Shown in pieces: positions 1-64,000 of a DNA stretch of 64,000 nt. Location: the NCBI RefSeq assembly GCF_022808915.1, contig NZ_JAKZFS010000004.1, positions 310,001 to 374,000 on the forward strand, written 5' to 3'. The translations under genes and the position numbers were made by a program. Source of the stretch: Fundidesulfovibrio terrae. GTDB lineage: Bacteria; Desulfobacterota; Desulfovibrionia; Desulfovibrionales; Desulfovibrionaceae. The first letter of the stretch is position 1. Every line of letters starts with the position of its first letter. The notes below the pieces were generated by a model. The model ran no database searches. It had not been told where the DNA came from and saw only the letters and a program-made list of their open reading frames with translations.

Positions 1-450
1 TGGCCCGTGGCCGAGGCCTGCCTGGATACGCCGCTGAAAAGCGTGCCGTACTCCATCTGGGAGGACTGGCTCACCCGGCAGCTCCTGTACCTCAAGTTCT
101 GCACGCCCGAGATGTGGATAGGCTCCCTGGCCGTGGTCTGGATGTTCTCCGTGCCGCCGCTCCTGGCGGTGTTCGGCCTGCTCGGGGCGGTGACCGGCTC
201 CGCTGACGCTTCCTGGTGGGTAGGGGCGGTCGCCTGCTACGCTGCCGGCTTCGCCGCGGTTGGGCTGGTCTTCAGGACGCTTTCGCCCAGGCCCATCGGA
301 TTCTGGGACTGGACCAAGGGATTCTTCGCCTCGCCCATCATCACCGTCTGGTGCTACCTGCGCACCTGGACCACCTTCACCATGCGCTGGCGCGGCATCG
401 CGTACAAGGTGACGTGGGGTGGACGGGTCGTGGAGGTCATACGGGGGTAA
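1..450 (+). CDS. C-terminal part of a membrane-bound family 2 glycosyltransferase (5' truncated)
   Basis: The reading frame is open from base 1 and stops at 448-450, so only the last 149 codons are present. The visible part has an amphipathic stretch, two strong membrane segments (roughly residues 40-60 and 70-88) and a short basic C-terminal tail ending in a hydrophilic 'W-R-G...Y-K-V-x-x-G-G-R-V' pattern. That tail is typical of ceramide-glucosyltransferase-like GT2 enzymes such as the hopanoid enzyme HpnI. The catalytic domain lies outside the window, so the substrate cannot be inferred. A repeat element and a terminator follow, so this is the last gene of its transcript. Confidence 0.55.
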   Translation, partial: WPVAEACLDTPLKSVPYSIWEDWLTRQLLYLKFCTPEMWIGSLAVVWMFSVPPLLAVFGLLGAVTGSADASWWVGAVACYAAGFAAVGLVFRTLSPRPIGFWDWTKGFFASPIITVWCYLRTWTTFTMRWRGIAYKVTWGGRVVEVIRG

Positions 451-470
451 GAGCAAGAGGGGAGGAGGAC

Positions 471-530
471 GCCTCCGGCGGCCAAGGGGACTGTGTCCCC
501 TTGGAATCCCCAACGGCTTCGCGCGATTCG
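471..530 (+). repeat. 3'-end palindromic element, copy 1
   Basis: It starts 20 bases after the stop of the upstream gene. It opens with GCCTCCGGCGGCC and contains a perfect 9-bp stem (482-490 with 496-504, five-base loop). It continues with GGAATCCCC and a GCTTCGCG box. Copies at 4828-4866 and 52334-52392 have the same opening and the same position just after a stop codon. The spacer before it is purine-rich. Confidence 0.75.
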
Positions 531-560
531 AGAGGCACGATTCAGAGAAATGTGAAAGGC

Positions 561-593
561 GGGATGCGCACACAACTGCGCATCCCGTCTTTT
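561..593 (+). terminator. Rho-independent terminator
   Basis: A perfect 10-bp stem (561-570 with 577-586) has a six-base loop and is followed by GTCTTTT. It ends the transcript that enters from the left edge. The convergent flippase gene stops at 641. Confidence 0.8.
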
Positions 594-640
594 GGTTTGT
601 GAAGCGACGAGGGGCGTCGCCTAAGCCGCGTGGAGCCGGG

Positions 641-2095
641 CTAGGCCGCCTTCGGCAAGGCCTGGGCTTTCATCTCCCTCCACCACTTGTACCCGAGCAC
701 CCCGAACGGGGCCAGCCCGCCCGCTTCGGCGATTTCGCGGATTCCCAGAAGGCCGAGGCCGAAGTAGAGGCCGGCGCCGAGAAGCGTGGCCGTCAGCACC
801 GGCCGCACCGCCCGCCATTTGATCAGCCCCATCTCCCGCTGGCAGGAGTACGTGGTGCAGCAGCACACCACGCCCTTGGTGATCACGATGGCCAGCCCCG
901 CGCCGAGAAGCGGCATCTTGGGGATGAGCAGGGCGCACATCACGATGTTCAGGGCCAGGCCGCCGGCGTAGATCCAGAACAGGGCGTTCTGGCGGTGCTG
1001 GCTCATCATCAGGTAGGCCGCCAGGTTGTGCACGAAGCTGAACATCACCGACGGCACCAGCCATTTCTGCAGCCACATGGCGTCCACGTAGCTCTTGCCG
1101 TAGATGAGCCCGATGATGCGGTCGGACTCCACGAACAAAAAGAACATCACCGGGATGGACGCGCCCAGAAGCCACTTGACCGAGTTGTCCTTGAGGCGGT
1201 CGAAGCCCTCCTTGTCGTGGCGCCACAGCCCCACGAACAGGGGGAACAGCACGCTCTTCATGAGCAGGCTGGAGATGGGTATCTGGATGGCGTCCACCAC
1301 CTCCCAGGTGGCCGAATACTGCGCCACAGCGTAGGGGCCGGAGAACTTCTGCAAAAAGAACAGGTTGGCCTTGTTGTACAGGATGGAGAAGAAGGCCAGC
1401 AGCACAAACACCAGCCCGCCCTTGGCCGTGTTCCAGGTGCGGGCCAGGGCTTTGCCCTTGAGGGCCAGGCTCTGGATGTCGGTCTTGTTCACCGCCACCC
1501 AGGCCCCGCCGACCAGCGAGATGCCGTTCTCGATCAGCTTGAAGAGCGCGATCCAGTGGGGCGCGAACCCCAGCGCCAGGGTGCCCAGCGCCCAGCCGTA
1601 GCCGCACACGGCGGCGACCGACCTGATGCGCGCCTCCAGATCCTGCCTGCCCTGCACCCGGCAGGCCACGAAGAAGCTCGAGGCCAGGGCCTCCAGGCCC
1701 ACGCCCGCCGTGATCACCTGGATCAGGTTGGTGAGTCCGGCCGTGTAGCGCTGCTGGGTGATGAACACCCACACCCCGAGCCACCCCAGCACCAGGATGA
1801 GCCCCTTGATGAGGGTGTACTGGGCCAGGATGTCGCCCTTGTTGCCGTATTTCTTGGAAAGCGACGACACCAGCGGCTGGTTCAGGCCGAATTCGCCCAG
1901 AAACAGCACGATCATGGCCGTGTTGAAGGCCAGCTGGAACTCGCCATAATGGCTCTGGTCCACGCGGGCCAGATAGATGAAGAAGCACGTGTGCAGGACG
2001 TCCCGGATGGTCTGGGCGGACGCCAGATGCAGGAACTTGCCGATGATGCCGTGAGAGGCTGTGCCCGCCTGGGGGGTGCCGGGGGATTGAGTCAT
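641..2095 (-). CDS. Polysaccharide flippase (Wzx / MATE-like membrane protein)
   Basis: A 484-residue protein made almost entirely of hydrophobic segments (about 12) with short charged loops. This is the profile of the MVF/PST superfamily that moves lipid-linked glycans across the inner membrane. There is an early membrane segment around a 'G-E-F-G-L-N-Q-P-L' stretch and a paired set of helices at the C terminus. The ATG at 2095 was chosen because the longer upstream frame is low-complexity and overlaps the radical SAM tail. It is the last gene of a minus-strand cluster with glycosyltransferases, so export of a surface polysaccharide or glycolipid is likely. The exact substrate is unknown. 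Confidence 0.8.
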   Translation of the reverse strand: MTQSPGTPQAGTASHGIIGKFLHLASAQTIRDVLHTCFFIYLARVDQSHYGEFQLAFNTAMIVLFLGEFGLNQPLVSSLSKKYGNKGDILAQYTLIKGLILVLGWLGVWVFITQQRYTAGLTNLIQVITAGVGLEALASSFFVACRVQGRQDLEARIRSVAAVCGYGWALGTLALGFAPHWIALFKLIENGISLVGGAWVAVNKTDIQSLALKGKALARTWNTAKGGLVFVLLAFFSILYNKANLFFLQKFSGPYAVAQYSATWEVVDAIQIPISSLLMKSVLFPLFVGLWRHDKEGFDRLKDNSVKWLLGASIPVMFFLFVESDRIIGLIYGKSYVDAMWLQKWLVPSVMFSFVHNLAAYLMMSQHRQNALFWIYAGGLALNIVMCALLIPKMPLLGAGLAIVITKGVVCCCTTYSCQREMGLIKWRAVRPVLTATLLGAGLYFGLGLLGIREIAEAGGLAPFGVLGYKWWREMKAQALPKAA

Positions 2096-2154
2096 GCGGG
2101 CGGGTGGTTCCCTGTATAACGCGTTAAGGGCGGGCTCGAGGCCCGCCCTGGATG

Positions 2155-3675
2155 TTACTTCTTGCCTTTGGCCTTTGACGCCTTGGGCTTGCCTGACTTG
2201 GATTTCGCCGCCGATTTCGGCTTGGCGGCCGGGGGGGCCGGCGCTTGTGGCGCGGCTGCGGGCATCTCGATGGGAGCGGCCGGGGCTTCCTCCTTCACGG
2301 CGGGAGCCTTGACCTCCTGCTTGACCGCCGGGGCGCTGGCCTCCGGCTTCACGGCCAGGGGCGCTTCGGGCTTGGCCGCGGGCAGGGTCCCGGCGGCTTC
2401 GGCGGGCAGGTTGGCCCCGCTCTCGGCAGGCGTAGCCTGGGTGGCTGTGCCGCAGCATCCGCCGCGCGGGGTGCAGGTGATGAACGTGCCATACTTCACC
2501 AGTTCATCCACGCGGCAGCTCCAGACCATGCGGCCCTTGTGCAGGATGGCGTCGGGGCAGCCGTCGCACATGTTCTGGCGGCCGTCCTCGAACACGTCGC
2601 AGGGCTGGATGATCATGATGGACTGGATGTGCAGGCAATCGGTCCACTTCCCGGGCTCCTTGAGCCACTTGAGGAACACCTTGCGGATGCTCTTGCTGAA
2701 AAGGGCCAGGGGGAACAGGGCCTGGGCGGTGCGGACCAGCCAGGGCCTGGTGTAGGCCAGATAGGTGCCCCAGAAGAAGTGGTGGAACACCTGCACCAGT
2801 TCGGCGAACCTGGGGCCCAGGTAGCCGAGCGTGCGGTCCTTGTCGCCCACCTTGAGGGTGAGCAGCCACTTCATGGAGCGCGGGTCCTCGGTGCCGTTCA
2901 AGAACGCGCAGGGCTCGAAGTCGGGATCGATCTCACGGATCTTGTCGGCCACGTCCTGGGCCAGGATGTCCTTGTGGGTCTCCATGTGGTCCAGGTGGTA
3001 GACCAGCTGTCCCACGTCCACGGGCTTGCCCCCGGCGTGGCAGTCGAATCCGGCCTGGGCCTTCACCGAGCGGAACAGGATGAAGACCATGGTCTGCACC
3101 CGGTCCATGTGCGCCTGGGCCCAGCGGGTGAGCATGGGGATGTCGTCCAGGGTGTCGCGGTAGATGGTGGCGTTGAAGGCGCAGGCCACGGTGCCGCCGC
3201 TATGCTCGTAGATCATGTTGGCGAGCTTCTCGCGCAGCTCGCACAGCTCGAGCTCGGTCTTGCCGATCCAGCCCGGGCGTTTCTGGTGGGAGTCCACGTG
3301 CATGGTGAAGCCCACGAGCCCGGCCTTGGTCAGGTCGCGCACCAGCGCGGGCGTGAGCGCCTGCCCGTTGGAGTTGATGATGGGCTTCCAGCCCTGCGCG
3401 GCCACGTAGCGCACCAACTCCACGATGTGCGGATAGATGAGCGGTTCGCCGCCGGCGATGGAGATGCCGTCGGTCCGGCGCAGCTTGCGCACGGTCTCCA
3501 GCTCCCGGATCACGTCCGCGAGCGGTCTGTGACCATCGGGGTCGTTCTCGCGGTAGCAGCCCTCGCAGTACAGATTGCACTTGGTGGTGGGCTCGAGCCA
3601 CGTGATGGAGTTGTCGGCGAGGTTCCAGGGGAGGCGGTAGTACGTCTCAGGCGTAAGAGGGCGTCTAGGATTCAT
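2155..3675 (-). CDS. Radical SAM protein with a long Ala/Pro/Lys-rich tail
   Basis: 506 residues. A canonical C-x3-C-x2-C iron-sulfur motif (TKCNLYCEGCY) lies near residue 40, followed by the S-adenosylmethionine-binding GGEPL motif. Further cysteines cluster near residues 380-420, including C-D-G-C and G-G-C-C-G, which could bind an auxiliary cluster as in SPASM-type enzymes. From about residue 420 the protein becomes a disordered tail of about 85 residues with repeated K-P-E-A / K-E-E-A-P units and a strongly basic end (S-K-S-G-K-P-K-A-S). It sits between a glycosyltransferase and a flippase. A role in modifying a polysaccharide or lipid is inferred only. The start at 3675 avoids a long overlap with the upstream gene; a TTG about 50 bases upstream is possible. 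Confidence 0.75.
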   Translation of the reverse strand: MNPRRPLTPETYYRLPWNLADNSITWLEPTTKCNLYCEGCYRENDPDGHRPLADVIRELETVRKLRRTDGISIAGGEPLIYPHIVELVRYVAAQGWKPIINSNGQALTPALVRDLTKAGLVGFTMHVDSHQKRPGWIGKTELELCELREKLANMIYEHSGGTVACAFNATIYRDTLDDIPMLTRWAQAHMDRVQTMVFILFRSVKAQAGFDCHAGGKPVDVGQLVYHLDHMETHKDILAQDVADKIREIDPDFEPCAFLNGTEDPRSMKWLLTLKVGDKDRTLGYLGPRFAELVQVFHHFFWGTYLAYTRPWLVRTAQALFPLALFSKSIRKVFLKWLKEPGKWTDCLHIQSIMIIQPCDVFEDGRQNMCDGCPDAILHKGRMVWSCRVDELVKYGTFITCTPRGGCCGTATQATPAESGANLPAEAAGTLPAAKPEAPLAVKPEASAPAVKQEVKAPAVKEEAPAAPIEMPAAAPQAPAPPAAKPKSAAKSKSGKPKASKAKGKK

Positions 3676-3724
3676 GGCAGTCCGGGTTAGGGGGTTGTTC
3701 CAGAACAGCTTGATCCACTTCAAT

Positions 3725-4801
3725 TTAGCGTACAAGTCGGCGGTTGGCAACGCCGGGCAAATTGCCCTGGCGGATGAAGCGCTCAACCAGCGAAAAGGCG
3801 AATTCGTTGCCCTTGAAGTCCACGGCCCGCACCCGCTCGCGGCAGGCTTCCACCTGGGATTCGAATCCGGCCACGGCGGCCTCGTCCAGGTGGTGCATGT
3901 CCAGGTGCAGCCCGTAGCCGAGCTTCTGGAGATAATGGGCGTTCAGCCACTGCTCGAAGGCTCCCTTCACCGGAAGCGAGATGATGGGCTTGCCGTAGCA
4001 CAGGGCCTCGCTCATGAGGGTGTGCCCGCCGCCGCAGATGACGAAGTTGCAGGAGGCCATGTCGGAAAGCAGGCCGTCCTCGCTGAACTTCTTGAAGCTG
4101 AGGTTGCCGTCGGTTGCGTCCTTGCCGTAGCCGTAAACGATCACCGGACGGCCCAGGGTCTTGAGCAGCGGCACGAAGTTCTCGCAGATGGAGCAGCTTT
4201 GGTAGACCAGGATGTGGTCGCCCACCGTGGCCTCGTGCTCGAAGACCTTCTCCCGGTGAATGGGGGGGGAGATGGCCCTGCGGGGGCCGGGTTTGAGCGG
4301 CGGCTGGTAGAAGGAGATGACCAGGTGGTCGGTGGAGTTGGAGAAGAGGTTGTTCACCGAGAACGACGTGGAGGTGAGGTCCCACCAGACTTTTCCCGGA
4401 AGATCGTGCTCGCACAGGGTGATGACGTGCTGGTGGTCCAGGGAGAGGCAGGGGACCCCTGCTCTTTTTGCGGCTATGGGCACGAAGTATTCGTAGTCGG
4501 AGAGGCACACGTCCGGCTTGAAGCGCTCGATGACCTTGCCGATGCGGGTAAGCTCGCGGCCGCGGTGGATGAAGGTCTTGGCGGCCAGCTTGACCGTGGC
4601 GGGCAGGTCCAGGGCGTAGTTCTTGTAGCGGGTGCCGGGGTTGAGGGCGGTCTCCACCGGGTAGTGGCCGCGCAGGATCCCGGCGGCCTCCTCGCTGGTG
4701 ACGAAGAGGAACTCGTGCTCGGAAAAGCGGCGCGCCAGGGTCAGGGCGCGGATGGCGTGGCCGTGCTGGGAGCCGTGAACGCCGTAGAGGATGCGGGCCA
4801 T
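3725..4801 (-). CDS. MurG-like (GT28-type) glycosyltransferase
   Basis: 358 residues. The N terminus carries the glycine/histidine loop G-S-Q-H-G-H-A-I-R, typical of GT-B enzymes that act like MurG or UDP-glucuronosyltransferases. The C-terminal half has the donor-binding signature C-G-G-G-H-T-L-M-S-E-A followed by G-K-P-I-I-S-L-P, near residues 260-285. It probably transfers a sugar from a nucleotide donor at the cytoplasmic face of the membrane. The next gene, radical SAM, starts about 50 bases downstream. A copy of the 3'-end repeat separates it from the amidotransferase gene upstream. The acceptor is unknown. Confidence 0.75.
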   Translation of the reverse strand: MARILYGVHGSQHGHAIRALTLARRFSEHEFLFVTSEEAAGILRGHYPVETALNPGTRYKNYALDLPATVKLAAKTFIHRGRELTRIGKVIERFKPDVCLSDYEYFVPIAAKRAGVPCLSLDHQHVITLCEHDLPGKVWWDLTSTSFSVNNLFSNSTDHLVISFYQPPLKPGPRRAISPPIHREKVFEHEATVGDHILVYQSCSICENFVPLLKTLGRPVIVYGYGKDATDGNLSFKKFSEDGLLSDMASCNFVICGGGHTLMSEALCYGKPIISLPVKGAFEQWLNAHYLQKLGYGLHLDMHHLDEAAVAGFESQVEACRERVRAVDFKGNEFAFSLVERFIRQGNLPGVANRRLVR

Positions 4802-4827
4802 GGTGTATCCACGTTATAAATGAAATC

Positions 4828-4866
4828 GGGAGTCCAGAGGGCGCGAGCCCTTTGGCCGCCGGAGGC
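4828..4866 (-). repeat. 3'-end palindromic element, copy 2
   Basis: On the minus strand it begins with GCCTCCGGCGGCC, 13 bases after the stop of the amidotransferase gene. It forms a stem with one mismatch around 4834-4853. It lacks the longer trailing homology shared by copies 1 and 3. Confidence 0.75.
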
Positions 4867-4879
4867 TCTAACCGTACAT

Positions 4880-6778
4880 CTACCCGATGCTCGGATTATT
4901 GTGCCTGAGCCACAACTGGAGCACCAAAAGCGTCCACAATTCTTTTCTTCTGTCCACACGCCCCGAGTCGTGCTCGTTAATGAGCGCCCGCACCACCTTC
5001 GGATCGAAAAGCCCTTGCTGGCGCAGGTGCGCCTCGCCCAGGAGCTCCTCCACCAGGGGCTTCAGCTTGTCGCGCAGCCACCTGGCCACGGGGATCAGGA
5101 ACCCGCGCTTGTTGCGCGTCAGGATTTCCTTGGGCAGCACGTCGGCCATGGCCTTTTTCAGCAGGTACTTGCGGGTGAGGCCGCGCAGCTTCAGGTTCGC
5201 CGGCAGGCGGGAGGCGAATTCGGCGAAGTCCCGGTCCAGGAAGGGGGCGCGGGCCTCCAGCGAGTGCATCATGGTGCAGCGGTCCACCTTGACCAGGATG
5301 TAGTCCAGCATGAACTGGCGCGCGTAGGCGTGGAAGGCGCGCTCGAAGTCGGTCTTGGCGCTGGATCGCTCGAAGCAGTGCAGGGTGGAGGCGTACAGGT
5401 TCTCGCGGATGAGGTGCGTGCGGTTCAGGTTCAGCCAGAGATGGTTCTGCAGCTCCGGGTGCAGGGCGGTGAGCCAGGTCTGGATGCGCAGCCATCCGGG
5501 CTGGCGGGCTCCGGCCAGGAAGGTGGCCGCCCCCAGGCGCAGGTTCACGTAGCCGTCCGAGGCGGGCAGCACGGCGCAGATGGGGTCGACGACGCCCCGG
5601 CGCAGGAGAGCGGGCAGGGCGTTGTACCACCCGGCGGCCTTGAGCCCGATGAAATGCTCGTAGCCCGCGAAGAGTTCGTCGGCGCCGTCCCCGCCCAGGG
5701 CCACGGTGACCTTCTCGCGCGTCACCTTGGAGAGCAGGTACGTGGGGGCGATGGAGGGGTCGGCCATGGGCTCGTCGAAGCGGGTGACGATCTCGGGCAG
5801 CAGGTCGGCGCAGTCCTCGGCGGCCAGGATGCGCTCGTGATGGTCGGTGTTCCAGCGCTTGGCCACCAGGCGGGCGAAGTTCGATTCGTCGTAACTGGCT
5901 TCCTTGAAGCCGATGGAGAAGGTCTTGATGCGCGGGGCGAGTTGCGCCATGAGCCCGGCCACGATGGAGGAGTCGATGCCGCCGGAGAGGAACACCCCCA
6001 GGGGCACGTCGGAGATCATGCGCCGCTTCACGGCCTGGGTGAGCAGACGGCGGAGCTCCTCGCAGAGTTCCTCCTCGGAGGCGCGCTGGGGCTCGGGCGC
6101 GGGCAGGTCCCAGTAGCGGCCCAGGCTGATCTCGCCCTCACGCAGGATCAGCGAGTGCGACGGCGGGAGCTTCCGCGCCTCGCGATAGATGCTGTCCGGG
6201 GTGGGCACGTACTCGTAGGCCAGGAAGCGGGCCAGGCAGGCCGGGTCCACCGTGAGCGACAGGCCGGGCAGCTTGGCCAGGGCCGAGAGCTCCGAGGCGA
6301 AGGCGAACACGCCGTTTTGCAGCGTGTAGAAGAAGGGCTTCTTGCCGAAGCGGTCCCGGGCGCAAAACAGGGTGCGGGTGGGGCGATCCCACAGGGCGAA
6401 GGCGAACATGCCCTCGAAGCGCTCCAGGCAGGCGGGCCCCCATTCCAGCCACCCGGCCAGAATGATCTCGGTGTCGGAGTGGGTCGTGAAGGTGTGGCCC
6501 TTGGCTTCGAGCTCGGCCTTGACGTCCTGGAAGTTGTAGATCTCGCCGTTGAAGGTGACCGCGCAGCGTCCGGAGTGGTGCTCCATGGGCTGCCCGCCCG
6601 TGGACAGGTCGATGATGGACAGGCGGCGGTGCCCCAGGGCTACGGGGCCTTCCACCAGGTGCCCGTCGCCGTCGGGGCCGCGGTGGGCCATGCACCCGGT
6701 CATGGCGGCGAGCCACGCCGGGGCCTGCGCGGACAGGGGCTCGCCGGATGTCCGGACGAATCCCGCGATGCCGCACAT
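4880..6778 (-). CDS. asnB: Asparagine synthase-like glutamine amidotransferase
   Basis: 632 residues. It begins M-C-G-I-A-G-F, so Cys2 is the glutaminase nucleophile of a class II amidotransferase domain. H-R-G-P-D-G and N-G-E-I-Y-N follow as expected. The synthetase half carries the ATP pyrophosphatase loop L-S-G-G-I-D-S-S near residue 255 and ALGGDGADELF near residue 355. Enzymes of this length are common in exopolysaccharide clusters, including the exosortase-associated amidotransferase family, where they may amidate sugars or peptides instead of making asparagine. Its setting among glycosyltransferases favours that reading. The ATG is five bases past the stop of the GT4 gene, with AAGGA just upstream, so the two are cotranscribed. 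Confidence 0.85.
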   Translation of the reverse strand: MCGIAGFVRTSGEPLSAQAPAWLAAMTGCMAHRGPDGDGHLVEGPVALGHRRLSIIDLSTGGQPMEHHSGRCAVTFNGEIYNFQDVKAELEAKGHTFTTHSDTEIILAGWLEWGPACLERFEGMFAFALWDRPTRTLFCARDRFGKKPFFYTLQNGVFAFASELSALAKLPGLSLTVDPACLARFLAYEYVPTPDSIYREARKLPPSHSLILREGEISLGRYWDLPAPEPQRASEEELCEELRRLLTQAVKRRMISDVPLGVFLSGGIDSSIVAGLMAQLAPRIKTFSIGFKEASYDESNFARLVAKRWNTDHHERILAAEDCADLLPEIVTRFDEPMADPSIAPTYLLSKVTREKVTVALGGDGADELFAGYEHFIGLKAAGWYNALPALLRRGVVDPICAVLPASDGYVNLRLGAATFLAGARQPGWLRIQTWLTALHPELQNHLWLNLNRTHLIRENLYASTLHCFERSSAKTDFERAFHAYARQFMLDYILVKVDRCTMMHSLEARAPFLDRDFAEFASRLPANLKLRGLTRKYLLKKAMADVLPKEILTRNKRGFLIPVARWLRDKLKPLVEELLGEAHLRQQGLFDPKVVRALINEHDSGRVDRRKELWTLLVLQLWLRHNNPSIG

Positions 6779-6783
6779 GATCC

Positions 6784-8025
6784 TTAGGCCTCTTCCCCGG
6801 ACGGCGCCACGAGATGGCGCTTGAAGAGTTCGAACAATCTCGCGCCGTTGGCCTGGGGATCGAACATCTCCTTGACCAGGTCGCGGCCGCGCGCGGCCAT
6901 GTCCACGGCTCGGGCCCTGTCGGAGGCCATGTCCATGATGGCGTCGGCCAGGGCCTTGGGGTCCTTCTGGGGGGCGATGAGGCCGGTCTCGCCGTGGCGG
7001 ATGACCTCGGTGATGCCGCACACGTCGGTGGCCACCACGGGCAGGCGGTGGGACAGGGCCTCCATGATCACGTTGGGGATGCCGTCGCGGTCCCCGGAGG
7101 AATGCACAACGCTCGGCACCACCAGCATGTCGTGGGTCTTGAGCAGATGGGTGAGCTGATCGTGGGGGAGGAATCCCGGCATGTCCACGCAGCGCGCAAG
7201 GTCAAGGCGGCGGTGCAGGTTCTTGAGGTGCGGCCCCTGGAAGCCGGAACCCACCAGGGTGAGCTTGAAGTCAAAGCCCCTGTCCATCATGACCCTGCAG
7301 GCCTTGAGCAGCACGTCGAAACCCTTGGTGCGGGCGAAACGGCCCACGGCCAGGAGCTTCACGGGCGGCGTCATGTTCACGTCGCTCTCGCCGTTCTCGC
7401 GCAGGGTGAGGCTGTTGTAGACCAGGTTGATCTTGGAGGCGTGGGCCGGCGCCTGGGAGGACAGGTAGTCCACGTTGGCCCGGTTGTTCACGCGCACGAA
7501 CAGGCTGTCGCGGATCTTTTCGGCCAGGGCTCCGTCGGGCGGGTAGATGTCGCCCGCGCGTCCGGCCAGGGAAAAGGGGATGCCCGTCAGGCGCGAGGCC
7601 ACCCAGGCGGCGGTGGCCGGTCCTCCGGCCCAAGGGGCGTGGATGTGGCCCGCGCCGTCGCGCTCAAGCAGGCGCGCCAGCCGGAAGCCGGCCAAAAAGG
7701 CCCACCAGCTCTCACCCGTGACCTCCAGGCTGCACCAGCGCCTCAGGAGCACCTCTTTGGCCAGGGCCTTGAAGCAGCCGGGATTCTTCCTGTTCCAGTA
7801 CAGGATGTCGCGGATGATGAAGGGCACGGCGAAGAGCCCCATGCGGCGCACGCCGTAGGAGAAGTCCAGCATCTCCGGCGAGCAGTTCCTGAGCTTCTTG
7901 CCGTACAGGCTGTATACCTGCACGTTCAGGCCCTGGCGGCGCAGGGCCTGGACTTCGCGGAAGATAAAGGTCTCCGAGGAAAGCGGAAACCAGAGGAGTA
8001 CGTATGCGGTCTTGGGAAGGTTCAA
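6784..8025 (-). CDS. GT4-family glycosyltransferase
   Basis: 413 residues with a GT-B fold signature: L-L-A-V-G-R-F-A-R-T-K-G-F near residue 230, G-S-G-F-Q-G-P, and the donor-site stretch D-G-I-P-N-V-I-M-E-A near residue 325. The start is a TTG at 8025, supported by GAGG seven bases upstream; no ATG is available at the N terminus of the conserved region. It is the first gene of the minus-strand surface-polysaccharide cluster. Retaining transfer of a sugar from a nucleotide donor is expected from the family. The sugar is not predictable. Confidence 0.8.
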   Translation of the reverse strand: MNLPKTAYVLLWFPLSSETFIFREVQALRRQGLNVQVYSLYGKKLRNCSPEMLDFSYGVRRMGLFAVPFIIRDILYWNRKNPGCFKALAKEVLLRRWCSLEVTGESWWAFLAGFRLARLLERDGAGHIHAPWAGGPATAAWVASRLTGIPFSLAGRAGDIYPPDGALAEKIRDSLFVRVNNRANVDYLSSQAPAHASKINLVYNSLTLRENGESDVNMTPPVKLLAVGRFARTKGFDVLLKACRVMMDRGFDFKLTLVGSGFQGPHLKNLHRRLDLARCVDMPGFLPHDQLTHLLKTHDMLVVPSVVHSSGDRDGIPNVIMEALSHRLPVVATDVCGITEVIRHGETGLIAPQKDPKALADAIMDMASDRARAVDMAARGRDLVKEMFDPQANGARLFELFKRHLVAPSGEEA

Positions 8026-8134
8026 CTGTCGGCCTCGAATGTGGTGCCGCCGCTTGGCGTGATGCGCTATCTAGTCCAGGGCGGGCGTCGTGTAAAGCGC
8101 GCCGGGCGAAGGGCCGTCGTCTTGGAGGAAAAAC

Positions 8135-8153
8135 TTGACAATCAATTGATTGT
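8135..8153. promoter_or_regulatory. 16-bp palindrome overlapping a perfect -35-like TTGACA
   Basis: TTGACA occupies 8135-8140. A perfect 16-bp palindrome, ACAATCAATTGATTGT, spans 8138-8153. It lies in the 200-bp gap between the divergent GT4 gene and cheV, in locally AT-rich sequence. No good -10 box sits at the right distance on the plus strand, so it is read as a possible operator and not as a firm promoter. Confidence 0.4.
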
Positions 8154-8227
8154 AACACATCCGAATGAACATGTTGGTCGAAAAGGTGTAGCCCGCCAAT
8201 CACTTCCCGACGCATCCAGGAATCCGC

Positions 8228-9199
8228 ATGAGCCAGACAAACATCCTTCTTGAATCCGGCACGAACGAGCTCGAAATCGTCGAGTTCTACATCGATGAAG
8301 AAACCGATGACGGCGGCATCTACCGGAGCTACTTCGGGGTGAACGTGGCCAAGGTGCTGGAGATCATCCGCAAGCCCAAAGTCACGGAGATGCCGAGCAC
8401 CCCGCATCCGGCGGTGAAGGGCACCTTCAACCTGCGCTCGCGCATCATTCCGCTCATCGACCTGTCCATCTGGCTGGGCAAGCGCATGGTGCAGACCGAG
8501 GCCCCCAAGGTCATCGTGAGCGAGTTCAACAACATCACCAACGCCTTCCTGGTGTCCGGCGTCACCCGCATCCACCGCCTGAGCTGGGAGCAGGTGGAGC
8601 CCCCCAGCGGATACGTGGCCAGCTTCTCGGGCAACAGCTTCACCGGCGTAGTCAAGTTCGAGGACCGCATCGTGCTGCTCCTGGACATGGAAAAGATCAT
8701 CTGGGACTTGAACCCCAGCCTGGCCATGCACGAGGACCCCGACAAGGTGACCAAGGTGCAGGCCACGGACGAGATCTTCTACCGCGCCCTGGTGGTGGAC
8801 GACTCGGCCTCCATCCGCAAGCTCATCGTCAGCACGCTCCTGCGCGACGGCTACGAGGTGGAGCAGGACATCAACGGCCAGAAGGCCTGGGAGCGGCTCG
8901 TCGAGATCAAGCAGCGATCCGTCGACGAGGGCCGGGACGTGCTGGAGATCGTGAACCTGGTGGTGTCCGACATCGAGATGCCCGCCATGGACGGACACAA
9001 CCTCTGCAAACGCATCAAGGACGACCCCGTGCTGCGCGACATTCCGGTGATCCTCTTCTCGTCGCTCATCAACGACAAGCTCTACCACAAGGGCGAGGCC
9101 GTGGGAGCGGACGACCAGATCACCAAGCCGGAAATATCCACGCTGACCCAGCGGGCCAAGGCCCTGATCGAGCAGAAGGGCCGCCCCCGCCGGAAATAG
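8228..9199 (+). CDS. cheV: Chemotaxis coupling protein CheV (CheW domain plus receiver)
   Basis: 323 residues. The CheW-like domain covers about residues 14-160, with the conserved N-L-R-S-R-I-I-P-L-I-D-L core. A receiver domain covers 185-315 with acidic residues D191/D192, phosphoacceptor D248 (V-S-D-I-E-M-P) and Lys300. The known role is to link chemoreceptors to CheA and tune the array by phosphorylation. AGGAA lies six bases before the ATG. It stands alone, with tRNA-Ser downstream, and no other che genes are in the window apart from an MCP at 41964. Confidence 0.93.
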   Translation: MSQTNILLESGTNELEIVEFYIDEETDDGGIYRSYFGVNVAKVLEIIRKPKVTEMPSTPHPAVKGTFNLRSRIIPLIDLSIWLGKRMVQTEAPKVIVSEFNNITNAFLVSGVTRIHRLSWEQVEPPSGYVASFSGNSFTGVVKFEDRIVLLLDMEKIIWDLNPSLAMHEDPDKVTKVQATDEIFYRALVVDDSASIRKLIVSTLLRDGYEVEQDINGQKAWERLVEIKQRSVDEGRDVLEIVNLVVSDIEMPAMDGHNLCKRIKDDPVLRDIPVILFSSLINDKLYHKGEAVGADDQITKPEISTLTQRAKALIEQKGRPRRK

Positions 9200-9236
9200 C
9201 GCCCTGAAACAACGCGACGGCCGCGCCACCCGGCGC

Positions 9237-9265
9237 TTGCCCGGAGAGCGGAGCGCGTGTAGACA
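9237..9265 (+). promoter_or_regulatory. Candidate promoter of tRNA-Ser
   Basis: TTGCCC at 9237-9242 and TAGACA at 9260-9265 are separated by 17 bases and end 15 bases before the tRNA. The -35 matches sigma-70 consensus only in part, and the -10 is weak. Confidence 0.4.
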
Positions 9266-9280
9266 CAATCTCCCCGGCGC

Positions 9281-9370
9281 GGAGGGATGGCCGAGCGGTT
9301 TAAGGCGATGGTCTTGAAAACCATTGACGGGGTAACTCGTCCCAGGGTTCGAATCCCTGTCCCTCCGCCA
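9281..9370 (+). tRNA. tRNA-Ser (anticodon TGA)
   Basis: A 90-base gene with the 3' CCA encoded. The acceptor stem GGAGGGA pairs with TCCCTCC, and the discriminator base is G. The anticodon loop CTTGAAA places anticodon TGA at 9315-9317. A long variable arm (GACGGGGTAACTCGTC) and a GGTTCGAATCC T-arm are both visible, as expected for a class II serine tRNA. Confidence 0.97.
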
Positions 9371-9696
9371 AACGACGACCCAGGGCAGTCCGAAAAAGTT
9401 CACAAGGCCCTGAAAATACTAGAAGCCGAGCCAGAGATGGTCCGGCTTCTTCCATTTGGGGCCGTCGACATCCGGACAACAGCCGGAGCCGCGCGGCAAC
9501 CCGTCGCAGAGGACCATTGCGCGGCAGACGGCGTGGAGCATCCGGGCCGTTGAAAGTAGGATACGCGGGCTCAAGAAAAGAGGAATCATCGCCGGGAGGC
9601 GGAGAGGTGCGGCTTGTTCTGCTCTTTCTTGCCTTGAGCGTCCGGAGGGTGCTCCGCTCATTCAGGAATGGCAGCGGTTCCAGGAGGGCGTCAGCC
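9371..9696. other. Region after tRNA-Ser with a possible HTH-gene remnant
   Basis: No intact gene is convincing here. One plus-strand frame (about 9456-9710) contains a stretch like a winged-helix DNA-binding segment (Q-R-T-I-A-R-Q-T...I-R-A-V-E-S-R-I-R-G-L-K-K-R-G-I-I), preceded and followed by unconserved sequence. It may be a decayed phage or island gene. An 8-bp inverted repeat (9421-9428 with 9443-9450) lies 50 bases past the tRNA and could help end its transcript. No copy of the tRNA 3' end was found to mark an attachment site. Confidence 0.25.
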
Positions 9697-9897
9697 CTAA
9701 AAAGGAATGACGAGGCTTGGGCCGGTGGCCCCCATTTTTAAGTAATACAGCAACAACAACGCTGCTCCTACGATTAGACAAATCCAAAACGTCCAATCTT
9801 CATGGAATACGTTCTTGAGCATTTGTTGCCCTGCCGCTTTGAAAAAAAGTCCGTGTTTATGCTTCTCCACCACATGGACGTGGTCCCGGTGCATCAT
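9697..9897 (-). CDS. Small single-span membrane protein, unknown
   Basis: Sixty-six residues. A basic, His-rich N-terminal half is followed by one clear membrane helix (W-T-F-W-I-C-L-I-V-G-A-A-L-L-L-L-Y-Y) and a short tail. Codon use is rich in TTG, TTA and ATA, unlike the GC-rich neighbours, which suggests recent acquisition. There is no strong ribosome-binding site; two ATGs in tandem near 9895 are the likely starts. It sits 53 bases downstream of the zinc-ribbon-like gene and is probably in its transcript. No family is recognised. Confidence 0.4.
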   Translation of the reverse strand: MMHRDHVHVVEKHKHGLFFKAAGQQMLKNVFHEDWTFWICLIVGAALLLLYYLKMGATGPSLVIPF

Positions 9898-9950
9898 TAT
9901 CACCCATATGCATCACTCGCAGGCGCGTCAAACAGCAACTCCTCAATCCG

Positions 9951-10208
9951 TCAGATAGAGCGCCAATGCTTCCACAAGATAGTCGCGATATCACGGTCCC
10001 CTGAGGTCTGGGCCTGGGGCCGAACTTTCGGCCAACGAGCTTCATCGGGCTCTTTAGGGGGCTCGGAGATGATCTGCCCTGCAGAGTTCCAGCATGTGAG
10101 ACAGCTCAAGCAGGTGAAGATTGTAGGACGTCCGTCCTGGCGGCGGTGCTCGTTACTGGCCACGCATTTGAATTCGCCTGGGCCGCATTTGGGGCAGTGT
10201 TGGTTCAT
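9951..10208 (-). CDS. Small zinc-ribbon-like protein, unknown
   Basis: 85 residues with a C-P-K-C-G knuckle at residues 5-9 and a second pair C-L-S-C about 30 residues later, plus two extra cysteines. This is the layout of a small zinc ribbon. The start at 10208 was chosen because it lies just before the first knuckle and follows GGGGA at a good distance. A sigma-70-like promoter is found at 10302-10330. It looks like an accessory gene in the tRNA-Ser-linked segment. Function is unknown. Confidence 0.45.
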   Translation of the reverse strand: MNQHCPKCGPGEFKCVASNEHRRQDGRPTIFTCLSCLTCWNSAGQIISEPPKEPDEARWPKVRPQAQTSGDRDIATILWKHWRSI

Positions 10209-10301
10209 GTCTGCAAGATTCCCCTGTTTGGCTATGGTGGACGGCCGCTCGGGACAGACAAAACTCACAAGCGTTCCAGTGCTCAACTCGGCAACCATTC
10301 C

Positions 10302-10330
10302 AGTTTATTGCTTATCCTCATCTTTCTCAA
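10302..10330 (-). promoter_or_regulatory. Sigma-70-like promoter for the two small accessory genes
   Basis: Read on the minus strand, TTGAGA (10330-10325) and TAAACT (10307-10302) are separated by exactly 17 bases. The promoter points at the zinc-ribbon-like gene about 95 bases away. Confidence 0.45.
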
Positions 10331-10490
10331 GCAGGAAGCCAGGACGCCAATATACCTTGAACCCGGCGCGGTGCTCCTTACGGGGTAACAGGCCCGTATT
10401 CCGGGCGGGCAGGGAATCCGGGGCCATTTGTTGTGGACGAGGACCTGCCGGGACAATATACAAAAAGGACGACTCGGTACTGGAGGTTTC

Positions 10491-11441
10491 ATGCTTCGCT
10501 CCAGATCGCCGCTCGCGGCGGTGTTTCTCTGCGCCCTCGCCTTTTTCTGCTGCGTTGGCGCCGCCGCAGCCTCTCCGGAGGCGAAGACCATCACCATCAC
10601 CTACGTCAAGCATCCCCTGAACGCCCCCCTGGTCATCGCCAAGGTCCTGGGGTTGTACGAGAAGGCGTTCGAGCCGGAGGGGTTCACCGTCCGCTGGACC
10701 GACCTGCTCACCGGCGCGGCTCAGGCCCAGGCCCTGAGCGAGGGCTCCGTGCAGTTCGCCAGCGTGATCGGCTGGGACGCAGTGCTCTCGGCCAGGGCCA
10801 AGGGCGATCCGGTCAGGGCCATTGCGGTGTTCGCCAGGGCCCCGCGGTCCTTCTGCATCATGAGCAAGAACCCCTCGATCAAGACCGTGGCGGACCTCAA
10901 AGGACGAACCGTTGCCGGTCCCAAGGGGGCGCAGTTGTACCTGCTTCTGCTCATGGCCCTGGAGCGTGCCGGGCTTACGGCCTCGGACGTCACCTTCGTG
11001 GACATGCAGTTGCAGCCCGCCCTCACCACCTTGCTCTCGGGCGGCGTGGACGCCGCCGTGCTTGCGGGCGCGGGCAAGACCAGGGCCCAATCCCAGGGAG
11101 CCAGGGCCGTGGCCTGCGGCGACGGGCTGACCATCGGGCTCATGTTCACGGCCGTGAACGAGGACTTCCTGCGGGCAAACCCGGACCTGGCCCGGCGCTA
11201 CGTCTCGGTGCACGCGCAGGCCCTGGCCTTTCTCAAGGCCAACCCGGAGCGAGCCCGGGCGATTCTCGCCAAGGAGACGGGCCTTTCCCCGGCCGACGTG
11301 GAGCGCCTGCTTCCGGAATACGATTTCAGTCCCGAAGTGACCGGGCCGGACAAGCGCTATCTTGCCGAGGCCCAGGACTTTCTTCTCCGTCACGGTCTCA
11401 TCCCCCGTCCCGCCGATCTGGACGGGTTGTTCTGGCCCTAG
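10491..11441 (+). CDS. Periplasmic substrate-binding protein (NitT/TauT/THI5-like)
   Basis: 316 residues with a signal peptide (basic start, hydrophobic core, A-A-A-A-S cleavage region near residue 28). The mature part resembles ABC-type NitT/TauT/thiamine-precursor binding proteins: an early N-A-P-L-V-I-A-K-x-L-G-L-Y-E segment, then a type II two-lobe pattern with V-A-D-L-K-G-R-T-V-A. The ATG at 10491 follows GGAGG by five bases. No permease or ATPase gene is next to it. Instead a sensor kinase gene follows after 18 bases, so this protein may present a ligand to that kinase's periplasmic domain (inference). A weak promoter-like pair (TTGTGG / CAATAT, 17-base spacing) lies at 10431-10459. Confidence 0.8.
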   Translation: MLRSRSPLAAVFLCALAFFCCVGAAAASPEAKTITITYVKHPLNAPLVIAKVLGLYEKAFEPEGFTVRWTDLLTGAAQAQALSEGSVQFASVIGWDAVLSARAKGDPVRAIAVFARAPRSFCIMSKNPSIKTVADLKGRTVAGPKGAQLYLLLLMALERAGLTASDVTFVDMQLQPALTTLLSGGVDAAVLAGAGKTRAQSQGARAVACGDGLTIGLMFTAVNEDFLRANPDLARRYVSVHAQALAFLKANPERARAILAKETGLSPADVERLLPEYDFSPEVTGPDKRYLAEAQDFLLRHGLIPRPADLDGLFWP

Positions 11442-11459
11442 GCTCCGGGTGGTCGACGC

Positions 11460-13697
11460 ATGCGGTGGCGTAAACCGGGACTCCAGAAATTCATGCCTGA
11501 AACGCTGCGCGGTCAGGGCGCGCGACGCATGGTCCTGGCCTCCCTGGCCATGCTGCTCGTGGCCAGCCTGGCCGGACAGGCGGCCTACGACGCGGTGCTG
11601 GCCAAGTCGGCCCGCTACGAGGCCAAGACCGTGGAGACCTTCTACGCGGGCAAGCTTCTGGAATGGGATGAGGACTGGCAAAGCCAGGCCGAGCACCAGA
11701 AGGCCCGCCTGGCTTTCCTGGGGCTGGCGGAGAATCCCGCCGCGCGCCGGGAGAGACTTCACGCCTATTACCTCGCGCAGGGCGAGGACCCGAAGTTCAG
11801 CCATGTCTTCCTGATGACGGCCGATGGAACTCCGTTGTTCTGGTACGGCCCAGAAGCCAAGCGCATGGCCGCCCTGACGGCCCGGTCCCCAGGCGCGAAC
11901 TGGCTCCACGACGAATCGTCCGGCCTTCTCTACCGCGTCTACAGCCAGCCTTTCTGGCTCGGGCCCGAGGGCATGGGGCGGATAGTCATGCTGCGCGTGC
12001 TGGACAACGCCCTGCTCTATCAGAACACCTCCACCCGAACCGATCTGCGTCTGGTCTGGCAGGGCCGGGTGGTGGCTTCCTCCCTGCGCTCCACGGACCC
12101 GGACGCACCCGCCGGAGAAGCCAGGCGGGTGGAGGTGGAGCTCCCCTGGCCGGGTGGCGGCTCCCCGGCGCCGGTGCTTCGCCTGTCGCACTACGTGGAC
12201 GCTCCGGTGAGCGGCCTGGAGGTCGCTGCGGCCGTGGCCTGCCTGCTGGCCTTGCAGGCGCTGTGCATCTGGGGGGTGCTTGGGCGCTGGCTGGTGCGCA
12301 TCGCCCGGCGGCTGGCCCTGCTCGGCGGCGCCTCCCGGGAGCAGGCCAGGGGCTGGGCCAGCGGCCGGCCGGCGCCGCTCGACCTGGACGAGGAGATGCT
12401 CGACCGGGATGACGAAATCGCCACGGTGGCCCTGTCGCTCAAAAGCCTGACCCAGGCCGTGGCCCACCACGATGCCCAGCGCCTGGCAGGACAGGAGGAG
12501 CTGGGGCGGCTGCGCAACCTTTTGTCCGAGATCATCGACTCCATGCCATCGGCGCTGATCACCGTGGACCTTCAGGGCCGGATAACCCGGTGCAACCGGC
12601 TGGCGCTGGAATCATCCGGATTCGAGGAGCACGAGGCCGAGGGCATGCGCATCGAGGAGGTCTTTCCCCGGCTCGCGGCCGAACTCGCGCCGCTGCACGA
12701 GGCCATGCGGGGCGGCGTGACCTGGACCGGACACAAGATTCCCCGGCGCGTGGCCGGCGACATCCTGTACGAGGACGTAACCATCTACCCCCTGGCCAAC
12801 AGTCTGGGCGTCGAAGGCGCGGTCATCCGGCTCGACGACGTCACCAAGCGCCACCAGATGGAGCTCATGATGGTCCAGTCGGAAAAGATGCTCTCCGTGG
12901 GCGGGCTGGCCGCGGGCATGGCCCACGAGATCAACAACCCGCTGGGGGGGATCCTCCAGAGCGCCCAGGTCATGCGGCGGCGGATCACGGACGACCTGCC
13001 CCAGAACCTCAGGATGGCCGCCGGGCTGGGCTGCCCCATGGAGACTATCCGGGCTTACATGGAGGGGCGGGGAGTTCTGGACATGCTGGCCGGCATCACG
13101 GAGTCGGCCCAGCGCGCGGCCAAGATCGTGCGTGGAATGCTGGAGTTCAGCCGCAGGGGCGATTCCCCCTTCGAGCCGGTGGACATCCGGGGCATTCTGG
13201 AAAAGGCCCTGGAGCTCTGCTCCAAGGACTACGACTTCACGAAGCACCGCGACTTCAGAAGGATACGGATCGAACGCGACTACGACCCGGACCTGCCCCC
13301 GGTGCCCTGCTCGGCCACCCAGATCGAGCAGGTGGTCATGAACCTCCTGCGCAACGCGGCCCAGGCCATGACGGCCAACCCGGAGCACAGGCCCCCGGCG
13401 ATCATCCTGCGGACCCGGCGGGAGGACGGACAGGCGCTCATCACCGTGGAGGACAACGGCCCCGGCCTTTCCGACGCGGCCCGCAAGCGCATCTTCGAGC
13501 CCTTCTACACCACGAAGCCGCCCGGCATGGGGACCGGCCTCGGGCTGTCGGTGTCCTACTTCATCGTCACCGAAAACCACGGAGGGAGCATGAGCGCGCA
13601 CTCCGAGCCCGGCCGGTGGACCAGGATCAGCGTGCGCCTGCCGCTTGCGGTCAAGGAGCTCCGAGGGGCGGGCGGCCGGGATCCCGGCCCGGGTTAA
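11460..13697 (+). CDS. Membrane sensor histidine kinase with PAS domain
   Basis: 745 residues. TM1 is at about 24-42, a periplasmic sensor at 43-252, TM2 at 253-275, a HAMP-like linker and then a PAS domain at about 350-465. The kinase core follows: H-box M-A-H-E-I-N-N-P-L-G-G with His489, N-box near 628-636, G1 D-N-G-P-G-L at 665-670 and G2 G-T-G-L-G-L-S at 691-697. Between the H-box and the second dimerisation helix there is an unusual insertion of about 40 residues, also seen in the kinase at 43587. It lies directly after the binding-protein gene, so the two probably form one sensing unit. No cognate regulator is adjacent on this transcript. Confidence 0.9.
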   Translation: MRWRKPGLQKFMPETLRGQGARRMVLASLAMLLVASLAGQAAYDAVLAKSARYEAKTVETFYAGKLLEWDEDWQSQAEHQKARLAFLGLAENPAARRERLHAYYLAQGEDPKFSHVFLMTADGTPLFWYGPEAKRMAALTARSPGANWLHDESSGLLYRVYSQPFWLGPEGMGRIVMLRVLDNALLYQNTSTRTDLRLVWQGRVVASSLRSTDPDAPAGEARRVEVELPWPGGGSPAPVLRLSHYVDAPVSGLEVAAAVACLLALQALCIWGVLGRWLVRIARRLALLGGASREQARGWASGRPAPLDLDEEMLDRDDEIATVALSLKSLTQAVAHHDAQRLAGQEELGRLRNLLSEIIDSMPSALITVDLQGRITRCNRLALESSGFEEHEAEGMRIEEVFPRLAAELAPLHEAMRGGVTWTGHKIPRRVAGDILYEDVTIYPLANSLGVEGAVIRLDDVTKRHQMELMMVQSEKMLSVGGLAAGMAHEINNPLGGILQSAQVMRRRITDDLPQNLRMAAGLGCPMETIRAYMEGRGVLDMLAGITESAQRAAKIVRGMLEFSRRGDSPFEPVDIRGILEKALELCSKDYDFTKHRDFRRIRIERDYDPDLPPVPCSATQIEQVVMNLLRNAAQAMTANPEHRPPAIILRTRREDGQALITVEDNGPGLSDAARKRIFEPFYTTKPPGMGTGLGLSVSYFIVTENHGGSMSAHSEPGRWTRISVRLPLAVKELRGAGGRDPGPG

Positions 13698-13783
13698 AGC
13701 CCTTCGAGCACGGTCATGAGCAAGGCGAAGAGGATATAGGCGAAGGCCAGCACTTCCGCCGTGAGTGTGAGTGCGCGCTCCAT
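13694..13783 (-). CDS. 29-residue membrane peptide
   Basis: A 30-codon frame encodes a short charged start and then one uninterrupted hydrophobic helix ending E-G-L. GGGGGAG sits six bases upstream of the ATG, which is a strong ribosome-binding site for a frame this small. Its TAA overlaps the TAA of the convergent kinase gene. Size and shape resemble tiny membrane subunits such as KdpF, but no kdp genes are nearby and I do not assign it. It could also be a chance frame. Confidence 0.5.
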   Translation of the reverse strand: MERALTLTAEVLAFAYILFALLMTVLEGL

Positions 13784-13920
13784 GTCGCTCCCCCCGCGTG
13801 ACGCCGCAGTATCGATAGTCATACGGTGAAGTCGCTTGGAGGCATGCCTCGGGTTACACGCGCCGGGGCGGACGGGCATCTCCGGCGCCGCCGCGCGTGA
13901 CAATCGGCCCGAGGAGCCGT

Positions 13921-15431
13921 ATGCTGGAAGGCAAACGGCTTGAAATTCCGAACATTCCGGGACCGCCCACTATGGCCGAGAAGTCCATCCTCTCCATGCT
14001 GCCCCATCTGACCATACGTCAGAAGGTTCTGGCCGGGACTGTCATCCCGGTGGTCCTCTTTTCCGTTCTGGGAGTGGCCTCCTACAACTACCTGGTGCGC
14101 CTGGAGGCTTCGCTCACCCACATGGAGATGGCCGACGATTTGGCCAACACCATCCTGGAAGTGCGGCGCTATGAGAAGAACTTCCTGCTCTACGCCCACG
14201 ACGAGGACTACGACGAGGCCCAACGGTTCATGGACCTGGCCCGGTCGTCGCTTCGGGCCATGGCCGATCTCTCGCCGCAGCCGCGCGCCCGCAAGATGCT
14301 TGACGAAAGCCTTTCCAAGAACCTGGACGCCTACCAGGAGTTCACCCTGCGCCTGCGCTCCCAGGCCGAGCCGCCGGGTTCCGAGGCCAGCGCCCGGGTG
14401 CGCGATGCCCTGCGCCAGGCGGGCAAGGACATGGTGGACACGTCGCTGGCCATCAAGAACTCCGAGCGTGAGCGCATCCTGCGCCTGGTGTCCTCGCTCA
14501 TGCGCCAGTTGGTGATCACCGGCGTGCTGTTGCTCAGTTTCGGCACGGCCATGGCCATGCTGCTCGGGCGCAAGATCCTGCGCGCCCTGAACACCATCGC
14601 CAATGCCACCGCCGAGATCGGCCAGGGCCGCTTCAAGACCTTGGACGTCCCCCGCACCAACGACGAAACCCAGCGCGTGCTGGAGGCCTTCAACCGCATG
14701 ACCCGCGAACTGGAGCGCCGCCAGGACCAGCTCATCCAAGAGAAGAAGCTCTCCTCGCTTGGCGTCCTCACCTCGGGCATAGCCCACCAGCTCAACAATC
14801 CGCTCAACAACATCTCCACCTCCTGCCAGATCCTCCAAGAGGAGCAGGGCGAGTGCGACCCCGAATTCGCGGCCCGCATGCTCGGCAACATCCAGCAGGA
14901 GGTGCTGCGCGCCCGGGACATCGTGAAGGGCCTGCTGGAGTTCTCCCGGGCCAAGGATTTCAGCCTGAAGCGCGTCTCGCTCGACGAGGTCGCGGCCAAG
15001 GCCTTCCGCCTGGTCTCCAGCCAGGTGCCCTCGGGCATCGCGCTCATCAAGGACATACCCCCGGACCTCGCCCTGGACCTGGACGCAGCCCGCATCCAGG
15101 AGGCCTTCATCAACCTGCTCCTGAACGCCGCCCAGGCCATCCCGGACCCCACCGGCTCCATCACCGTGTCCGCTCGGGTGGACGAGAAGACCCATGAGGC
15201 GGTCATCGCCGTGGAGGACACCGGCACCGGCATCCCCGACGAGGACCTGGGCAAGATATTCGACCCCTTCTACACCACCAAGGAGGTGGGCAAAGGCACG
15301 GGGCTCGGGCTGTCCATCGTGTTCGGCATCATCGAGAAGCACAAGGGCTCCATCATCGCCGAGCGCACCGGCGGCAAGGGCGCGCGCTTCGTCATCCGCC
15401 TGCCCCTGACGCAAGAGCCGGAGGGACCGGC

Positions 15432-15435
<4 letters not shown>
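13921..15435 (+). CDS. Membrane sensor histidine kinase, HAMP type
   Basis: 504 residues. TM1 is at about 38-58, then a helical periplasmic sensor with R-R-Y-E-K-N-F-L-L-Y near residue 82, typical of helical-bundle sensors of chemoreceptor type. TM2 is at about 197-215, with HAMP to residue 268. The H-box is S-G-I-A-H-Q-L-N-N-P-L with His289; the ATP-binding domain has D-T-G-T-G-I-P and G-T-G-L-G-L-S. The ATG at 13921 is preferred over the GTG 24 bases upstream because GAGGAG lies five bases before it. Its stop overlaps the GTG of the NtrC-type regulator gene, so the two are a kinase-regulator pair. Confidence 0.92.
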
Positions 15436-16787
<1,352 letters not shown>

Positions 16788-16793
16788 CGCCCG

Positions 16794-18803
16794 TCACGCC
16801 AGCGCCAGCGGCAGCGCCTCGAACACCGTCTTCACGAACGACACCTCGACGTCCGCAAGGTCCTCCCCGCTCATGGCGTCCACCTCGGGCCGGTTGTCGT
16901 CGGGCAGGATCACCCGCGTGGCCCCGGCGCGGGCAGCCGCCAGAATCTTCTCCCGCACTCCACCCACCGGCAGCACCTGCCCCGTGAGCGTGATCTCGCC
17001 GGTCATGGCCACGTCGCGCCTGAGCGCCTTGCCCGTATAGAGCGAGGCCAGGGCCAGCGCCAGCGTCAGCCCCGCCGAGCTCCCTTCCTTGGGGATGGAA
17101 CCGCCCGGGATGTGCACGTGCAGGTCCTCCTGCTGGAACGCCCCGGGATCGATCCCGAGCTCCCCGGCCCGCGAGCGCACGAGGCTCAAGGCCGTGCGGG
17201 CCGACTCGCACAGCACCTCTCCCAGCGACCCGGTCAGGGTGATGTTGCCCGCCCCCTGCATGCGGATGGCCTCCACGAAAATGATCTCCCCGCCGAACCC
17301 GGCATACACGAGCCCCGTGGCCACGCCCACGCGCGGCTCGCCCTCGGCGGCTTCGCGGATGTGCTTGCGCGGGCCGAGCAGGGCCGGGATCATGGCCGCG
17401 TCCACCTCGATGGGGGCGGCGGGCTGTCCGCCCTCGAGCCGCAGCCGGGCAAGCTTGCGGCAGGCCTGGCCCAGTTCCCGGTCCAGGTTCCTGACGCCGG
17501 CCTCGCGCGTGTAGCCGTCCACCACCGTCGCCAGGGCCTCGGGAGTGAAGCTGGGGAAGGGGTGGGTCAGGCCGTGCTCCTTGAGCTGGCGCGGCAGCAG
17601 GTGGCGCGCGGCGATGTTGACCTTTTCGCGCGCCGTGTAGCCCTGGAAGGGCACCATCTCCAGGCGGTCGGCCAGGGGGCCGGACAGCTCGCGCACGTCG
17701 TTGACCGTGGCGATGAACAGCACCTGGGAGAGGTCGAAGGGCACCTCCAGGTAGTTGTCCACGAATTGCGAGTTCTGCTCCGGGTCGAGCATTTCCAGGA
17801 ACACCGCCGCCGGGTCGCCCCGGAAGTCCTTGCCGATCTTGTCCAGCTCGTCGAGCATGAACACCGGGTTGCGCACGCCCAGGCGGCTTATGGACTGCAT
17901 CACCCGTCCCGGCAGGGCCCCGACATAGGTGCGCCGGTGGCCGCGCAACTCGGCCTCGTCGCGCAGGCCCGCCAGGGACATGCGGTGGAACTTGCGGCCC
18001 AAAGCCTCGGCGATGGCCTGTCCTACCGAGGTCTTGCCCGTGCCCGGAGGGCCGGAGAAGCACAGCACGGGGCTGCGGAACGCCGTGGGCGGGGCCTTGT
18101 CGCGCATGAGCCGGGCCACGGTGGCCCTGAGCTCGTCCAGGTTCACCGGCTTGGCCAGGTAGTAGGCCGCGCCCTGGCGCATGGCCTGCACGGCCGTGTC
18201 CACCGTGGCGAAGCCCGTGACCATCATCACCTGGGTGGCCGGGGAGAGCTTGCGGGCCTCCTCCAGGAGCTGCATGCCGTCCATCTTCTCCATCTTGAGG
18301 TCGGTGACGATGAGGTCGAACTCCCAGCGCCGCACCTCCTCCAGGGCGGCCAGGCCGTTGGCCGCGCCGCGCACCCGGTAGCCTTCCTTCTTCAGCACGT
18401 GCTCCAGGTTGGCCCGGGCGATGTCCTCGTCGTCCACCACCAGGATGTGGAAATCGGAGGACGCCCGGAGCGCCCGCGAGGCCAGATATTCGAGCACCCG
18501 CTCCTTCACCTGCCCCAGGCCGTAGTGGCGGCCCGAGAGCACCTCTTCGGCGCGCGCAAGGTCCAGGCGGTCTTGGGTGGCGGCGTTCCAGGGCAGGCCC
18601 AGCAGGAAGTCCAGATAGCCCAGGCCCACGGAATACTCGGCCACGGACGGGTCGGTCTTGGCCAGGCGCTCGAGTTCGCGCAGGGCGGCCTCCCTGGCGT
18701 GGGGCGGCAGGTCCGGGGCGTTGGCCCGGCCCGTAAGTTCCGCCAGGTCGCTGGTGGGCGGTTCGGGCGTTTTCCGGTCGGTGCGCTTCTGGAAGAAGAT
18801 CAT
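16794..18803 (-). CDS. Lon-type ATP-dependent protease with an internal receiver domain
   Basis: 669 residues. Residues 60-112 match the segment just upstream of the Lon ATPase (L-P-W-N, H-Y-G-L-G-Q-V-K-E-R-V-L-E-Y-L). A complete receiver then follows at about 118-236, with D123/D124/D125 region acids, phosphoacceptor D168 and Lys218. The Lon ATPase resumes at P-V-L-C-F-S-G-P-P-G-T-G-K-T (Walker A 251-258; Walker B D318/E319). The protease domain has P-K-E-G-S-S-A-G with catalytic Ser576 and Lys619. The large N-terminal substrate-binding LON domain is absent. GGAGGAG precedes the ATG. The stop is seven bases from the convergent NtrC-type regulator. Phosphorylation may gate proteolysis (inference). 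Confidence 0.92.
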   Translation of the reverse strand: MIFFQKRTDRKTPEPPTSDLAELTGRANAPDLPPHAREAALRELERLAKTDPSVAEYSVGLGYLDFLLGLPWNAATQDRLDLARAEEVLSGRHYGLGQVKERVLEYLASRALRASSDFHILVVDDEDIARANLEHVLKKEGYRVRGAANGLAALEEVRRWEFDLIVTDLKMEKMDGMQLLEEARKLSPATQVMMVTGFATVDTAVQAMRQGAAYYLAKPVNLDELRATVARLMRDKAPPTAFRSPVLCFSGPPGTGKTSVGQAIAEALGRKFHRMSLAGLRDEAELRGHRRTYVGALPGRVMQSISRLGVRNPVFMLDELDKIGKDFRGDPAAVFLEMLDPEQNSQFVDNYLEVPFDLSQVLFIATVNDVRELSGPLADRLEMVPFQGYTAREKVNIAARHLLPRQLKEHGLTHPFPSFTPEALATVVDGYTREAGVRNLDRELGQACRKLARLRLEGGQPAAPIEVDAAMIPALLGPRKHIREAAEGEPRVGVATGLVYAGFGGEIIFVEAIRMQGAGNITLTGSLGEVLCESARTALSLVRSRAGELGIDPGAFQQEDLHVHIPGGSIPKEGSSAGLTLALALASLYTGKALRRDVAMTGEITLTGQVLPVGGVREKILAAARAGATRVILPDDNRPEVDAMSGEDLADVEVSFVKTVFEALPLALA

Positions 18804-18874
18804 GGGCTCCTCCGCTGGTTTCCCGGCACGCTACGTCCTTTCTCCCCTTCCCTGCAACAGCCAGTCGCACGAGT

Positions 18875-18952
18875 GTTTCGAAACGCAACAGCTGTTGTGA
18901 TGTGCAACACACGAACCATCGTCCTGGAGGGCGAAGTGTTGCAACCCGCAAC
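18875..18952. promoter_or_regulatory. Cluster of palindromes, likely enhancer sites for the NtrC-type regulator
   Basis: Three symmetric sites lie between the Lon-like gene and the divergent operon: GTTTCGAAAC (18875-18884), CAACAGCTGTTG (18886-18897) and GTTGC-5-GCAAC (18938-18952). They sit about 55-130 bases upstream of a sigma-54 promoter, which is the usual range for activator binding. The shared GCAAC/GTTGC half-sites suggest one binding protein. Confidence 0.5.
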
Positions 18953-19004
18953 GAAAGAATTTTTCGAGGGTTTGGCAGTGTGAATAATTTCAACATGTTA
19001 TCTG

Positions 19005-19020
19005 TGGCACGGTTCTTGGG
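19005..19020 (+). promoter_or_regulatory. Sigma-54 promoter
   Basis: TGGCACG at 19005-19011, four bases, then TTGG at 19016-19019. This matches the -24/-12 consensus TGGCACG-N4-TTGC with one mismatch at the -12 C. A start near 19031 would leave a short leader with GAGGAGG at 19042-19048 before the first gene. Confidence 0.7.
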
Positions 19021-19056
19021 TAAGGGGAAGCAAAGCGCACTGAGGAGGACACGCGG

Positions 19057-19224
19057 ATGGCAACCATCAAAGAACGCATCGAGGCAGTGTTCGCCGCCCA
19101 GGCATTCGCCGAGCGGAACCTGGACCAGGAAGCCCTGGAGATCCTGGGCGAGGCCCGGTCCGAGACCAAGACCGTGGCCGTGGCGGGCAAGCGTACCGAC
19201 ACCCGTCCGAGGCTCCGGGCCTAG
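19057..19224 (+). CDS. Small conserved-looking protein, first gene of the sigma-54 operon
   Basis: Fifty-five residues, mostly helical and charged, with a basic end (K-R-T-D-T-R-P-R-L-R-A). A strong GAGGAGG ribosome-binding site precedes the ATG by eight bases, and the next gene starts eight bases after its stop. The sequence shows no membrane segment or signal peptide. I do not recognise a family. Confidence 0.7.
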   Translation: MATIKERIEAVFAAQAFAERNLDQEALEILGEARSETKTVAVAGKRTDTRPRLRA

Positions 19225-19232
19225 GGAAGCAC

Positions 19233-19769
19233 ATGGCCGCACGTATGCGCCAAAAGCCGGAAGACGGATTCCGCCTCAAGCGGCCCAGCCGCCTCAGGGA
19301 ATTCCTTGAGGATGTGGGACAGGCCGCGGCCCTGGCGGAATCCGGTTTTTCCGGCAAGGACCTGGGTGTGTCCGCCCCGGGAGTCGAGAACAAGAAGATC
19401 GTGGTGGTGTCCACCGACGCCGAATTCTCGCCCGCCCTTGTGCGCCACGCCCTGAGCGTGGCCGGCAGGCTCGGCACCGAAGTGGTGGCCCTGAGCATCG
19501 GCAGCCTGGCTCCGGCCGGGGACGATCATGCCCGGAAGGCGCGCGAGCTCTTCGAGATGCGCGCGCTCCGTTCCGGAGAGAATTTCAGCCTCCAGGCCAG
19601 CCAGGCCGGTGTGTCGTTCAGGCACGTGGTGCGCTTCGGCAAGGCGGCGGAGGTGGTCGAGGGCGAGTGCGGGCGTCTGCGCAGAGTGGAGTTCGTGCTG
19701 GCGTGCAAGGAGCAGCGGGGCAGGGACGGCCTGCATGTGAGCATGCCCCTGTTCGAGGTGGTGGGGTAA
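19233..19769 (+). CDS. Universal-stress-protein-like protein
   Basis: 178 residues. After a basic N-terminal region of about 50 residues comes K-K-I-V-V-V-S-T-D-A-E-F-S-P-A-L-V-R-H-A, the first strand and helix pattern of a UspA-like alpha/beta fold. The nucleotide-binding G-x2-G-x9-G-S/T motif of typical Usp proteins is not visible, so it may be a non-ATP-binding member. GGGAAG lies upstream of the ATG. It is the second gene of the operon that ends with a double-domain Usp protein. Confidence 0.6.
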   Translation: MAARMRQKPEDGFRLKRPSRLREFLEDVGQAAALAESGFSGKDLGVSAPGVENKKIVVVSTDAEFSPALVRHALSVAGRLGTEVVALSIGSLAPAGDDHARKARELFEMRALRSGENFSLQASQAGVSFRHVVRFGKAAEVVEGECGRLRRVEFVLACKEQRGRDGLHVSMPLFEVVG

Positions 19770-19823
19770 GGACCGCCTCGGCGCGTCCCTGTTTGTGAAA
19801 TTTTTAGCAACTAGGAGAACACC

Positions 19824-20123
19824 ATGGAAGCCAGGAAGAGCAAACCCATAGGCAAGCTCGTCGCGTACGGAATCGGCAGCGTCGGCCTCTACACCGCCGT
19901 GTACCTCTGCCAGGACCTGATCATGGACAACTTCGCCAAGGGCGGCCTCTACACGGCCCTGCCCATCGCCACCGTGTTCCTGTTCTCCTGGATTCACGGC
20001 ACGTTCGCGGGCACGCTCTGGCAGGTGCTCGGCATCGACGCCGTGAAGAAGGCCCCGGCCCAGGCTACGGTTTCGGCCCCCGCCCGCAAGGACTCCCGTC
20101 CCCGCGCCACCGTCAGCGCCTAA
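19824..20123 (+). CDS. Small membrane protein with two spans
   Basis: Ninety-nine residues with two hydrophobic segments (about 11-33 and 42-68) and a hydrophilic tail in which A-T-V-S-A occurs twice. TAGGAGA lies before the ATG. It is placed immediately before the TauE/SafE-type permease gene (28-base gap), so it may be an accessory subunit of that transporter. No family is recognised. Confidence 0.7.
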   Translation: MEARKSKPIGKLVAYGIGSVGLYTAVYLCQDLIMDNFAKGGLYTALPIATVFLFSWIHGTFAGTLWQVLGIDAVKKAPAQATVSAPARKDSRPRATVSA

Positions 20124-20151
20124 CCGGACCAACCGCGCAAGGAGATTTGAA

Positions 20152-21207
20152 ATGGATATGCTCAGCGAAGCCACCAAGTTCATCACCCTCGATCCCGCCG
20201 GGATCGGGTTTCTGTTCATTGTGGGATTCATCGGCGGCCTGGTCAGCGGGTTCATCGGGTCCGGCGGCGCCTTCGTGCTCACCCCCGGCATGATGAGCCT
20301 GGGCGTTCCCGGCACCGTGGCCGTGGCCAGCAACATGTGCCACAAGTTCCCCAAGGCCCTGGTCGGGTCCATCAAGCGCTACCGCTACGGCCAGGTGGAC
20401 ATCAAGCTGGGCCTGTACATGGCCGCCTTCGCGGGCGTCGGCGTGCAGGTGGGCATCAAGATACAGAACTACATCCTGGGATTGTGGGGCCAGGCCGGTT
20501 CCGACCTGTACGTGAGCGTGTCCTTCGTGGCCGTGCTGGTCATCGTGGGCGGGTTCGTCATGCTGGACGCGATCAAGTCCTCCAAGAATTCCTGCGCCAC
20601 CGAGCAGACCTGCTCCCTGGCCCTTCGCCTGCAGAAGATCGAGCTGTGGCCCATGATCAACTTTAAAAGGGCCAACCTGCGCATCTCCATGTGGTTCCTG
20701 CTGCCCGTGGGCTTCGCCACCGGCCTGCTGGCCGCCACCATCGCCGTGGGCGGCTTCATCGGCGTGCCCGGCATGATCTACATCCTGGGCGCTTCCGGCC
20801 TGGTGGCCTCGGCCACCGAGCTGGTCATCGCCTTCGTCATGGGCCTGGCCGGGTCCATCAACTGGGCCATGCACGGCATGGTGGACATCCGCCTCACCCT
20901 GATCATCCTGGCCGGTTCGCTTCTGGGCGTGCAGCTCGGCGCCATCGGCACCACCTTCGTGCGCGAACACATGATCAAGGTCGTCATGGGCACCATCATG
21001 CTGATCGTCGCCGTGTCGCGCGGATTCGCCATGCCCAAGTACCTGGCCAAGCTCGGCCTCATGGAAGTCAGTGACTCCACCGTGGCCATCCTGGAAAAGG
21101 CGAGCTTCGCCTTCATGGTGGTCTCTCTGGTGGTGGGCGCGGTGATCATCCTGGGCAGCATGGTCAAGGGCCGCAAGGCATTGGCTCCCCAGGGGCAGGA
21201 GGCGTAA
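20152..21207 (+). CDS. TauE/SafE-family membrane permease
   Basis: 351 residues with about eight to nine membrane helices. It carries the family's repeated G-G-L-V-S-G-F-I-G-S-G-G-A-F (residues 28-42) and a matching second-half A-T-I-A-V-G-G-F-I-G-V-P-G-M stretch near 200. Family members export sulfite, sulfoacetate or other organosulfur anions, or move small anions in sulfur metabolism. The substrate here is not determined. A cysteine-containing loop of about 25 residues lies between the two halves. It belongs to the sigma-54 operon, between a small membrane protein and a Usp gene. Confidence 0.85.
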   Translation: MDMLSEATKFITLDPAGIGFLFIVGFIGGLVSGFIGSGGAFVLTPGMMSLGVPGTVAVASNMCHKFPKALVGSIKRYRYGQVDIKLGLYMAAFAGVGVQVGIKIQNYILGLWGQAGSDLYVSVSFVAVLVIVGGFVMLDAIKSSKNSCATEQTCSLALRLQKIELWPMINFKRANLRISMWFLLPVGFATGLLAATIAVGGFIGVPGMIYILGASGLVASATELVIAFVMGLAGSINWAMHGMVDIRLTLIILAGSLLGVQLGAIGTTFVREHMIKVVMGTIMLIVAVSRGFAMPKYLAKLGLMEVSDSTVAILEKASFAFMVVSLVVGAVIILGSMVKGRKALAPQGQEA

Positions 21208-21211
21208 GCAA

Positions 21212-22063
21212 ATGCCGCTCAAGCGCCTCCTGGTCTGCGTGGACGAGTCCGACGCCAGCCGCCACGCCTTGAACGCGGCCCTGGACCTGGCCGGGACGCA
21301 TGGGGCCTCCCTCACGGCGGTGGCCGTGGCCCCGCCCTACCAGGGTGACCTGAGGCTCGTGGGCATAAGCGACATCGCAAGCGTGCTCAGGCAGCCCTGC
21401 GACAAGGCTCTGCAATTCGCCAAAGGGGAGGCCGCCAAGCGCGGCCTCCCCCTGGCCACCCTCTGCGAGGAGGGCGAACCCGCCCAGGTCATCGCGGACC
21501 TGGCGGACTCCATGCGGGCGAGCCTGGTGGTGATGGGGCGGCGAAACACCTCCACCATGGGCAAGCTCCTGCTGGGCAGCGTCACGGGCCGGACCATCGG
21601 CTTCTGCAACTGCGACGTGCTCATCGTGCCCACCGGCGCGGCGGTGAACCTGCGCAGGCTGGTGCTGGCCACCGACGGCTCCCGCTTCTCGGCGGCGGCC
21701 GCGGACAAGGCCCTGGCTTTGGGCCGCGAGCTCGATTCGCTGGTCGAGGTGGTCTCGGTCATGGACGTGCCCAACGAATATCTGGCCCTGGCCCCCAGGG
21801 CTGCCACTGAGCTGGCCGCCGCCACCAAGGGCTTCATCAACGAAGTGCTGGACAAGGCCAAGGCCATGGGCGTCGCCGCCAAGGGCAAGCTCCTGGAAGG
21901 CAACGCCCCCGAGGAGATCCTCAAGTTCGCGGAGGAGGGCGGCACCGGCACCATCGTCATCGCGTCCCACGGGCGCACCGGGCTTCGCCGCCTGCTCATG
22001 GGCGGCGTGGTGGAGTGGATCGTGGCCCACTCTAGCCTGCCGATCTGGATCACCAAGGGATAG
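21212..22063 (+). CDS. Tandem universal stress protein (two UspA domains)
   Basis: 283 residues made of two UspA folds (about 1-143 and 145-283). The first has M-G-R-R-N-T-S-T-M-G-K-L-L-L-G-S, and the second S-H-G-R-T-G-L-R-R-L-L-M-G-G-V. Both approximate the ATP-binding G-x2-G-x9-G-S motif. GGAGG, inside the end of the permease gene, serves as the ribosome-binding site, and the ATG lies four bases past that stop. It is the last gene of the sigma-54 operon; a strong terminator follows. Confidence 0.9.
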   Translation: MPLKRLLVCVDESDASRHALNAALDLAGTHGASLTAVAVAPPYQGDLRLVGISDIASVLRQPCDKALQFAKGEAAKRGLPLATLCEEGEPAQVIADLADSMRASLVVMGRRNTSTMGKLLLGSVTGRTIGFCNCDVLIVPTGAAVNLRRLVLATDGSRFSAAAADKALALGRELDSLVEVVSVMDVPNEYLALAPRAATELAAATKGFINEVLDKAKAMGVAAKGKLLEGNAPEEILKFAEEGGTGTIVIASHGRTGLRRLLMGGVVEWIVAHSSLPIWITKG

Positions 22064-22174
22064 CAGGAATCCGCACGCGGTTGGGCTCCCTGGCTAGCCG
22101 CTGGGAGTCTCCCGGCCGGAGGATTCCGGCGGGGTTCGCAGAAATCCTGGCATTCGCCACAGTCTTGAATCACG

Positions 22175-22205
22175 GCGCGCCCCTTCTGGGGCGCGCTTGT
22201 TTTTT
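22175..22205 (+). terminator. Rho-independent terminator of the sigma-54 operon
   Basis: A perfect 9-bp GC stem (22175-22183 with 22188-22196) with a TTCT loop is followed by TTGTTTTTT. Confidence 0.92.
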
Positions 22206-22357
22206 GGGCGTCTCACCCGTGACCCCCTGTATTGTTTGAGACTTCCTTGGACAGACATTTTTCGTGCGCCAAATGCATATGTTCTCGTCGAAAACGTCGT
22301 GCTCCAGAGGTGACGGACCACTTTCCGGTCTGAGATGCAGGGCGGTGTTCCCGGGAA

Positions 22358-22406
22358 TGTTCATAAAAATAATCATAATTTTAGCGTGTTAATATGTTTA
22401 TGAACA
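22358..22406. promoter_or_regulatory. Inverted repeat in the AT-rich region upstream of the glycerol operon
   Basis: TGTTCATAAA (22358-22367) and its exact reverse complement TTTATGAACA (22397-22406) are 29 bases apart, in the AT-richest part of the 360-bp gap after the terminator. The spacing places the half-sites on roughly the same face of the helix. It may be an operator or an upstream element of the glycerol operon. Confidence 0.4.
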
Positions 22407-22450
22407 AGATGTCGTCTCCTTGCGCGGAAAAAGCGGTGTGCAACCCTCAG

Positions 22451-22499
22451 TGACATTTTTGAATTCCTCGTTGACATTTTTGATTTACACTTTCATTGT
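22451..22499 (+). promoter_or_regulatory. Tandem 12-bp repeats overlapping a candidate promoter
   Basis: TGACATTTTTGA occurs at 22451-22462 and again at 22472-22483, exactly 21 bases (two helical turns) apart. The second copy overlaps TTGACA (22471-22476). A weak -10, CATTGT (22494-22499), lies 17 bases on. Binding of the SorC-type regulator to the repeats would control its own operon (inference). Confidence 0.5.
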
Positions 22500-22565
22500 C
22501 GGAAAACTAAAAGTTCATACGAAATACACCCGGCCGCAACTTTTGGGCCGCCAGGAGGCAAATGT

Positions 22566-23513
22566 ATGGTTGGCGTCGACGACAACGAAAGCCAGCTTCT
22601 CTCTCGGGTTGCCTGGCTGTATTTCAACGAAGAGCTCACCCAGGCCGAAATCGGCGACCGGCTGGGCATCACCCGCCTCAAGGTCAACCGCCTGCTCCAG
22701 ATGGGGCGCGAGATGGGCCTCATCCGGGTGATCATCAACACCCCCTTCAAGGATTGCGTGGCTCTGGAAGGCCAGCTGACACGCGAATTCGGCCTGGTCC
22801 GGGCCATCGTGGTCCCCACGCCGGAGCGTGGCGACCGCCATCTCTACGACGCCATCGGCCGCCCGGCGGGCGAATACGTCTCTCAGGTGCTTGAGGACGG
22901 CCAGTCCCTGGGCGTGGGCTGGGGCAAGACCATCCGGGCGGCAATCAACGGCCTCACCGTACGCAGCTTCCGGGGCATCACCGTCACCTCCCTCTACGGC
23001 GGCGTGCCCAAAAGCCCGGTGAACCCCTTCGACTCCACGGCCATGTTCGCCCGCCAGCTGCGGGCCGAGGTGTGCAACCACCTGGCCGCGCCCATGTTCG
23101 TGTCCTCTCCCGAGGTGCGCGCCACCATCGCCAGCCAGGACATCTTCCGCACCTACTACCAGGACGCCCTCCAGGTGGACATGATCCTGACCGCCGTGGG
23201 CGACATGACCGCCCAGGCCACCAACATCGCCCTGGGGGCCGTGACCCACGAGCAGCGCCGCGACCTGGCCCGGGCCGGGGCCGTGGGCGAATTCTTCGGA
23301 CGCTTCCTGGACGAGGACGGCAACGTGCTGGACCACCCGGTCAATCACTGCGGCATGTCCCCGGATTTCGAGGGCCTGTGCAAGGTGCCCCACACCGTGC
23401 TGGTGTCGGGCGGCATGGCCAAGGTGCCCATCCTCAAAACCGTGCTCAAGCGCGGCTACGTACACGTCTTCGTGACCGACGCGACCACGGCGACGAACCT
23501 GCTCAAACCCTAA
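22566..23513 (+). CDS. SorC-family transcriptional regulator
   Basis: 315 residues. An N-terminal helix-turn-helix (about residues 20-55: L-T-Q-A-E-I-G-D-R-L-G-I-T-R) is followed by a sugar-phosphate-binding effector domain with G-V-G-W-G-K-T-I near 118 and a C-terminal A-L-G-A-V-T-like stretch. This is the SorC/DeoR-sugar-binding arrangement. AGGAGG stands eight bases before the ATG at 22566; an ATG at 22562 is in another frame. Twelve bases separate it from glpD, so it is cotranscribed and probably senses a glycerol-derived phosphate such as glycerol-3-phosphate. Confidence 0.85.
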   Translation: MVGVDDNESQLLSRVAWLYFNEELTQAEIGDRLGITRLKVNRLLQMGREMGLIRVIINTPFKDCVALEGQLTREFGLVRAIVVPTPERGDRHLYDAIGRPAGEYVSQVLEDGQSLGVGWGKTIRAAINGLTVRSFRGITVTSLYGGVPKSPVNPFDSTAMFARQLRAEVCNHLAAPMFVSSPEVRATIASQDIFRTYYQDALQVDMILTAVGDMTAQATNIALGAVTHEQRRDLARAGAVGEFFGRFLDEDGNVLDHPVNHCGMSPDFEGLCKVPHTVLVSGGMAKVPILKTVLKRGYVHVFVTDATTATNLLKP

Positions 23514-23525
23514 CAAGGCTTTCTT

Positions 23526-25163
23526 ATGGACAGACAGCATCTTCTGCGCCGCCTCAAGGATGGCGGCGAATTCGACCTCCTGGTGATCGGCGGCGGGGCC
23601 ACAGGCTGCGGCGCGGCCCTGGACGCGGCCACCCGGGGCCTGGATGTGGCCCTGGTGGAAAAGGGGGACTTCTCCCAAGGCACCAGCAGCAAGAGCACCA
23701 AGCTGGTGCACGGCGGCGTGCGCTACCTGGAGAAGGCCATCCTGAAGCTCGACCGCGAGCAGTTCGGGCTGGTGCGCGAGGGCCTGCGCGAGCGCGGTTA
23801 CCTATTGCGCAACGCCCCCCACCTGGCCCACCCCATCCAGCTCATGACCCCGGTCGCGACCTGGTTTCAGGCCGCTTACATCTTCGCGGGCCTGGTGCTC
23901 TACGACCTGCTGGCCGGACGCCTGTCGCTCGGGCGCAGCAGGCTGGTGGGCCGGGCAAAGGCCAAGCGGCTCTTCCCCCAGCTGAACCTGGACGGCTACG
24001 TGGCAGCCGTCATCTACTACGACGGCCAGTTCAACGACGCCCGCATGGCAGTCACCCTGGCCCGCACCGCCAACGCCCATGGCGCCACCTGCGTCAACCA
24101 CGTTGAGGTGGTGGAGCTGGTCAAGGAGTGCAACCAGGTGCGCGGAGCCGTGGTGCGCGACACAGTCACCGGCGAAACCTGGACCATTCGGGCCAAGGGC
24201 GTCATCAACGCCACCGGCCCCTTCGCAGACGCCATCCGGCGCATGGACGATCCCCATGCCGGCGACATGCTCAAGGTGAGCTCCGGCATCCACATCCTGC
24301 TCGACGCTAAGCACACCCCCCCGGACATGTCGCTCATGATCCCCAGCACCGAGGACGGGCGCGTGCTCTTCATGATCCCCTGGATGGGCCACGTGCTCTT
24401 CGGCACCACCGACGAGCCCGCCCGGGTGGAGCACGATCCCGTGCCCGAGGAGAAGGACGTTGACTACCTGCTGCGCTACGCCAGCAAGTACCTGCGCCAG
24501 CCCCTGACCAGGGACGACGTGCTGGCCGTGTGGAGCGGGCTTCGCCCCCTGGTGTTCTCGCCCGGCAAGGGCAGCACCCAGGAGCTGGCCCGCACCCATG
24601 TCCTGGATGTGAGCGCCTCGGGGCTTCTGACCATGACCGGCGGCAAGTGGACCAGCTACCGCAGCATGGCCGAGGACGCCGTGGACGCCGCCTGCGTCCG
24701 CTTCGGCCTGTGCCGGGGGCGCAAGAGCGCCACGCGTACCATGCGCCTCCTGGGCTCCTGCGGGCACGTGCCTGGTTCCTGGGAGGAGCTGGCCCGGCGC
24801 GAGGGCATCGAGCCCGCCGTGGCCCGGTCGCTGTATTCCCTCTACGGCGACGAGGCCAGGCGCGTGCTGGCCGTGGCCCGCGAGCCGGGCCTCATGGAGC
24901 GCATCCACCCGGGCCACCCGTACATCGGGGCCGAGGTGGCCTACGCCGTGCGCCAGGAGATGGCCGCCCACGTGGCCGACGTGCTCATCCGGCGTCTGCC
25001 CCTGGGGCTCCTGGACATGATCCACGCCCAGGAGGCCGCTCCCGTGGTGGCGGGCATCATGGCCCGCGAACTCGGCTGGGATGAGGCCCGCGTAAACGAA
25101 GAGATCGAATCCGCGCGTGCGCTGCTGGCGTCCTGGTTCACGGGGCAGCCGGCCGGCGCGTAG
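23526..25163 (+). CDS. glpD: Glycerol-3-phosphate dehydrogenase (FAD-dependent)
   Basis: 545 residues. The N-terminal FAD-binding loop [10 protein letters not shown] is at about residues 20-29. [16 protein letters not shown], the FAD glycerol-3-phosphate dehydrogenase signature, is near 53-68. The C-terminal domain matches the DAO-C region of GlpD/GlpA. It oxidises sn-glycerol-3-phosphate to dihydroxyacetone phosphate and passes electrons to the membrane quinone pool. It is the second gene of the operon, before glpF and glpK. Confidence 0.93.
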
Positions 25164-25210
25164 CGCGCGTCGAAGGCATCCGTCGGCAGAGGCAGGCATG
25201 GCAGGAACCG

Positions 25211-25234
25211 TCCGGCCGGAGGCAACCGGCCGGA
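25211..25234. other. Strong hairpin between glpD and glpF
   Basis: A perfect 9-bp stem (25211-25219 with 25226-25234) has a six-base loop and no T-run. Inside an operon this may adjust mRNA processing or stability, not end transcription. Confidence 0.5.
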
Positions 25235-25256
25235 GAAAGGCTGTACTGGAGGAAGC

Positions 25257-26000
25257 ATGAGCGAGTCGTCGTTAGGCAAGGAGATGTTGTCCGAATTCAT
25301 GGGGACCATGATCCTCATCATTTTCGGAGCGGGCAACGTGGCCATGGTGGTGCTCTTCGGCAAGGCGATCAACACCACGTGGACCAACATCACCCTGGGA
25401 TGGGGGCTCGCCGTGCTCTTCGGCGTGCTGGCCAGCCTGCGCTCTGGTGCGCACATCAATCCGGCCGTGAGCCTGGCCCTGGCCTGCACCGGCCGCTTCC
25501 CCTGGCGCAAGGTGCTGCCGTACTCCATCGCCCAGACCGCGGGCGGCTGCGCGGGCGCGGCCATCGTGTTCCTGGACTTCCACGCCAAGTGGCTGCTGGT
25601 CGACCCCCAGCTGGCCAGCGCGGGCGTGTTCTGCACCTTTCCGGCCGTGCCCGGCTTCTGGCCCGGCTTCATCGACCAGGTCATCGGCACCGCCGTCCTG
25701 CTCTTCGGCGTGCTCTCCATCGGCGACTTCGCCTCCAAGAACAACGCGGGCTGGCTGGGACCCTTCGCCGTGGCCGCGCTGGTCATGGTCATCGGCATGG
25801 CCCTGGGCGCCATGAACGGCTACGCCATCAACCCGGCCCGCGACTTCGGTCCCCGCTTCTTCACCCTGATGGCGGGCTTCTCCACGCCCAACCTCATGGA
25901 CCCGAGCGTGGTGCTGGTGCCCATCCTCGGCCCCCTGGTCGGCGGCCCCCTGGGCGCGTTCATCTACGACCGCACCACCGGCATGCTCAACAAGGCCTAG
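25257..26000 (+). CDS. glpF: Glycerol uptake facilitator (aquaglyceroporin)
   Basis: 247 residues with six membrane helices and the two pore motifs H-I-N-P-A-V (about 63-68) and A-I-N-P-A-R-D (about 192-198). The Arg and Asp after the second NPA are typical of glycerol-conducting members. GGAGG lies before the ATG. It sits between glpD and glpK, which fixes its role as the glycerol entry channel. Confidence 0.95.
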
Positions 26001-26053
26001 AAGACCCAACCAACCCGCAAGGCCCAACCGGGACACAGCCCTGGAGGATCATG

Positions 26054-27547
26054 ATGAGCAAGTACGTTCTGTCTCTCGACCAAGGAACCACCAGCTCCCG
26101 CGCCATTCTTTTCAGCCGCGAGGGCGACATCAAGCAGATTTCCCAGAAGGAATTCACCCAGATCTACCCCCAGCCGGGCTGGGTTGAGCACAACGCCAAC
26201 GAGATATTCGACACCCAGGCCTGGGTCATGCGCGAATGCCTGTTGCACGCCAAGGTGGACGCCTCCGACGTGGTGGCCGTGGGCATCACCAACCAGCGCG
26301 AGACCACCGTGGTCTGGGACAAGGCCACCGGCGCGCCCATCCACAACGCCATCGTCTGGCAGGACCGCCGCACCGCCGGGTTCTGCGACGAGCTGAAAAG
26401 CCGGGGCCTGGCCGAGACCTTCCGCAAGAAGACCGGCCTGGTGCTGGACGCCTACTTCTCGGGCACCAAGGTCCGCTGGATCCTGGAAAACGTGCCCGGA
26501 GCCAGGACTAAGGCCGAGAACGGCGACCTGCTCTTCGGCACCATCGACACCTGGCTCATCTGGAATCTCACCAAAGGCGCGGTCCACGCCACCGACGAAT
26601 CCAACGCCAGCCGCACCCTGATGTTCAACATCAACACCGGGGCCTGGGACGACGAGCTGTTGAAGATCCTCGAAGTGCCCAAGGCCATGCTGCCCAAGGT
26701 GACCAAGTCCTCCGAGGTGGTGGGCGAGATGCACCCCGAGTTCCTGGGCAGCCCCCTGCCCATCGCGGGCAACGCCGGCGACCAGCAGGCCGCCACCTAC
26801 GGCAACGCCTGCCTCAAGGCGGGCATGGCCAAGAACACCTACGGCACCGGCTGCTTCATGCTCATGAACACCGGCAAGGAAGTGCGCGAGAGCAAGAACA
26901 ACCTGCTCACCACCATGGCCTGGGCCACCCCGTCCGGACGCTTCTTCGCCCTGGAGGGCAGCGTGTTCATCGCCGGAGCCGTGGTGCAGTGGCTGCGCGA
27001 CGGCTTAGGCATCATCAAGCACGCCCCCGAAGTGGAGCAGCTGGCCCTCTCCGTGCCCGACAACGGCGGCGTGTACCTAGTGCCCGCCTTCGCCGGCCTG
27101 GGCGCGCCCCACTGGGACCAGTACGCCCGCGGCACCATGGTCGGCATCACCCGCGGCGCCACCAAGGCCCACATCGCCCGCGCCGCCCTGGAGTCCATCG
27201 CCCTGCAGACCCTGGACATCATGGACTGCATGCAGAAGGACTCCGGCATCAAGCTGGCCACCCTGCGGGCCGACGGCGGCGCCACCCGCAACAACCTGCT
27301 CATGCAGTTCCAGGCCGACGTGCTGGGCGTGCCGGTGGAGCGGCCCATGGTCACCGAGACCACGGCCCTGGGCGCTGCCTACCTGGCGGGCTTAGCCGTG
27401 GGCTTCTGGAAGAGCGAGGAGGAGATCGCGGCCATGTGGCAGCTGGACCGCCGCTTCGAGCCCAACATGGACCAGGGCAAGCGCGAGAAGCTGCTGCACG
27501 AATGGCAGCGCGCCGTGGAGCGCTCCAAGGCCTGGGCGCAGGACTAG
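26054..27547 (+). CDS. glpK: Glycerol kinase
   Basis: 497 residues of the FGGY family, with the N-terminal [10 protein letters not shown] phosphate loop, the N-Q-R-E-T glycerol-binding segment near 82 and [10 protein letters not shown] near residue 265. Two ATGs are adjacent (26051 and 26054). The second is better spaced from GGAGG at 26043-26047 and matches the usual start. It phosphorylates glycerol delivered by GlpF to the substrate of GlpD. A terminator follows directly. Confidence 0.96.
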
Positions 27548-27573
27548 CCCGTCAGGCGAGACGTGAAATGAAG

Positions 27574-27611
27574 CGCCGCGCACCGGATACAGGCCGGGGC
27601 GCGGCGTTTTT
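27574..27611 (+). terminator. Rho-independent terminator of the glycerol operon
   Basis: Stem CGCCGCGC (27574-27581) pairs with GCGCGGCG (27599-27606), with an inner CCGG pairing, followed by TTTTT. Confidence 0.85.
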
Positions 27612-27659
27612 CGTTTGGGTGGCGGCTCACGCCGCCGGGCCGGGCCCTGGGCCTTGCCG

Positions 27660-28013
27660 TCAGGGCTTGGGCGGGCCGTAGTCGAAATACAAACGGCAAT
27701 ACTTGATGCACCAGTCCGTGGCGCTGCCGATGGCCCCCTCGCAGCCGCGCAGGGTGTTCTGCCGGTATTCCACCATCTGCAGATCGTTGCACCCCTTGAT
27801 GCACTCCTCCTTGTTGCTGGTGGCCTGCGGCTGGGCCAGGTACGCCTGGTAGTCCCGGCAGAGCGAATCGTCTGAGCAGTTGGTGTCGATCTGGGCAGGC
27901 CAGCAGAAACCGTAGAACTCCTCCAGGGTCATGGGCTGTTGGGCTCCGGCGCAACCGGCCAGATTCAGGGCAAGAGCCGACGCCAGGACCACGAAAACGA
28001 ACGCCTTGTGCAT
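27660..28013 (-). CDS. Cys-rich lipoprotein, paralogue A
   Basis: 117 residues. A lipoprotein signal peptide ends in the lipobox L-A-G-C (Cys21). The mature part has eight more cysteines in the pattern C...C-x5-C...C-x3-C...C-x10-C-x3-C, with the conserved opening P-M-T-x2-E-F-x-G-F-C. The protein at 48130 has the same pattern and spacing, so the two are a family. Eight cysteines would allow four disulfides in the periplasm. GAGGTGA precedes the ATG. No known function. Confidence 0.75.
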   Translation of the reverse strand: MHKAFVFVVLASALALNLAGCAGAQQPMTLEEFYGFCWPAQIDTNCSDDSLCRDYQAYLAQPQATSNKEECIKGCNDLQMVEYRQNTLRGCEGAIGSATDWCIKYCRLYFDYGPPKP

Positions 28014-28171
28014 GGGGTCACCTCGGCTTTTCGTATCTACGCCCCGCTTTCTGCTTGAACCAAGTCAGGGGGACGCATAGTCTCGCTTAACTCTCTCCAT
28101 CCGGAAAAACCAGGGAAGACCCGGGGCAATGATGCACATGCCGCGCATTCGATCCTGCCTGTGAGACGGCC

Positions 28172-28675
28172 ATGACCCGATTCGAACTCGTGACCGAGTG
28201 GCGCATCGGCTCCTCGCTTGACGAGGTGTGGGAGGCCATCTCCCATTGCGAATGCTGGCCGCAGTGGTGGCGCGGGCTTTCAAACGTCGTCGAGGTCAGC
28301 GCAGGCGGCCGGGATGGAGTCGGCACGCTGTTTCGTTTCAGCTGGAAGGGGGTTCTTCCGTATCATCTCGTTTTCGACATCCGGACCACCCGCGTCGAGC
28401 GTCTGCGGATCATCGAGGGGGTGGCCAGCGGCGACGTGTCCGGCGTCGGAATCTGGCGGTTCGCCCGGGAGGACGGCGTGACCGTGGTGCGCTACGAGTG
28501 GACGGTGCGCATGGCGGCTCCCCGGATGAAGGTCCTGGCCTGGGTCGCCGGGCCCCTTCTTCGCTGGAACCACAACAAGGTCATGGAATGGGGGGGCAGG
28601 GGGCTGGCCAGGCACCTGCGGTCCGATCTGTGCGTGGTCCAGACCGGAGCGCCAAGTGTGGCGCCTACGAAATAA
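28172..28675 (+). CDS. SRPBCC-fold (polyketide cyclase/START-like) protein
   Basis: 167 residues. The opening T-E-W-R-I-G-S-S-L-D-E-V-W-E-A-I-S followed by W-P-Q-W-W-R is the typical first strand and helix of SRPBCC ligand-binding proteins, whose fold forms a deep hydrophobic cavity. The C terminus ends in a long helix region. Ligand unknown. The ribosome-binding site is weak. The stop codon lies inside a long perfect hairpin (28663-28696). Confidence 0.75.
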   Translation: MTRFELVTEWRIGSSLDEVWEAISHCECWPQWWRGLSNVVEVSAGGRDGVGTLFRFSWKGVLPYHLVFDIRTTRVERLRIIEGVASGDVSGVGIWRFAREDGVTVVRYEWTVRMAAPRMKVLAWVAGPLLRWNHNKVMEWGGRGLARHLRSDLCVVQTGAPSVAPTK

Positions 28676-28746
28676 ATATCTATTTATTTCGTAGGCAATA
28701 ATTTAAAATGATTATTTTTATTGTCAAAAACATGTTCATGTTTTTG
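28663..28746. terminator. AT-rich block of stacked hairpins between convergent genes
   Basis: A perfect 16-bp inverted repeat (28663-28678 with 28681-28696) overlaps the stop of the SRPBCC gene. A second perfect 10-bp repeat (28725-28734 with 28737-28746) lies near the end of the convergent LolA-like gene. The sequence between is almost pure A/T and includes AATAAT/ATTATT. The block probably terminates both genes. Confidence 0.6.
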
Positions 28747-28757
28747 AGCACGCGACA

Positions 28758-29381
28758 CTAGGGCCTGAAGAAGGCGTCATCGAGCTGGACGTCGGTCTCC
28801 AGGTCGTCCATGAGGACCTCTTCCCGCAGGTTCCCGGCTAGGTCGTAGGACCTGGTTTTCAGCGGGAGCCACGTCGTTTCGTCCAGATTGAGCAGGAAAC
28901 GGTGGGTGCCGTCCAGGGCGAAGTCCTTCTCCCCCTCGACACTGACCAGAAAGGTCTTTCTCTGCCCCACCGCCTCTTCTCCGAGGATCTCGGCCTTGCC
29001 GTGCTGCTGGAGGGTGTTCGCCCTTCCCAGGAGCGTCCCGATGTCGGACTGGTCCACCCGGTGGCCTTGGGCGCTTTTCACCAGCGCGTTGTCCGGATTC
29101 AGGGTGAGGGTCAGGGCGGTGGCGAAGCCGAAGGGCCTCAGCCGGATTTTTTTCGTGGCCGGGTCGTAGATGATGAGCGCCCCTTTGTGGGGTCGTATGA
29201 AGTCCATCCGGATCAGCCCGGGCTTCTTGTAGGAATAGCGGATGATTTCGGCGGAATCCCCGCGCCCGGAACGAAGCGTCACCTGGTACGTCCCAAGCCG
29301 CGCGTAGCTTTCCATGGCCGCGACAAGCGGGTCACTGGGCGGCGACGCCAGGCTGAGCAGCAAGATGAGTGTGGGCAGCAT
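28758..29381 (-). CDS. Periplasmic LolA-like protein
   Basis: 207 residues with an N-terminal signal-like segment (L-P-T-L-I-L-L-L-S-L-A-S-P). The mature part shows alternating beta strands typical of LolA/DUF1571-type proteins: Y-K-K-P-G-L-I-R-M-D-F near residue 52, then L-I-I-Y-D-P-A-T-K-K-I-R near 70. Such proteins bind lipid or lipoprotein chains in the periplasm. The family assignment is tentative. The ATG at 29381 is chosen because it directly precedes the signal sequence. The post-stop sequence resembles that of the kinase at 43587. Confidence 0.6.
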   Translation of the reverse strand: MLPTLILLLSLASPPSDPLVAAMESYARLGTYQVTLRSGRGDSAEIIRYSYKKPGLIRMDFIRPHKGALIIYDPATKKIRLRPFGFATALTLTLNPDNALVKSAQGHRVDQSDIGTLLGRANTLQQHGKAEILGEEAVGQRKTFLVSVEGEKDFALDGTHRFLLNLDETTWLPLKTRSYDLAGNLREEVLMDDLETDVQLDDAFFRP

Positions 29382-29805
29382 ATGGTCCGATCGTCCTCGC
29401 CGAGTTGGTGCGCGCGGGAGGGTGTGCGCGAAACGCCATCCGGCTCTACGCCTATTCGAGGGAAGTGCGGTCCGCCGGAAAGAACACGTCGTGCAAGCAA
29501 CCCCGAGGGGAAAGCCTATTTCCCCACTTAAAAAGAATAATCCCGGCGATTGGAGCGTGTCAACACGCGCCAAACGCCTCCCGCCAACAGAAACGGGCTC
29601 CCTTCGCGACAGATTCCGCCCATTGGGGGATGGCCCAAGGCGTCCGTCATGCTGCAGGTTTGAAAAAACAAGACAGTGTGGTACGGAGAGCGTTCTGTCG
29701 CAATCAGGTTGCGTGCGGTTGGTTCACCGGGACTGGTTTGCGTCCGTGGCGCTCGCCAAAGCCCAGGAGTCGATCCTCGCGCCATGCGTGGAAGGGGGCC
29801 TCCTC
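29382..29805. other. Intergenic region without a recognisable gene
   Basis: This 424-bp divergent gap has no frame that looks coding. It contains a 7-bp hairpin, GGGGAAA (29507-29513) with TTTCCCC (29519-29525), in a slightly AT-rich patch. Otherwise nothing is seen beyond the ribosome-binding site of the next gene. Confidence 0.4.
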
Positions 29806-31146
29806 ATGAAGACGCCTTTCAGATTCAAGCCCTGGCTGCTGGCCGGAGCGTACGCGGGCGTGATTGCCGCCCCTCCCGCAGTGGCCATGCTCTCGGGGCA
29901 GTGGGGCGACGGGGAGAGTCCCGTCTACCAGCTGGGCCGGTGCTGCGCCCTTTCGGCCTTCATGATCCTGTGCCTACAGGTGGCGCTGACCGGGAGGTAC
30001 AAAGCGGTGGAGCGCCCCTTCGGCCTGGACGTGCTGGCGCGTTTCCACCGGCGCATGGCCATGGCCGGGGGCGTCCTGCTCCTGTGCCATCCTGTCCTTT
30101 TGGCCCTGGGCGGATTGGGATGGAGGATGTTCTTCACCCTGGATGTGCCCTGGTACATCTGGGCGGCCAAGACGGCCGCGGCCCTCTTGGCGATGAACCT
30201 GCTCGTGAGCCTGTTCCAGAGACGCCTGGGGCTGGGCTTCGAGGGCTGGCGGCGGCTCCACGGGCTTCTGGCGCCAGGCATCGTGGCCCTGGCCTTCACG
30301 CACAGCTGGTTCGTGAAATCCGGTTTCCCGGGCACGGCGTTGGCCTTGGCCTGGCCGGCCTTCGCCTTGGGGTCCCTGGCCCTCATGGCCTGGCACAGGA
30401 TCCTGCGCCCGCTGCTGGCCGCCAGGAAGCCCTACACGGTGACGGCCGTGCGCCAGGAGGTTCCAGGCGTCTGGACCCTGGAGCTCGTTCCCCCCCAGGG
30501 GGAGGAGGCCTACGGATACCTGCCCGGCCAGTTCCACTTCCTGACCTTGCGCCGCGCGCCGGGCCTGCCCGTGGAGGAGCACCACTTCACCATCTCCTCA
30601 AGTCCCGCCCAGCGCGGATACGTCAGCTCCACCATCAAGGAATCCGGGGACTTCACGGCCACCATCGGCCGGACCGCGCCCGGCGACACCGCCGTGGTCC
30701 AGGCGGCCTTCGGACACTTCTCCTACCTGCTCCACCCTGAGGACACGGACATGGTGTTCCTGGCCGGAGGCATCGGCGTCACACCGCTCATGAGCATGCT
30801 GCGCCACATGCGCGACACGGCCTCGGACAACGCCGTGACCTTCCTCTACGCCAACCGCTCCCAGGCGGACATCGTCTTCGGCGAGGAGCTGGCCCGGATC
30901 GAGGCCGGGGGACATCCCCGCCTCACGGTGAAGCACATCCTCAGCCGTCCGGACCCGGGCTGGGAGGGTGAGACGGGGCATCTGGACGAGGAGAAGGTCC
31001 TGCGCCTTTGCGGGGGGAGCCTCGCGGGAAAGGCGTTCTACCTGTGCGGGCCGCCCGGGCTCGTGGCCGCGAGCCTGGAAGTCCTGAAGCGGCTTGGAAT
31101 CCCCTCCCGGCGCATCCGCCGGGAGGTGTTCTCCTTCCTGGATTGA
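29806..31146 (+). CDS. Ferric-reductase-like transmembrane flavoprotein
   Basis: 446 residues. About six membrane helices occupy residues 10-205, with histidines positioned to bind haem (F-H-R-R-M-A, L-L-C-H-P, R-L-H-G-L-L-A, F-T-H-S-W-F). A ferredoxin-reductase-type module follows: FAD-binding H-H-F-T-I-S-S-S-P near residue 255 and NAD(P)-binding G-G-I-G-V-T-P-L near 325, then L-C-G-P-P-G near 415. This is the FRE/NOX layout, moving electrons from NAD(P)H across the membrane to iron or another acceptor. The ATG at 29806 follows a GGGGG run. It stands alone on the plus strand. Confidence 0.85.
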   Translation: MKTPFRFKPWLLAGAYAGVIAAPPAVAMLSGQWGDGESPVYQLGRCCALSAFMILCLQVALTGRYKAVERPFGLDVLARFHRRMAMAGGVLLLCHPVLLALGGLGWRMFFTLDVPWYIWAAKTAAALLAMNLLVSLFQRRLGLGFEGWRRLHGLLAPGIVALAFTHSWFVKSGFPGTALALAWPAFALGSLALMAWHRILRPLLAARKPYTVTAVRQEVPGVWTLELVPPQGEEAYGYLPGQFHFLTLRRAPGLPVEEHHFTISSSPAQRGYVSSTIKESGDFTATIGRTAPGDTAVVQAAFGHFSYLLHPEDTDMVFLAGGIGVTPLMSMLRHMRDTASDNAVTFLYANRSQADIVFGEELARIEAGGHPRLTVKHILSRPDPGWEGETGHLDEEKVLRLCGGSLAGKAFYLCGPPGLVAASLEVLKRLGIPSRRIRREVFSFLD

Positions 31147-31158
31147 GCCGGTTCGTTC

Positions 31159-32316
31159 TCAGACCAACGCCGCCTCCAGGATGGCCGAAAGCTCGCCGGC
31201 GGTGAGCTCAACGGGGTTGCCTTTCATGCTGCTTGCCCGGGACGCCTTCTCCACGACCAGGGGGATGTCCGCCCGGGTCACGCCCAGGCGGGAGAGCGAC
31301 GGGGTATCGAAACTGGCGCAGAGTTCTTCTATCCAGGCGGCGCAGTCTTGCGCGGTGGCCGACTGCTTGCCGGTCAGTATCCGGGCGGCCTCGGCATAGG
31401 CGGCCAGGGCCGGGCTTTGCGGCGTGCGTTCGCCCAACGCCGCGATGTTGGCCCGCACCACGAAGGGGAGCAGGCTGGCGCAGACCTGGCCGTGGGGCGC
31501 GTCGAAGAGTCCGCCCAGCGGGGCCGCGAATCCGTGCACCGCTCCGAGCTTGGCGTTGGCCAGGGCCATGCCCGAGAAAAGGCTGGCCAGGGCCATGTCT
31601 TCTCGGGCCGCGGCGTTCGAGCCGTCATCGAACGCCCGGCGCAGCGACCGGGCGGCGCGCGAAAGCCCCTCACGGCACAGGGCGCTGGTCAGGGGGTTGG
31701 CTTTGTTCGAGGTGAAGGCTTCCAGCAGCTGGGTCAGGGCGTCCAGGCCCGTGGCCGCCGTGACCTGCGGCGGAACGGTGAGCGTGAGCAGCGGGTCCAC
31801 CAGGGCAATCGTCGGCAGCATCCTGGGCGAGCGCAGGCTCACTTTCACGCGTTGCGCTTTTGCGGTGAGCACCGCGTTGGCCGTGGCCTCGGCCCCGGTG
31901 CCCGCCGTGGTGGGCGCGGCGATGTGCGGCGCCGGGCGGTTTTCCAGGGGGCGGGCCTTGCCCACCACCTCCAGGTATTCGTAGATGTCGTCCGTGTTGG
32001 CCATGAGCGCCGCGACCGCCTTTCCTGCGTCCAGCGCTCCGCCGCCGCCGATGCTCACCACCAGGTCGCACCCGTTCTCGCGGGCCAGGGCCGCTCCGGA
32101 CGCGGCCACCTCCACCGAGGGTTCGCCCGCCACCGGGAAGGTCACGGGCGGGAGACCCGCGTCGGCCAGGGCGGCGAGCGCCGCCGCGTGGCGCTCCGGG
32201 GTGCCCCCGGTCACCACCAGGGGGGTGCGGCCAAGCCCGGCGGCCAGCCCGGGAAGCCGGGAAATGGAACCGGGGCCGAAAACGATCCTTCCCGGAGCGG
32301 CGAATTCGAAATCCAT
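31159..32316 (-). CDS. Iron-containing alcohol dehydrogenase
   Basis: 385 residues of the family III Fe-ADH type. The NAD(P)-binding loop S-I-G-G-G-G-A-L-D-A-G-K is near residue 92, with Ala where many members have Ser. T-A-G-T-G-A-E-A-T lies near 137. The metal ligands come from D194 region (L-V-D-P) and the H-G-F-A-A-P-L-G-G...A-P-H-G segment near 262-275. Members reduce aldehydes or oxidise alcohols. The specific substrate is unknown. It is convergent with the ferric-reductase-like gene (12-base gap). Confidence 0.88.
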   Translation of the reverse strand: MDFEFAAPGRIVFGPGSISRLPGLAAGLGRTPLVVTGGTPERHAAALAALADAGLPPVTFPVAGEPSVEVAASGAALARENGCDLVVSIGGGGALDAGKAVAALMANTDDIYEYLEVVGKARPLENRPAPHIAAPTTAGTGAEATANAVLTAKAQRVKVSLRSPRMLPTIALVDPLLTLTVPPQVTAATGLDALTQLLEAFTSNKANPLTSALCREGLSRAARSLRRAFDDGSNAAAREDMALASLFSGMALANAKLGAVHGFAAPLGGLFDAPHGQVCASLLPFVVRANIAALGERTPQSPALAAYAEAARILTGKQSATAQDCAAWIEELCASFDTPSLSRLGVTRADIPLVVEKASRASSMKGNPVELTAGELSAILEAALV

Positions 32317-32553
32317 GGCTACCTCGATGTTGGCGGGGCGCGCGCACGCGTTCTTTCAGGCTACCCCGGGCGCGGCGGTCAGGGCAAGGGCGACCGGATG
32401 GTCGGCTTCCGGATAATCTTTCGCCCTCATTGTTAGGCGTCTCGTAACCGGATCGCCCGTAGAGCCGACACACCCTTGTCCGGTCCCGTTCATCCTCGGC
32501 CGCGCGGCTCGCCCCCTCCCCCCGCCCTTACGTGTCGTGAAGCCGTAAGCGCC

Positions 32554-32582
32554 TTGTGATGGCGGTCGTTAGCGGATAGAAA
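32554..32582 (+). promoter_or_regulatory. Candidate sigma-70 promoter of the RND operon
   Basis: TTGTGA (32554-32559) and TAGAAA (32577-32582) with 17-base spacing lie 55 bases before the adaptor gene. The rest of the 320-bp divergent gap shows nothing further that I can support. Confidence 0.45.
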
Positions 32583-32637
32583 CGGGGGGGAATACCCACC
32601 GGAATGAACCGTTCTCCTTTGGGCAGGTAAACGTAAA

Positions 32638-33825
32638 ATGTCTCTCGATTCATCCGACAATCTCCGCGACCAGCCTCGGCGCCCGGGGCGCATGATCGTC
32701 ATCCTTGTGGTCCTCCTGGCCCTGGCCGGGGGGGTGTACTTCTTCCGGGGAAAATCCGCCGAATCGCCGCGCCAGGGCGGGCCGGGCAAGAGTTTCAAGC
32801 TTCCCGTGACCGTAACCGCGGTCGCCCGGAAGGACGTGGACCTGTACCTCTCGGGACTGGGCTCGGTGGTTCCCCTCCACACCGTGAACGTCAAGAGCCG
32901 CGTGGACGGGCACCTCATGGAGGTCTTTTTCAAGGAAGGGCAGACGGTCAAGGCCGGAGACCTCTTGGCGGTGATCGATTCGCGCCCCTTCCAGGCCCAG
33001 CTCGAGCAGGCCCAGGGCCAGATGGCCCGGGACAAGGCCCAGCTGGACAACGCCCGCAAGGACCTCAAGCGCTACGAAGACCTCATCACCACCGGGGCCA
33101 TCGCCAAGCAGCAGCTGGACACCCAGGACGCCCTGGTGCGCCAGTACGAGGGCGCCACCAAGACCGACCAGGGCCAGATCGACAACGCCAAGCTCCAGAT
33201 CACATACAGCCGCGTCACCGCGCCCATCACCGGGCGGGTGGGCCTCAGGCAGGTGGACCCGGGCAACATGATCCAGGCGTCCAACCAGACCCTTCTGGTC
33301 ATTACCCAGATGGAGCCCATTTCCGTTGTGTTCACCATCCCCGAGGACAGCCTGCCCAGGGTTCTCGCGCGCATGAAGGCGGGCGGGGCCGTTCCCGTGG
33401 AGGCCTACGACCGCGAGCAGAAGCACAGGCTGGCCCAGGGCGTGCTTTTGACCGTGGACAACCAGATCGATCCCTCCACGGGCACGGTGAAGCTCAAGGC
33501 CCAATTCGACAACAGCGACTGGAGCCTTTTCCCCAACCAGTTCGTCAACGCCCGCATCCAGGTGGACACCCTGGCCGGGGCGCTGGTGGTTCCCGCTCCC
33601 GCAGTGCAGCGCGGACCGCAGGGGGCCACGGCCTTCGTGCTCAAGCAGGGCGGCACCGTCGAGGCCCGGCGCGTGGAGCCGGCAGAGACCGTGGAAGGCA
33701 TGACCGTGATCCGCTCCGGGCTCGCGGCCGGTGAGCAGGTGGTGGTCGATGGCACCGAGCGGCTGCGCGACGGAGCCCCGGTGGAGGTGAAAGCGGAGGC
33801 CGGCGGGGAACGCCAGGGCGGCTGA
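32638..33825 (+). CDS. RND efflux periplasmic adaptor (MdtA-like)
   Basis: 395 residues. One N-terminal membrane anchor (about 19-37) is followed by a barrel-sandwich (lipoyl) segment with V-K-S-R-V-D-G-H and a long helical hairpin at about 115-185 rich in Q, A and K. The beta-barrel follows with [14 protein letters not shown]. This is the MdtA/AcrA membrane-fusion architecture that bridges inner-membrane pump and outer-membrane channel. It is coupled to the first pump gene by a TGATG stop/start overlap. Confidence 0.92.
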
Positions 33826-36800
33826 TGAACATTTCCAGCCCCTTCATCCGGCGTCCCGTGGCCACCACGCTCCTCATGGTGGCGGTGCTGCTGGCCGGGG
33901 CCATGGCCTACAGGCAGCTCCCCGTGGCCGCGCTGCCCCAGGTGGACTATCCCACCATCCAGGTGCGCACCTTCTATCCCGGAGCCAGCCCCGAGGTCAT
34001 GGCCTCGTCCGTGACCGCGCCCCTGGAGCGCCAGTTCGGCCAGATGCCGGGCCTCACTCAGATGACGTCGAACAGCTCCAGCGGCTGTTCGGTGGTCACG
34101 CTGCAGTTCTCCCTCGACTTAAGCCTTGATGTGGCCGAACAGCAGGTTCAGGCGGCCATCAACGCCTCCTTCAACTTCCTGCCCAAGGACCTGCCCAACC
34201 CGCCGGTCTACAGCAAGGTCAACCCGGCCGACGCGCCCATTTTGACCCTGGCGCTGACTTCGGCCACGGTGCCCTTGCCCAAGGTGGAGGACCTGGCCGA
34301 CACCCGCTTCGCCCAGAAGATATCCCAGCTGCCGGGCGTGGGCCTGGTGAGCCTGTCCGGCGGGCAGCGCCCGGCCGTGCGGGTGCACGCCAACCCGGCT
34401 GCCCTGGCCTCCTACGGCCTGACGCTCGAGGATTTGCGCGCGGCCATCGGCGCGGCCAACGTGGACCTGGCAAAGGGCAGCTTCGACGGCCCCAAGCAGG
34501 CCTCCATCATCGGAGCCAACGACCAGCTCTACACCAGCGAGGAGTACAAGCCCCTCATCATCGCCTACCGTAACGGCGCGCCGGTGAAGGTCTCGGACGT
34601 GGCCGACGTGGAGGACGGAGCCGAGGACGAGCGCCAGGCCGCCTGGGCCGACGCCTCGCCCGCGGTCATCGTCAACATCCAGCGCCAGCCCGGGGCCAAC
34701 GTCATCGAGGTGGTGGACCGGGTCAAGCGGCTTATGCCCCAGCTCAAGGGCAGCCTGCCTCCCGGCGTGGACGTATCCGTGCTGACGGACCGCACCACCA
34801 CCATCCGGGCCTCGGTGGAAGACGTGCAGTACGAGCTCATGCTGGCCGTGGCCCTGGTGGTCATGGTCATCTACCTGTTCCTGCGCAACCTCCCGGCCAC
34901 CGCCATCCCGAGCGTGGCCGTGCCGCTCTCCCTGGTGGGCACCTTCGGGGCCATGTACCTGATGGGGTTCAGCCTGAACAACCTCTCGCTCATGGCCCTG
35001 ACCATCTCCACGGGCTTCGTGGTGGACGACGCCATCGTCATGATCGAGAACGTGGCCCGATACGTGGAGCAGGGGGAGAACCCCTTCGAGGCGGCGCTCA
35101 AGGGATCGAAGCAGATCGGTTTCACCATCCTGTCGCTCACGGTGTCGCTCATCGCGGTGCTCATCCCGCTTCTGTTCATGAGCGACGTGGTGGGCAGGCT
35201 GTTTCGCGAGTTCGCCATCACCCTGGGGGTGTCCATCCTCATTTCGGCGGCGGTGTCGCTGACGCTGACCCCCATGATGTGCGCCAAGCTCCTGCGCCAC
35301 ATCCCCCCGGAGAAGGAGGGGCGCATCCACCAGTTCACCCAGCGCGGCTTCGACTGGGTGATCGAGCGCTACGGCGCAAGCCTCAAGTGGGTGCTGCGCC
35401 ACCAGCCCATGGTCCTGCTGGTGGCCGTGGGCACCCTGGCGCTCACAGTAGCCCTGTACGTGTGGTCGCCCAAGGGCTTCTTCCCGGTGCAGGACACCGG
35501 GCTCATCGTGGGCATCTCCGAGGCCCCCCAGTCCATCTCCTTCCCGGCCATGGCCGAGCGCCAGCGCGAGCTTGCCGCCGTGATCCTCAAGGATCCGGCC
35601 GTTGAGAGCCTGTCGTCCTTCATCGGCGTGGACGGAACCAACGCGTCGCTTTCCAGCGGGCGCATCCAGATCAACCTGAAGCCCCTGGCCGAGCGCAAGT
35701 TGAGCGCCACCAAGGTCATCGAGCGCCTGCGGCCCCAGGTGGCCAAGGTCGGGGGCATCACCCTGCACCTGCAGCCCTCGCAGGACCTCACCGTGGACGT
35801 GCGCGTCTCCCGCACCCAGTTCCAGTACACTCTGGAAACCCCGGACGCAGCCGACCTCACACTGTGGGTCCCCCGCCTCGTGGACGCCTTGAAGCAGCGC
35901 CCGGAGCTTACGAGCGTGTCCTCCGACCTGCAGGACCGCGCCCCCCGGACCATGGTCACCATCGACCGGGCCACGGCCTCGCGCCTGGGGATCACCCCGC
36001 AGCAGATCGACGACACCCTCTATGACGCTTTCGGGCAGCGCCAGGTGTCCACCATCTACACCGAGCTCAACCAATACCGGGTGGTGCTGGCCGCCAAGCC
36101 CGGCATGCGCCGCGACGCATCGGACCTGGGAGCCATCTACCTGCGCTCCCAGGACGGCAGGCAGGTGCCGCTGACGGCCATCGCCCGGGTGGGCGATTCC
36201 TCCGGCCCCCTGGTGATAAACCGCCTGGCGCAGTTCCCGGTGGCCACGGTTTCCTTCGACGCCTCGCCCGGCAATTCGCTCGGCGACGCAGTGCGCGCCG
36301 TGGAGGAGGCGTCCGCCGGACTGAACATGCCGGCCAGCATACAGCGCGACTTCCAGGGCACGGCCAAGGCGTTCATGGCTTCGCTCTCCAACGAGGCATT
36401 GCTCATCCTGGCCGCCCTGGTCACCGTGTATATCGTGCTGGGCGTGCTCTACGAGAGCTACATCCACCCCGTGACCATCCTGTCCACGCTGCCCTCGGCC
36501 GGGGTCGGGGCGCTTCTGGCGCTTATGGTCTTCGGCATGGACCTGGACGTGCTGGCCATCATCGGCATCATCCTGCTCATCGGCATCGTGAAGAAGAACG
36601 GCATCATGATGGTGGACTTCGCCCTGGAGGCCGAGCGCGAGGAGGGCATGGCCCCCGAGGAGGCCATCTACCAGGCGTGCCTCCTGCGATTCCGCCCCAT
36701 CATGATGACCACCATGGCGGCGCTCCTCGGCGCGCTGCCCCTGGCCATCGGCGGGGGCGTGGGCTCGGAGCTGAGGCGGCCGCTGGGCATCTGCATCATC

Positions 36801-36935
36801 GGCGGCCTGGTCATCAGCCAGCTTCTGACCCTCTACACCACGCCGGTGATCTACCTGGCCTTCGACAGGCTGTCGCGGCGCATGCGCGGCGTGCGGCCTG
36901 CAGAGGCCGGCCAGACCGGAGAGTTCGGAGCCTAG
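33825..36935 (+). CDS. RND efflux pump subunit (MdtB-like)
   Basis: 1036 residues, normal for HAE1-type RND pumps. N-terminal signature [11 protein letters not shown]; proton-relay helix with [12 protein letters not shown] near residue 400. Twelve membrane helices and two large periplasmic loops. It expels drugs or lipophilic compounds using the proton gradient. Together with the next gene it forms the two-pump MdtBC arrangement, in which two different RND chains make one heterotrimer. Confidence 0.93.
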
Positions 36936-36939
36936 GGCC

Positions 36940-39900
36940 ATGAACATCCCCGGAGTGTTCATCAAACGCCCGGTTGCCACAACGCTCCTGACCCTGGGGC
37001 TGGTGCTGGCCGGGATCATCAGCTTCCGGCTGCTGCCGGTCTCGCCCCTGCCCAGGGTGGACTTCCCCACCATCTCCGTGTCCGCCGGGCTGCCCGGGGC
37101 CGACCCCGAGACCATGGCCACCTCCGTGGCCGCGCCCCTGGAACGCCAGTTCGGTCGCATCGCGGGCGTCACCGAGATGACCTCCACCTGCTACCGGGGC
37201 TCGGCCAACATCACCCTGCAGTTCGACCTCAACCGGAACATCGACGGCGCGGCCCGCGACGTGCAAGCCGCCATCAACGCCGCCCGCAGCCAGCTGCCGT
37301 CCAACCTCCCCAACAACCCCACCTACCGCAAGGTCAACCCGGCCGACGCGCCCATCCTCATCCTGTCGCTCACCTCGGAAACCGTGAGCCGCGCGCGCAT
37401 GTACGACGCGGCCACCACCATCCTGCAGCAGAAGCTCTCCCAGGTGGACGGGGTGGGGCAGGTGTTCGTGGGCGGCGGCGCGCTGCCCTCGGTGCGCGTG
37501 GAGCTCAACCCCGCGGCGCTGGCGCGCTACAACGTCAGCATGGAGGACGTGCGCGGGGTGCTGGCCGCCACCAACGCCAACCGGCCCAAGGGACAGCTGG
37601 CCGACGAGGCCACCTCCCGCGAGATCGACACCAACGACCAGCTCTCCAAGGCGTCGGAATATGAGCCGGTCATCGTGGCCTTCCGCTCGGGTTCGGCCGT
37701 CAAGCTCTCGGATGTGGCCGAGGTGAAGGACTCGGTGGAGGACGTGCGCACCCTGGGACTGGTGAACGCCACCCCGGCGGTGATGATCATCGTCTTCCGG
37801 CAGCCCGGGGCCAACATCATCGAGACCGTGGACAACGTGCGCGCCCTCATGCCCATGCTTGAGGCCAACCTGCCCGAGGGAGTGAAATTCTCGGCCGTGC
37901 TGGACCGCAGCCCGCCCATCCGGGCCTCGCTCGCCGAGGTGGAGCTGTCGCTGGTCATCTCGTGCCTGCTGGTGGTGCTGGTGGTGTTCGTGTTCCTGCG
38001 CACGCTCCGGGCCACGGTGATTCCCGGCGTGGCCGTGGTGGCCTCGCTCATAGGCACCTTCGGGGTGATGTACCTGGTGGGCTACAGCCTGGACAACCTC
38101 TCGCTCATGGCCCTGACCATCGCCACGGGCTTCGTGGTGGACGACGCCATCGTGGTGCTGGAAAACATCACCAGCCACCTGGAGCGCGGCCGGACGCCCT
38201 TCGAGGCGGCCATGCTCGGGGCCAAGGAGATCAGCTTCACCGTGGTCTCCATGAGCCTGTCGCTGGTGGCGGTGTTCATCCCCATCCTGCTCATGGGCGG
38301 CATCGTGGGCAGGCTCTTCCGGGAATTCGCCGTGACCCTGTCGGCGGCCATATTCATCTCCATGATCCTGTCGCTGACCACCACGCCCATGATGTGCGCG
38401 GCGCTGCTGCGGCACGGCGGCCAGGAGGGGATGGGGCGCTTCCAGCGGGCCAGCTCGCGCGTGTTCGACTCCCTGCACGCCCTCTACGAGAGGAGCCTGC
38501 GCTGGGCCATCCGCAGGAGGCGGCTCATGCTCGGGCTCACCATCGCCGCCGTGGCGCTGAACGTGGTGCTCTATTCGGCCGTGCCCAAGGGCTTCTTCCC
38601 CCAGCAGGACACCGGCAGGCTGGCCGGGGGCATCCAGGCCGCCCAGGACGTGTCTTTCCAGGACATGGCCAAGAAGCTAACGGCGGTGGTGGAGGTCATC
38701 AAGAAGGACCCCGACGTGGAGTACGTCATGGGCTTCACCGGCGGCGGGGGGCCGGGCGGGGCCACCACCAACACCGCGCGGATGTTCATCGCGCTCAAGC
38801 CCTTCGGCCAGCGCAAGGCCACCGCCGAGCAGGTGGTGGGCAGGCTCCGGGGCCGGCTTTCCCAGGTGCCGGGCGCTCCGGTGTTCCTGCAGCCCGTGCA
38901 GGAGTTGCGCGTGGGCGGCAGGCAAAGCAACGCCCTCTACCAGTACACCCTGCAGGGGGAGAGCTTCCAGGACGTGGGTGTGGCCGCCCCCCTGATGATG
39001 GCCAAGATGCGCGACATGCCCCTGGTCACGGACGTCAACAGCGACCAGCAGGACAAGGGCCTGCAGACCAGGCTGGTCATCGACCGGGCCACGGCCTCGC
39101 GCCTGGGCATAAACGCCCGGCTGGTGGACAACATCCTCTACGACGCCTTCGGCCAGCGCCAGGTGTCGGTCAACTACACGCTGCTCAACCAGTACCACGT
39201 GGTCATGGAGGTGGACCCCAGGTTCTGGCAGAGCCCGGAGAGCCTGAAGGACATCTACGTGCCCTCGTCCACGGGGACCATGGTGCCCCTGTCGGCTTTC
39301 GCGCGTTTCGAGCCGTCCTCCACCACGCTCGCCGTGAACCACCAGGGGCAGTTCCCCTCCACCACCATCTCCTTCAACCTGGCCCCGGGCGTGGCCCTGG
39401 GGCAGGCCGTGGCGGCCATCCAGGACGCGGCGGACAAGGCCGGTCTTCCTGCCGGGGTGCGCGGCACGTTCCAGGGCACGGCCCAGGCTTTCAAGGACGC
39501 CCTGGGCAACCAGCCGCTGCTTATCCTGGCGGCCCTGGCGGCGGTGTACATCGTGCTCGGCATGCTCTACGAGAGCTACGTCCACCCCGTGACCATCCTG
39601 TCCACGCTGCCCTCGGCCGGGGTGGGCGCGGTGACGGCGCTCATGATCACCGGCATCGACTTCTCGGTAATCGCCATCATCGGCGTCATCCTGCTCATCG
39701 GCATCGTGAAGAAGAACGGCATCATGATGGTGGATTTCGCCCTGGAGGCCCAGCGCGGCGAGGGCCTTCCCCCGGACGAGGCCATCTTCCAGGCGTGCCT
39801 CAAGCGCTTCCGGCCCATCATGATGACCACCATGGCCGCGCTTCTGGGCGCCCTGCCCCTGGCGCTCTCCTCGGGAGCGGGTTCGGAGCTGCGGCGGCCG

Positions 39901-40041
39901 CTGGGCGTCTCCATCATCGGCGGGCTGGTGGTCAGCCAGATGCTCACCCTGTACACCACCCCGGTGGTCTATCTGTACATGGACCGCTTCCGGGCCTTCG
40001 TGGCCAGGCTTCGCGGCAGGCAGCCCGCCGCGCGCGCGTAA
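36940..40041 (+). CDS. RND efflux pump subunit (MdtC-like)
   Basis: 1033 residues. The N terminus is [11 protein letters not shown], with [12 protein letters not shown] in TM4. It is clearly paralogous to the upstream pump over its full length, and four bases separate the genes. No outer-membrane channel gene follows in the operon; a TolC-type partner must be encoded elsewhere. The next gene (uppP) is 84 bases on and may be in the same transcript. Confidence 0.93.
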   Translation: MNIPGVFIKRPVATTLLTLGLVLAGIISFRLLPVSPLPRVDFPTISVSAGLPGADPETMATSVAAPLERQFGRIAGVTEMTSTCYRGSANITLQFDLNRNIDGAARDVQAAINAARSQLPSNLPNNPTYRKVNPADAPILILSLTSETVSRARMYDAATTILQQKLSQVDGVGQVFVGGGALPSVRVELNPAALARYNVSMEDVRGVLAATNANRPKGQLADEATSREIDTNDQLSKASEYEPVIVAFRSGSAVKLSDVAEVKDSVEDVRTLGLVNATPAVMIIVFRQPGANIIETVDNVRALMPMLEANLPEGVKFSAVLDRSPPIRASLAEVELSLVISCLLVVLVVFVFLRTLRATVIPGVAVVASLIGTFGVMYLVGYSLDNLSLMALTIATGFVVDDAIVVLENITSHLERGRTPFEAAMLGAKEISFTVVSMSLSLVAVFIPILLMGGIVGRLFREFAVTLSAAIFISMILSLTTTPMMCAALLRHGGQEGMGRFQRASSRVFDSLHALYERSLRWAIRRRRLMLGLTIAAVALNVVLYSAVPKGFFPQQDTGRLAGGIQAAQDVSFQDMAKKLTAVVEVIKKDPDVEYVMGFTGGGGPGGATTNTARMFIALKPFGQRKATAEQVVGRLRGRLSQVPGAPVFLQPVQELRVGGRQSNALYQYTLQGESFQDVGVAAPLMMAKMRDMPLVTDVNSDQQDKGLQTRLVIDRATASRLGINARLVDNILYDAFGQRQVSVNYTLLNQYHVVMEVDPRFWQSPESLKDIYVPSSTGTMVPLSAFARFEPSSTTLAVNHQGQFPSTTISFNLAPGVALGQAVAAIQDAADKAGLPAGVRGTFQGTAQAFKDALGNQPLLILAALAAVYIVLGMLYESYVHPVTILSTLPSAGVGAVTALMITGIDFSVIAIIGVILLIGIVKKNGIMMVDFALEAQRGEGLPPDEAIFQACLKRFRPIMMTTMAALLGALPLALSSGAGSELRRPLGVSIIGGLVVSQMLTLYTTPVVYLYMDRFRAFVARLRGRQPAARA

Positions 40042-40125
40042 GACTCGGGGCTTGCGCGCGGCCCCGGCATGGAATAACCCGGCCCGGCCGCAGCCACACA
40101 GCAACTTAAACAGGATCGATCCCGC

Positions 40126-40938
40126 ATGACCTGGTTTCAGAACATTCTTTTCGCCCTGGTGCAGGGCGTGTCCGAGCTGTTCCCGGTGAGCAGCGTGGCC
40201 CACGGGGTGCTCACTCCCTGGTTCTTCGGCTGGGACTTGAGCCCCGTGTTCCTCAAGGAGCATTTCCTGCCCTACGTCGTCATGCTGCACCTGGGCACGT
40301 GCCTCGCGCTGCTGCTCTATTTCCTGGAGGACTGGAAGCGCATCGCGTCGTCCTTGTGGAACAAGGACGGCAAACGCGAGCTTCTGCTGGTGGTGGCCGG
40401 AACCGTGCCTCCCGCCGTGCTGGGTTTCGCCTTCGAGAAATCCCTGCGGCGCATCTTCGCCAGCGTCACCAGCGCGGCGGTGTTCCTCATCGTCAACGGA
40501 GTGCTGCTGTTCGTGGGGGAGCGGCTCAAGGCGCGGGGCAGCAAGCGCCTGGAGGACCTGTCCATGCCCCAGGCCCTGACCGTGGGGTTCTTCCAGTCTT
40601 TGGCCCTGATCCCCGGATTCTCGCGCTCCGGAGCCAGCATGGTGGGGGGATTCCTCTTCGGGCTCACCCATGAGGAGGCGGTGCGCTATTCGATGCTGCT
40701 GGCCACGCCTATCATCATGGGGGCCACCATCCTGGAAGCCCCCAAGCTCCTGGCGGCCGACGTGGGGGACCTTCTTTCCCAGTCCCTGGCCGGCGGGGCG
40801 GTGGCCGGAGCGGCGGCCTTCGCCAGCGTGTGGCTCATGATCCGGTGGTTCAGGAGGCACGAGGTCAACGCCATGTGGCCGTTTTCGCTCTACTGCCTGG
40901 CCCTGGGCTCGGTGGTGCTTCTGTCTCGGGCGTTGTAA
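40126..40938 (+). CDS. uppP: Undecaprenyl-diphosphatase
   Basis: 270 residues, about eight membrane helices. Catalytic motif region Q-G-V-S-E-L-F-P-V-S-S-V-A-H at about 14-27 (the glutamate-rich BacA motif) and P-G-F-S-R-S-G-A near residue 165. It removes a phosphate from undecaprenyl diphosphate so that the carrier can be reused for peptidoglycan and surface glycan export. High dosage of this family confers bacitracin resistance in other bacteria. Confidence 0.93.
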   Translation: MTWFQNILFALVQGVSELFPVSSVAHGVLTPWFFGWDLSPVFLKEHFLPYVVMLHLGTCLALLLYFLEDWKRIASSLWNKDGKRELLLVVAGTVPPAVLGFAFEKSLRRIFASVTSAAVFLIVNGVLLFVGERLKARGSKRLEDLSMPQALTVGFFQSLALIPGFSRSGASMVGGFLFGLTHEEAVRYSMLLATPIIMGATILEAPKLLAADVGDLLSQSLAGGAVAGAAAFASVWLMIRWFRRHEVNAMWPFSLYCLALGSVVLLSRAL

Positions 40939-40988
40939 CCGTCGGCGGGCCGCATTTTCGCGCCGGAAAGGAACGCGCGGCGCGTGAC

Positions 40989-41726
40989 TTAGGTGTCCGC
41001 CGGCATCTTCTCGCAGTAGTTCAGGAACTTCCGGGCCTCGTTGAATCCCGGATTGAGGGCCAGCGCCTGGCTCAGGCGCAGCTTGCAGTTCGGAATATCC
41101 TTCTTGTCGAAGTACACCCGGGCCAGGTTGAACAGAACGTGGTCGTCGCCTGGGTTGATCTCCAGGGCCTTTTCCAGAAAAGCGATGGCCTGGTCGAAGT
41201 GGCCGTTTTTGCGCAGGCGCACCCCGAAGGAGTTGAGCCGCTCGCGGTGCTCGATGGCGAAGGCGTCCTCCAGGCCCATGAGAACCCGGAGCACCTTGAG
41301 CAGTTTCTCAAACTCGTTTTTCTCCGTGTAGACCTCTCCCAGGCCGTAGTTGGCCTCCACGTTGTTTTCGTCGATCATCAGGGCCTTGACGAATTCCCTC
41401 TCGGCGGCGTCGAGCTGGCCGTCCTGGAGGTATTCCTCGCCCTTGGAGATCTTTTCGTAGAGCGACTTGAGCGCCGGGACAGTGTTGGCCTGGTAGTATC
41501 CGGGCTCGGGAGTGTATTCGGCCAGGAACTTGTCGCTCTTGATGAAGTCCCGCAATCCGGACGGCACGTGGTAGATGTTGAGGGGCTGGATGTCGAAGTT
41601 CTCGTCGCTCAACTGGCGGGCGAACCAATAGGTGAGCTTCTGGTGCTGCGTGCGCGTGGTCCCGGTCCCCACTTCGGTGAGGACGCGGTGGGAGTAGACC
41701 CCCAGGACGATCGGATATTCGGGCAT
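40989..41726 (-). CDS. TPR-repeat protein
   Basis: 245 residues. After an N-terminal region of about 90 residues come three or four tetratricopeptide repeats, for example L-Q-D-G-Q-L-D-A-A-E-R-E-F and the A-I-A-F-L-E-K-A-L-E-I-N-P-G-D unit. No signal peptide is seen, so it is probably cytoplasmic and mediates protein contacts. The ATG at 41726 directly precedes the conserved-looking start M-P-E-Y-P-I-V-L-G; GGGAAGG lies 11 bases before it. Convergent with uppP. Confidence 0.75.
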   Translation of the reverse strand: MPEYPIVLGVYSHRVLTEVGTGTTRTQHQKLTYWFARQLSDENFDIQPLNIYHVPSGLRDFIKSDKFLAEYTPEPGYYQANTVPALKSLYEKISKGEEYLQDGQLDAAEREFVKALMIDENNVEANYGLGEVYTEKNEFEKLLKVLRVLMGLEDAFAIEHRERLNSFGVRLRKNGHFDQAIAFLEKALEINPGDDHVLFNLARVYFDKKDIPNCKLRLSQALALNPGFNEARKFLNYCEKMPADT

Positions 41727-41963
41727 TGTGCGGCGAACCTTCCCTGTGTGATGAATGTCGAGTTGCATGCCGATAGCGCGGAATACTCGCGCTGTACATC
41801 CATTTGTGCGCACGGCGGGCCTGGCCTGCACGCGGCATGCAGCCTGGAAGAAACGCCTGGGCGATTTCATTGCGCCGGGTCTTTCGGATTATCCGTGTTG
41901 GGGGTATTGCTACCGGAAATGTGGTGACGCATTCCGGAAACGCCCCCAGGAGAGGTCTGCACG

Positions 41964-43532
41964 ATGCAACGCAAATCCATAACGCTCATGATGGTTGCCG
42001 CGGCCGCGACGCTTGTTTCGGGTGTCCTGGGCCTTTGGCTCGGCAGCGCCCAGGCGCTCTGGACAGGAGGCATGGCGGTAGGGGCGTGCTTCGCGGCCGC
42101 GCTGGCCGCCGGAATTGTCGCGGCGGGCTCCGCCGGGGCTTCGGACCGTGTGGAGGCGTTCCTGCGCCGCGTGGCCGGGGGCGACTACAAGGTGTCCCTG
42201 GATGGCGGCGGGGAGAGCGCCCTGGAGACGGCCGCGCGCGGCGCTGTGGGGCGTCTGAAGAATGACCTGGGATTCTCGCGCGGCGTGCTCATGGGCATGG
42301 CCACCCCCTGCGTTGTGGTGGACAACGACGAAGTGTTGCGCTTCACCAACAGGAACCTTTTGCGCATCCTGGAGCAGGACGGCGCTCCCGAGGATTATTA
42401 CGGGCAGAACGTGGCCCACTTCTTCTACGGGGACTCCACCCGCCAGACCGTGCTCGGCGTGGCCATGCGCGAACGCCGGGAGATCACCAAGGAGGTGGAG
42501 CTCACCGGCCGCAAGGGCGGCAAGCGCAACATCCGCATCGACGCATCCCCCCTCTACGACCTGGACGGTCGGCTGATGGGCTCGCTCTGCGTCTATGCCG
42601 ACCTCACCGACCTGCGCGTCCAGGAGGCCGTGCTCGTCGGCGTCAACCAGGCCATCGCCCGGACCGCCGAGCAGGCGGACGCGAGCGGCGGCCAGGTGGC
42701 CCAGGCGGTCCAGGAGCTGTCCGGGCTGGTGAGCCGCTCCCGCGACGGGGCCGAGAAGCAGCGCAGCCGCATGGGCGAGACCGCCGGGGCCGTGGAAGAG
42801 ATGAGCGTCACGGTGACGGAAATGGCGCAAAGCGCCTCCCTGGCCGCCGACACTTCGGGCAACGCCCGGCGCAAGGCGCAGGAGGGCGCGGCCATCGTGG
42901 GCCAGGTGGTGGCGGGCATCGGGGATGTGGAATCCCAGGCGCGCGCCCTCAAGGCCGACATGGACGCGCTGGGCAGGCGGGCGGCGGGCATCGGACAGGT
43001 GCTGGGCGTCATCTCGGACATCGCCGACCAGACCAACCTCCTGGCGCTCAACGCGGCCATCGAGGCGGCACGGGCGGGCGAGGCCGGACGCGGCTTCGCC
43101 GTGGTGGCCGACGAGGTGCGCAAGCTGGCCGAGAAGACCCAGAACGCCACCAAGGAAGTGGAGACGGCCATCCGGGGCATCCAGGAGGAGACCGGCAAGA
43201 ACGTGGACAACGTGGACCGGGCCGTGAAGACCATCGAGCAGGCCACGCTCCAGGCCGCCCGGAGCGGCGAGGCCCTGAGCGAGATCGTGGGGCTCATCGA
43301 CGAGGCATCCGGGCAGGTGCGTTCCATCGCCACCGCGTCCGAACGCGAGTCGGCCTCTGCGGATGCCGTCCGGCGATCCGTGGAGGATGTCAGCGCCATC
43401 TCGTCCGAAACAGCGCAGGCCATGACCCAGGCGTCGCGGGCCGTAGCCGGGCTGGCGGACCAGGCCCAGGTGCTGCTCGGCCTCATCAGGCGGATGCGGG
43501 AAGATGGAGGGGGCCAAGCCGCCCTGACCTAG
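41964..43532 (+). CDS. Methyl-accepting chemotaxis protein with cytoplasmic PAS domain
   Basis: 522 residues. Two membrane helices near the N terminus (about 7-25 and 33-53) are separated by only a few residues, so there is no periplasmic sensor. A PAS-like domain at about 105-225 is the likely sensor. The signalling hairpin [20 protein letters not shown] lies near residues 350-370. There is no C-terminal receptor-tail pentapeptide for CheR/CheB. AGGAGAGG stands before the ATG. It may sense an internal cue such as redox or energy state. Confidence 0.93.
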
Positions 43533-43549
43533 GGTGGGAGCGTCAGGAC

Positions 43550-43577
43550 CCTAAAAACATATTCTATGGTTTTCAGG
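43550..43577. terminator. Imperfect hairpin between convergent MCP and kinase genes
   Basis: CCTAAAAACATA and TATGGTTTTCAGG pair imperfectly around TTC, just past both stop codons. The sequence from here to the kinase stop resembles the one after the LolA-like gene at 28725-28760. Confidence 0.45.
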
Positions 43578-43586
43578 GACGCGGCA

Positions 43587-45734
43587 CTAGGCGGACTGCG
43601 GCGGCGTCAGCGGCAGGCGGATGGTGAAGGTGGAGCCTTGTCCGGGCTTGGACTCCACCTGGATCGTGCCCTTGTGGTTGGACGTGACGATGAAATAGGA
43701 CACCGAAAGCCCAAGCCCCGTGCCTTCGCCGGGCGGCTTGGTGCTGAAGAAGGGTTCGAAGACGCGGTGGCACACGTCCTCGGGGATGCCCGGCCCGTTG
43801 TCCTCCACCTCCACCCTGGCCATTGACCCCTCCCTGCGGGTGCGCAGGGTGATCCTCGGCGGCGGGCCGTCCTTGCCGCGCCCGCGCATGGCCTGGGCGG
43901 CGTTGCGCAGCAGGTTCAGGAAAACCTGCTCGATTTGGGTGGCCGCGCAGGGCACCAGGGGCAGGTCCGGGTCGTAGTCCGTGACGATTTCTATCTTGCG
44001 GAAATCATACTTCTTCTTGAGGTCGTAATCCGTGGAACTGAGCTCCACGGATTTGTCCAACAGGACGCTCAGGTCCGTGGGGGCCTGGAGGGATTCGCCC
44101 TTGCGGCTGAAATCGAGCATGCTCGCGACGATGTGGGCGGCCCGCACCGCCGACTCCCGCACCCCGGCGATAAGGGGGATGATCTCGCGGCGGTTCAGGT
44201 AGTCGAGCATGGCCTTGAAATCGATTCCCGCCTTGGCCGCGGCTTCCTGGTTGACCTTGGGGAGCGGGTCGAGGCGGCGCAGGATGACCTGCACCCCCTG
44301 CACGATGCCCCCGAGCGGATTGTTGATCTCGTGGGCCATGCCCGCGGCCAGGCCGCCAACGCTCATCATCTTCTCGGTCTGCACCATGATCCCCTCAAGC
44401 CTGACGCGCTCGGTGACGTCCTCGATGATGAGCACCACATGGCCGGGGCCCGGGGCTTCGAGCGGGTACACCAGCACGTCCGCCAGGCGCAGGCCCTCAG
44501 TGGACGGCAGGGGGATCTTCTCCAGCTTCAGGGTCCTGTTCCCGGCGCGCACGGCCTCCAGTTCCTCCCGCCTGACCGGCAGGCGCGGCAAAACCTCCAG
44601 GATATCCAGCCCGGAAACCTCCAGGGAGCGTTTCCCGAAGAAGTCCTGGGCTTTGCGGTTGAAGTGGGTGATGCGGCCCAGGCCGTCGGCCCCGATGACC
44701 GCGGCGGGCAGGGAGTCGATGATGTTGGTGATGAGCCTGTGCGAACTTTCCAGCTGGGCTTCCACCCGCTTGTGCTCGCTGATGTCGGCGATGATGCCCA
44801 CCAGCCCCAGGAAAGTCCCGTCCTGCGCCTCGAGCCGCTGCCCGGAGAGGTGTCCCCAGAATTCGCTCCCATCGGCCCGGATGTAGCGACGCTCCAGGGT
44901 CACGTGGTCCAATTCCCCGGTCAGGAGCCTTCGCATGTTCTCCCCGCCCTGGGCGCGCTGGTCGGGATGGACGAGTTCAGAATATTGCTTGCCGAGAACA
45001 CCGCCGGGTGGATAGCCGAAAAGTTCGGACGTCCTGTTGTTGGCCAGCACCACCGTCCCGCCATGGTCCACCTGGAAAATGGCCGAGGGCGAGGTCTCGA
45101 AGATGACCCGCAGGCGCCCTTCGTTCTCGCGCAGGGCCTTTTCGGCGTTCTTGCGTTCGGTGATGTCCCGGAAGATGCCCTCCACACCCAGGATGTTCCC
45201 CTGTGCGTCGCGGTGGTAGCCGCTGCTGGTGGAGACCACCACCGGCGAGCCGTCCTTGCGCTTGAGAACAACCTCGAAGTCGCGCACGGAGCCGTTTTTC
45301 TCGATCAGCTTCATGAATTGCTCGCGTTCGGCGGGCTTGTTCCAGAAGCTTTCGTTGGGGCGCCCCTGCATCTCGTCCAGGGAGTCGTAACCCAATACGG
45401 CCAGGGCCGAGGGGCTGACCATGACCAGCCTGCCGTCCTTGTCGGTCTGGTAGTAGACGTCGGAGATGTTCTCGATGACCGTGCGGTAGCGGGCCTCGCT
45501 TTCCTCCAGAGCGGACAACTGGGTGCGGGTCTTGTGGTCGTGGCGCCTGAAGGCCCCATAGAGCAGGAGCGCGGTGACGCTGATGAAGACCCAACCCTTG
45601 ATGGTCTGGACCCACGCCAGCAGCTCCGGCCTGGCCGAGAACAGGGCGTCGGCGGCGGCGTCGGAGAAGAGAATCCAGCACGCGCCCGCCGCGGCGTACG
45701 CGGCGCTGACCTTGGCGGCCTTTGAGAGAGTCAT
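43587..45734 (-). CDS. Sensor histidine kinase with three PAS domains
   Basis: 715 residues. Two membrane helices (about 9-27 and 46-62) form a small membrane input region. Three PAS domains follow at about 80-200, 205-325 and 328-445, then the H-box M-A-H-E-I-N-N-P-L-G-G with His468, an N-box near 607-616, D-N-G-P-G-I and G-T-G-L-G-L-S. The kinase core, including the insertion after the H-box and the D-Y-D-P-D-L-P segment, is strikingly like that of the kinase at 11460. The ATG at 45734 is preferred, with GAGG eight bases upstream; another ATG lies 27 bases earlier. An orphan kinase. Confidence 0.92.
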   Translation of the reverse strand: MTLSKAAKVSAAYAAAGACWILFSDAAADALFSARPELLAWVQTIKGWVFISVTALLLYGAFRRHDHKTRTQLSALEESEARYRTVIENISDVYYQTDKDGRLVMVSPSALAVLGYDSLDEMQGRPNESFWNKPAEREQFMKLIEKNGSVRDFEVVLKRKDGSPVVVSTSSGYHRDAQGNILGVEGIFRDITERKNAEKALRENEGRLRVIFETSPSAIFQVDHGGTVVLANNRTSELFGYPPGGVLGKQYSELVHPDQRAQGGENMRRLLTGELDHVTLERRYIRADGSEFWGHLSGQRLEAQDGTFLGLVGIIADISEHKRVEAQLESSHRLITNIIDSLPAAVIGADGLGRITHFNRKAQDFFGKRSLEVSGLDILEVLPRLPVRREELEAVRAGNRTLKLEKIPLPSTEGLRLADVLVYPLEAPGPGHVVLIIEDVTERVRLEGIMVQTEKMMSVGGLAAGMAHEINNPLGGIVQGVQVILRRLDPLPKVNQEAAAKAGIDFKAMLDYLNRREIIPLIAGVRESAVRAAHIVASMLDFSRKGESLQAPTDLSVLLDKSVELSSTDYDLKKKYDFRKIEIVTDYDPDLPLVPCAATQIEQVFLNLLRNAAQAMRGRGKDGPPPRITLRTRREGSMARVEVEDNGPGIPEDVCHRVFEPFFSTKPPGEGTGLGLSVSYFIVTSNHKGTIQVESKPGQGSTFTIRLPLTPPQSA

Positions 45735-45860
45735 GAAACTGCCTCGAACATATGATGGCATTAGCTTTTGCCACGTGTTTGCACAACCCGTATTCCGTTA
45801 TTTGAGCAAATGTCCACCGGGCGGCTCTCCGGCGAAAGCCGCAAAATTGCGTCCCAAGCG

Positions 45861-45890
45861 TTGACAAACAGGCCGGGGATTGAATATTTG
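45861..45890 (+). promoter_or_regulatory. Candidate promoter of the leuA leader transcript
   Basis: A perfect TTGACA (45861-45866) precedes an AT-rich -10 region (TATTTG at 45885-45890, 18-base spacing, with an upstream TG). A start near 45897 would make the leader peptide ATG the first or nearly first base of the RNA. Confidence 0.5.
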
Positions 45891-45896
45891 AACCCC

Positions 45897-45962
45897 ATGA
45901 CTGCGGTCACACGTCCTTTCGCCTCCTTCCTCCTGCTGCTACTGCCCCTCGCGGGCAAATAA
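45897..45962 (+). CDS. leuL: Leucine-rich leader peptide upstream of leuA
   Basis: A 21-residue frame, ATG to TAA, encodes five consecutive leucine codons (45930-45944: CTC CTG CTG CTA CTG) and a sixth at 45948. The run includes CTA, which is rare in this GC-rich window. It lies about 90 bases before leuA. Leader peptides rich in the pathway's amino acid are the hallmark of ribosome-mediated attenuation, and the leu leader of enteric bacteria has a run of four leucines. There is no ribosome-binding site before it, in line with a leaderless start. Confidence 0.65.
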   Translation: MTAVTRPFASFLLLLLPLAGK

Positions 45963-46015
45963 TCGTTTTTTTCCTTTCTCCATCGGTAATCCATCGTCCG
46001 CCCGCCCAAGGCGGG
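45943..46015 (+). promoter_or_regulatory. Putative leucine attenuator with mutually exclusive pairings
   Basis: Three alternative stems share segments: TGCCC (45943-45947) with GGGCA (45953-45957); GCGGGC (45951-45956) with GCCCGC (46000-46005); and CCCGCC (46001-46006) with GGCGGG (46010-46015). This is the 1:2, 2:3, 3:4 layout of amino-acid attenuators. A run of seven T (45966-45972) follows the first stem, while the last stem has no T-run. The exact mechanism is unclear. Confidence 0.5.
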
Positions 46016-46050
46016 ATCAGCATACGTACATTCGAGCAGGAGACAGCCAC

Positions 46051-47748
46051 ATGCAGCCAGGCGTTTCAGGTAAGTACCGTCCTTTCCCCACCGTGCCCCT
46101 CAAGGATCGAACCTGGCCGGACAAGACCATCACTCGCGCCCCGGCCTGGCTCTCCACGGACCTGCGCGACGGCAACCAGGCCCTGTTCGAGCCCCTGGAC
46201 CCGGCAGGCAAGCTCAAGCTCTTCCGGATGCTCACGGACATCGGGTTCAAGGAGATCGAGGTGGCCTTCCCCTCGGCCTCCCAGACCGATTTCGACTTCG
46301 TGCGCGAGCTGATCGAGAAGGGGCACATCCCGGCCGACGTGACCATCTGCGCGCTCAGCCAGTGTCGGGAGCACCTCATCCGGCGCACCATGGAGTCCCT
46401 GGTCGGCGCGCGCCGGGCCATCGTGCACATCTACGCCGCCGTGTCCCCGGTCTACATGGAGAAAATCTTCGCCAAGACCCCGGCCGAGGTGGTGGAGATG
46501 GCCGTTTCGTCCACGAAACTCATCCGAGAGCTGGCCGCCGCGCAGCCTGACACCGAGTGGGTGCTGGAATTCAGCCCCGAGCACTTTTTCGCCTCGGAGC
46601 TGCCCTTCGCCCGAGAGATCTGCGACGCCGTGGCCGAGGCCTGGGGGGCCACGCCGGAGAGAAAGCTCATCGTCAACCTGCCCGGCACCGTGGAGATGAC
46701 CACCCCCAACGTGTTCGCCGACCGCATCGAGTGGATGTGCCGCAACCTGAAGCACCGCGAGTCCATGGTCATAAGCGTGCATACCCACAACGACCGGGGC
46801 ACCGCCGTGGCCGCCGCGGAGCTTGCCCTCATGGCCGGGGCCGAGCGCGTGGAGGGCTGCCTCTTCGGCAACGGCGAGCGCACCGGCAACGCCGACCTGA
46901 TGACCCTGGCGCTCAACCTCTACACCCAGGGCGTGGCCTCGGGCCTGAACTTCTCGGAGCTGGACAAGATCGCCCGGGCCAACGAGGAGCTCACCGGCCT
47001 GCCCGTGCACCCGCGCCACCCCTACGCGGGCGACCTGGTGTTCACGGCGTTCTCCGGCTCCCACCAGGACGCCATCAAGAAGGGCATGGCCGGGCGCGGC
47101 GGAGCCGACGCCTGGGAGGTGCCCTACCTGCCCGTGGACCCCGAGGACCTGGGCCGGGGGTACGACTCCATCGTGCGGGTGAACAGCCAGTCCGGCAAGG
47201 GAGGCGTGGCCTACCTCATGGAGACCGCCCATGGGCTGGTCATGCCGAGAAGGCTGCAGGTGGAGTTCTCCGGAGCGGTGCAGCGCCACGCGGACGCCAA
47301 GGGCGGCGAGATCACCCCCCACGCCCTGTGGGAGCTCTTCTCGGCCGAATACCTGAAGCTCAGAAAGCCCGTGCTCTATGCCGGGCACCATCTCATCGAG
47401 CGGGCCAAGGGGCAGGGGATCAGCCTCACGGTGAGCGTGGACAAGAAGACCATCGGGCTGTCCGGCAAGGGCAACGGCCCTATCGACGCGGCGGTGCACG
47501 CCCTGGGCATGCCCATCTCCCTGCACTCCTACGAGGAGCGGGCCGTGAGCCAGGGCGCCGACTCCAAGGCCGTGGCCTTCGTGGAGGTGTCCATGGAGGG
47601 GGTCAAGGGCATGACCTTCGGGGTGGGCATCCACGAGAACATTGTGACCGCCTCCATCAAGGCCGTGGTGAGCGCGGTGAACCGGCTTTTGACCATGGCA
47701 CCCAAGGAGTTGCGGACAAGCCTGCTGGAAGGGCTCGTGGAAGACTGA
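46051..47748 (+). CDS. leuA: 2-isopropylmalate synthase
   Basis: 565 residues of the longer LeuA class. The catalytic TIM barrel opens with S-T-D-L-R-D-G-N-Q-A-L near residue 35 (divalent metal and 2-oxoisovalerate site). The metal-binding H-T-H-N-D-R-G is near 243. G-N-G-E-R-T-G-N near 270 and the C-terminal regulatory domain (about 440-565) follow. It condenses 2-oxoisovalerate with acetyl-CoA, the first committed step of leucine synthesis. AGGAG precedes the ATG. Control by the leader peptide just upstream is likely. No other leu genes are adjacent. Confidence 0.95.
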   Translation: MQPGVSGKYRPFPTVPLKDRTWPDKTITRAPAWLSTDLRDGNQALFEPLDPAGKLKLFRMLTDIGFKEIEVAFPSASQTDFDFVRELIEKGHIPADVTICALSQCREHLIRRTMESLVGARRAIVHIYAAVSPVYMEKIFAKTPAEVVEMAVSSTKLIRELAAAQPDTEWVLEFSPEHFFASELPFAREICDAVAEAWGATPERKLIVNLPGTVEMTTPNVFADRIEWMCRNLKHRESMVISVHTHNDRGTAVAAAELALMAGAERVEGCLFGNGERTGNADLMTLALNLYTQGVASGLNFSELDKIARANEELTGLPVHPRHPYAGDLVFTAFSGSHQDAIKKGMAGRGGADAWEVPYLPVDPEDLGRGYDSIVRVNSQSGKGGVAYLMETAHGLVMPRRLQVEFSGAVQRHADAKGGEITPHALWELFSAEYLKLRKPVLYAGHHLIERAKGQGISLTVSVDKKTIGLSGKGNGPIDAAVHALGMPISLHSYEERAVSQGADSKAVAFVEVSMEGVKGMTFGVGIHENIVTASIKAVVSAVNRLLTMAPKELRTSLLEGLVED

Positions 47749-47771
47749 GCCCGGAAGGACACTCCCCGCAT

Positions 47772-47795
47772 CCGGAGCGCGCGAGCGCGCTCCGG
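47772..47795. terminator. Strong GC hairpin after leuA
   Basis: A perfect 10-bp stem (47772-47781 with 47786-47795) with loop CGAG lies between the convergent leuA and small gene at 47821. There is no T-run on either strand, so termination is only probable. Confidence 0.5.
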
Positions 47796-47820
47796 GCGCG
47801 GAGGTCTCGAAAACGCGGCG

Positions 47821-48066
47821 CTAGTTGAGCCAGGGCTCGAAGAGTTTGTGCACCTCGCGCATCTCGGCCTCCATCTCGGCGAAGGACGGCTTCTGCACGG
47901 GGTGGCGGGTGATGATGGTCTGGCGGACGATCATGGCGAACTCGTCCCAGCGGGCCAGGCCGTAGACCTCGGACAGCAGGAAGAACGCCTCCTTGCGGAC
48001 CTCGGGATCGTTCAGATCCTTTCTTTCGCCCGCGAAGAAGCTTTTGACCTTTTCAATCCATTCCAT
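47821..48066 (-). CDS. Small conserved-looking protein, unknown
   Basis: 81 residues, helical and charged, opening M-E-W-I-E-K-V-K-S-F-F. A strong AGGAGG precedes the ATG. No membrane segment, signal peptide or metal motif is visible. It lies downstream of the Cys-rich lipoprotein gene B (63-base gap) and may share its transcript. I do not recognise a family. Confidence 0.7.
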   Translation of the reverse strand: MEWIEKVKSFFAGERKDLNDPEVRKEAFFLLSEVYGLARWDEFAMIVRQTIITRHPVQKPSFAEMEAEMREVHKLFEPWLN

Positions 48067-48129
48067 TGCAAACCTCCTGCGGATCGTTGCGTGGGCGCTC
48101 GCCGCCAGGGCGGGCGCTGAAACGGCCGG

Positions 48130-48459
48130 CTATTGGGGATAGGCCGTGCGGCAATACCGCTGGCACCAATCGCGGGCGGCGTCGGCCGCGCCCGCGCAGT
48201 CGGAGCCGATGTACTGCCAGGTCTGCGGGCCGTGGATGGCCTCGCATTCAGCCCTGCATTTCTCCTGCGACTCCTGCTTCGTGTTCATGACCACCGTATA
48301 GGGATCGCACACGGAGATGGTGTCGCACGAGCCGTTCCTGCCTTCGCCGTATTGGTAGCAGAATCCCTTGAACTCGGATTCGGTCATGGGCCTGACCGGC
48401 CCGCACCCTCCGGCGAGAAAAACCGCCCCCGCGAGGACGGCCAACATCATTGCGCGCAT
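48130..48459 (-). CDS. Cys-rich lipoprotein, paralogue B
   Basis: 109 residues. The signal peptide ends in L-A-G-G-C; the mature part starts G-P-V-R-P-M-T-E-S-E-F-K-G-F-C. Its eight cysteines follow the same pattern and spacing as the protein at 27660 (C-x5-C, C-x3-C, C-x10-C-x3-C), and both end with D-W-C-x3-C-R. GGAGG precedes the ATG. The conserved cysteines point to a disulfide-stabilised domain outside the cytoplasm. Function unknown. Confidence 0.75.
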   Translation of the reverse strand: MRAMMLAVLAGAVFLAGGCGPVRPMTESEFKGFCYQYGEGRNGSCDTISVCDPYTVVMNTKQESQEKCRAECEAIHGPQTWQYIGSDCAGAADAARDWCQRYCRTAYPQ

Positions 48460-48649
48460 GGACGCCTCCTTGCCCCGGCGCGGGAAGCTGTACCGGACGC
48501 TTCGCCAAGGCCACATCATGAATACATGGTAGCGGGCAGAAATCAATACGCCGGAGCCCGTCCGGACTTGACGGAAATCCCCTCCTGGAGACATATGCTT
48601 GAGTCATTCCCTGCCGTTTAAAGGGACACCGTCCTTGAGGAGGCTCTTC

Positions 48650-49432
48650 ATGCGCGTGAAAACCCTTTTCGTCGCGGCCCTGGCGGCCGCGCTCCTGTGG
48701 AGCGCCTGCCCGGCCCGGGCGCAGCAGGGGACGGACGCCCAGGCCGAGGCGGTCATGCGGTCCTGCTGCCAGCGCCTGGCCGGACTTACGGCCTATTCCT
48801 TCATCGCCGAGGTGGACCGCGACTACGCCTACCCCACGGGCGACTCGGTGCGCATCTCCCAGACCCTGACCGTGTCCGTGGCCAAGCCGGACCGCTTCCG
48901 CCTGCTCGTGGACGGGGACGACCGGGATATGGAGTACGTCTACGACGGCAAGATCCTCACGGCCTACGACGCCGACGTCGGCGCCTACGGGGTCATGGAG
49001 GGGCGCGGCACCACTGACGCCACCGTGCGCCACGTCATCGACCAGTACGGCGTGCAGGCCCCGCTGGCCAACCTGCTCTACGCCGACCCCTGCGGCTCCA
49101 TGGACCTGGACGCTGTGACCGGGCGCTACCTGGGCCTGCACATGGCGGCCGGGCGCGTGTGCCACCACATGATCTTCTTCGGCCAGGACATGAACTGGCA
49201 GATCTGGGTGGACGAGCAGGACGGCCTGCCCCGCAAGCTGGTGGTCACGGACAAGAGCCTGCCCGGATGGCCCCAGTACACGGCCGTCATGACCAAGTGG
49301 AACACCGGGGCCAGGTTCCCGGCCAAGACCTTCACATTCATCCCGCCCAAGGACGCCCGCAAGATTCCGGTGCTGCCCGTGGGACAGGGACAACCCACTC
49401 AACCGGGCCAGCCGGGCGCCGCGGGCAATTAG
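48650..49432 (+). CDS. Exported DUF2092-like protein
   Basis: 260 residues. The signal peptide cleaves near A-R-A-Q (about residue 25). The mature part has an early pair of cysteines (S-C-C-Q-R-L), followed by a long beta-rich region like DUF2092/LolA-type periplasmic proteins: V-S-V-A-K-P-D-R-F-R near 85 and Y-V-Y-D-G-K-I-L near 105. The tail is Q-, P- and G-rich. GAGGAGG precedes the ATG. The glycine-rich secreted protein starts nine bases downstream, so they form a two-gene operon. Confidence 0.7.
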   Translation: MRVKTLFVAALAAALLWSACPARAQQGTDAQAEAVMRSCCQRLAGLTAYSFIAEVDRDYAYPTGDSVRISQTLTVSVAKPDRFRLLVDGDDRDMEYVYDGKILTAYDADVGAYGVMEGRGTTDATVRHVIDQYGVQAPLANLLYADPCGSMDLDAVTGRYLGLHMAAGRVCHHMIFFGQDMNWQIWVDEQDGLPRKLVVTDKSLPGWPQYTAVMTKWNTGARFPAKTFTFIPPKDARKIPVLPVGQGQPTQPGQPGAAGN

Positions 49433-49441
49433 GAGGCGGGC

Positions 49442-50206
49442 ATGGACATCACCATTTCCCGAAAAAGCGTTTCCGGCGGCTTGTGGCTTCGCGCGGGCGT
49501 CTTCTTGCTGGCCTGCCTGCTGGTCTCGGTCTTCTGCCTGGGCGACGCCTATGCCCGGGGCGGCCGGGGCGGCGGAGGCGGCCGGGGTGGAGGCGGCCGG
49601 GGCGGAGGAGGCTTCAACCGTCCTCCGGCGGCGCGCGGAGGCGGCGGTGGCGGTGGCTTCAGCCGTAGCAGCATGAACCGCGGGGGCGCGAACCGAGGGT
49701 CGTTGCAAGGCGCGACCCCGGCCAGGGGCAGCATCGGCCAGGCCGGCCGCTCAGCGTCTAGGGGGGACCGCAATGTCGGCGGCGACCGCAATGTGGGCAA
49801 CCGCAGCGTCGAGCGCGGGGACCGGACCGTGGGCGACCGCAACATCGGCGGCGGCGAGCGCAACGTCGATCGCGGCGACCGCACCAGAGGGGACCGGAAT
49901 GTCGATCGCGGCAACCGCAATGTCAACACGGGCAATATCAACACGGGCAACGTCAACGTGAACCGCGGGGCCTACCCCGCGCCGGTGCCGGTCCCGGCCT
50001 ACGGCTACGGCGGCTATGGAGGCTACGGCTACGGGGGCGTGGCCGCGGGAGTGGCGGCCGGGGCCATGCTGACCATGCTTCCGGCCACGGCCATCGCCCT
50101 GTCCAACTCGTCCGGCGGCGACACGGTCTACATCGCGGACGACAAGTGCTACCGGGAGGTCTACGACGAGGGCCAGGTGGCCTACGAGCCCATGCCCTGC
50201 CCGTAA
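49442..50206 (+). CDS. Secreted glycine-rich protein with R-N-V repeats
   Basis: 254 residues. The N-terminal signal segment (about 12-38, cleavage near D-A-Y-A-R) is followed by a Gly/Arg-rich stretch. From about residue 105 to 178 there is a tandem run of short units of the type G-D-R-N-V or R-G-D-R-T-V. A Tyr/Gly segment (Y-G-Y-G-G-Y-G-G-Y) and a second hydrophobic stretch follow near 199-220. Two cysteines sit near the C terminus. The middle part is strongly basic and probably unfolded. AGGAGG precedes the ATG. It is paired with the DUF2092-like gene. No known function. Confidence 0.7.
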   Translation: MDITISRKSVSGGLWLRAGVFLLACLLVSVFCLGDAYARGGRGGGGGRGGGGRGGGGFNRPPAARGGGGGGGFSRSSMNRGGANRGSLQGATPARGSIGQAGRSASRGDRNVGGDRNVGNRSVERGDRTVGDRNIGGGERNVDRGDRTRGDRNVDRGNRNVNTGNINTGNVNVNRGAYPAPVPVPAYGYGGYGGYGYGGVAAGVAAGAMLTMLPATAIALSNSSGGDTVYIADDKCYREVYDEGQVAYEPMPCP

Positions 50207-50227
50207 TCCGGGGCTGGACCTTTCATC

Positions 50228-50254
50228 CGGGCCGGGACGAAGAAGCCCGGCCCG
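50228..50254. terminator. GC hairpin after the secreted protein pair
   Basis: A perfect 9-bp stem (50228-50236 with 50246-50254) lies 22 bases past the stop. It has no T-run, so termination strength is uncertain. Confidence 0.45.
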
Positions 50255-50357
50255 CCCCATCCCCGGCACGTACCGCGGTGGCGCTTGACAGCCGGGCCGA
50301 TCCGGCACACCTCATGGCGGCCCCTTGTGACCAAGGGCGCGATGGGGGGATGCCTAC

Positions 50358-51677
50358 ATGAGCTATACTGTCAAGGACGTGCTGCGCCTGGAAGTCGCTC
50401 CGGCGCTCGGCTGCACCGAACCCGTGGCCGTGGCCTTGTGCGCCGCGGCCGCGGTCTCGCTTCTGCCCGGAACCTCGTTCGACTCCCTCGACGTCTGGGT
50501 GGACCCCAACATTTACAAAAACGGCCTGGCCGTCTCCATTCCCGGCACGGGCGGGCTTTCGGGCCTGGACACCGCCGCCGCGCTGGGGGCTGCCGGGGGC
50601 GATCCGGCCCTGCGCCTGGAGGTGCTCTCGACCCTCACGGACGAGTCCCTGGAGCGTGCCAAGGAGCTTCTGCGCTCGGGCGCGGTGCGGGTGCACCTGC
50701 TGGCCGACCGGCGCGGCCTGCACGTGCGCGCCGAGGCCCGCGCGGACGGGCACGTGGCCCAGGCGGTCATCGAGGAGCATCACGACCAGATAGTCTCCCT
50801 GACCTTGGACGGCGCTCCCGTGGCGGACAGCCCGCTCTGCCGCCGGGGGGACGCGGGCAAGGCAGGCGTGGGCGCGCTCGAATCCTGGCTCAAGGGGCTG
50901 CCCCTGGACAAGCTCGTCGAGCTTGTCGATGAACTCGACGACGAGGACTTGGCTTTCCTCGAGGACGGCGTGCGCCACAACATGGCCCTGGCCGACTACG
51001 GGCTCAAGCACGGCCCGGGCCTGGGCGTGGGCAAGACCTTCGAGCGCCTCGTGCGCCAGAAGCTCATGCGCAAGGACATGTTCGTGGCCGCGCGCATGCT
51101 CACCTCGGCGGCGGCCGACGCCCGCATGGACGGCGTGCGCCTGCCCGCCATGAGCTCGGCGGGCAGCGGCAACCACGGACTCACGGCCATCCTGCCCATA
51201 TGGGCGGTGAAGGACTACGTGGAGTGCGACCGCCGCACGGCGCTTTCGGCCATAGGCTTGAGCCACATCATCACCGCCTACGTGAAGGCCCACACCGGCA
51301 GGCTTTCGGCGGTGTGCGGCTGCTCGGTCGCGGCCGGGGCGGGCGCCGCGGCGGGCGTGGCCTTCCTGCTCGGCGGGGACGTGCACCACGTGGCCGGAGC
51401 CATCAAGAACCTCATGGAGGACCTGGCCGGGGTGATCTGCGACGGGGCCAAGGCCGGCTGCGCCCTCAAGCTGGCCACTGCGGCCGGCACCGCCGTGCAG
51501 GCCGCGCTGTTCTCCCTGCACGGCGTGAAGGTGAAACCCACCGACGGCATCATCGCCGAGTCCCCGGAGCAGACCATGCGCAACGTGGGTGCGCTCAGCA
51601 CCGAGGGGATGATCGAAACCGACCGGACAATCCTGAACATCATGCTGGAGAAGAAAATCACCGGTCTGGCGTATTGA
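50358..51677 (+). CDS. L-cysteine desulfidase / UPF0597-family enzyme
   Basis: 439 residues. The motifs are those of the CdsB/UPF0597 family related to the alpha part of iron-sulfur serine dehydratases: G-C-T-E-P at about 18-22, C-G-C-S-V-A-A-G-A-G near 317, and C-D-G-A-K-A-G-C-A-L-K near 360. The conserved cysteines would hold a [4Fe-4S] cluster. Known members convert L-cysteine to pyruvate, ammonia and sulfide, or act on L-serine. The ATG at 50358 follows a GGGGG run by about ten bases. It stands alone on the plus strand, before a Spy/CpxP-like gene. Confidence 0.85.
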   Translation: MSYTVKDVLRLEVAPALGCTEPVAVALCAAAAVSLLPGTSFDSLDVWVDPNIYKNGLAVSIPGTGGLSGLDTAAALGAAGGDPALRLEVLSTLTDESLERAKELLRSGAVRVHLLADRRGLHVRAEARADGHVAQAVIEEHHDQIVSLTLDGAPVADSPLCRRGDAGKAGVGALESWLKGLPLDKLVELVDELDDEDLAFLEDGVRHNMALADYGLKHGPGLGVGKTFERLVRQKLMRKDMFVAARMLTSAAADARMDGVRLPAMSSAGSGNHGLTAILPIWAVKDYVECDRRTALSAIGLSHIITAYVKAHTGRLSAVCGCSVAAGAGAAAGVAFLLGGDVHHVAGAIKNLMEDLAGVICDGAKAGCALKLATAAGTAVQAALFSLHGVKVKPTDGIIAESPEQTMRNVGALSTEGMIETDRTILNIMLEKKITGLAY

Positions 51678-51752
51678 ATGTAACGGTCCGGGGCGTTTCG
51701 TCCACTTACTCCATGAGCGCGCTCACGAAGGCAAGAGCTAAGGAGAACGACG

Positions 51753-52247
51753 ATGAAACGTATCGCAGCCGCATTGGTGCTGTTGGCCGTACTGGCCGCC
51801 ACCGCCCTGGCCGCACAGGAGAAAGGCCCCGGAGGTCCCGAGGGTTTCGGTCCCGGCCACGGCAGAGGCCTCGTCAAGATGCTGGAACAGTTGAACCTGA
51901 CCCCTGACCAGAAGCATCAGGTGGCTCAGATTCTTAAGGACAACCGCGAACAGGGCAAGGCTCTGCGCGAGGCTATGAAGACGTCACACGAAGCCATGCG
52001 CGAGGTCATGGACAAGACCCCCGGCGACGAGGCCGCGGTGCGCAAGGCCGCCCAGGCCATGGCCAAGGCCGGCGAGGAGCTGGCCGTGAACATGGGCAAG
52101 GTCAAGGCCGCCATCGACGCGGTGCTCACCCCCGCGCAGAAGGCCCAGCGGGACGAAATGCACGCCAAGTTCAAGGAGCATTTCAAGGGCCGCATGGGCG
52201 GACATGAAAAGGAAGTGGACGACTGGATCGCCCAGAACCTGAAGTAA
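51753..52247 (+). CDS. Periplasmic Spy/CpxP-like protein
   Basis: 164 residues. A signal peptide ends near L-A-A-Q (about residue 21). The helical mature part has two copies of the L-T-x2-Q motif (L-T-P-D-Q-K near 48 and L-T-P-A-Q-K near 127), the signature of Spy/CpxP/CnrX-like proteins. These act as periplasmic chaperones or metal-responsive stress sensors. The His/Gly-rich segment G-P-G-H-G-R-G near 33 could bind metal. AAGGAGA precedes the ATG, and a strong terminator follows. Confidence 0.85.
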   Translation: MKRIAAALVLLAVLAATALAAQEKGPGGPEGFGPGHGRGLVKMLEQLNLTPDQKHQVAQILKDNREQGKALREAMKTSHEAMREVMDKTPGDEAAVRKAAQAMAKAGEELAVNMGKVKAAIDAVLTPAQKAQRDEMHAKFKEHFKGRMGGHEKEVDDWIAQNLK

Positions 52248-52275
52248 CCCCTCCCGAAGTCACCCCCTGATTGAA

Positions 52276-52317
52276 AAACCCCGGCAGGACGCACGTCCTG
52301 CCGGGGTTTCGTTTTTT
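52276..52317 (+). terminator. Rho-independent terminator
   Basis: A perfect 15-bp stem (52276-52290 with 52295-52309) with a four-base loop is followed by CGTTTTTT. Confidence 0.95.
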
Positions 52318-52333
52318 CAGCCTACTCCGCATC

Positions 52334-52392
52334 GATCGACGCGAAGCTATAGGGGATTCCAAAGGGACGAAGTCCCTTTGGCCGCCGGAGGC
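52334..52392 (-). repeat. 3'-end palindromic element, copy 3
   Basis: On the minus strand it starts with GCCTCCGGCGGCC, 15 bases after the ileS stop, behind a purine-rich spacer. A perfect 10-bp stem with a three-base loop spans 52359-52381. As in copy 1 it goes on with GGAATCCCC and GCTTCGCG. Confidence 0.75.
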
Positions 52393-52407
52393 ATCATCCT
52401 CTTCTCT

Positions 52408-55491
<3,084 letters not shown>

Positions 55492-55611
55492 GTTTGGCTC
55501 CGGAGTGGCGAAATAAGGGAGGCCAGGACTTTTTATGAAAACGTCCCGCAAGTCAAGAATGGCCGGGAGGGACATGCTCCGCCGGGAGCCGTCCAGGACG
55601 GAGTTGTCCTC

Positions 55612-57588
55612 CTAAAAACTGTAGGCAAGGGACAGTTGTCCGCTGATGCCGGCGCTGTGTGCCCCGTCACCGATTACGCCATCGCACCGGGCCTTGGCGG
55701 TGAACGCGCCGCGCTCGGCCGTTACGCCCAAACCGGCCTTCATGAGGTCGTGGCTGTCGTAGGCTGAGGATTGGCTCACGGCGAGACCGTAGAGCGTCCC
55801 GATGCTTTCGGCTTGGGGATTGCCGAGCACCCGCTCGTATCCGAGGGTGACGGCAGGCGCTATGGTCCAGGCGCCGAGTTGTTGCCGATCAAGGCTGACC
55901 TCCAGGTCGGCCAGCAAGCTGGAAGACGTCTTGCCCATGCCATGGACGTGCAGGGCGAGGTCACTTCCGCTTTCGTTGAAACTGCCGAGGGATACACCGG
56001 ACACGCGAACCCCTGCCTGCAGGGCGACGGTGAACGGAGCCGCGTAAATAACGTCGCCGAGACCAACCCGGCCGCCGTATACGGCGCCGTTGGTACTGCC
56101 GGTGGCGGTTCCCAGGCCTCCGCCCAGGCCGCGTCTGCTTTGGTAGTCGACCCAGCCTGCATCCGCGCGCGCCTCCACATACGGGCCGGCGTCGAGGGCC
56201 GAAAACCCGTACCGTCCGCCAATCGTGGCCAGAACGGTGTTGATGGTGGCGGTGGCGTCGGCGCTTGCGACCGACCCCCAATTGTAGCCGACGCCGAGAT
56301 TGACGCTGGCCTGATTGTTGATGCGGCGCGTGGCCCCGATGATCGACCCGGCGCTGTACTCCGTGCTGCGGGCAGCGCCGTTGCGGCCATCGGACCAGAA
56401 GTTGCCCCCGAAGCCCGCCAGCCAGACGCGGGTCTGCCCTTCGCCGAGATCGCGGCCGTTGGCGTAGGGCGTGATGGCCTCGTCGATACGCTGGGGCTGG
56501 CGCAGCAGATACGAGGCGGCATCGGCATGCACCTGGCCGCCGACCTGCGTCTGGACGCCCCCGAGCGTGCCCTCGTCCACGGCGGACTGCAGATAGTAAT
56601 TGTAGCTGGTGTAGCGGCCCGACAGGGGGGAGTTCTGCAACGCATTCAGGAAAGCGGCGCCGGAGGCGGCGTTTCCGGCTGACCCGGCTTGCCCGGGCAA
56701 CATGAGGTAGTTCACCATCTTGGCGCGCAGAACGTAGATGTCCGCCAGGGTGAGCCCCAGCCCCTGAGTCAGATAGCCGTACATCGACCCATAGGAGGAG
56801 ATCACCTGGTCGAGCCCGGCCTGGAGATAGCTGGACTGAACCCCCAACAGCGCATTGGCGGTCGCCGGATTCGCTCCCGGCACTTGCGAGAGGATGGCCG
56901 CCCGCGAAGACGTGATGAATGCGGCCGTATAGCTGTTGGTGGCCAGATAGTCGTTCATGATGGTCGCCGGCGACACGCCAGCGATGCTTTCGAGGATGGC
57001 GGACGTCCAGCCGGTGCGGTCCTTGCCGCCCGAACAGTGGTACACATCGGCATGGGGGTCATTGGCCAGGGTGATCAAGACGGTGCGAAATCCCGCCCGC
57101 TGGACCGGATCGGTGACAAATGACTGGTAAGCGGCCTGCATGAAACTGATCGCAACCGAGGGGGGAGCGGTAAACGGCGGCTCGGGCACGGGAGCCGGAG
57201 TGCCATAGATGTTGACGTTGGTATACGCGGCTCCAATCGGAACCACATCGGGCGTCTGACTGATTTCTGCCGGGGTTCGCAAATCGATATCCCGGCCGAT
57301 GCCGAGCCGAGAGATGGTTGCCAGGTCCGCGGTGTTGAGAGAGCCCAGTTGGTCGGACCGATAGATTACCCCGGTTCGCATCACTCCGAAGTTGCTGGCC
57401 GGGTTGACGAATCCGGTCCCTCCATTGCTCGCCGAAATTCCCGCAAGATCTCTGAAATTTTGGGCGGACGTCAGGATTGGAGTCGTAATCGCCAGCTGAG
57501 CCCGCGCGGGCGAGGCAAAGAAACAAAAAAACAGCGCAAGGATGCAAAGTGAAACGTTTCGCGTCGAGACCACCTCAGGAGCCGGCAT
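55612..57588 (-). CDS. Autotransporter with a tyrosine phosphatase passenger domain
   Basis: 658 residues. The signal peptide ends A-S-P-A-R-A near residue 30. Residues about 38-290 match LipA/Y-phosphatase3-type phosphatases: N-F-R-D-L-A-G, Y-R-S-D-Q-L, I-D-L-R-T-P-A-E-I, and the catalytic loop H-C-S-G-G-K-D-R-T-G with Cys185 and Arg191. A linker follows. Residues about 385-658 are alternating beta strands ending in Y-S-F, with a terminal Phe, as expected for an autotransporter or outer-membrane beta-barrel. AAGGAG stands eight bases before the ATG at 57588. Base use is less GC-rich than in its neighbours, which suggests transfer. It would display or release a phosphatase at the cell surface. 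Confidence 0.88.
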   Translation of the reverse strand: MPAPEVVSTRNVSLCILALFFCFFASPARAQLAITTPILTSAQNFRDLAGISASNGGTGFVNPASNFGVMRTGVIYRSDQLGSLNTADLATISRLGIGRDIDLRTPAEISQTPDVVPIGAAYTNVNIYGTPAPVPEPPFTAPPSVAISFMQAAYQSFVTDPVQRAGFRTVLITLANDPHADVYHCSGGKDRTGWTSAILESIAGVSPATIMNDYLATNSYTAAFITSSRAAILSQVPGANPATANALLGVQSSYLQAGLDQVISSYGSMYGYLTQGLGLTLADIYVLRAKMVNYLMLPGQAGSAGNAASGAAFLNALQNSPLSGRYTSYNYYLQSAVDEGTLGGVQTQVGGQVHADAASYLLRQPQRIDEAITPYANGRDLGEGQTRVWLAGFGGNFWSDGRNGAARSTEYSAGSIIGATRRINNQASVNLGVGYNWGSVASADATATINTVLATIGGRYGFSALDAGPYVEARADAGWVDYQSRRGLGGGLGTATGSTNGAVYGGRVGLGDVIYAAPFTVALQAGVRVSGVSLGSFNESGSDLALHVHGMGKTSSSLLADLEVSLDRQQLGAWTIAPAVTLGYERVLGNPQAESIGTLYGLAVSQSSAYDSHDLMKAGLGVTAERGAFTAKARCDGVIGDGAHSAGISGQLSLAYSF

Positions 57589-57752
57589 GAATAAACTCCT
57601 TCCAGATCGAGGTCGATGCCGGAGCGCCTCCGGCCTGGCCGGTGTTGCGGATGGACCACTGCCTGGAGAGCAGGGGGCGTTTACGGCGTTGCCCATGATT
57701 GTCCTGCCTCGCCTGGGGTGACCATTCGCAACCATTGACCAATATTTATGTT

Positions 57753-57781
57753 TTTCTAACATATCGTTGCGTTTTCCGCAA
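57753..57781 (-). promoter_or_regulatory. Candidate promoter of the phosphatase-autotransporter
   Basis: On the minus strand, TTGCGG (57781-57776) and TAGAAA (57758-57753) are 17 bases apart. The RNA would begin about 155 bases before the ATG, a long leader. Confidence 0.35.
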
Positions 57782-57807
57782 TTGGCGGCCGAAGGAAGGC
57801 GGAAAGC

Positions 57808-57835
57808 TAAAGTCCGGCCCCTGAATATCCGATAA
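57808..57835 (+). promoter_or_regulatory. Sigma-28 (FliA)-like promoter of flaG
   Basis: TAAAGTCC (57808-57815) and TCCGATAA (57828-57835) match the flagellar consensus TAAAGTTT-N11-GCCGATAA, with a spacing one base longer. It ends 54 bases before the flaG ATG. Confidence 0.6.
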
Positions 57836-57889
57836 GGAAGGTGTCGAAACCGGAAAACGGTTTGGGTTTCATCCAGGGAGGGGTGGGCC

Positions 57890-58270
57890 ATGAACATACA
57901 ACCGACCGAAACACCGAAAGACGTCGTGGTGGCGGCGTTGGATCAGGAGCGCGCTACGGCCGCAGTGAAGCACCAGGACGAAAAGGCCCGTCCGGTGGAG
58001 AGCCAGGACGGCCAGGACCAGGACGCATCGGGCCATCCCCTGGACAAGGGCCAGGCCGAGGAACTGCTCAAGAAGGCCCAGGTCTACTTCGAGGGAAAGG
58101 GAGTGAACCTGCACTTCAAGACCATGGACGACAGCTCCGGCGATGTGCAGGTGGAGGTGACGGACGCCCAGAGCAAGAAGGTCATCCTCAAGATTCCCCA
58201 GGACGAACTGGTCAAGCTCTCGGAGAACATCAAGCGCATGGGCAAGGGCGTCCTGGACAAGGCGGTCTGA
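57890..58270 (+). CDS. flaG: FlaG-family flagellar protein
   Basis: 126 residues. After a hydrophilic, variable N-terminal half comes the FlaG core from about residue 70: L-H-F-K-T-M-D-D-S-S-G-D-V-Q-V-E-V, then K-V-I-L-K-I-P-Q-D-E-L-V-K-L. The family is linked to flagellar filament length and is usually next to fliD, but no other flagellar gene is adjacent here. A sigma-28-like promoter upstream supports late flagellar expression. A terminator follows. Confidence 0.85.
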   Translation: MNIQPTETPKDVVVAALDQERATAAVKHQDEKARPVESQDGQDQDASGHPLDKGQAEELLKKAQVYFEGKGVNLHFKTMDDSSGDVQVEVTDAQSKKVILKIPQDELVKLSENIKRMGKGVLDKAV

Positions 58271-58369
58271 GTCCGGCGGTTCAGGCGCGCGCCCGCAGTC
58301 TCGCGGCGGCCCCGGGGGAGAGGTGTGGACCTTCCCGGGACGGGGAAACCATGGTTAACGAATTTTAAG

Positions 58370-58401
58370 GCCCGGACCGCTTGATGCGGGGCCGGGCTTT
58401 T
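58370..58401 (+). terminator. Rho-independent terminator of flaG
   Basis: GCCCGG (58370-58375) pairs with CCGGGC (58392-58397), with an inner CCGC/GCGG pairing, followed by TTTT. Confidence 0.75.
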
Positions 58402-58417
58402 ACTACTTGCTTCCTCC

Positions 58418-59056
58418 ATGAAGACCTTCATCCGCATCGTGTGCCTGGGCCTTTGCCTGGCGCTGGCCGCTCCGGCGTCCTGGGCCAAGACCGAGGACTC
58501 CGCGAAAAAATCGTCCCAGTCGAAATCCAAATCCAAGTCCGACTCGAAATCCAAGTCGAAGAGCGGCTCCAAGTCCAAGAAGGGCAAAGATCCGTCCAAG
58601 GGCAAGTCCAAGAAGGGCGCGTCCGCCAAGGCGCCCGAAGGCGGCTTCCGCAACTTGCCCTGGGGCGCGCCGCTCACGGCCCTCAAGGAGCCCGACCTGC
58701 GCGAGCAGGAAGGGGAGCTCAAGTACTACACGGTCCCCGACGACGACATGGACGTCATGGGCGCGCACATGCGCGAGATCGTCTACGTTTTCTGCAAGGA
58801 CAAGCTCTCCGGGGTGCTCACCCGCTACGACGGACAGGTGAACCACCTGATTCTTTTGACAAAGCTCAGCGACACCTACGGAACGCCCCTGGAGAGCCCG
58901 CCCAACGTGCGCGGAGACCGCTCCTGGCGCTTCGACGTGAGCGAGGGCTCGTCCATCGTGATGGAGTACGCGGAGAATTCGAGCACCGGAGCCCTGGCCT
59001 GGATGGCCAAGGGGCAGCTGACGCCTTGCGAGCAGCCTGAGCAGGCCGGGCAGTAG
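58418..59056 (+). CDS. Exported protein with a Lys/Ser-rich linker
   Basis: 212 residues. The signal peptide cleaves near S-W-A-K (about residue 23). Residues about 30-70 are a low-complexity K-S run (repeated S-K-S-K and K-S-G-S-K-S-K-K-G-K). A globular domain of about 135 residues follows, opening G-G-F-R-N-L-P-W-G-A-P-L, a motif seen in small periplasmic proteins of unknown function in this group (from memory). Two cysteines lie in the domain. No clear ribosome-binding site is seen before the ATG, so translation may be weak. Function unknown. Confidence 0.65.
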   Translation: MKTFIRIVCLGLCLALAAPASWAKTEDSAKKSSQSKSKSKSDSKSKSKSGSKSKKGKDPSKGKSKKGASAKAPEGGFRNLPWGAPLTALKEPDLREQEGELKYYTVPDDDMDVMGAHMREIVYVFCKDKLSGVLTRYDGQVNHLILLTKLSDTYGTPLESPPNVRGDRSWRFDVSEGSSIVMEYAENSSTGALAWMAKGQLTPCEQPEQAGQ

Positions 59057-59204
59057 CGCCGGCTTTGCCGGGCGCTCCTGCCGCTCGGGGTGACCGGCGC
59101 ACGGGGCCCATGCGGCACCGGCCTTGGATCCAGCGCGCCGCTGCGGCCGCCCGAATCTCTCGGGCCTGTGGATTCTGGGGGCCGCAGCGCAGCCATGCGC
59201 CAAA

Positions 59205-59257
59205 AAATTTCGGCCGGGAGCGGGCGGATACGATCCGTCCGCTCCCGGCCGTTGTTT
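59205..59257. terminator. Bidirectional terminator between convergent genes
   Basis: A nearly perfect 19-bp stem (59211-59229 with 59233-59251) has TTGTTT after it on the plus strand and a run of six T after it on the minus strand. It ends both the exported K/S-rich gene and the flavoprotein gene. Just upstream, 59140-59187 holds a nested hairpin (CTGCGGCC/GGCCGCAG outside, CCCGA/TCGGG inside). Nothing coding is seen in 59057-59291. Confidence 0.8.
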
Positions 59258-59291
59258 CAATCCCCGGTCGCCCGGGAAACGCCTGCCGTGG

Positions 59292-59660
59292 CTAGAGGGT
59301 CTGCTCCACCGACGTGACCGTGATCACCAGCGCGGCCCGGGCCCACTTGAATTTGGCCACGGCCTCGAAATGCGGTCCCGAGGTCTCGAAGGCGGCCGTG
59401 CCCCGGATGAGAAACCCCGCGCCGGGGCCGTTCTTCCCGGTCACCTTGCGGCTTCCCACCGTCATCAGCACCCGGTTGTCGTGGGCCACGTTCTTTTCGG
59501 TCTTGTGGTAATACCCGGCGGGGACGATGATGCGGCCGCCGTCCATGACCTTCAGGTAGCTGTTCCAGGTGTTCACCAAGTGCGGGCCGTCCTCGCCCTG
59601 GGTGGCGATGGCCGCCACGCCTTCGTTCTTTATGACCTCGAGCATTTTTTCAGGAATCAT
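59292..59660 (-). CDS. FMN-binding protein (Desulfovibrio FMN-bp type)
   Basis: 122 residues. The sequence closely follows the small FMN-binding flavoprotein of Desulfovibrio vulgaris as I know it: N-E-G-V-A-A-I-A-T-Q-G-E-D-G-P-H-L-V-N, then G-S-R-K-V-x-G-K-N-G-P-G, then F-K-W-A-R-A-A-L-V-I-T-V and an E-Q-T-L end. The fold is that of pyridoxamine-phosphate-oxidase-like split barrels, and the protein binds one FMN. The ATG at 59660 gives this exact length and follows GGAG by nine bases; an ATG 15 bases upstream lacks a site. It acts in electron transfer. A MocR regulator gene lies upstream on the same strand. Confidence 0.92.
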   Translation of the reverse strand: MIPEKMLEVIKNEGVAAIATQGEDGPHLVNTWNSYLKVMDGGRIIVPAGYYHKTEKNVAHDNRVLMTVGSRKVTGKNGPGAGFLIRGTAAFETSGPHFEAVAKFKWARAALVITVTSVEQTL

Positions 59661-59906
59661 AACCGTACTCTCCATTCAATTCGTTGTTTGGAAACGACGC
59701 CGCGCGCACATGCCTGGCGGGATCGCGCCCGTTCCCTGGCAGGATCAGGCGGTGAAGGCTCGCCGGTGCGGCCCGGGCGTCATGATGCGTTGTAGAGAAA
59801 TCCGCGGGGAATGACAGGTGCAGTTTCGAAAAAAGATATGGGGACAGACGGTCGGGGCGCTGGGAGCGCTTCCAGGTCAGGCTGGCGCTTGAGGCGCGGT
59901 CGCCCC

Positions 59907-61337
59907 TCAGTCCGTGTCCGGCAGGTCCCGGCCGAGGCATATCCCGGCGAGCAGCCGCGTGGCCCGGTCGATCTCCTCGGGGGCCATGGAGCCGAATCCC
60001 AGGAGCAGCAGGCCTTCCGCGCCGCCGCCTCCGTCCAGGGTCTCGGAGAACGGGAACAGCCGTATGCCCGCCACGCCCGCCCGGCGGATCAGCTCCCGCT
60101 CGCCAAGGGCCATGCCGGGAATCCGCAACACCACGTGCAGTCCCGCCCCCTGGCCGATGATCTCGGCCTTGTCCCCGAAATGGGCGTCCACGGCGCGCAG
60201 GAGCGCGTTGTGCTTTTTCTTGCAGCCGGTGCGCATGCGCCGGATGTGCCGGTCCCAGTGGCCCTGGGCCATGAACCTGGCCAGGGTCCGCTGTTCCAGG
60301 AGCGAAGCCGGGGCCTGGTAGTGGCGGAAAAGCTCGTGGTAGCGGGCAAGCAGGGAGCGGGGGAGCACCATGTAGCTCAGGCGTAGCGCCGGGGACAGAA
60401 TCTTGGAGAACGTGCCCAGGTAGATGATGTCCCCCTCCGGATGAAGCCCTTGCAGCGAGGGGATGGGCTTTCCCTGGTAGCGCAGTTCGCTGTCGTAATC
60501 GTCCTCGATGATGACGTTGCCGCCCGCCCGCGCCCAGTCGATGAGCTTAAGCCGGGTGCCCACGGGCATGACGTGGCCCAGCGGAAACTGGTGCGAGGGG
60601 GTGACGTAGGCCACGCGGCTCCCGCTGTCCTTCAAAGCGTCGATGTCCATGCCGCCGGGGCCCACGGCGACCGGGACCACCTCCAGGGAGTTGTTGCGCA
60701 GAACGGACCGGGGGAGGAAATAGCCCGGGTTCTCGACGCCCACCCTGGGGTGCGTGTCCTTGACGAGGGTCGCGGCCATGCCCAGGGCGTGCTGCAGCCC
60801 GGAGCAGACCACGATCTGCTCCGGAGAGCAGGCCACGCCGCGCGAGCGGTCCAGGTACTCCCGGACGGCCTGGCGAAGCTCCCGTTCTCCCTGCCCGTCG
60901 CCGTAGCGGGCCAGTTCGCCGGAGCTCTCGCGCAGGCATTCCAGGTAATACTTGCGCCACAGCGGCGCGGGGAAGCTGTGCGGGTCGAGCTTGGCCGGAT
61001 GGAAATCGTAGCGGCAGGGCGGCCCGGCCCCCGGATCCGCCCCGGGTGCGGCGTCCGGCCCTCGCAGCTTTCGCTTCGCGGTCGGGGGAGGGGCTTCGTG
61101 GTCCAGGGCGGACACGAAATAGCCGCTTCGGGCCCGGGCGTGAACGTACCCCTCGGCGGTAAGCTCCAGGTAGGTGTTCTCCACCGTGTTTCGGCTGACC
61201 GAAAGCTCCGCGGCCAGGTCCCTGACGGACGGGAGCTTCGCGCCCGCAGGCAACCGGCCGGACAGCACCCGTTCTCTGATCTGCCTGGCGAGCTGCGCGT
61301 AGAGCGGGTCGGGGGAGTTGTGGTCGAGGATGAACAT
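59907..61337 (-). CDS. MocR-family (GntR plus aminotransferase) transcriptional regulator
   Basis: 476 residues. An N-terminal GntR winged helix (about 10-75: L-Y-A-Q-L-A-R-Q-I-R-E-R-V-L-S-G, S-R-N-T-V) joins a class I aminotransferase-like domain (about 110-470). The PLP-binding lysine lies in T-F-S-K-I-L-S-P-A-L-R near residue 315. Relatives such as PdxR and GabR sense PLP or amine ligands. GGAG is five bases before the ATG. It may control the flavoprotein gene 246 bases downstream, whose fold is like PLP-synthesis oxidases (inference), or vitamin B6 genes elsewhere. Confidence 0.9.
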   Translation of the reverse strand: MFILDHNSPDPLYAQLARQIRERVLSGRLPAGAKLPSVRDLAAELSVSRNTVENTYLELTAEGYVHARARSGYFVSALDHEAPPPTAKRKLRGPDAAPGADPGAGPPCRYDFHPAKLDPHSFPAPLWRKYYLECLRESSGELARYGDGQGERELRQAVREYLDRSRGVACSPEQIVVCSGLQHALGMAATLVKDTHPRVGVENPGYFLPRSVLRNNSLEVVPVAVGPGGMDIDALKDSGSRVAYVTPSHQFPLGHVMPVGTRLKLIDWARAGGNVIIEDDYDSELRYQGKPIPSLQGLHPEGDIIYLGTFSKILSPALRLSYMVLPRSLLARYHELFRHYQAPASLLEQRTLARFMAQGHWDRHIRRMRTGCKKKHNALLRAVDAHFGDKAEIIGQGAGLHVVLRIPGMALGERELIRRAGVAGIRLFPFSETLDGGGGAEGLLLLGFGSMAPEEIDRATRLLAGICLGRDLPDTD

Positions 61338-61376
61338 GACGCTCCGGGTGCCGCCGCGTGGGGCGCGCGGCCGCGT

Positions 61377-62063
61377 TCAGTCCGAGGTCCGGTCCCCGGA
61401 CTTGGCCTGGCGGGGGTTGACTCCCTCGGGGTCCAGTCCCCGGCCCGCATCGTACACGCCCACCACGTCGTCGATGCGCGCGACGCTTCGGGCGCGCTGG
61501 AAATAGCGGCGGATGTTCAAAAAATCCGATTCGTAGCCGCCTTCCCCGCCCCAACCCCGGCCGCGTCCCGCGACCAGATCCCGGGAGAGGCACAGGCACA
61601 GGGGGTCGATGTTGCCCTGGCGCACGGCCTCCTCGGCGGTGCCGGGCCGGGGGAGGTAGGGGATGTCGAAGGCGCGGCCCACGTCGATGCGGGCGATGAC
61701 CATCTCGACCTCCGGATGCGACAGGAAGCTCGCGAGGGCGTTCGGGGTCAGCGCGTTGTCGTCGTCCAGGAACATCAGGCGCGCCCCCCGGGCCAGCCCG
61801 ATCAGGCGGTCGCGGATGTAGTTGCCGAAGTTGCCGCTCTTGGGAAAGTCCACGAAGGTTGCGGGCACTGTCGTTTCGGGCCGTACGCCCTTGACGCCGT
61901 CGAATCCCACCAGCCATTCCACCTGCCCCGGCCGCATGAGCCCGGCGGAAACGGCGTTCGCGGCGGCTTCGTCCAGGCTCCTTGCCGCCAGGGCCAGGGC
62001 GTTCGGGCGGTCGCCCCGGCTGGGCGTCACCACGCTTATGAGAACGTCGCCTGGCGCGGCCAC
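61377..62063 (-). CDS. Family 2 glycosyltransferase
   Basis: 228 residues. The GT-A core opens V-L-I-S-V-V-T-P-S-R-G-D-R-P-N and carries the metal-binding L-M-F-L-D-D-D-N-A near residue 100. The start is a GTG at 62063, five to six bases after GGGAGG; an ATG two bases upstream is in another frame. It is short for the family and lacks a membrane segment, so it is a soluble cytoplasmic enzyme. It lies 39 bases upstream of the MocR gene on the same strand. Sugar and acceptor unknown. Confidence 0.78.
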   Translation of the reverse strand: MAAPGDVLISVVTPSRGDRPNALALAARSLDEAAANAVSAGLMRPGQVEWLVGFDGVKGVRPETTVPATFVDFPKSGNFGNYIRDRLIGLARGARLMFLDDDNALTPNALASFLSHPEVEMVIARIDVGRAFDIPYLPRPGTAEEAVRQGNIDPLCLCLSRDLVAGRGRGWGGEGGYESDFLNIRRYFQRARSVARIDDVVGVYDAGRGLDPEGVNPRQAKSGDRTSD

Positions 62064-62183
62064 ATGGACCTCCCGGGGTTCTTGGCGTACTGTGCTTCGG
62101 GCATGGCCCGAGTATAGTCCCAAACGCGCCGGGAGGGAACCTCGCGGCCCGTTGGTCAACCATCTGAAAATCAAGGAGCGATC

Positions 62184-62444
62184 ATGAAAGGAGTCTGGGA
62201 CGGGCTCGACAAGGAGCGCATCAGCCGGGCGGTGCTCACGGCCTTTTCCTCCGATGAATACCTGGAACTCCTGGCCGCTATCAACAACGCCGACACCGTG
62301 GCCGAGGTGGAGGCCGCCAGGGCGCAGCTCAAGGACGTCATGGCCCTGTGGCGGCAGGAGTGTCCCGAATACGCCTTCATGGTGGACTGCCTGTACCTCT
62401 TCTCCGAGAAGATGGACCTGTACCTGGCCGGGAAAGGCGCGTGA
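62184..62444 (+). CDS. Small helical protein, unknown
   Basis: 86 residues, helical and acidic, with two cysteines (Q-E-C-P-E-Y and V-D-C-L-Y). AAGGAG is six bases before the ATG. Its TGA overlaps the GTG of the tag gene, so translation of the two is coupled. No family is recognised. It heads a three-gene run with tag and a glycosyltransferase-like gene. Confidence 0.7.
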   Translation: MKGVWDGLDKERISRAVLTAFSSDEYLELLAAINNADTVAEVEAARAQLKDVMALWRQECPEYAFMVDCLYLFSEKMDLYLAGKGA

Positions 62445-63061
62445 GCGCGGCTGCGGGTCCGCATCCGGACGGCCCGGACGCAAGGGTGCGCTGTCCCTGG
62501 CCGGGCTCCGACCCCCTCTATGTGGACTACCACGACCGGGAGTGGGGCACGCCGCTTCGCGACGACCGGGCGCTCTTCGAGCTTTTGGTGCTGGAGGGCT
62601 TCCAGGCCGGGCTGTCCTGGTACACCATCCTCAAACGCCGCGAGGGCTTCCGCCGGGCCTTCGGAGGCTTCATCCCCGAGGTGGTGGCCGCCTACGGTCC
62701 CAAGGAGCACGCGCGCCTGTTGGCCGATCCGGGCATCATCCGCAACCGCCTCAAGGTGGAGGCCGCGCCCCTGAACGCCCGGGCCTTTCTGGCGGTGCAG
62801 GGCAGCTTCGGCAGCTTCGCGGACTATCTCTGGGGTTTCGTGGACGGCCGTCCCGTGGTCAACGCCTGGGAGCGCGTGGACCAGGTCCCGGCCGTGACCC
62901 CGCTGTCCGACACCGTGAGCCGCGATCTGAAATCCAGGGGGTTCAAGTTCGTGGGGTCCACCAGCGTCTACGCCTACCTCCAGTCGGCCGGCATCGTGAA
63001 CGACCACCTCGCCAGCTGCTTCCGCTTCGCCGAGCTGGCCGGGGCCGCCGCACGCGCATGA
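62441..63061 (+). CDS. tag: DNA-3-methyladenine glycosylase I
   Basis: 206 residues. It carries R-C-P-W-P-G-S-D-P-L-Y and Y-H-D-R-E-W-G, followed by F-Q-A-G-L-S-W near residue 60, all signatures of Tag. The zinc-site residues are present: Cys and His in the N-terminal motifs, and N-D-H-L-A-S-C near the C terminus. The start is a GTG overlapping the stop of the upstream gene. It removes 3-methyladenine from alkylated DNA in base excision repair. Its own stop overlaps the next ATG. Confidence 0.92.
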   Translation: MSAAAGPHPDGPDARVRCPWPGSDPLYVDYHDREWGTPLRDDRALFELLVLEGFQAGLSWYTILKRREGFRRAFGGFIPEVVAAYGPKEHARLLADPGIIRNRLKVEAAPLNARAFLAVQGSFGSFADYLWGFVDGRPVVNAWERVDQVPAVTPLSDTVSRDLKSRGFKFVGSTSVYAYLQSAGIVNDHLASCFRFAELAGAAARA

Positions 63062-64000
63062 GCGGCGCGCGGCCCCTCGCCGTCTACGTCTCCCCGGGCC
63101 TGGCCGCCTGGCTGGACGCCTTGCCCTTCGAGACGCTCATCGTCACTCCCGGTCCGGGCATTTTTGATCTGGCCGCCGAACTTGAAACCCGGGGCGTCAC
63201 CCCGGACGTCATCATCCAGGACGAGGTGCTCGCCCCGCGCACCCTGCTCAAAGGCCTGGAGAAGTTCCGCTGCCCCAAGCTGTTCTGGAGCAGGGACCCG
63301 CACCTGAACCACTATTGGCAGGCCCCTTACGCCGGACTGTTCGACGCCGTGGCCAGTACCCAGAAGGCGCAGGCCGGGCCACTGGCCCAGGCCTGCGCGG
63401 GCCCCGCCGCCTGGATCACCTGGAGCGAGACCCCGGGGCCGTGGGTTCCTCACTCCCGCAGAGCGCACGGCGCAGCCTTCGTGGGGCGGGTGACGCAGTT
63501 TCGGCCGCTTCGGCGCATGTTCACGGAACTGCTTCTGTCCCGGCATCCCATCCGGGTGGAGACGGACATCCCCCACCCCGAGGTTCCCGGCGTGTACGCT
63601 CAGGCCCGCCTGGCCCCCAACGAATCCATCCTGGGGGAGACCACCCACCGCCTTTTCGCGGCCACGGCCCAGGGCTGCCTAGTGCTGGAGCCCGCGCGCG
63701 ACAACGGATTGGAGGAACTCTTCGAGCCCGGCCGGGAGGTCGTCACCTACGAGGACGGCCTGGAGCTTCTGGAGGTCATGGCCTTCTACTCCCGGCGGGA
63801 CGGGCTGGCCGAGAAGATGGGCCGGGCCGCCTGGGAGCGCTGCGGGCACGACCATCGGCCCGAAAACAGACTCGTGTCCCTGGGAGAGCTGGCCCACCGG
63901 GCCGCGCCCCGCTCCCCGAGCGCCCGGGAGCACCGCAGACTGCTGGCCCTGGCCGCCGCGCACTGCCTGGAATCCTCGCTTCTGCCCGGCCGCCTGGAGG
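63058..64000 (+). CDS. CgeB-like glycosyltransferase family protein (3' truncated)
   Basis: The ATG at 63058 overlaps the tag stop (ATGA), and the frame stays open to the window edge, over 310 codons. The sequence resembles the CgeB-type GT-B proteins: a P-K-L-F-W-S-R-D-P-H-L-N-H segment near residue 75, and a C-terminal A-T-A-Q-G-C-L-V-L-E-P followed by L-F-E-P-G-R-E-V-V-T-Y near 210-235. Members are linked to modification of surface glycans or glycoproteins, including flagellin in some bacteria. The C terminus is missing. Confidence 0.65.
   Translation, partial: MSGARPLAVYVSPGLAAWLDALPFETLIVTPGPGIFDLAAELETRGVTPDVIIQDEVLAPRTLLKGLEKFRCPKLFWSRDPHLNHYWQAPYAGLFDAVASTQKAQAGPLAQACAGPAAWITWSETPGPWVPHSRRAHGAAFVGRVTQFRPLRRMFTELLLSRHPIRVETDIPHPEVPGVYAQARLAPNESILGETTHRLFAATAQGCLVLEPARDNGLEELFEPGREVVTYEDGLELLEVMAFYSRRDGLAEKMGRAAWERCGHDHRPENRLVSLGELAHRAAPRSPSAREHRRLLALAAAHCLESSLLPGRLE

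Follow-up and report, generated by a model that had tools for sequence, protein, structure and literature searches.

A response-regulator receiver inserted in a Lon-type protease of Fundidesulfovibrio terrae and its conserved two-component neighbourhood

As far as is known, bacteria mostly steer AAA+ proteases via separate adaptors, and RssB and CpdR are separate receiver adaptors of this kind, acting on ClpXP. Besides ordinary Lon (LonA), two further forms of the protease are LonB, which is membrane-anchored and has a transmembrane insert in the AAA+ domain, and LonC, which has no working ATPase. A receiver and a Lon protease joined in one protein were described in 2011 for DVU3303 of Desulfovibrio vulgaris, a response regulator containing Lon protease in a 'three-component system' (PMC3333781). 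The published passages of that work propose that phosphorylation may be required for the protease activity of DVU3303, and they name the own operon and the divergent genes as targets of DVU3305; the same targets are given in PMC4641369. DVU3305 orthologs were reported in some Desulfovibrio, Thermodesulfovibrio, Thioalkalivibrio and Dechloromonas, mostly adjoining an ortholog of the receiver-Lon protein, with the DVU3305 binding site conserved beside it (PMC3333781). In the relevant passages of a 2023 study (PMC10102598) the genes DVU3303-3305 share their fitness patterns, with cofitness >0.9; under chlorate the loss of these signalling genes helps and the loss of the transporter DVU3299 hurts. 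No biochemical study of a protein of this type was found in the open-licence literature.

The protein analysed here, a Lon-type protease with a response-regulator receiver (RR-Lon), is encoded on the minus strand at 16794..18803 of the 64,000-nucleotide stretch of F. terrae DNA that was examined (the window) and comprises 669 amino acids. DVU3303, as far as the published passages describe it, and RR-Lon are clearly of the same kind, a kinship resting on architecture and neighbourhood: both combine receiver and Lon in one chain and are encoded beside a histidine kinase, a sigma54 regulator and Usp-type and transporter genes. The arrangement differs, since the three D. vulgaris genes are listed as one unit, whereas the regulator genes of F. 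terrae are convergent with RR-Lon. RssB and CpdR resemble RR-Lon in that a two-component signal steers proteolysis, but they are separate adaptors of another protease, while the receiver of RR-Lon lies within the protease chain. The fusion, its association with a regulator and the conserved site are already published (PMC3333781); added here, relative to the published passages, are the site at which the receiver is inserted, both trees, the counts of conserved residues, the comparison of receiver helix alpha1, the N-terminal tag and the hairpin.

Domain architecture and point of insertion

The initial annotation, which proposed a complete receiver inside a Lon protease and suggested a domain search and a structure model, gave the coordinates 16794-18803 correctly and omitted the minus strand. 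The domain search returned four Pfam matches, all well over their cut-offs: Response_reg at residues 120-229 (E 9.9e-30), AAA at 247-384 (1.9e-20) and, in the C-terminal part, Lon_lid at 408-459 (5.6e-18) and Lon_C at 467-668 (1e-68). With 613.9 bits on NCBIfam TIGR00763 (cut-off 608.05) RR-Lon would be labelled by NCBIfam as plain 'endopeptidase La'; on the LonB family TIGR00764 it reaches 85.6, where the cut-off is 516.6. In the AlphaFold2 model (36-row alignment, mean pLDDT 81.3, pTM 0.69) the receiver region adopts the full receiver fold, with five strands and five helices (119-236), between a helix at 97-114 and a strand at 246-250. The whole model was grouped by Foldseek with Lon proteases, e.g. 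6u5z_A (TM 0.90 by target length).

The receiver domain (residues 117-236, 18096..18455, minus strand) contains the conserved D124, D125, D168, T196 and K218, with D168 (codon 18300..18302, minus strand) as the expected phospho-acceptor. It is followed by the AAA+ core and lid (242-460, 17424..18080, minus strand) and by the Lon peptidase domain (467-668, 16800..17405, minus strand), whose dyad is formed by S576 (17076-17078) and K619 (16947-16949). D168, K218, the P-loop starting at 251, S576 and K619 were all found at the positions given in the initial annotation.

Alignment with the two full-length ordinary Lon proteins (L002, L003) that the genome encodes besides RR-Lon, together with the helices of the model, identified residues 19-114 (18462..18749, minus strand) as a helical segment retained from ordinary Lon, so the proposed match of the stretch before the receiver to the part of ordinary Lon that runs on to the Walker A strand was borne out. 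In comparison with these two proteins, the order in RR-Lon is the helical segment, then the receiver, then the strand leading into Walker A. In ordinary Lon of this and other genomes, the stretches equivalent to RR-Lon ~17-113 and ~242-668 directly adjoin, which indicates that ~128 residues were inserted at a single point. RR-Lon shares with LonA the AAA+ core, the lid, the Ser-Lys peptidase domain and the pre-core helical segment; LonA has the N-domain and no receiver, and in RR-Lon the reverse is the case.

The substrate-binding LON N-domain is indeed missing: its family gave no Pfam match in RR-Lon at E up to 5 and the region is absent from the alignment. The receiver does not stand in its place, as the initial annotation had supposed. 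The N-domain is missing at the N-terminus, and the intervening helical segment rules out that the receiver occupies its site. Where ordinary Lon has its N-terminal part, RR-Lon has a short tag and a linker, both of low model confidence. The tag, found by pattern search, comprises residues 1-8 (18780..18803, minus strand) and is M-x-F-F-x-K-like; the pattern M-x0-3-[FIL]F-x0-1-[KR] is present in 67 of 78 RR-Lon proteins and a near variant in 6 of the remaining 11.

Since the N-domain that selects substrates in ordinary Lon is missing, something else must select them in RR-Lon. The receiver could be a built-in adaptor, with phosphorylation altering which substrates are passed to an always-active ring, by analogy with RssB and CpdR for ClpXP. 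The hairpin-bearing proteins encoded alongside RR-Lon (see below) would be candidate clients of such an adaptor. They are candidates only, however, and the insertion beside the Walker A strand, seen in alignment and model, suggests coupling to the ATPase instead, so this explanation is considered rather unlikely.

Spread, descent and conservation

Similar genes were expected from the initial annotation in other Desulfovibrio; they are present there and spread wider. The architecture was found in 49 of 119 family genomes, the own genome included (E 1e-165). At the same threshold 49 of 395 genomes of the phylum sample match, one of which (G123) covers only residues 242-653, leaving 48, and in the Nitrospirae, the phylum of locus L045, matches occur in 25 of 198 genomes. 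Among plasmids 56 records match RR-Lon at E 1e-100, none of them covering 80 % of the query. Recurrence across genomes, together with the codon-position pattern described below, rules out chance, a recent patchwork or an assembly artefact.

The comparisons below use 81 further loci, counted without the window itself (L001), the near-duplicates L029, L057 and L207, and L065 with its broken reading frame. The set of 78 proteins includes that of the window, with the cut or disrupted L059, L061, L062 and L066 additionally removed; the start codons of relatives were chosen by script as those nearest to the start in the window. The 46-row sets used for the receiver tree and the upstream regions still contain near-duplicates.

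In a tree of the Lon core, made by a quick method with the receiver excluded, 35 RR-Lon rows (34 of the 77 other RR-Lon rows were taken in) and 35 ordinary rows, namely the two from this genome and those first found by the query, were split on one branch with SH-aLRT 100. RR-Lon is a single group distinct from ordinary Lon and occurs in two genome groups. A second tree, built from 97 receivers, has the 46 from RR-Lon by themselves on one side of a branch (SH-aLRT 88), inside a cluster (SH-aLRT 97) whose remaining members are 32 neighbouring sigma54 regulators and 6 other rows. As RR-Lon stands on one side of a branch in both trees, several independent fusions are not favoured, and the simplest history would be a single capture of the receiver from the lineage of the partner regulator, although the donor is uncertain because few columns support the receiver tree.

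All three sets of functional residues are conserved among the 78 proteins. In the receiver, D168 and K218 are present in 78, and D124, D125 and T196 in 77 (one S in place of T196). The peptidase residues H562, S576 and K619 are found in 78 and H564 in 77. The ATPase residues K257 of Walker A, D318 and R380 were retained in 78, and E319, N368 and R438 in 77, so that RR-Lon differs from LonC in its intact ATPase. A receiver inside a Lon motor, retained in two genome groups along with its phosphorylation and catalytic residues, offers a compact example in which direct control of proteolysis by a two-component signal can be tested.

Could the receiver be an idle remnant, or an insert with a structural role alone, and Lon activity be independent of it? 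This is highly improbable, as the phosphorylation residues were retained in 77-78 of 78 proteins down to ~48 % identity. Among three near relatives the receiver differs by 0.06-0.10 at codon positions 1 and 2 in comparison to 0.19-0.36 at third positions, and third positions diverge far more than first and second ones in every RR-Lon domain. The receiver length is also steady at 126 residues in a 28-row alignment. Only three columns of the Lon core separate RR-Lon from ordinary Lon (255, 278 and 613), too few to place a contact with the receiver. In one genus (g38; L186-L189 = G100, G066, G085, G112) the RR-Lon open frames encode 764-827 amino acids, with additional residues around the junction of the lid and peptidase domains.

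Partner regulator, kinase and divergent promoter

A sigma54 response regulator (15432..16787, plus strand; Pfam Response_reg, Sigma54_activat and HTH_8) converges with RR-Lon, the stop ends of the two genes lying 6 bases apart. Like RR-Lon, such NtrC-type activators combine a receiver and an AAA+ core in one chain, and the receiver of this neighbour, 53 % identical to that of RR-Lon, is the nearest among the receivers of this genome. The output of RR-Lon is proteolysis, in contrast, and Pfam gave neither a sigma54-interaction nor a Fis-type DNA-binding domain in it. Next to the regulator lies the gene of a histidine kinase with HAMP (13897..15435, plus strand; Pfam), the presumed shared kinase.

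Helix alpha1 of a receiver helps determine which kinase docks. Alpha1 of the RR-Lon receiver resembles that of the neighbouring regulators, with the common pattern D-E-x-I-A-R-x-N-L-x-H-[VI]-L-x-K-E-G-Y. Identity over residues 126-140 averaged 0.58 for receivers of the same locus (30 pairs), 0.55 for unpaired ones (870) and 0.25 against 19 other receivers (570); beyond alpha1 the corresponding values were 0.47, 0.46 and 0.37. The common alpha1 suggests that one kinase probably drives both RR-Lon and the sigma54 regulator, which predicts transcription and proteolysis driven together. Pairwise tuning of the two receivers within a locus gave no clear signal, and the near lack of a same-locus excess indicates that alpha1 is conserved system-wide and not tuned pair by pair.

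Among 60 partner kinases scoring >=85 the residue after the phospho-His is Gln in place of Glu in those with HQLN (42) and HQVN (1), the rest having HE; the Gln possibly means altered catalysis. Upstream of the partner kinase gene, and in the same orientation, lies the gene of a second histidine kinase (PAS, 745 aa; 11460-13697 of the window). Matches to the phospho-acceptor region of this kinase in other loci are weak (<=40 bits among the matches listed), and it seems to be outside the conserved set.

The neighbourhood is conserved. By thresholds set by the authors, and with many loci ending early, a sigma54 regulator was found within 8 kb of RR-Lon in 61 of the 81 loci, a like kinase in 63 and both in 59; TauE permeases and relatives of a 99-residue protein were each found in 48 and Usp-like proteins in 49. 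None of these five was present within 8 kb in 34 ordinary-Lon loci. No regulator was found within 8 kb in 20 of the 81 loci, some of them because of contig ends, and of the 59 loci that extend >=5.5 kb to the left and >=3.5 kb to the right, a regulator is present in 51. Taking the last one found where a locus has more than one, the regulator is downstream and on the opposite strand in 24 loci, downstream and in the same orientation as RR-Lon in 16, and upstream in 21; its link with RR-Lon is therefore independent of any one operon.

On the other side of RR-Lon a divergent set on the plus strand starts with the gene of a 55-residue protein (19057..19224) discussed in the next section. It continues with a Usp-like protein of 178 residues (19233..19769; Pfam Usp E 6.6e-5, 23.9 bits, cut-off 24), the 99-residue protein (19824..20123; no Pfam match, membrane location presumed from sequence), a TauE/SafE permease (20152..21207; Pfam TauE) and a universal stress protein with two Usp stretches (21212..22063; Pfam Usp).

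The divergent gap of 253 bases contains, within 80 bases, three copies of the palindrome TGTTGC-N5-GCAACA with one mismatch each (18874-18890, 18893-18909 and 18937-18953), the presumed regulator sites. The genome has four one-mismatch sites in total, including these three; up to two mismatches there are 67 sites in comparison to 37 for a reversed control pattern, and three-mismatch sites in the whole window are fewer than by chance (13 vs 23). Related palindromes were found in 25 of 46 RR-Lon upstream regions, with 36 sites versus 0.58 in shuffles (overlapping forms being counted twice in both). As the pattern was derived from the window, 38 further RR-Lon loci provide a fairer test: 10 of them carry palindromes, with 20 sites versus 0.28 in shuffles. 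None was found in 34 ordinary-Lon upstream regions. The palindrome is perhaps the site published in 2011 for DVU3305 (PMC3333781). A sigma54 promoter above chance was not found, the window having 13 loose matches versus 31 expected.

The position of these sites within RR-Lon's own upstream region would close a loop if RR-Lon were a brake which, once activated, ends the response by breaking down the sigma54 regulator or further proteins made in it, and the kindred receivers could pair. A brake should oppose the response, yet disruptions of the three D. vulgaris genes act in the same way, with the cofitness reported in the passages of PMC10102598. Polarity could mask an opposition, because the three genes are one listed unit and their cofitness may come from polar effects. 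A brake is considered distinctly unlikely.

The favoured explanation, in which confidence is moderate, is a two-component system with two branches, in which one kinase feeds both a sigma54 activator and, as the proteolytic output, the receiver-gated protease RR-Lon. The membrane kinase (13897-15435) would phosphorylate the two kindred receivers, and the sigma54 activator, acting through the palindromes, would induce RR-Lon together with the divergent genes for stress proteins and permease. Phosphorylation of D168 could alter the packing of the receiver on the AAA+ ring and license ring assembly or ATP-driven unfolding. The phosphorylated receiver, adjoining the nucleotide-binding core, may favour the active ring, and activation is thought likelier than inhibition. 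With the housekeeping N-domain lost, RR-Lon would act on a narrow set of substrates.

This branched arrangement is argued for by the joint retention of the receiver residues and the Ser-Lys dyad (D168, K218, S576 and K619 in 78 of 78), by the regulator and kinase together in 59 of 81 loci in comparison to 0 of 34, and by the receiver kinship in the tree (SH-aLRT 88 within 97), the alpha1 likeness and the palindromes. The targets of DVU3305 and the DVU3303-3305 cofitness, as given in the published passages, point in the same direction. Counted against it were the absent pairwise tuning, the polar effects that may underlie the cofitness, the 20 loci without a regulator and the lack of a sigma54 promoter above chance, and the fitness signs in the passages of PMC10102598 do not fit simple activation of DVU3299. 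The earlier suggestion of phosphorylation acting within the ATPase input region is a plausible one; the conservation of D168 and the common kinase-recognition helix agree with it.

A hairpin linked to RR-Lon

The core of the 55-residue protein (profile E 7.5e-11 in its own genome) is a 33-residue FAE hairpin with the consensus SIREKLEQAMAAIAFAEAGEPDTAREILEEERR. The pattern A-x-x-F-A-E-A-G-E...A is common to a number of small proteins, Usp-like proteins and tails of single-receiver proteins, as seen in the window (19057-19224) and in L041, L043, L044, L046, L048, L211, L219 and L223. With a profile built from RR-Lon loci (E 1e-4), 94 copies were detected, distributed over 49 of the 81 RR-Lon loci, and none in 34 ordinary-Lon loci. 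Two of these matches (L024, L048) appear to be frames open by chance, and the hairpin alignment was made without their peptides. With the copy of the window included, 44 of 95 copies belong to proteins 50-74 residues long and 40 to proteins 125-199 residues long, near the N-terminus (lengths counted from the closest Met upstream). Among the longer proteins, some match the Usp-like protein of the window, which itself has a mere trace of the hairpin. Pfam gave weak TPR-like matches (best 0.0065, 6 of 48 members) and no family that fits well, and a PDB search with the hairpin gave nothing convincing.

Hairpin and RR-Lon occur together in 35 genomes of the family sample; 14 have RR-Lon alone, 12 the hairpin alone and 58 neither. 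In the phylum sample the corresponding numbers are 29, 19, 22 and 325. The co-occurrence has Fisher p values, which ignore kinship, of 3e-9 (family) and 7e-18 (phylum). By comparison of the two match lists, 33 of the 35 family genomes with both have a hairpin copy no more than 5 kb away from RR-Lon. The hairpin is linked to RR-Lon and is not confined to RR-Lon genomes, since in the phylum sample an RR-Lon match is lacking from 22 of the 51 genomes with a hairpin.

The hairpin-bearing small proteins beside RR-Lon provide concrete candidate substrates or adaptors. A speculative and very doubtful idea is that the hairpin serves this signalling system as a docking tag or degron of its own. Its carriers, namely small proteins, stress-type proteins and single-domain receivers, would be recruited to RR-Lon upon receiver phosphorylation, and to other partners where RR-Lon is absent. 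If true, the hairpin and RR-Lon would constitute a phosphorylation-timed tag-and-degrade system from one locus.

No palindrome was found beside hairpin genes distant from RR-Lon in six loci examined. Among 13 loci examined with the hairpin distant from RR-Lon, it forms the tail of a single-receiver protein in 12, and 3 of these 12 also have a small double-hairpin protein. The genome of the window itself encodes a single-receiver protein that ends in an FAE-type hairpin (L211; G000:C1, near 1447613).
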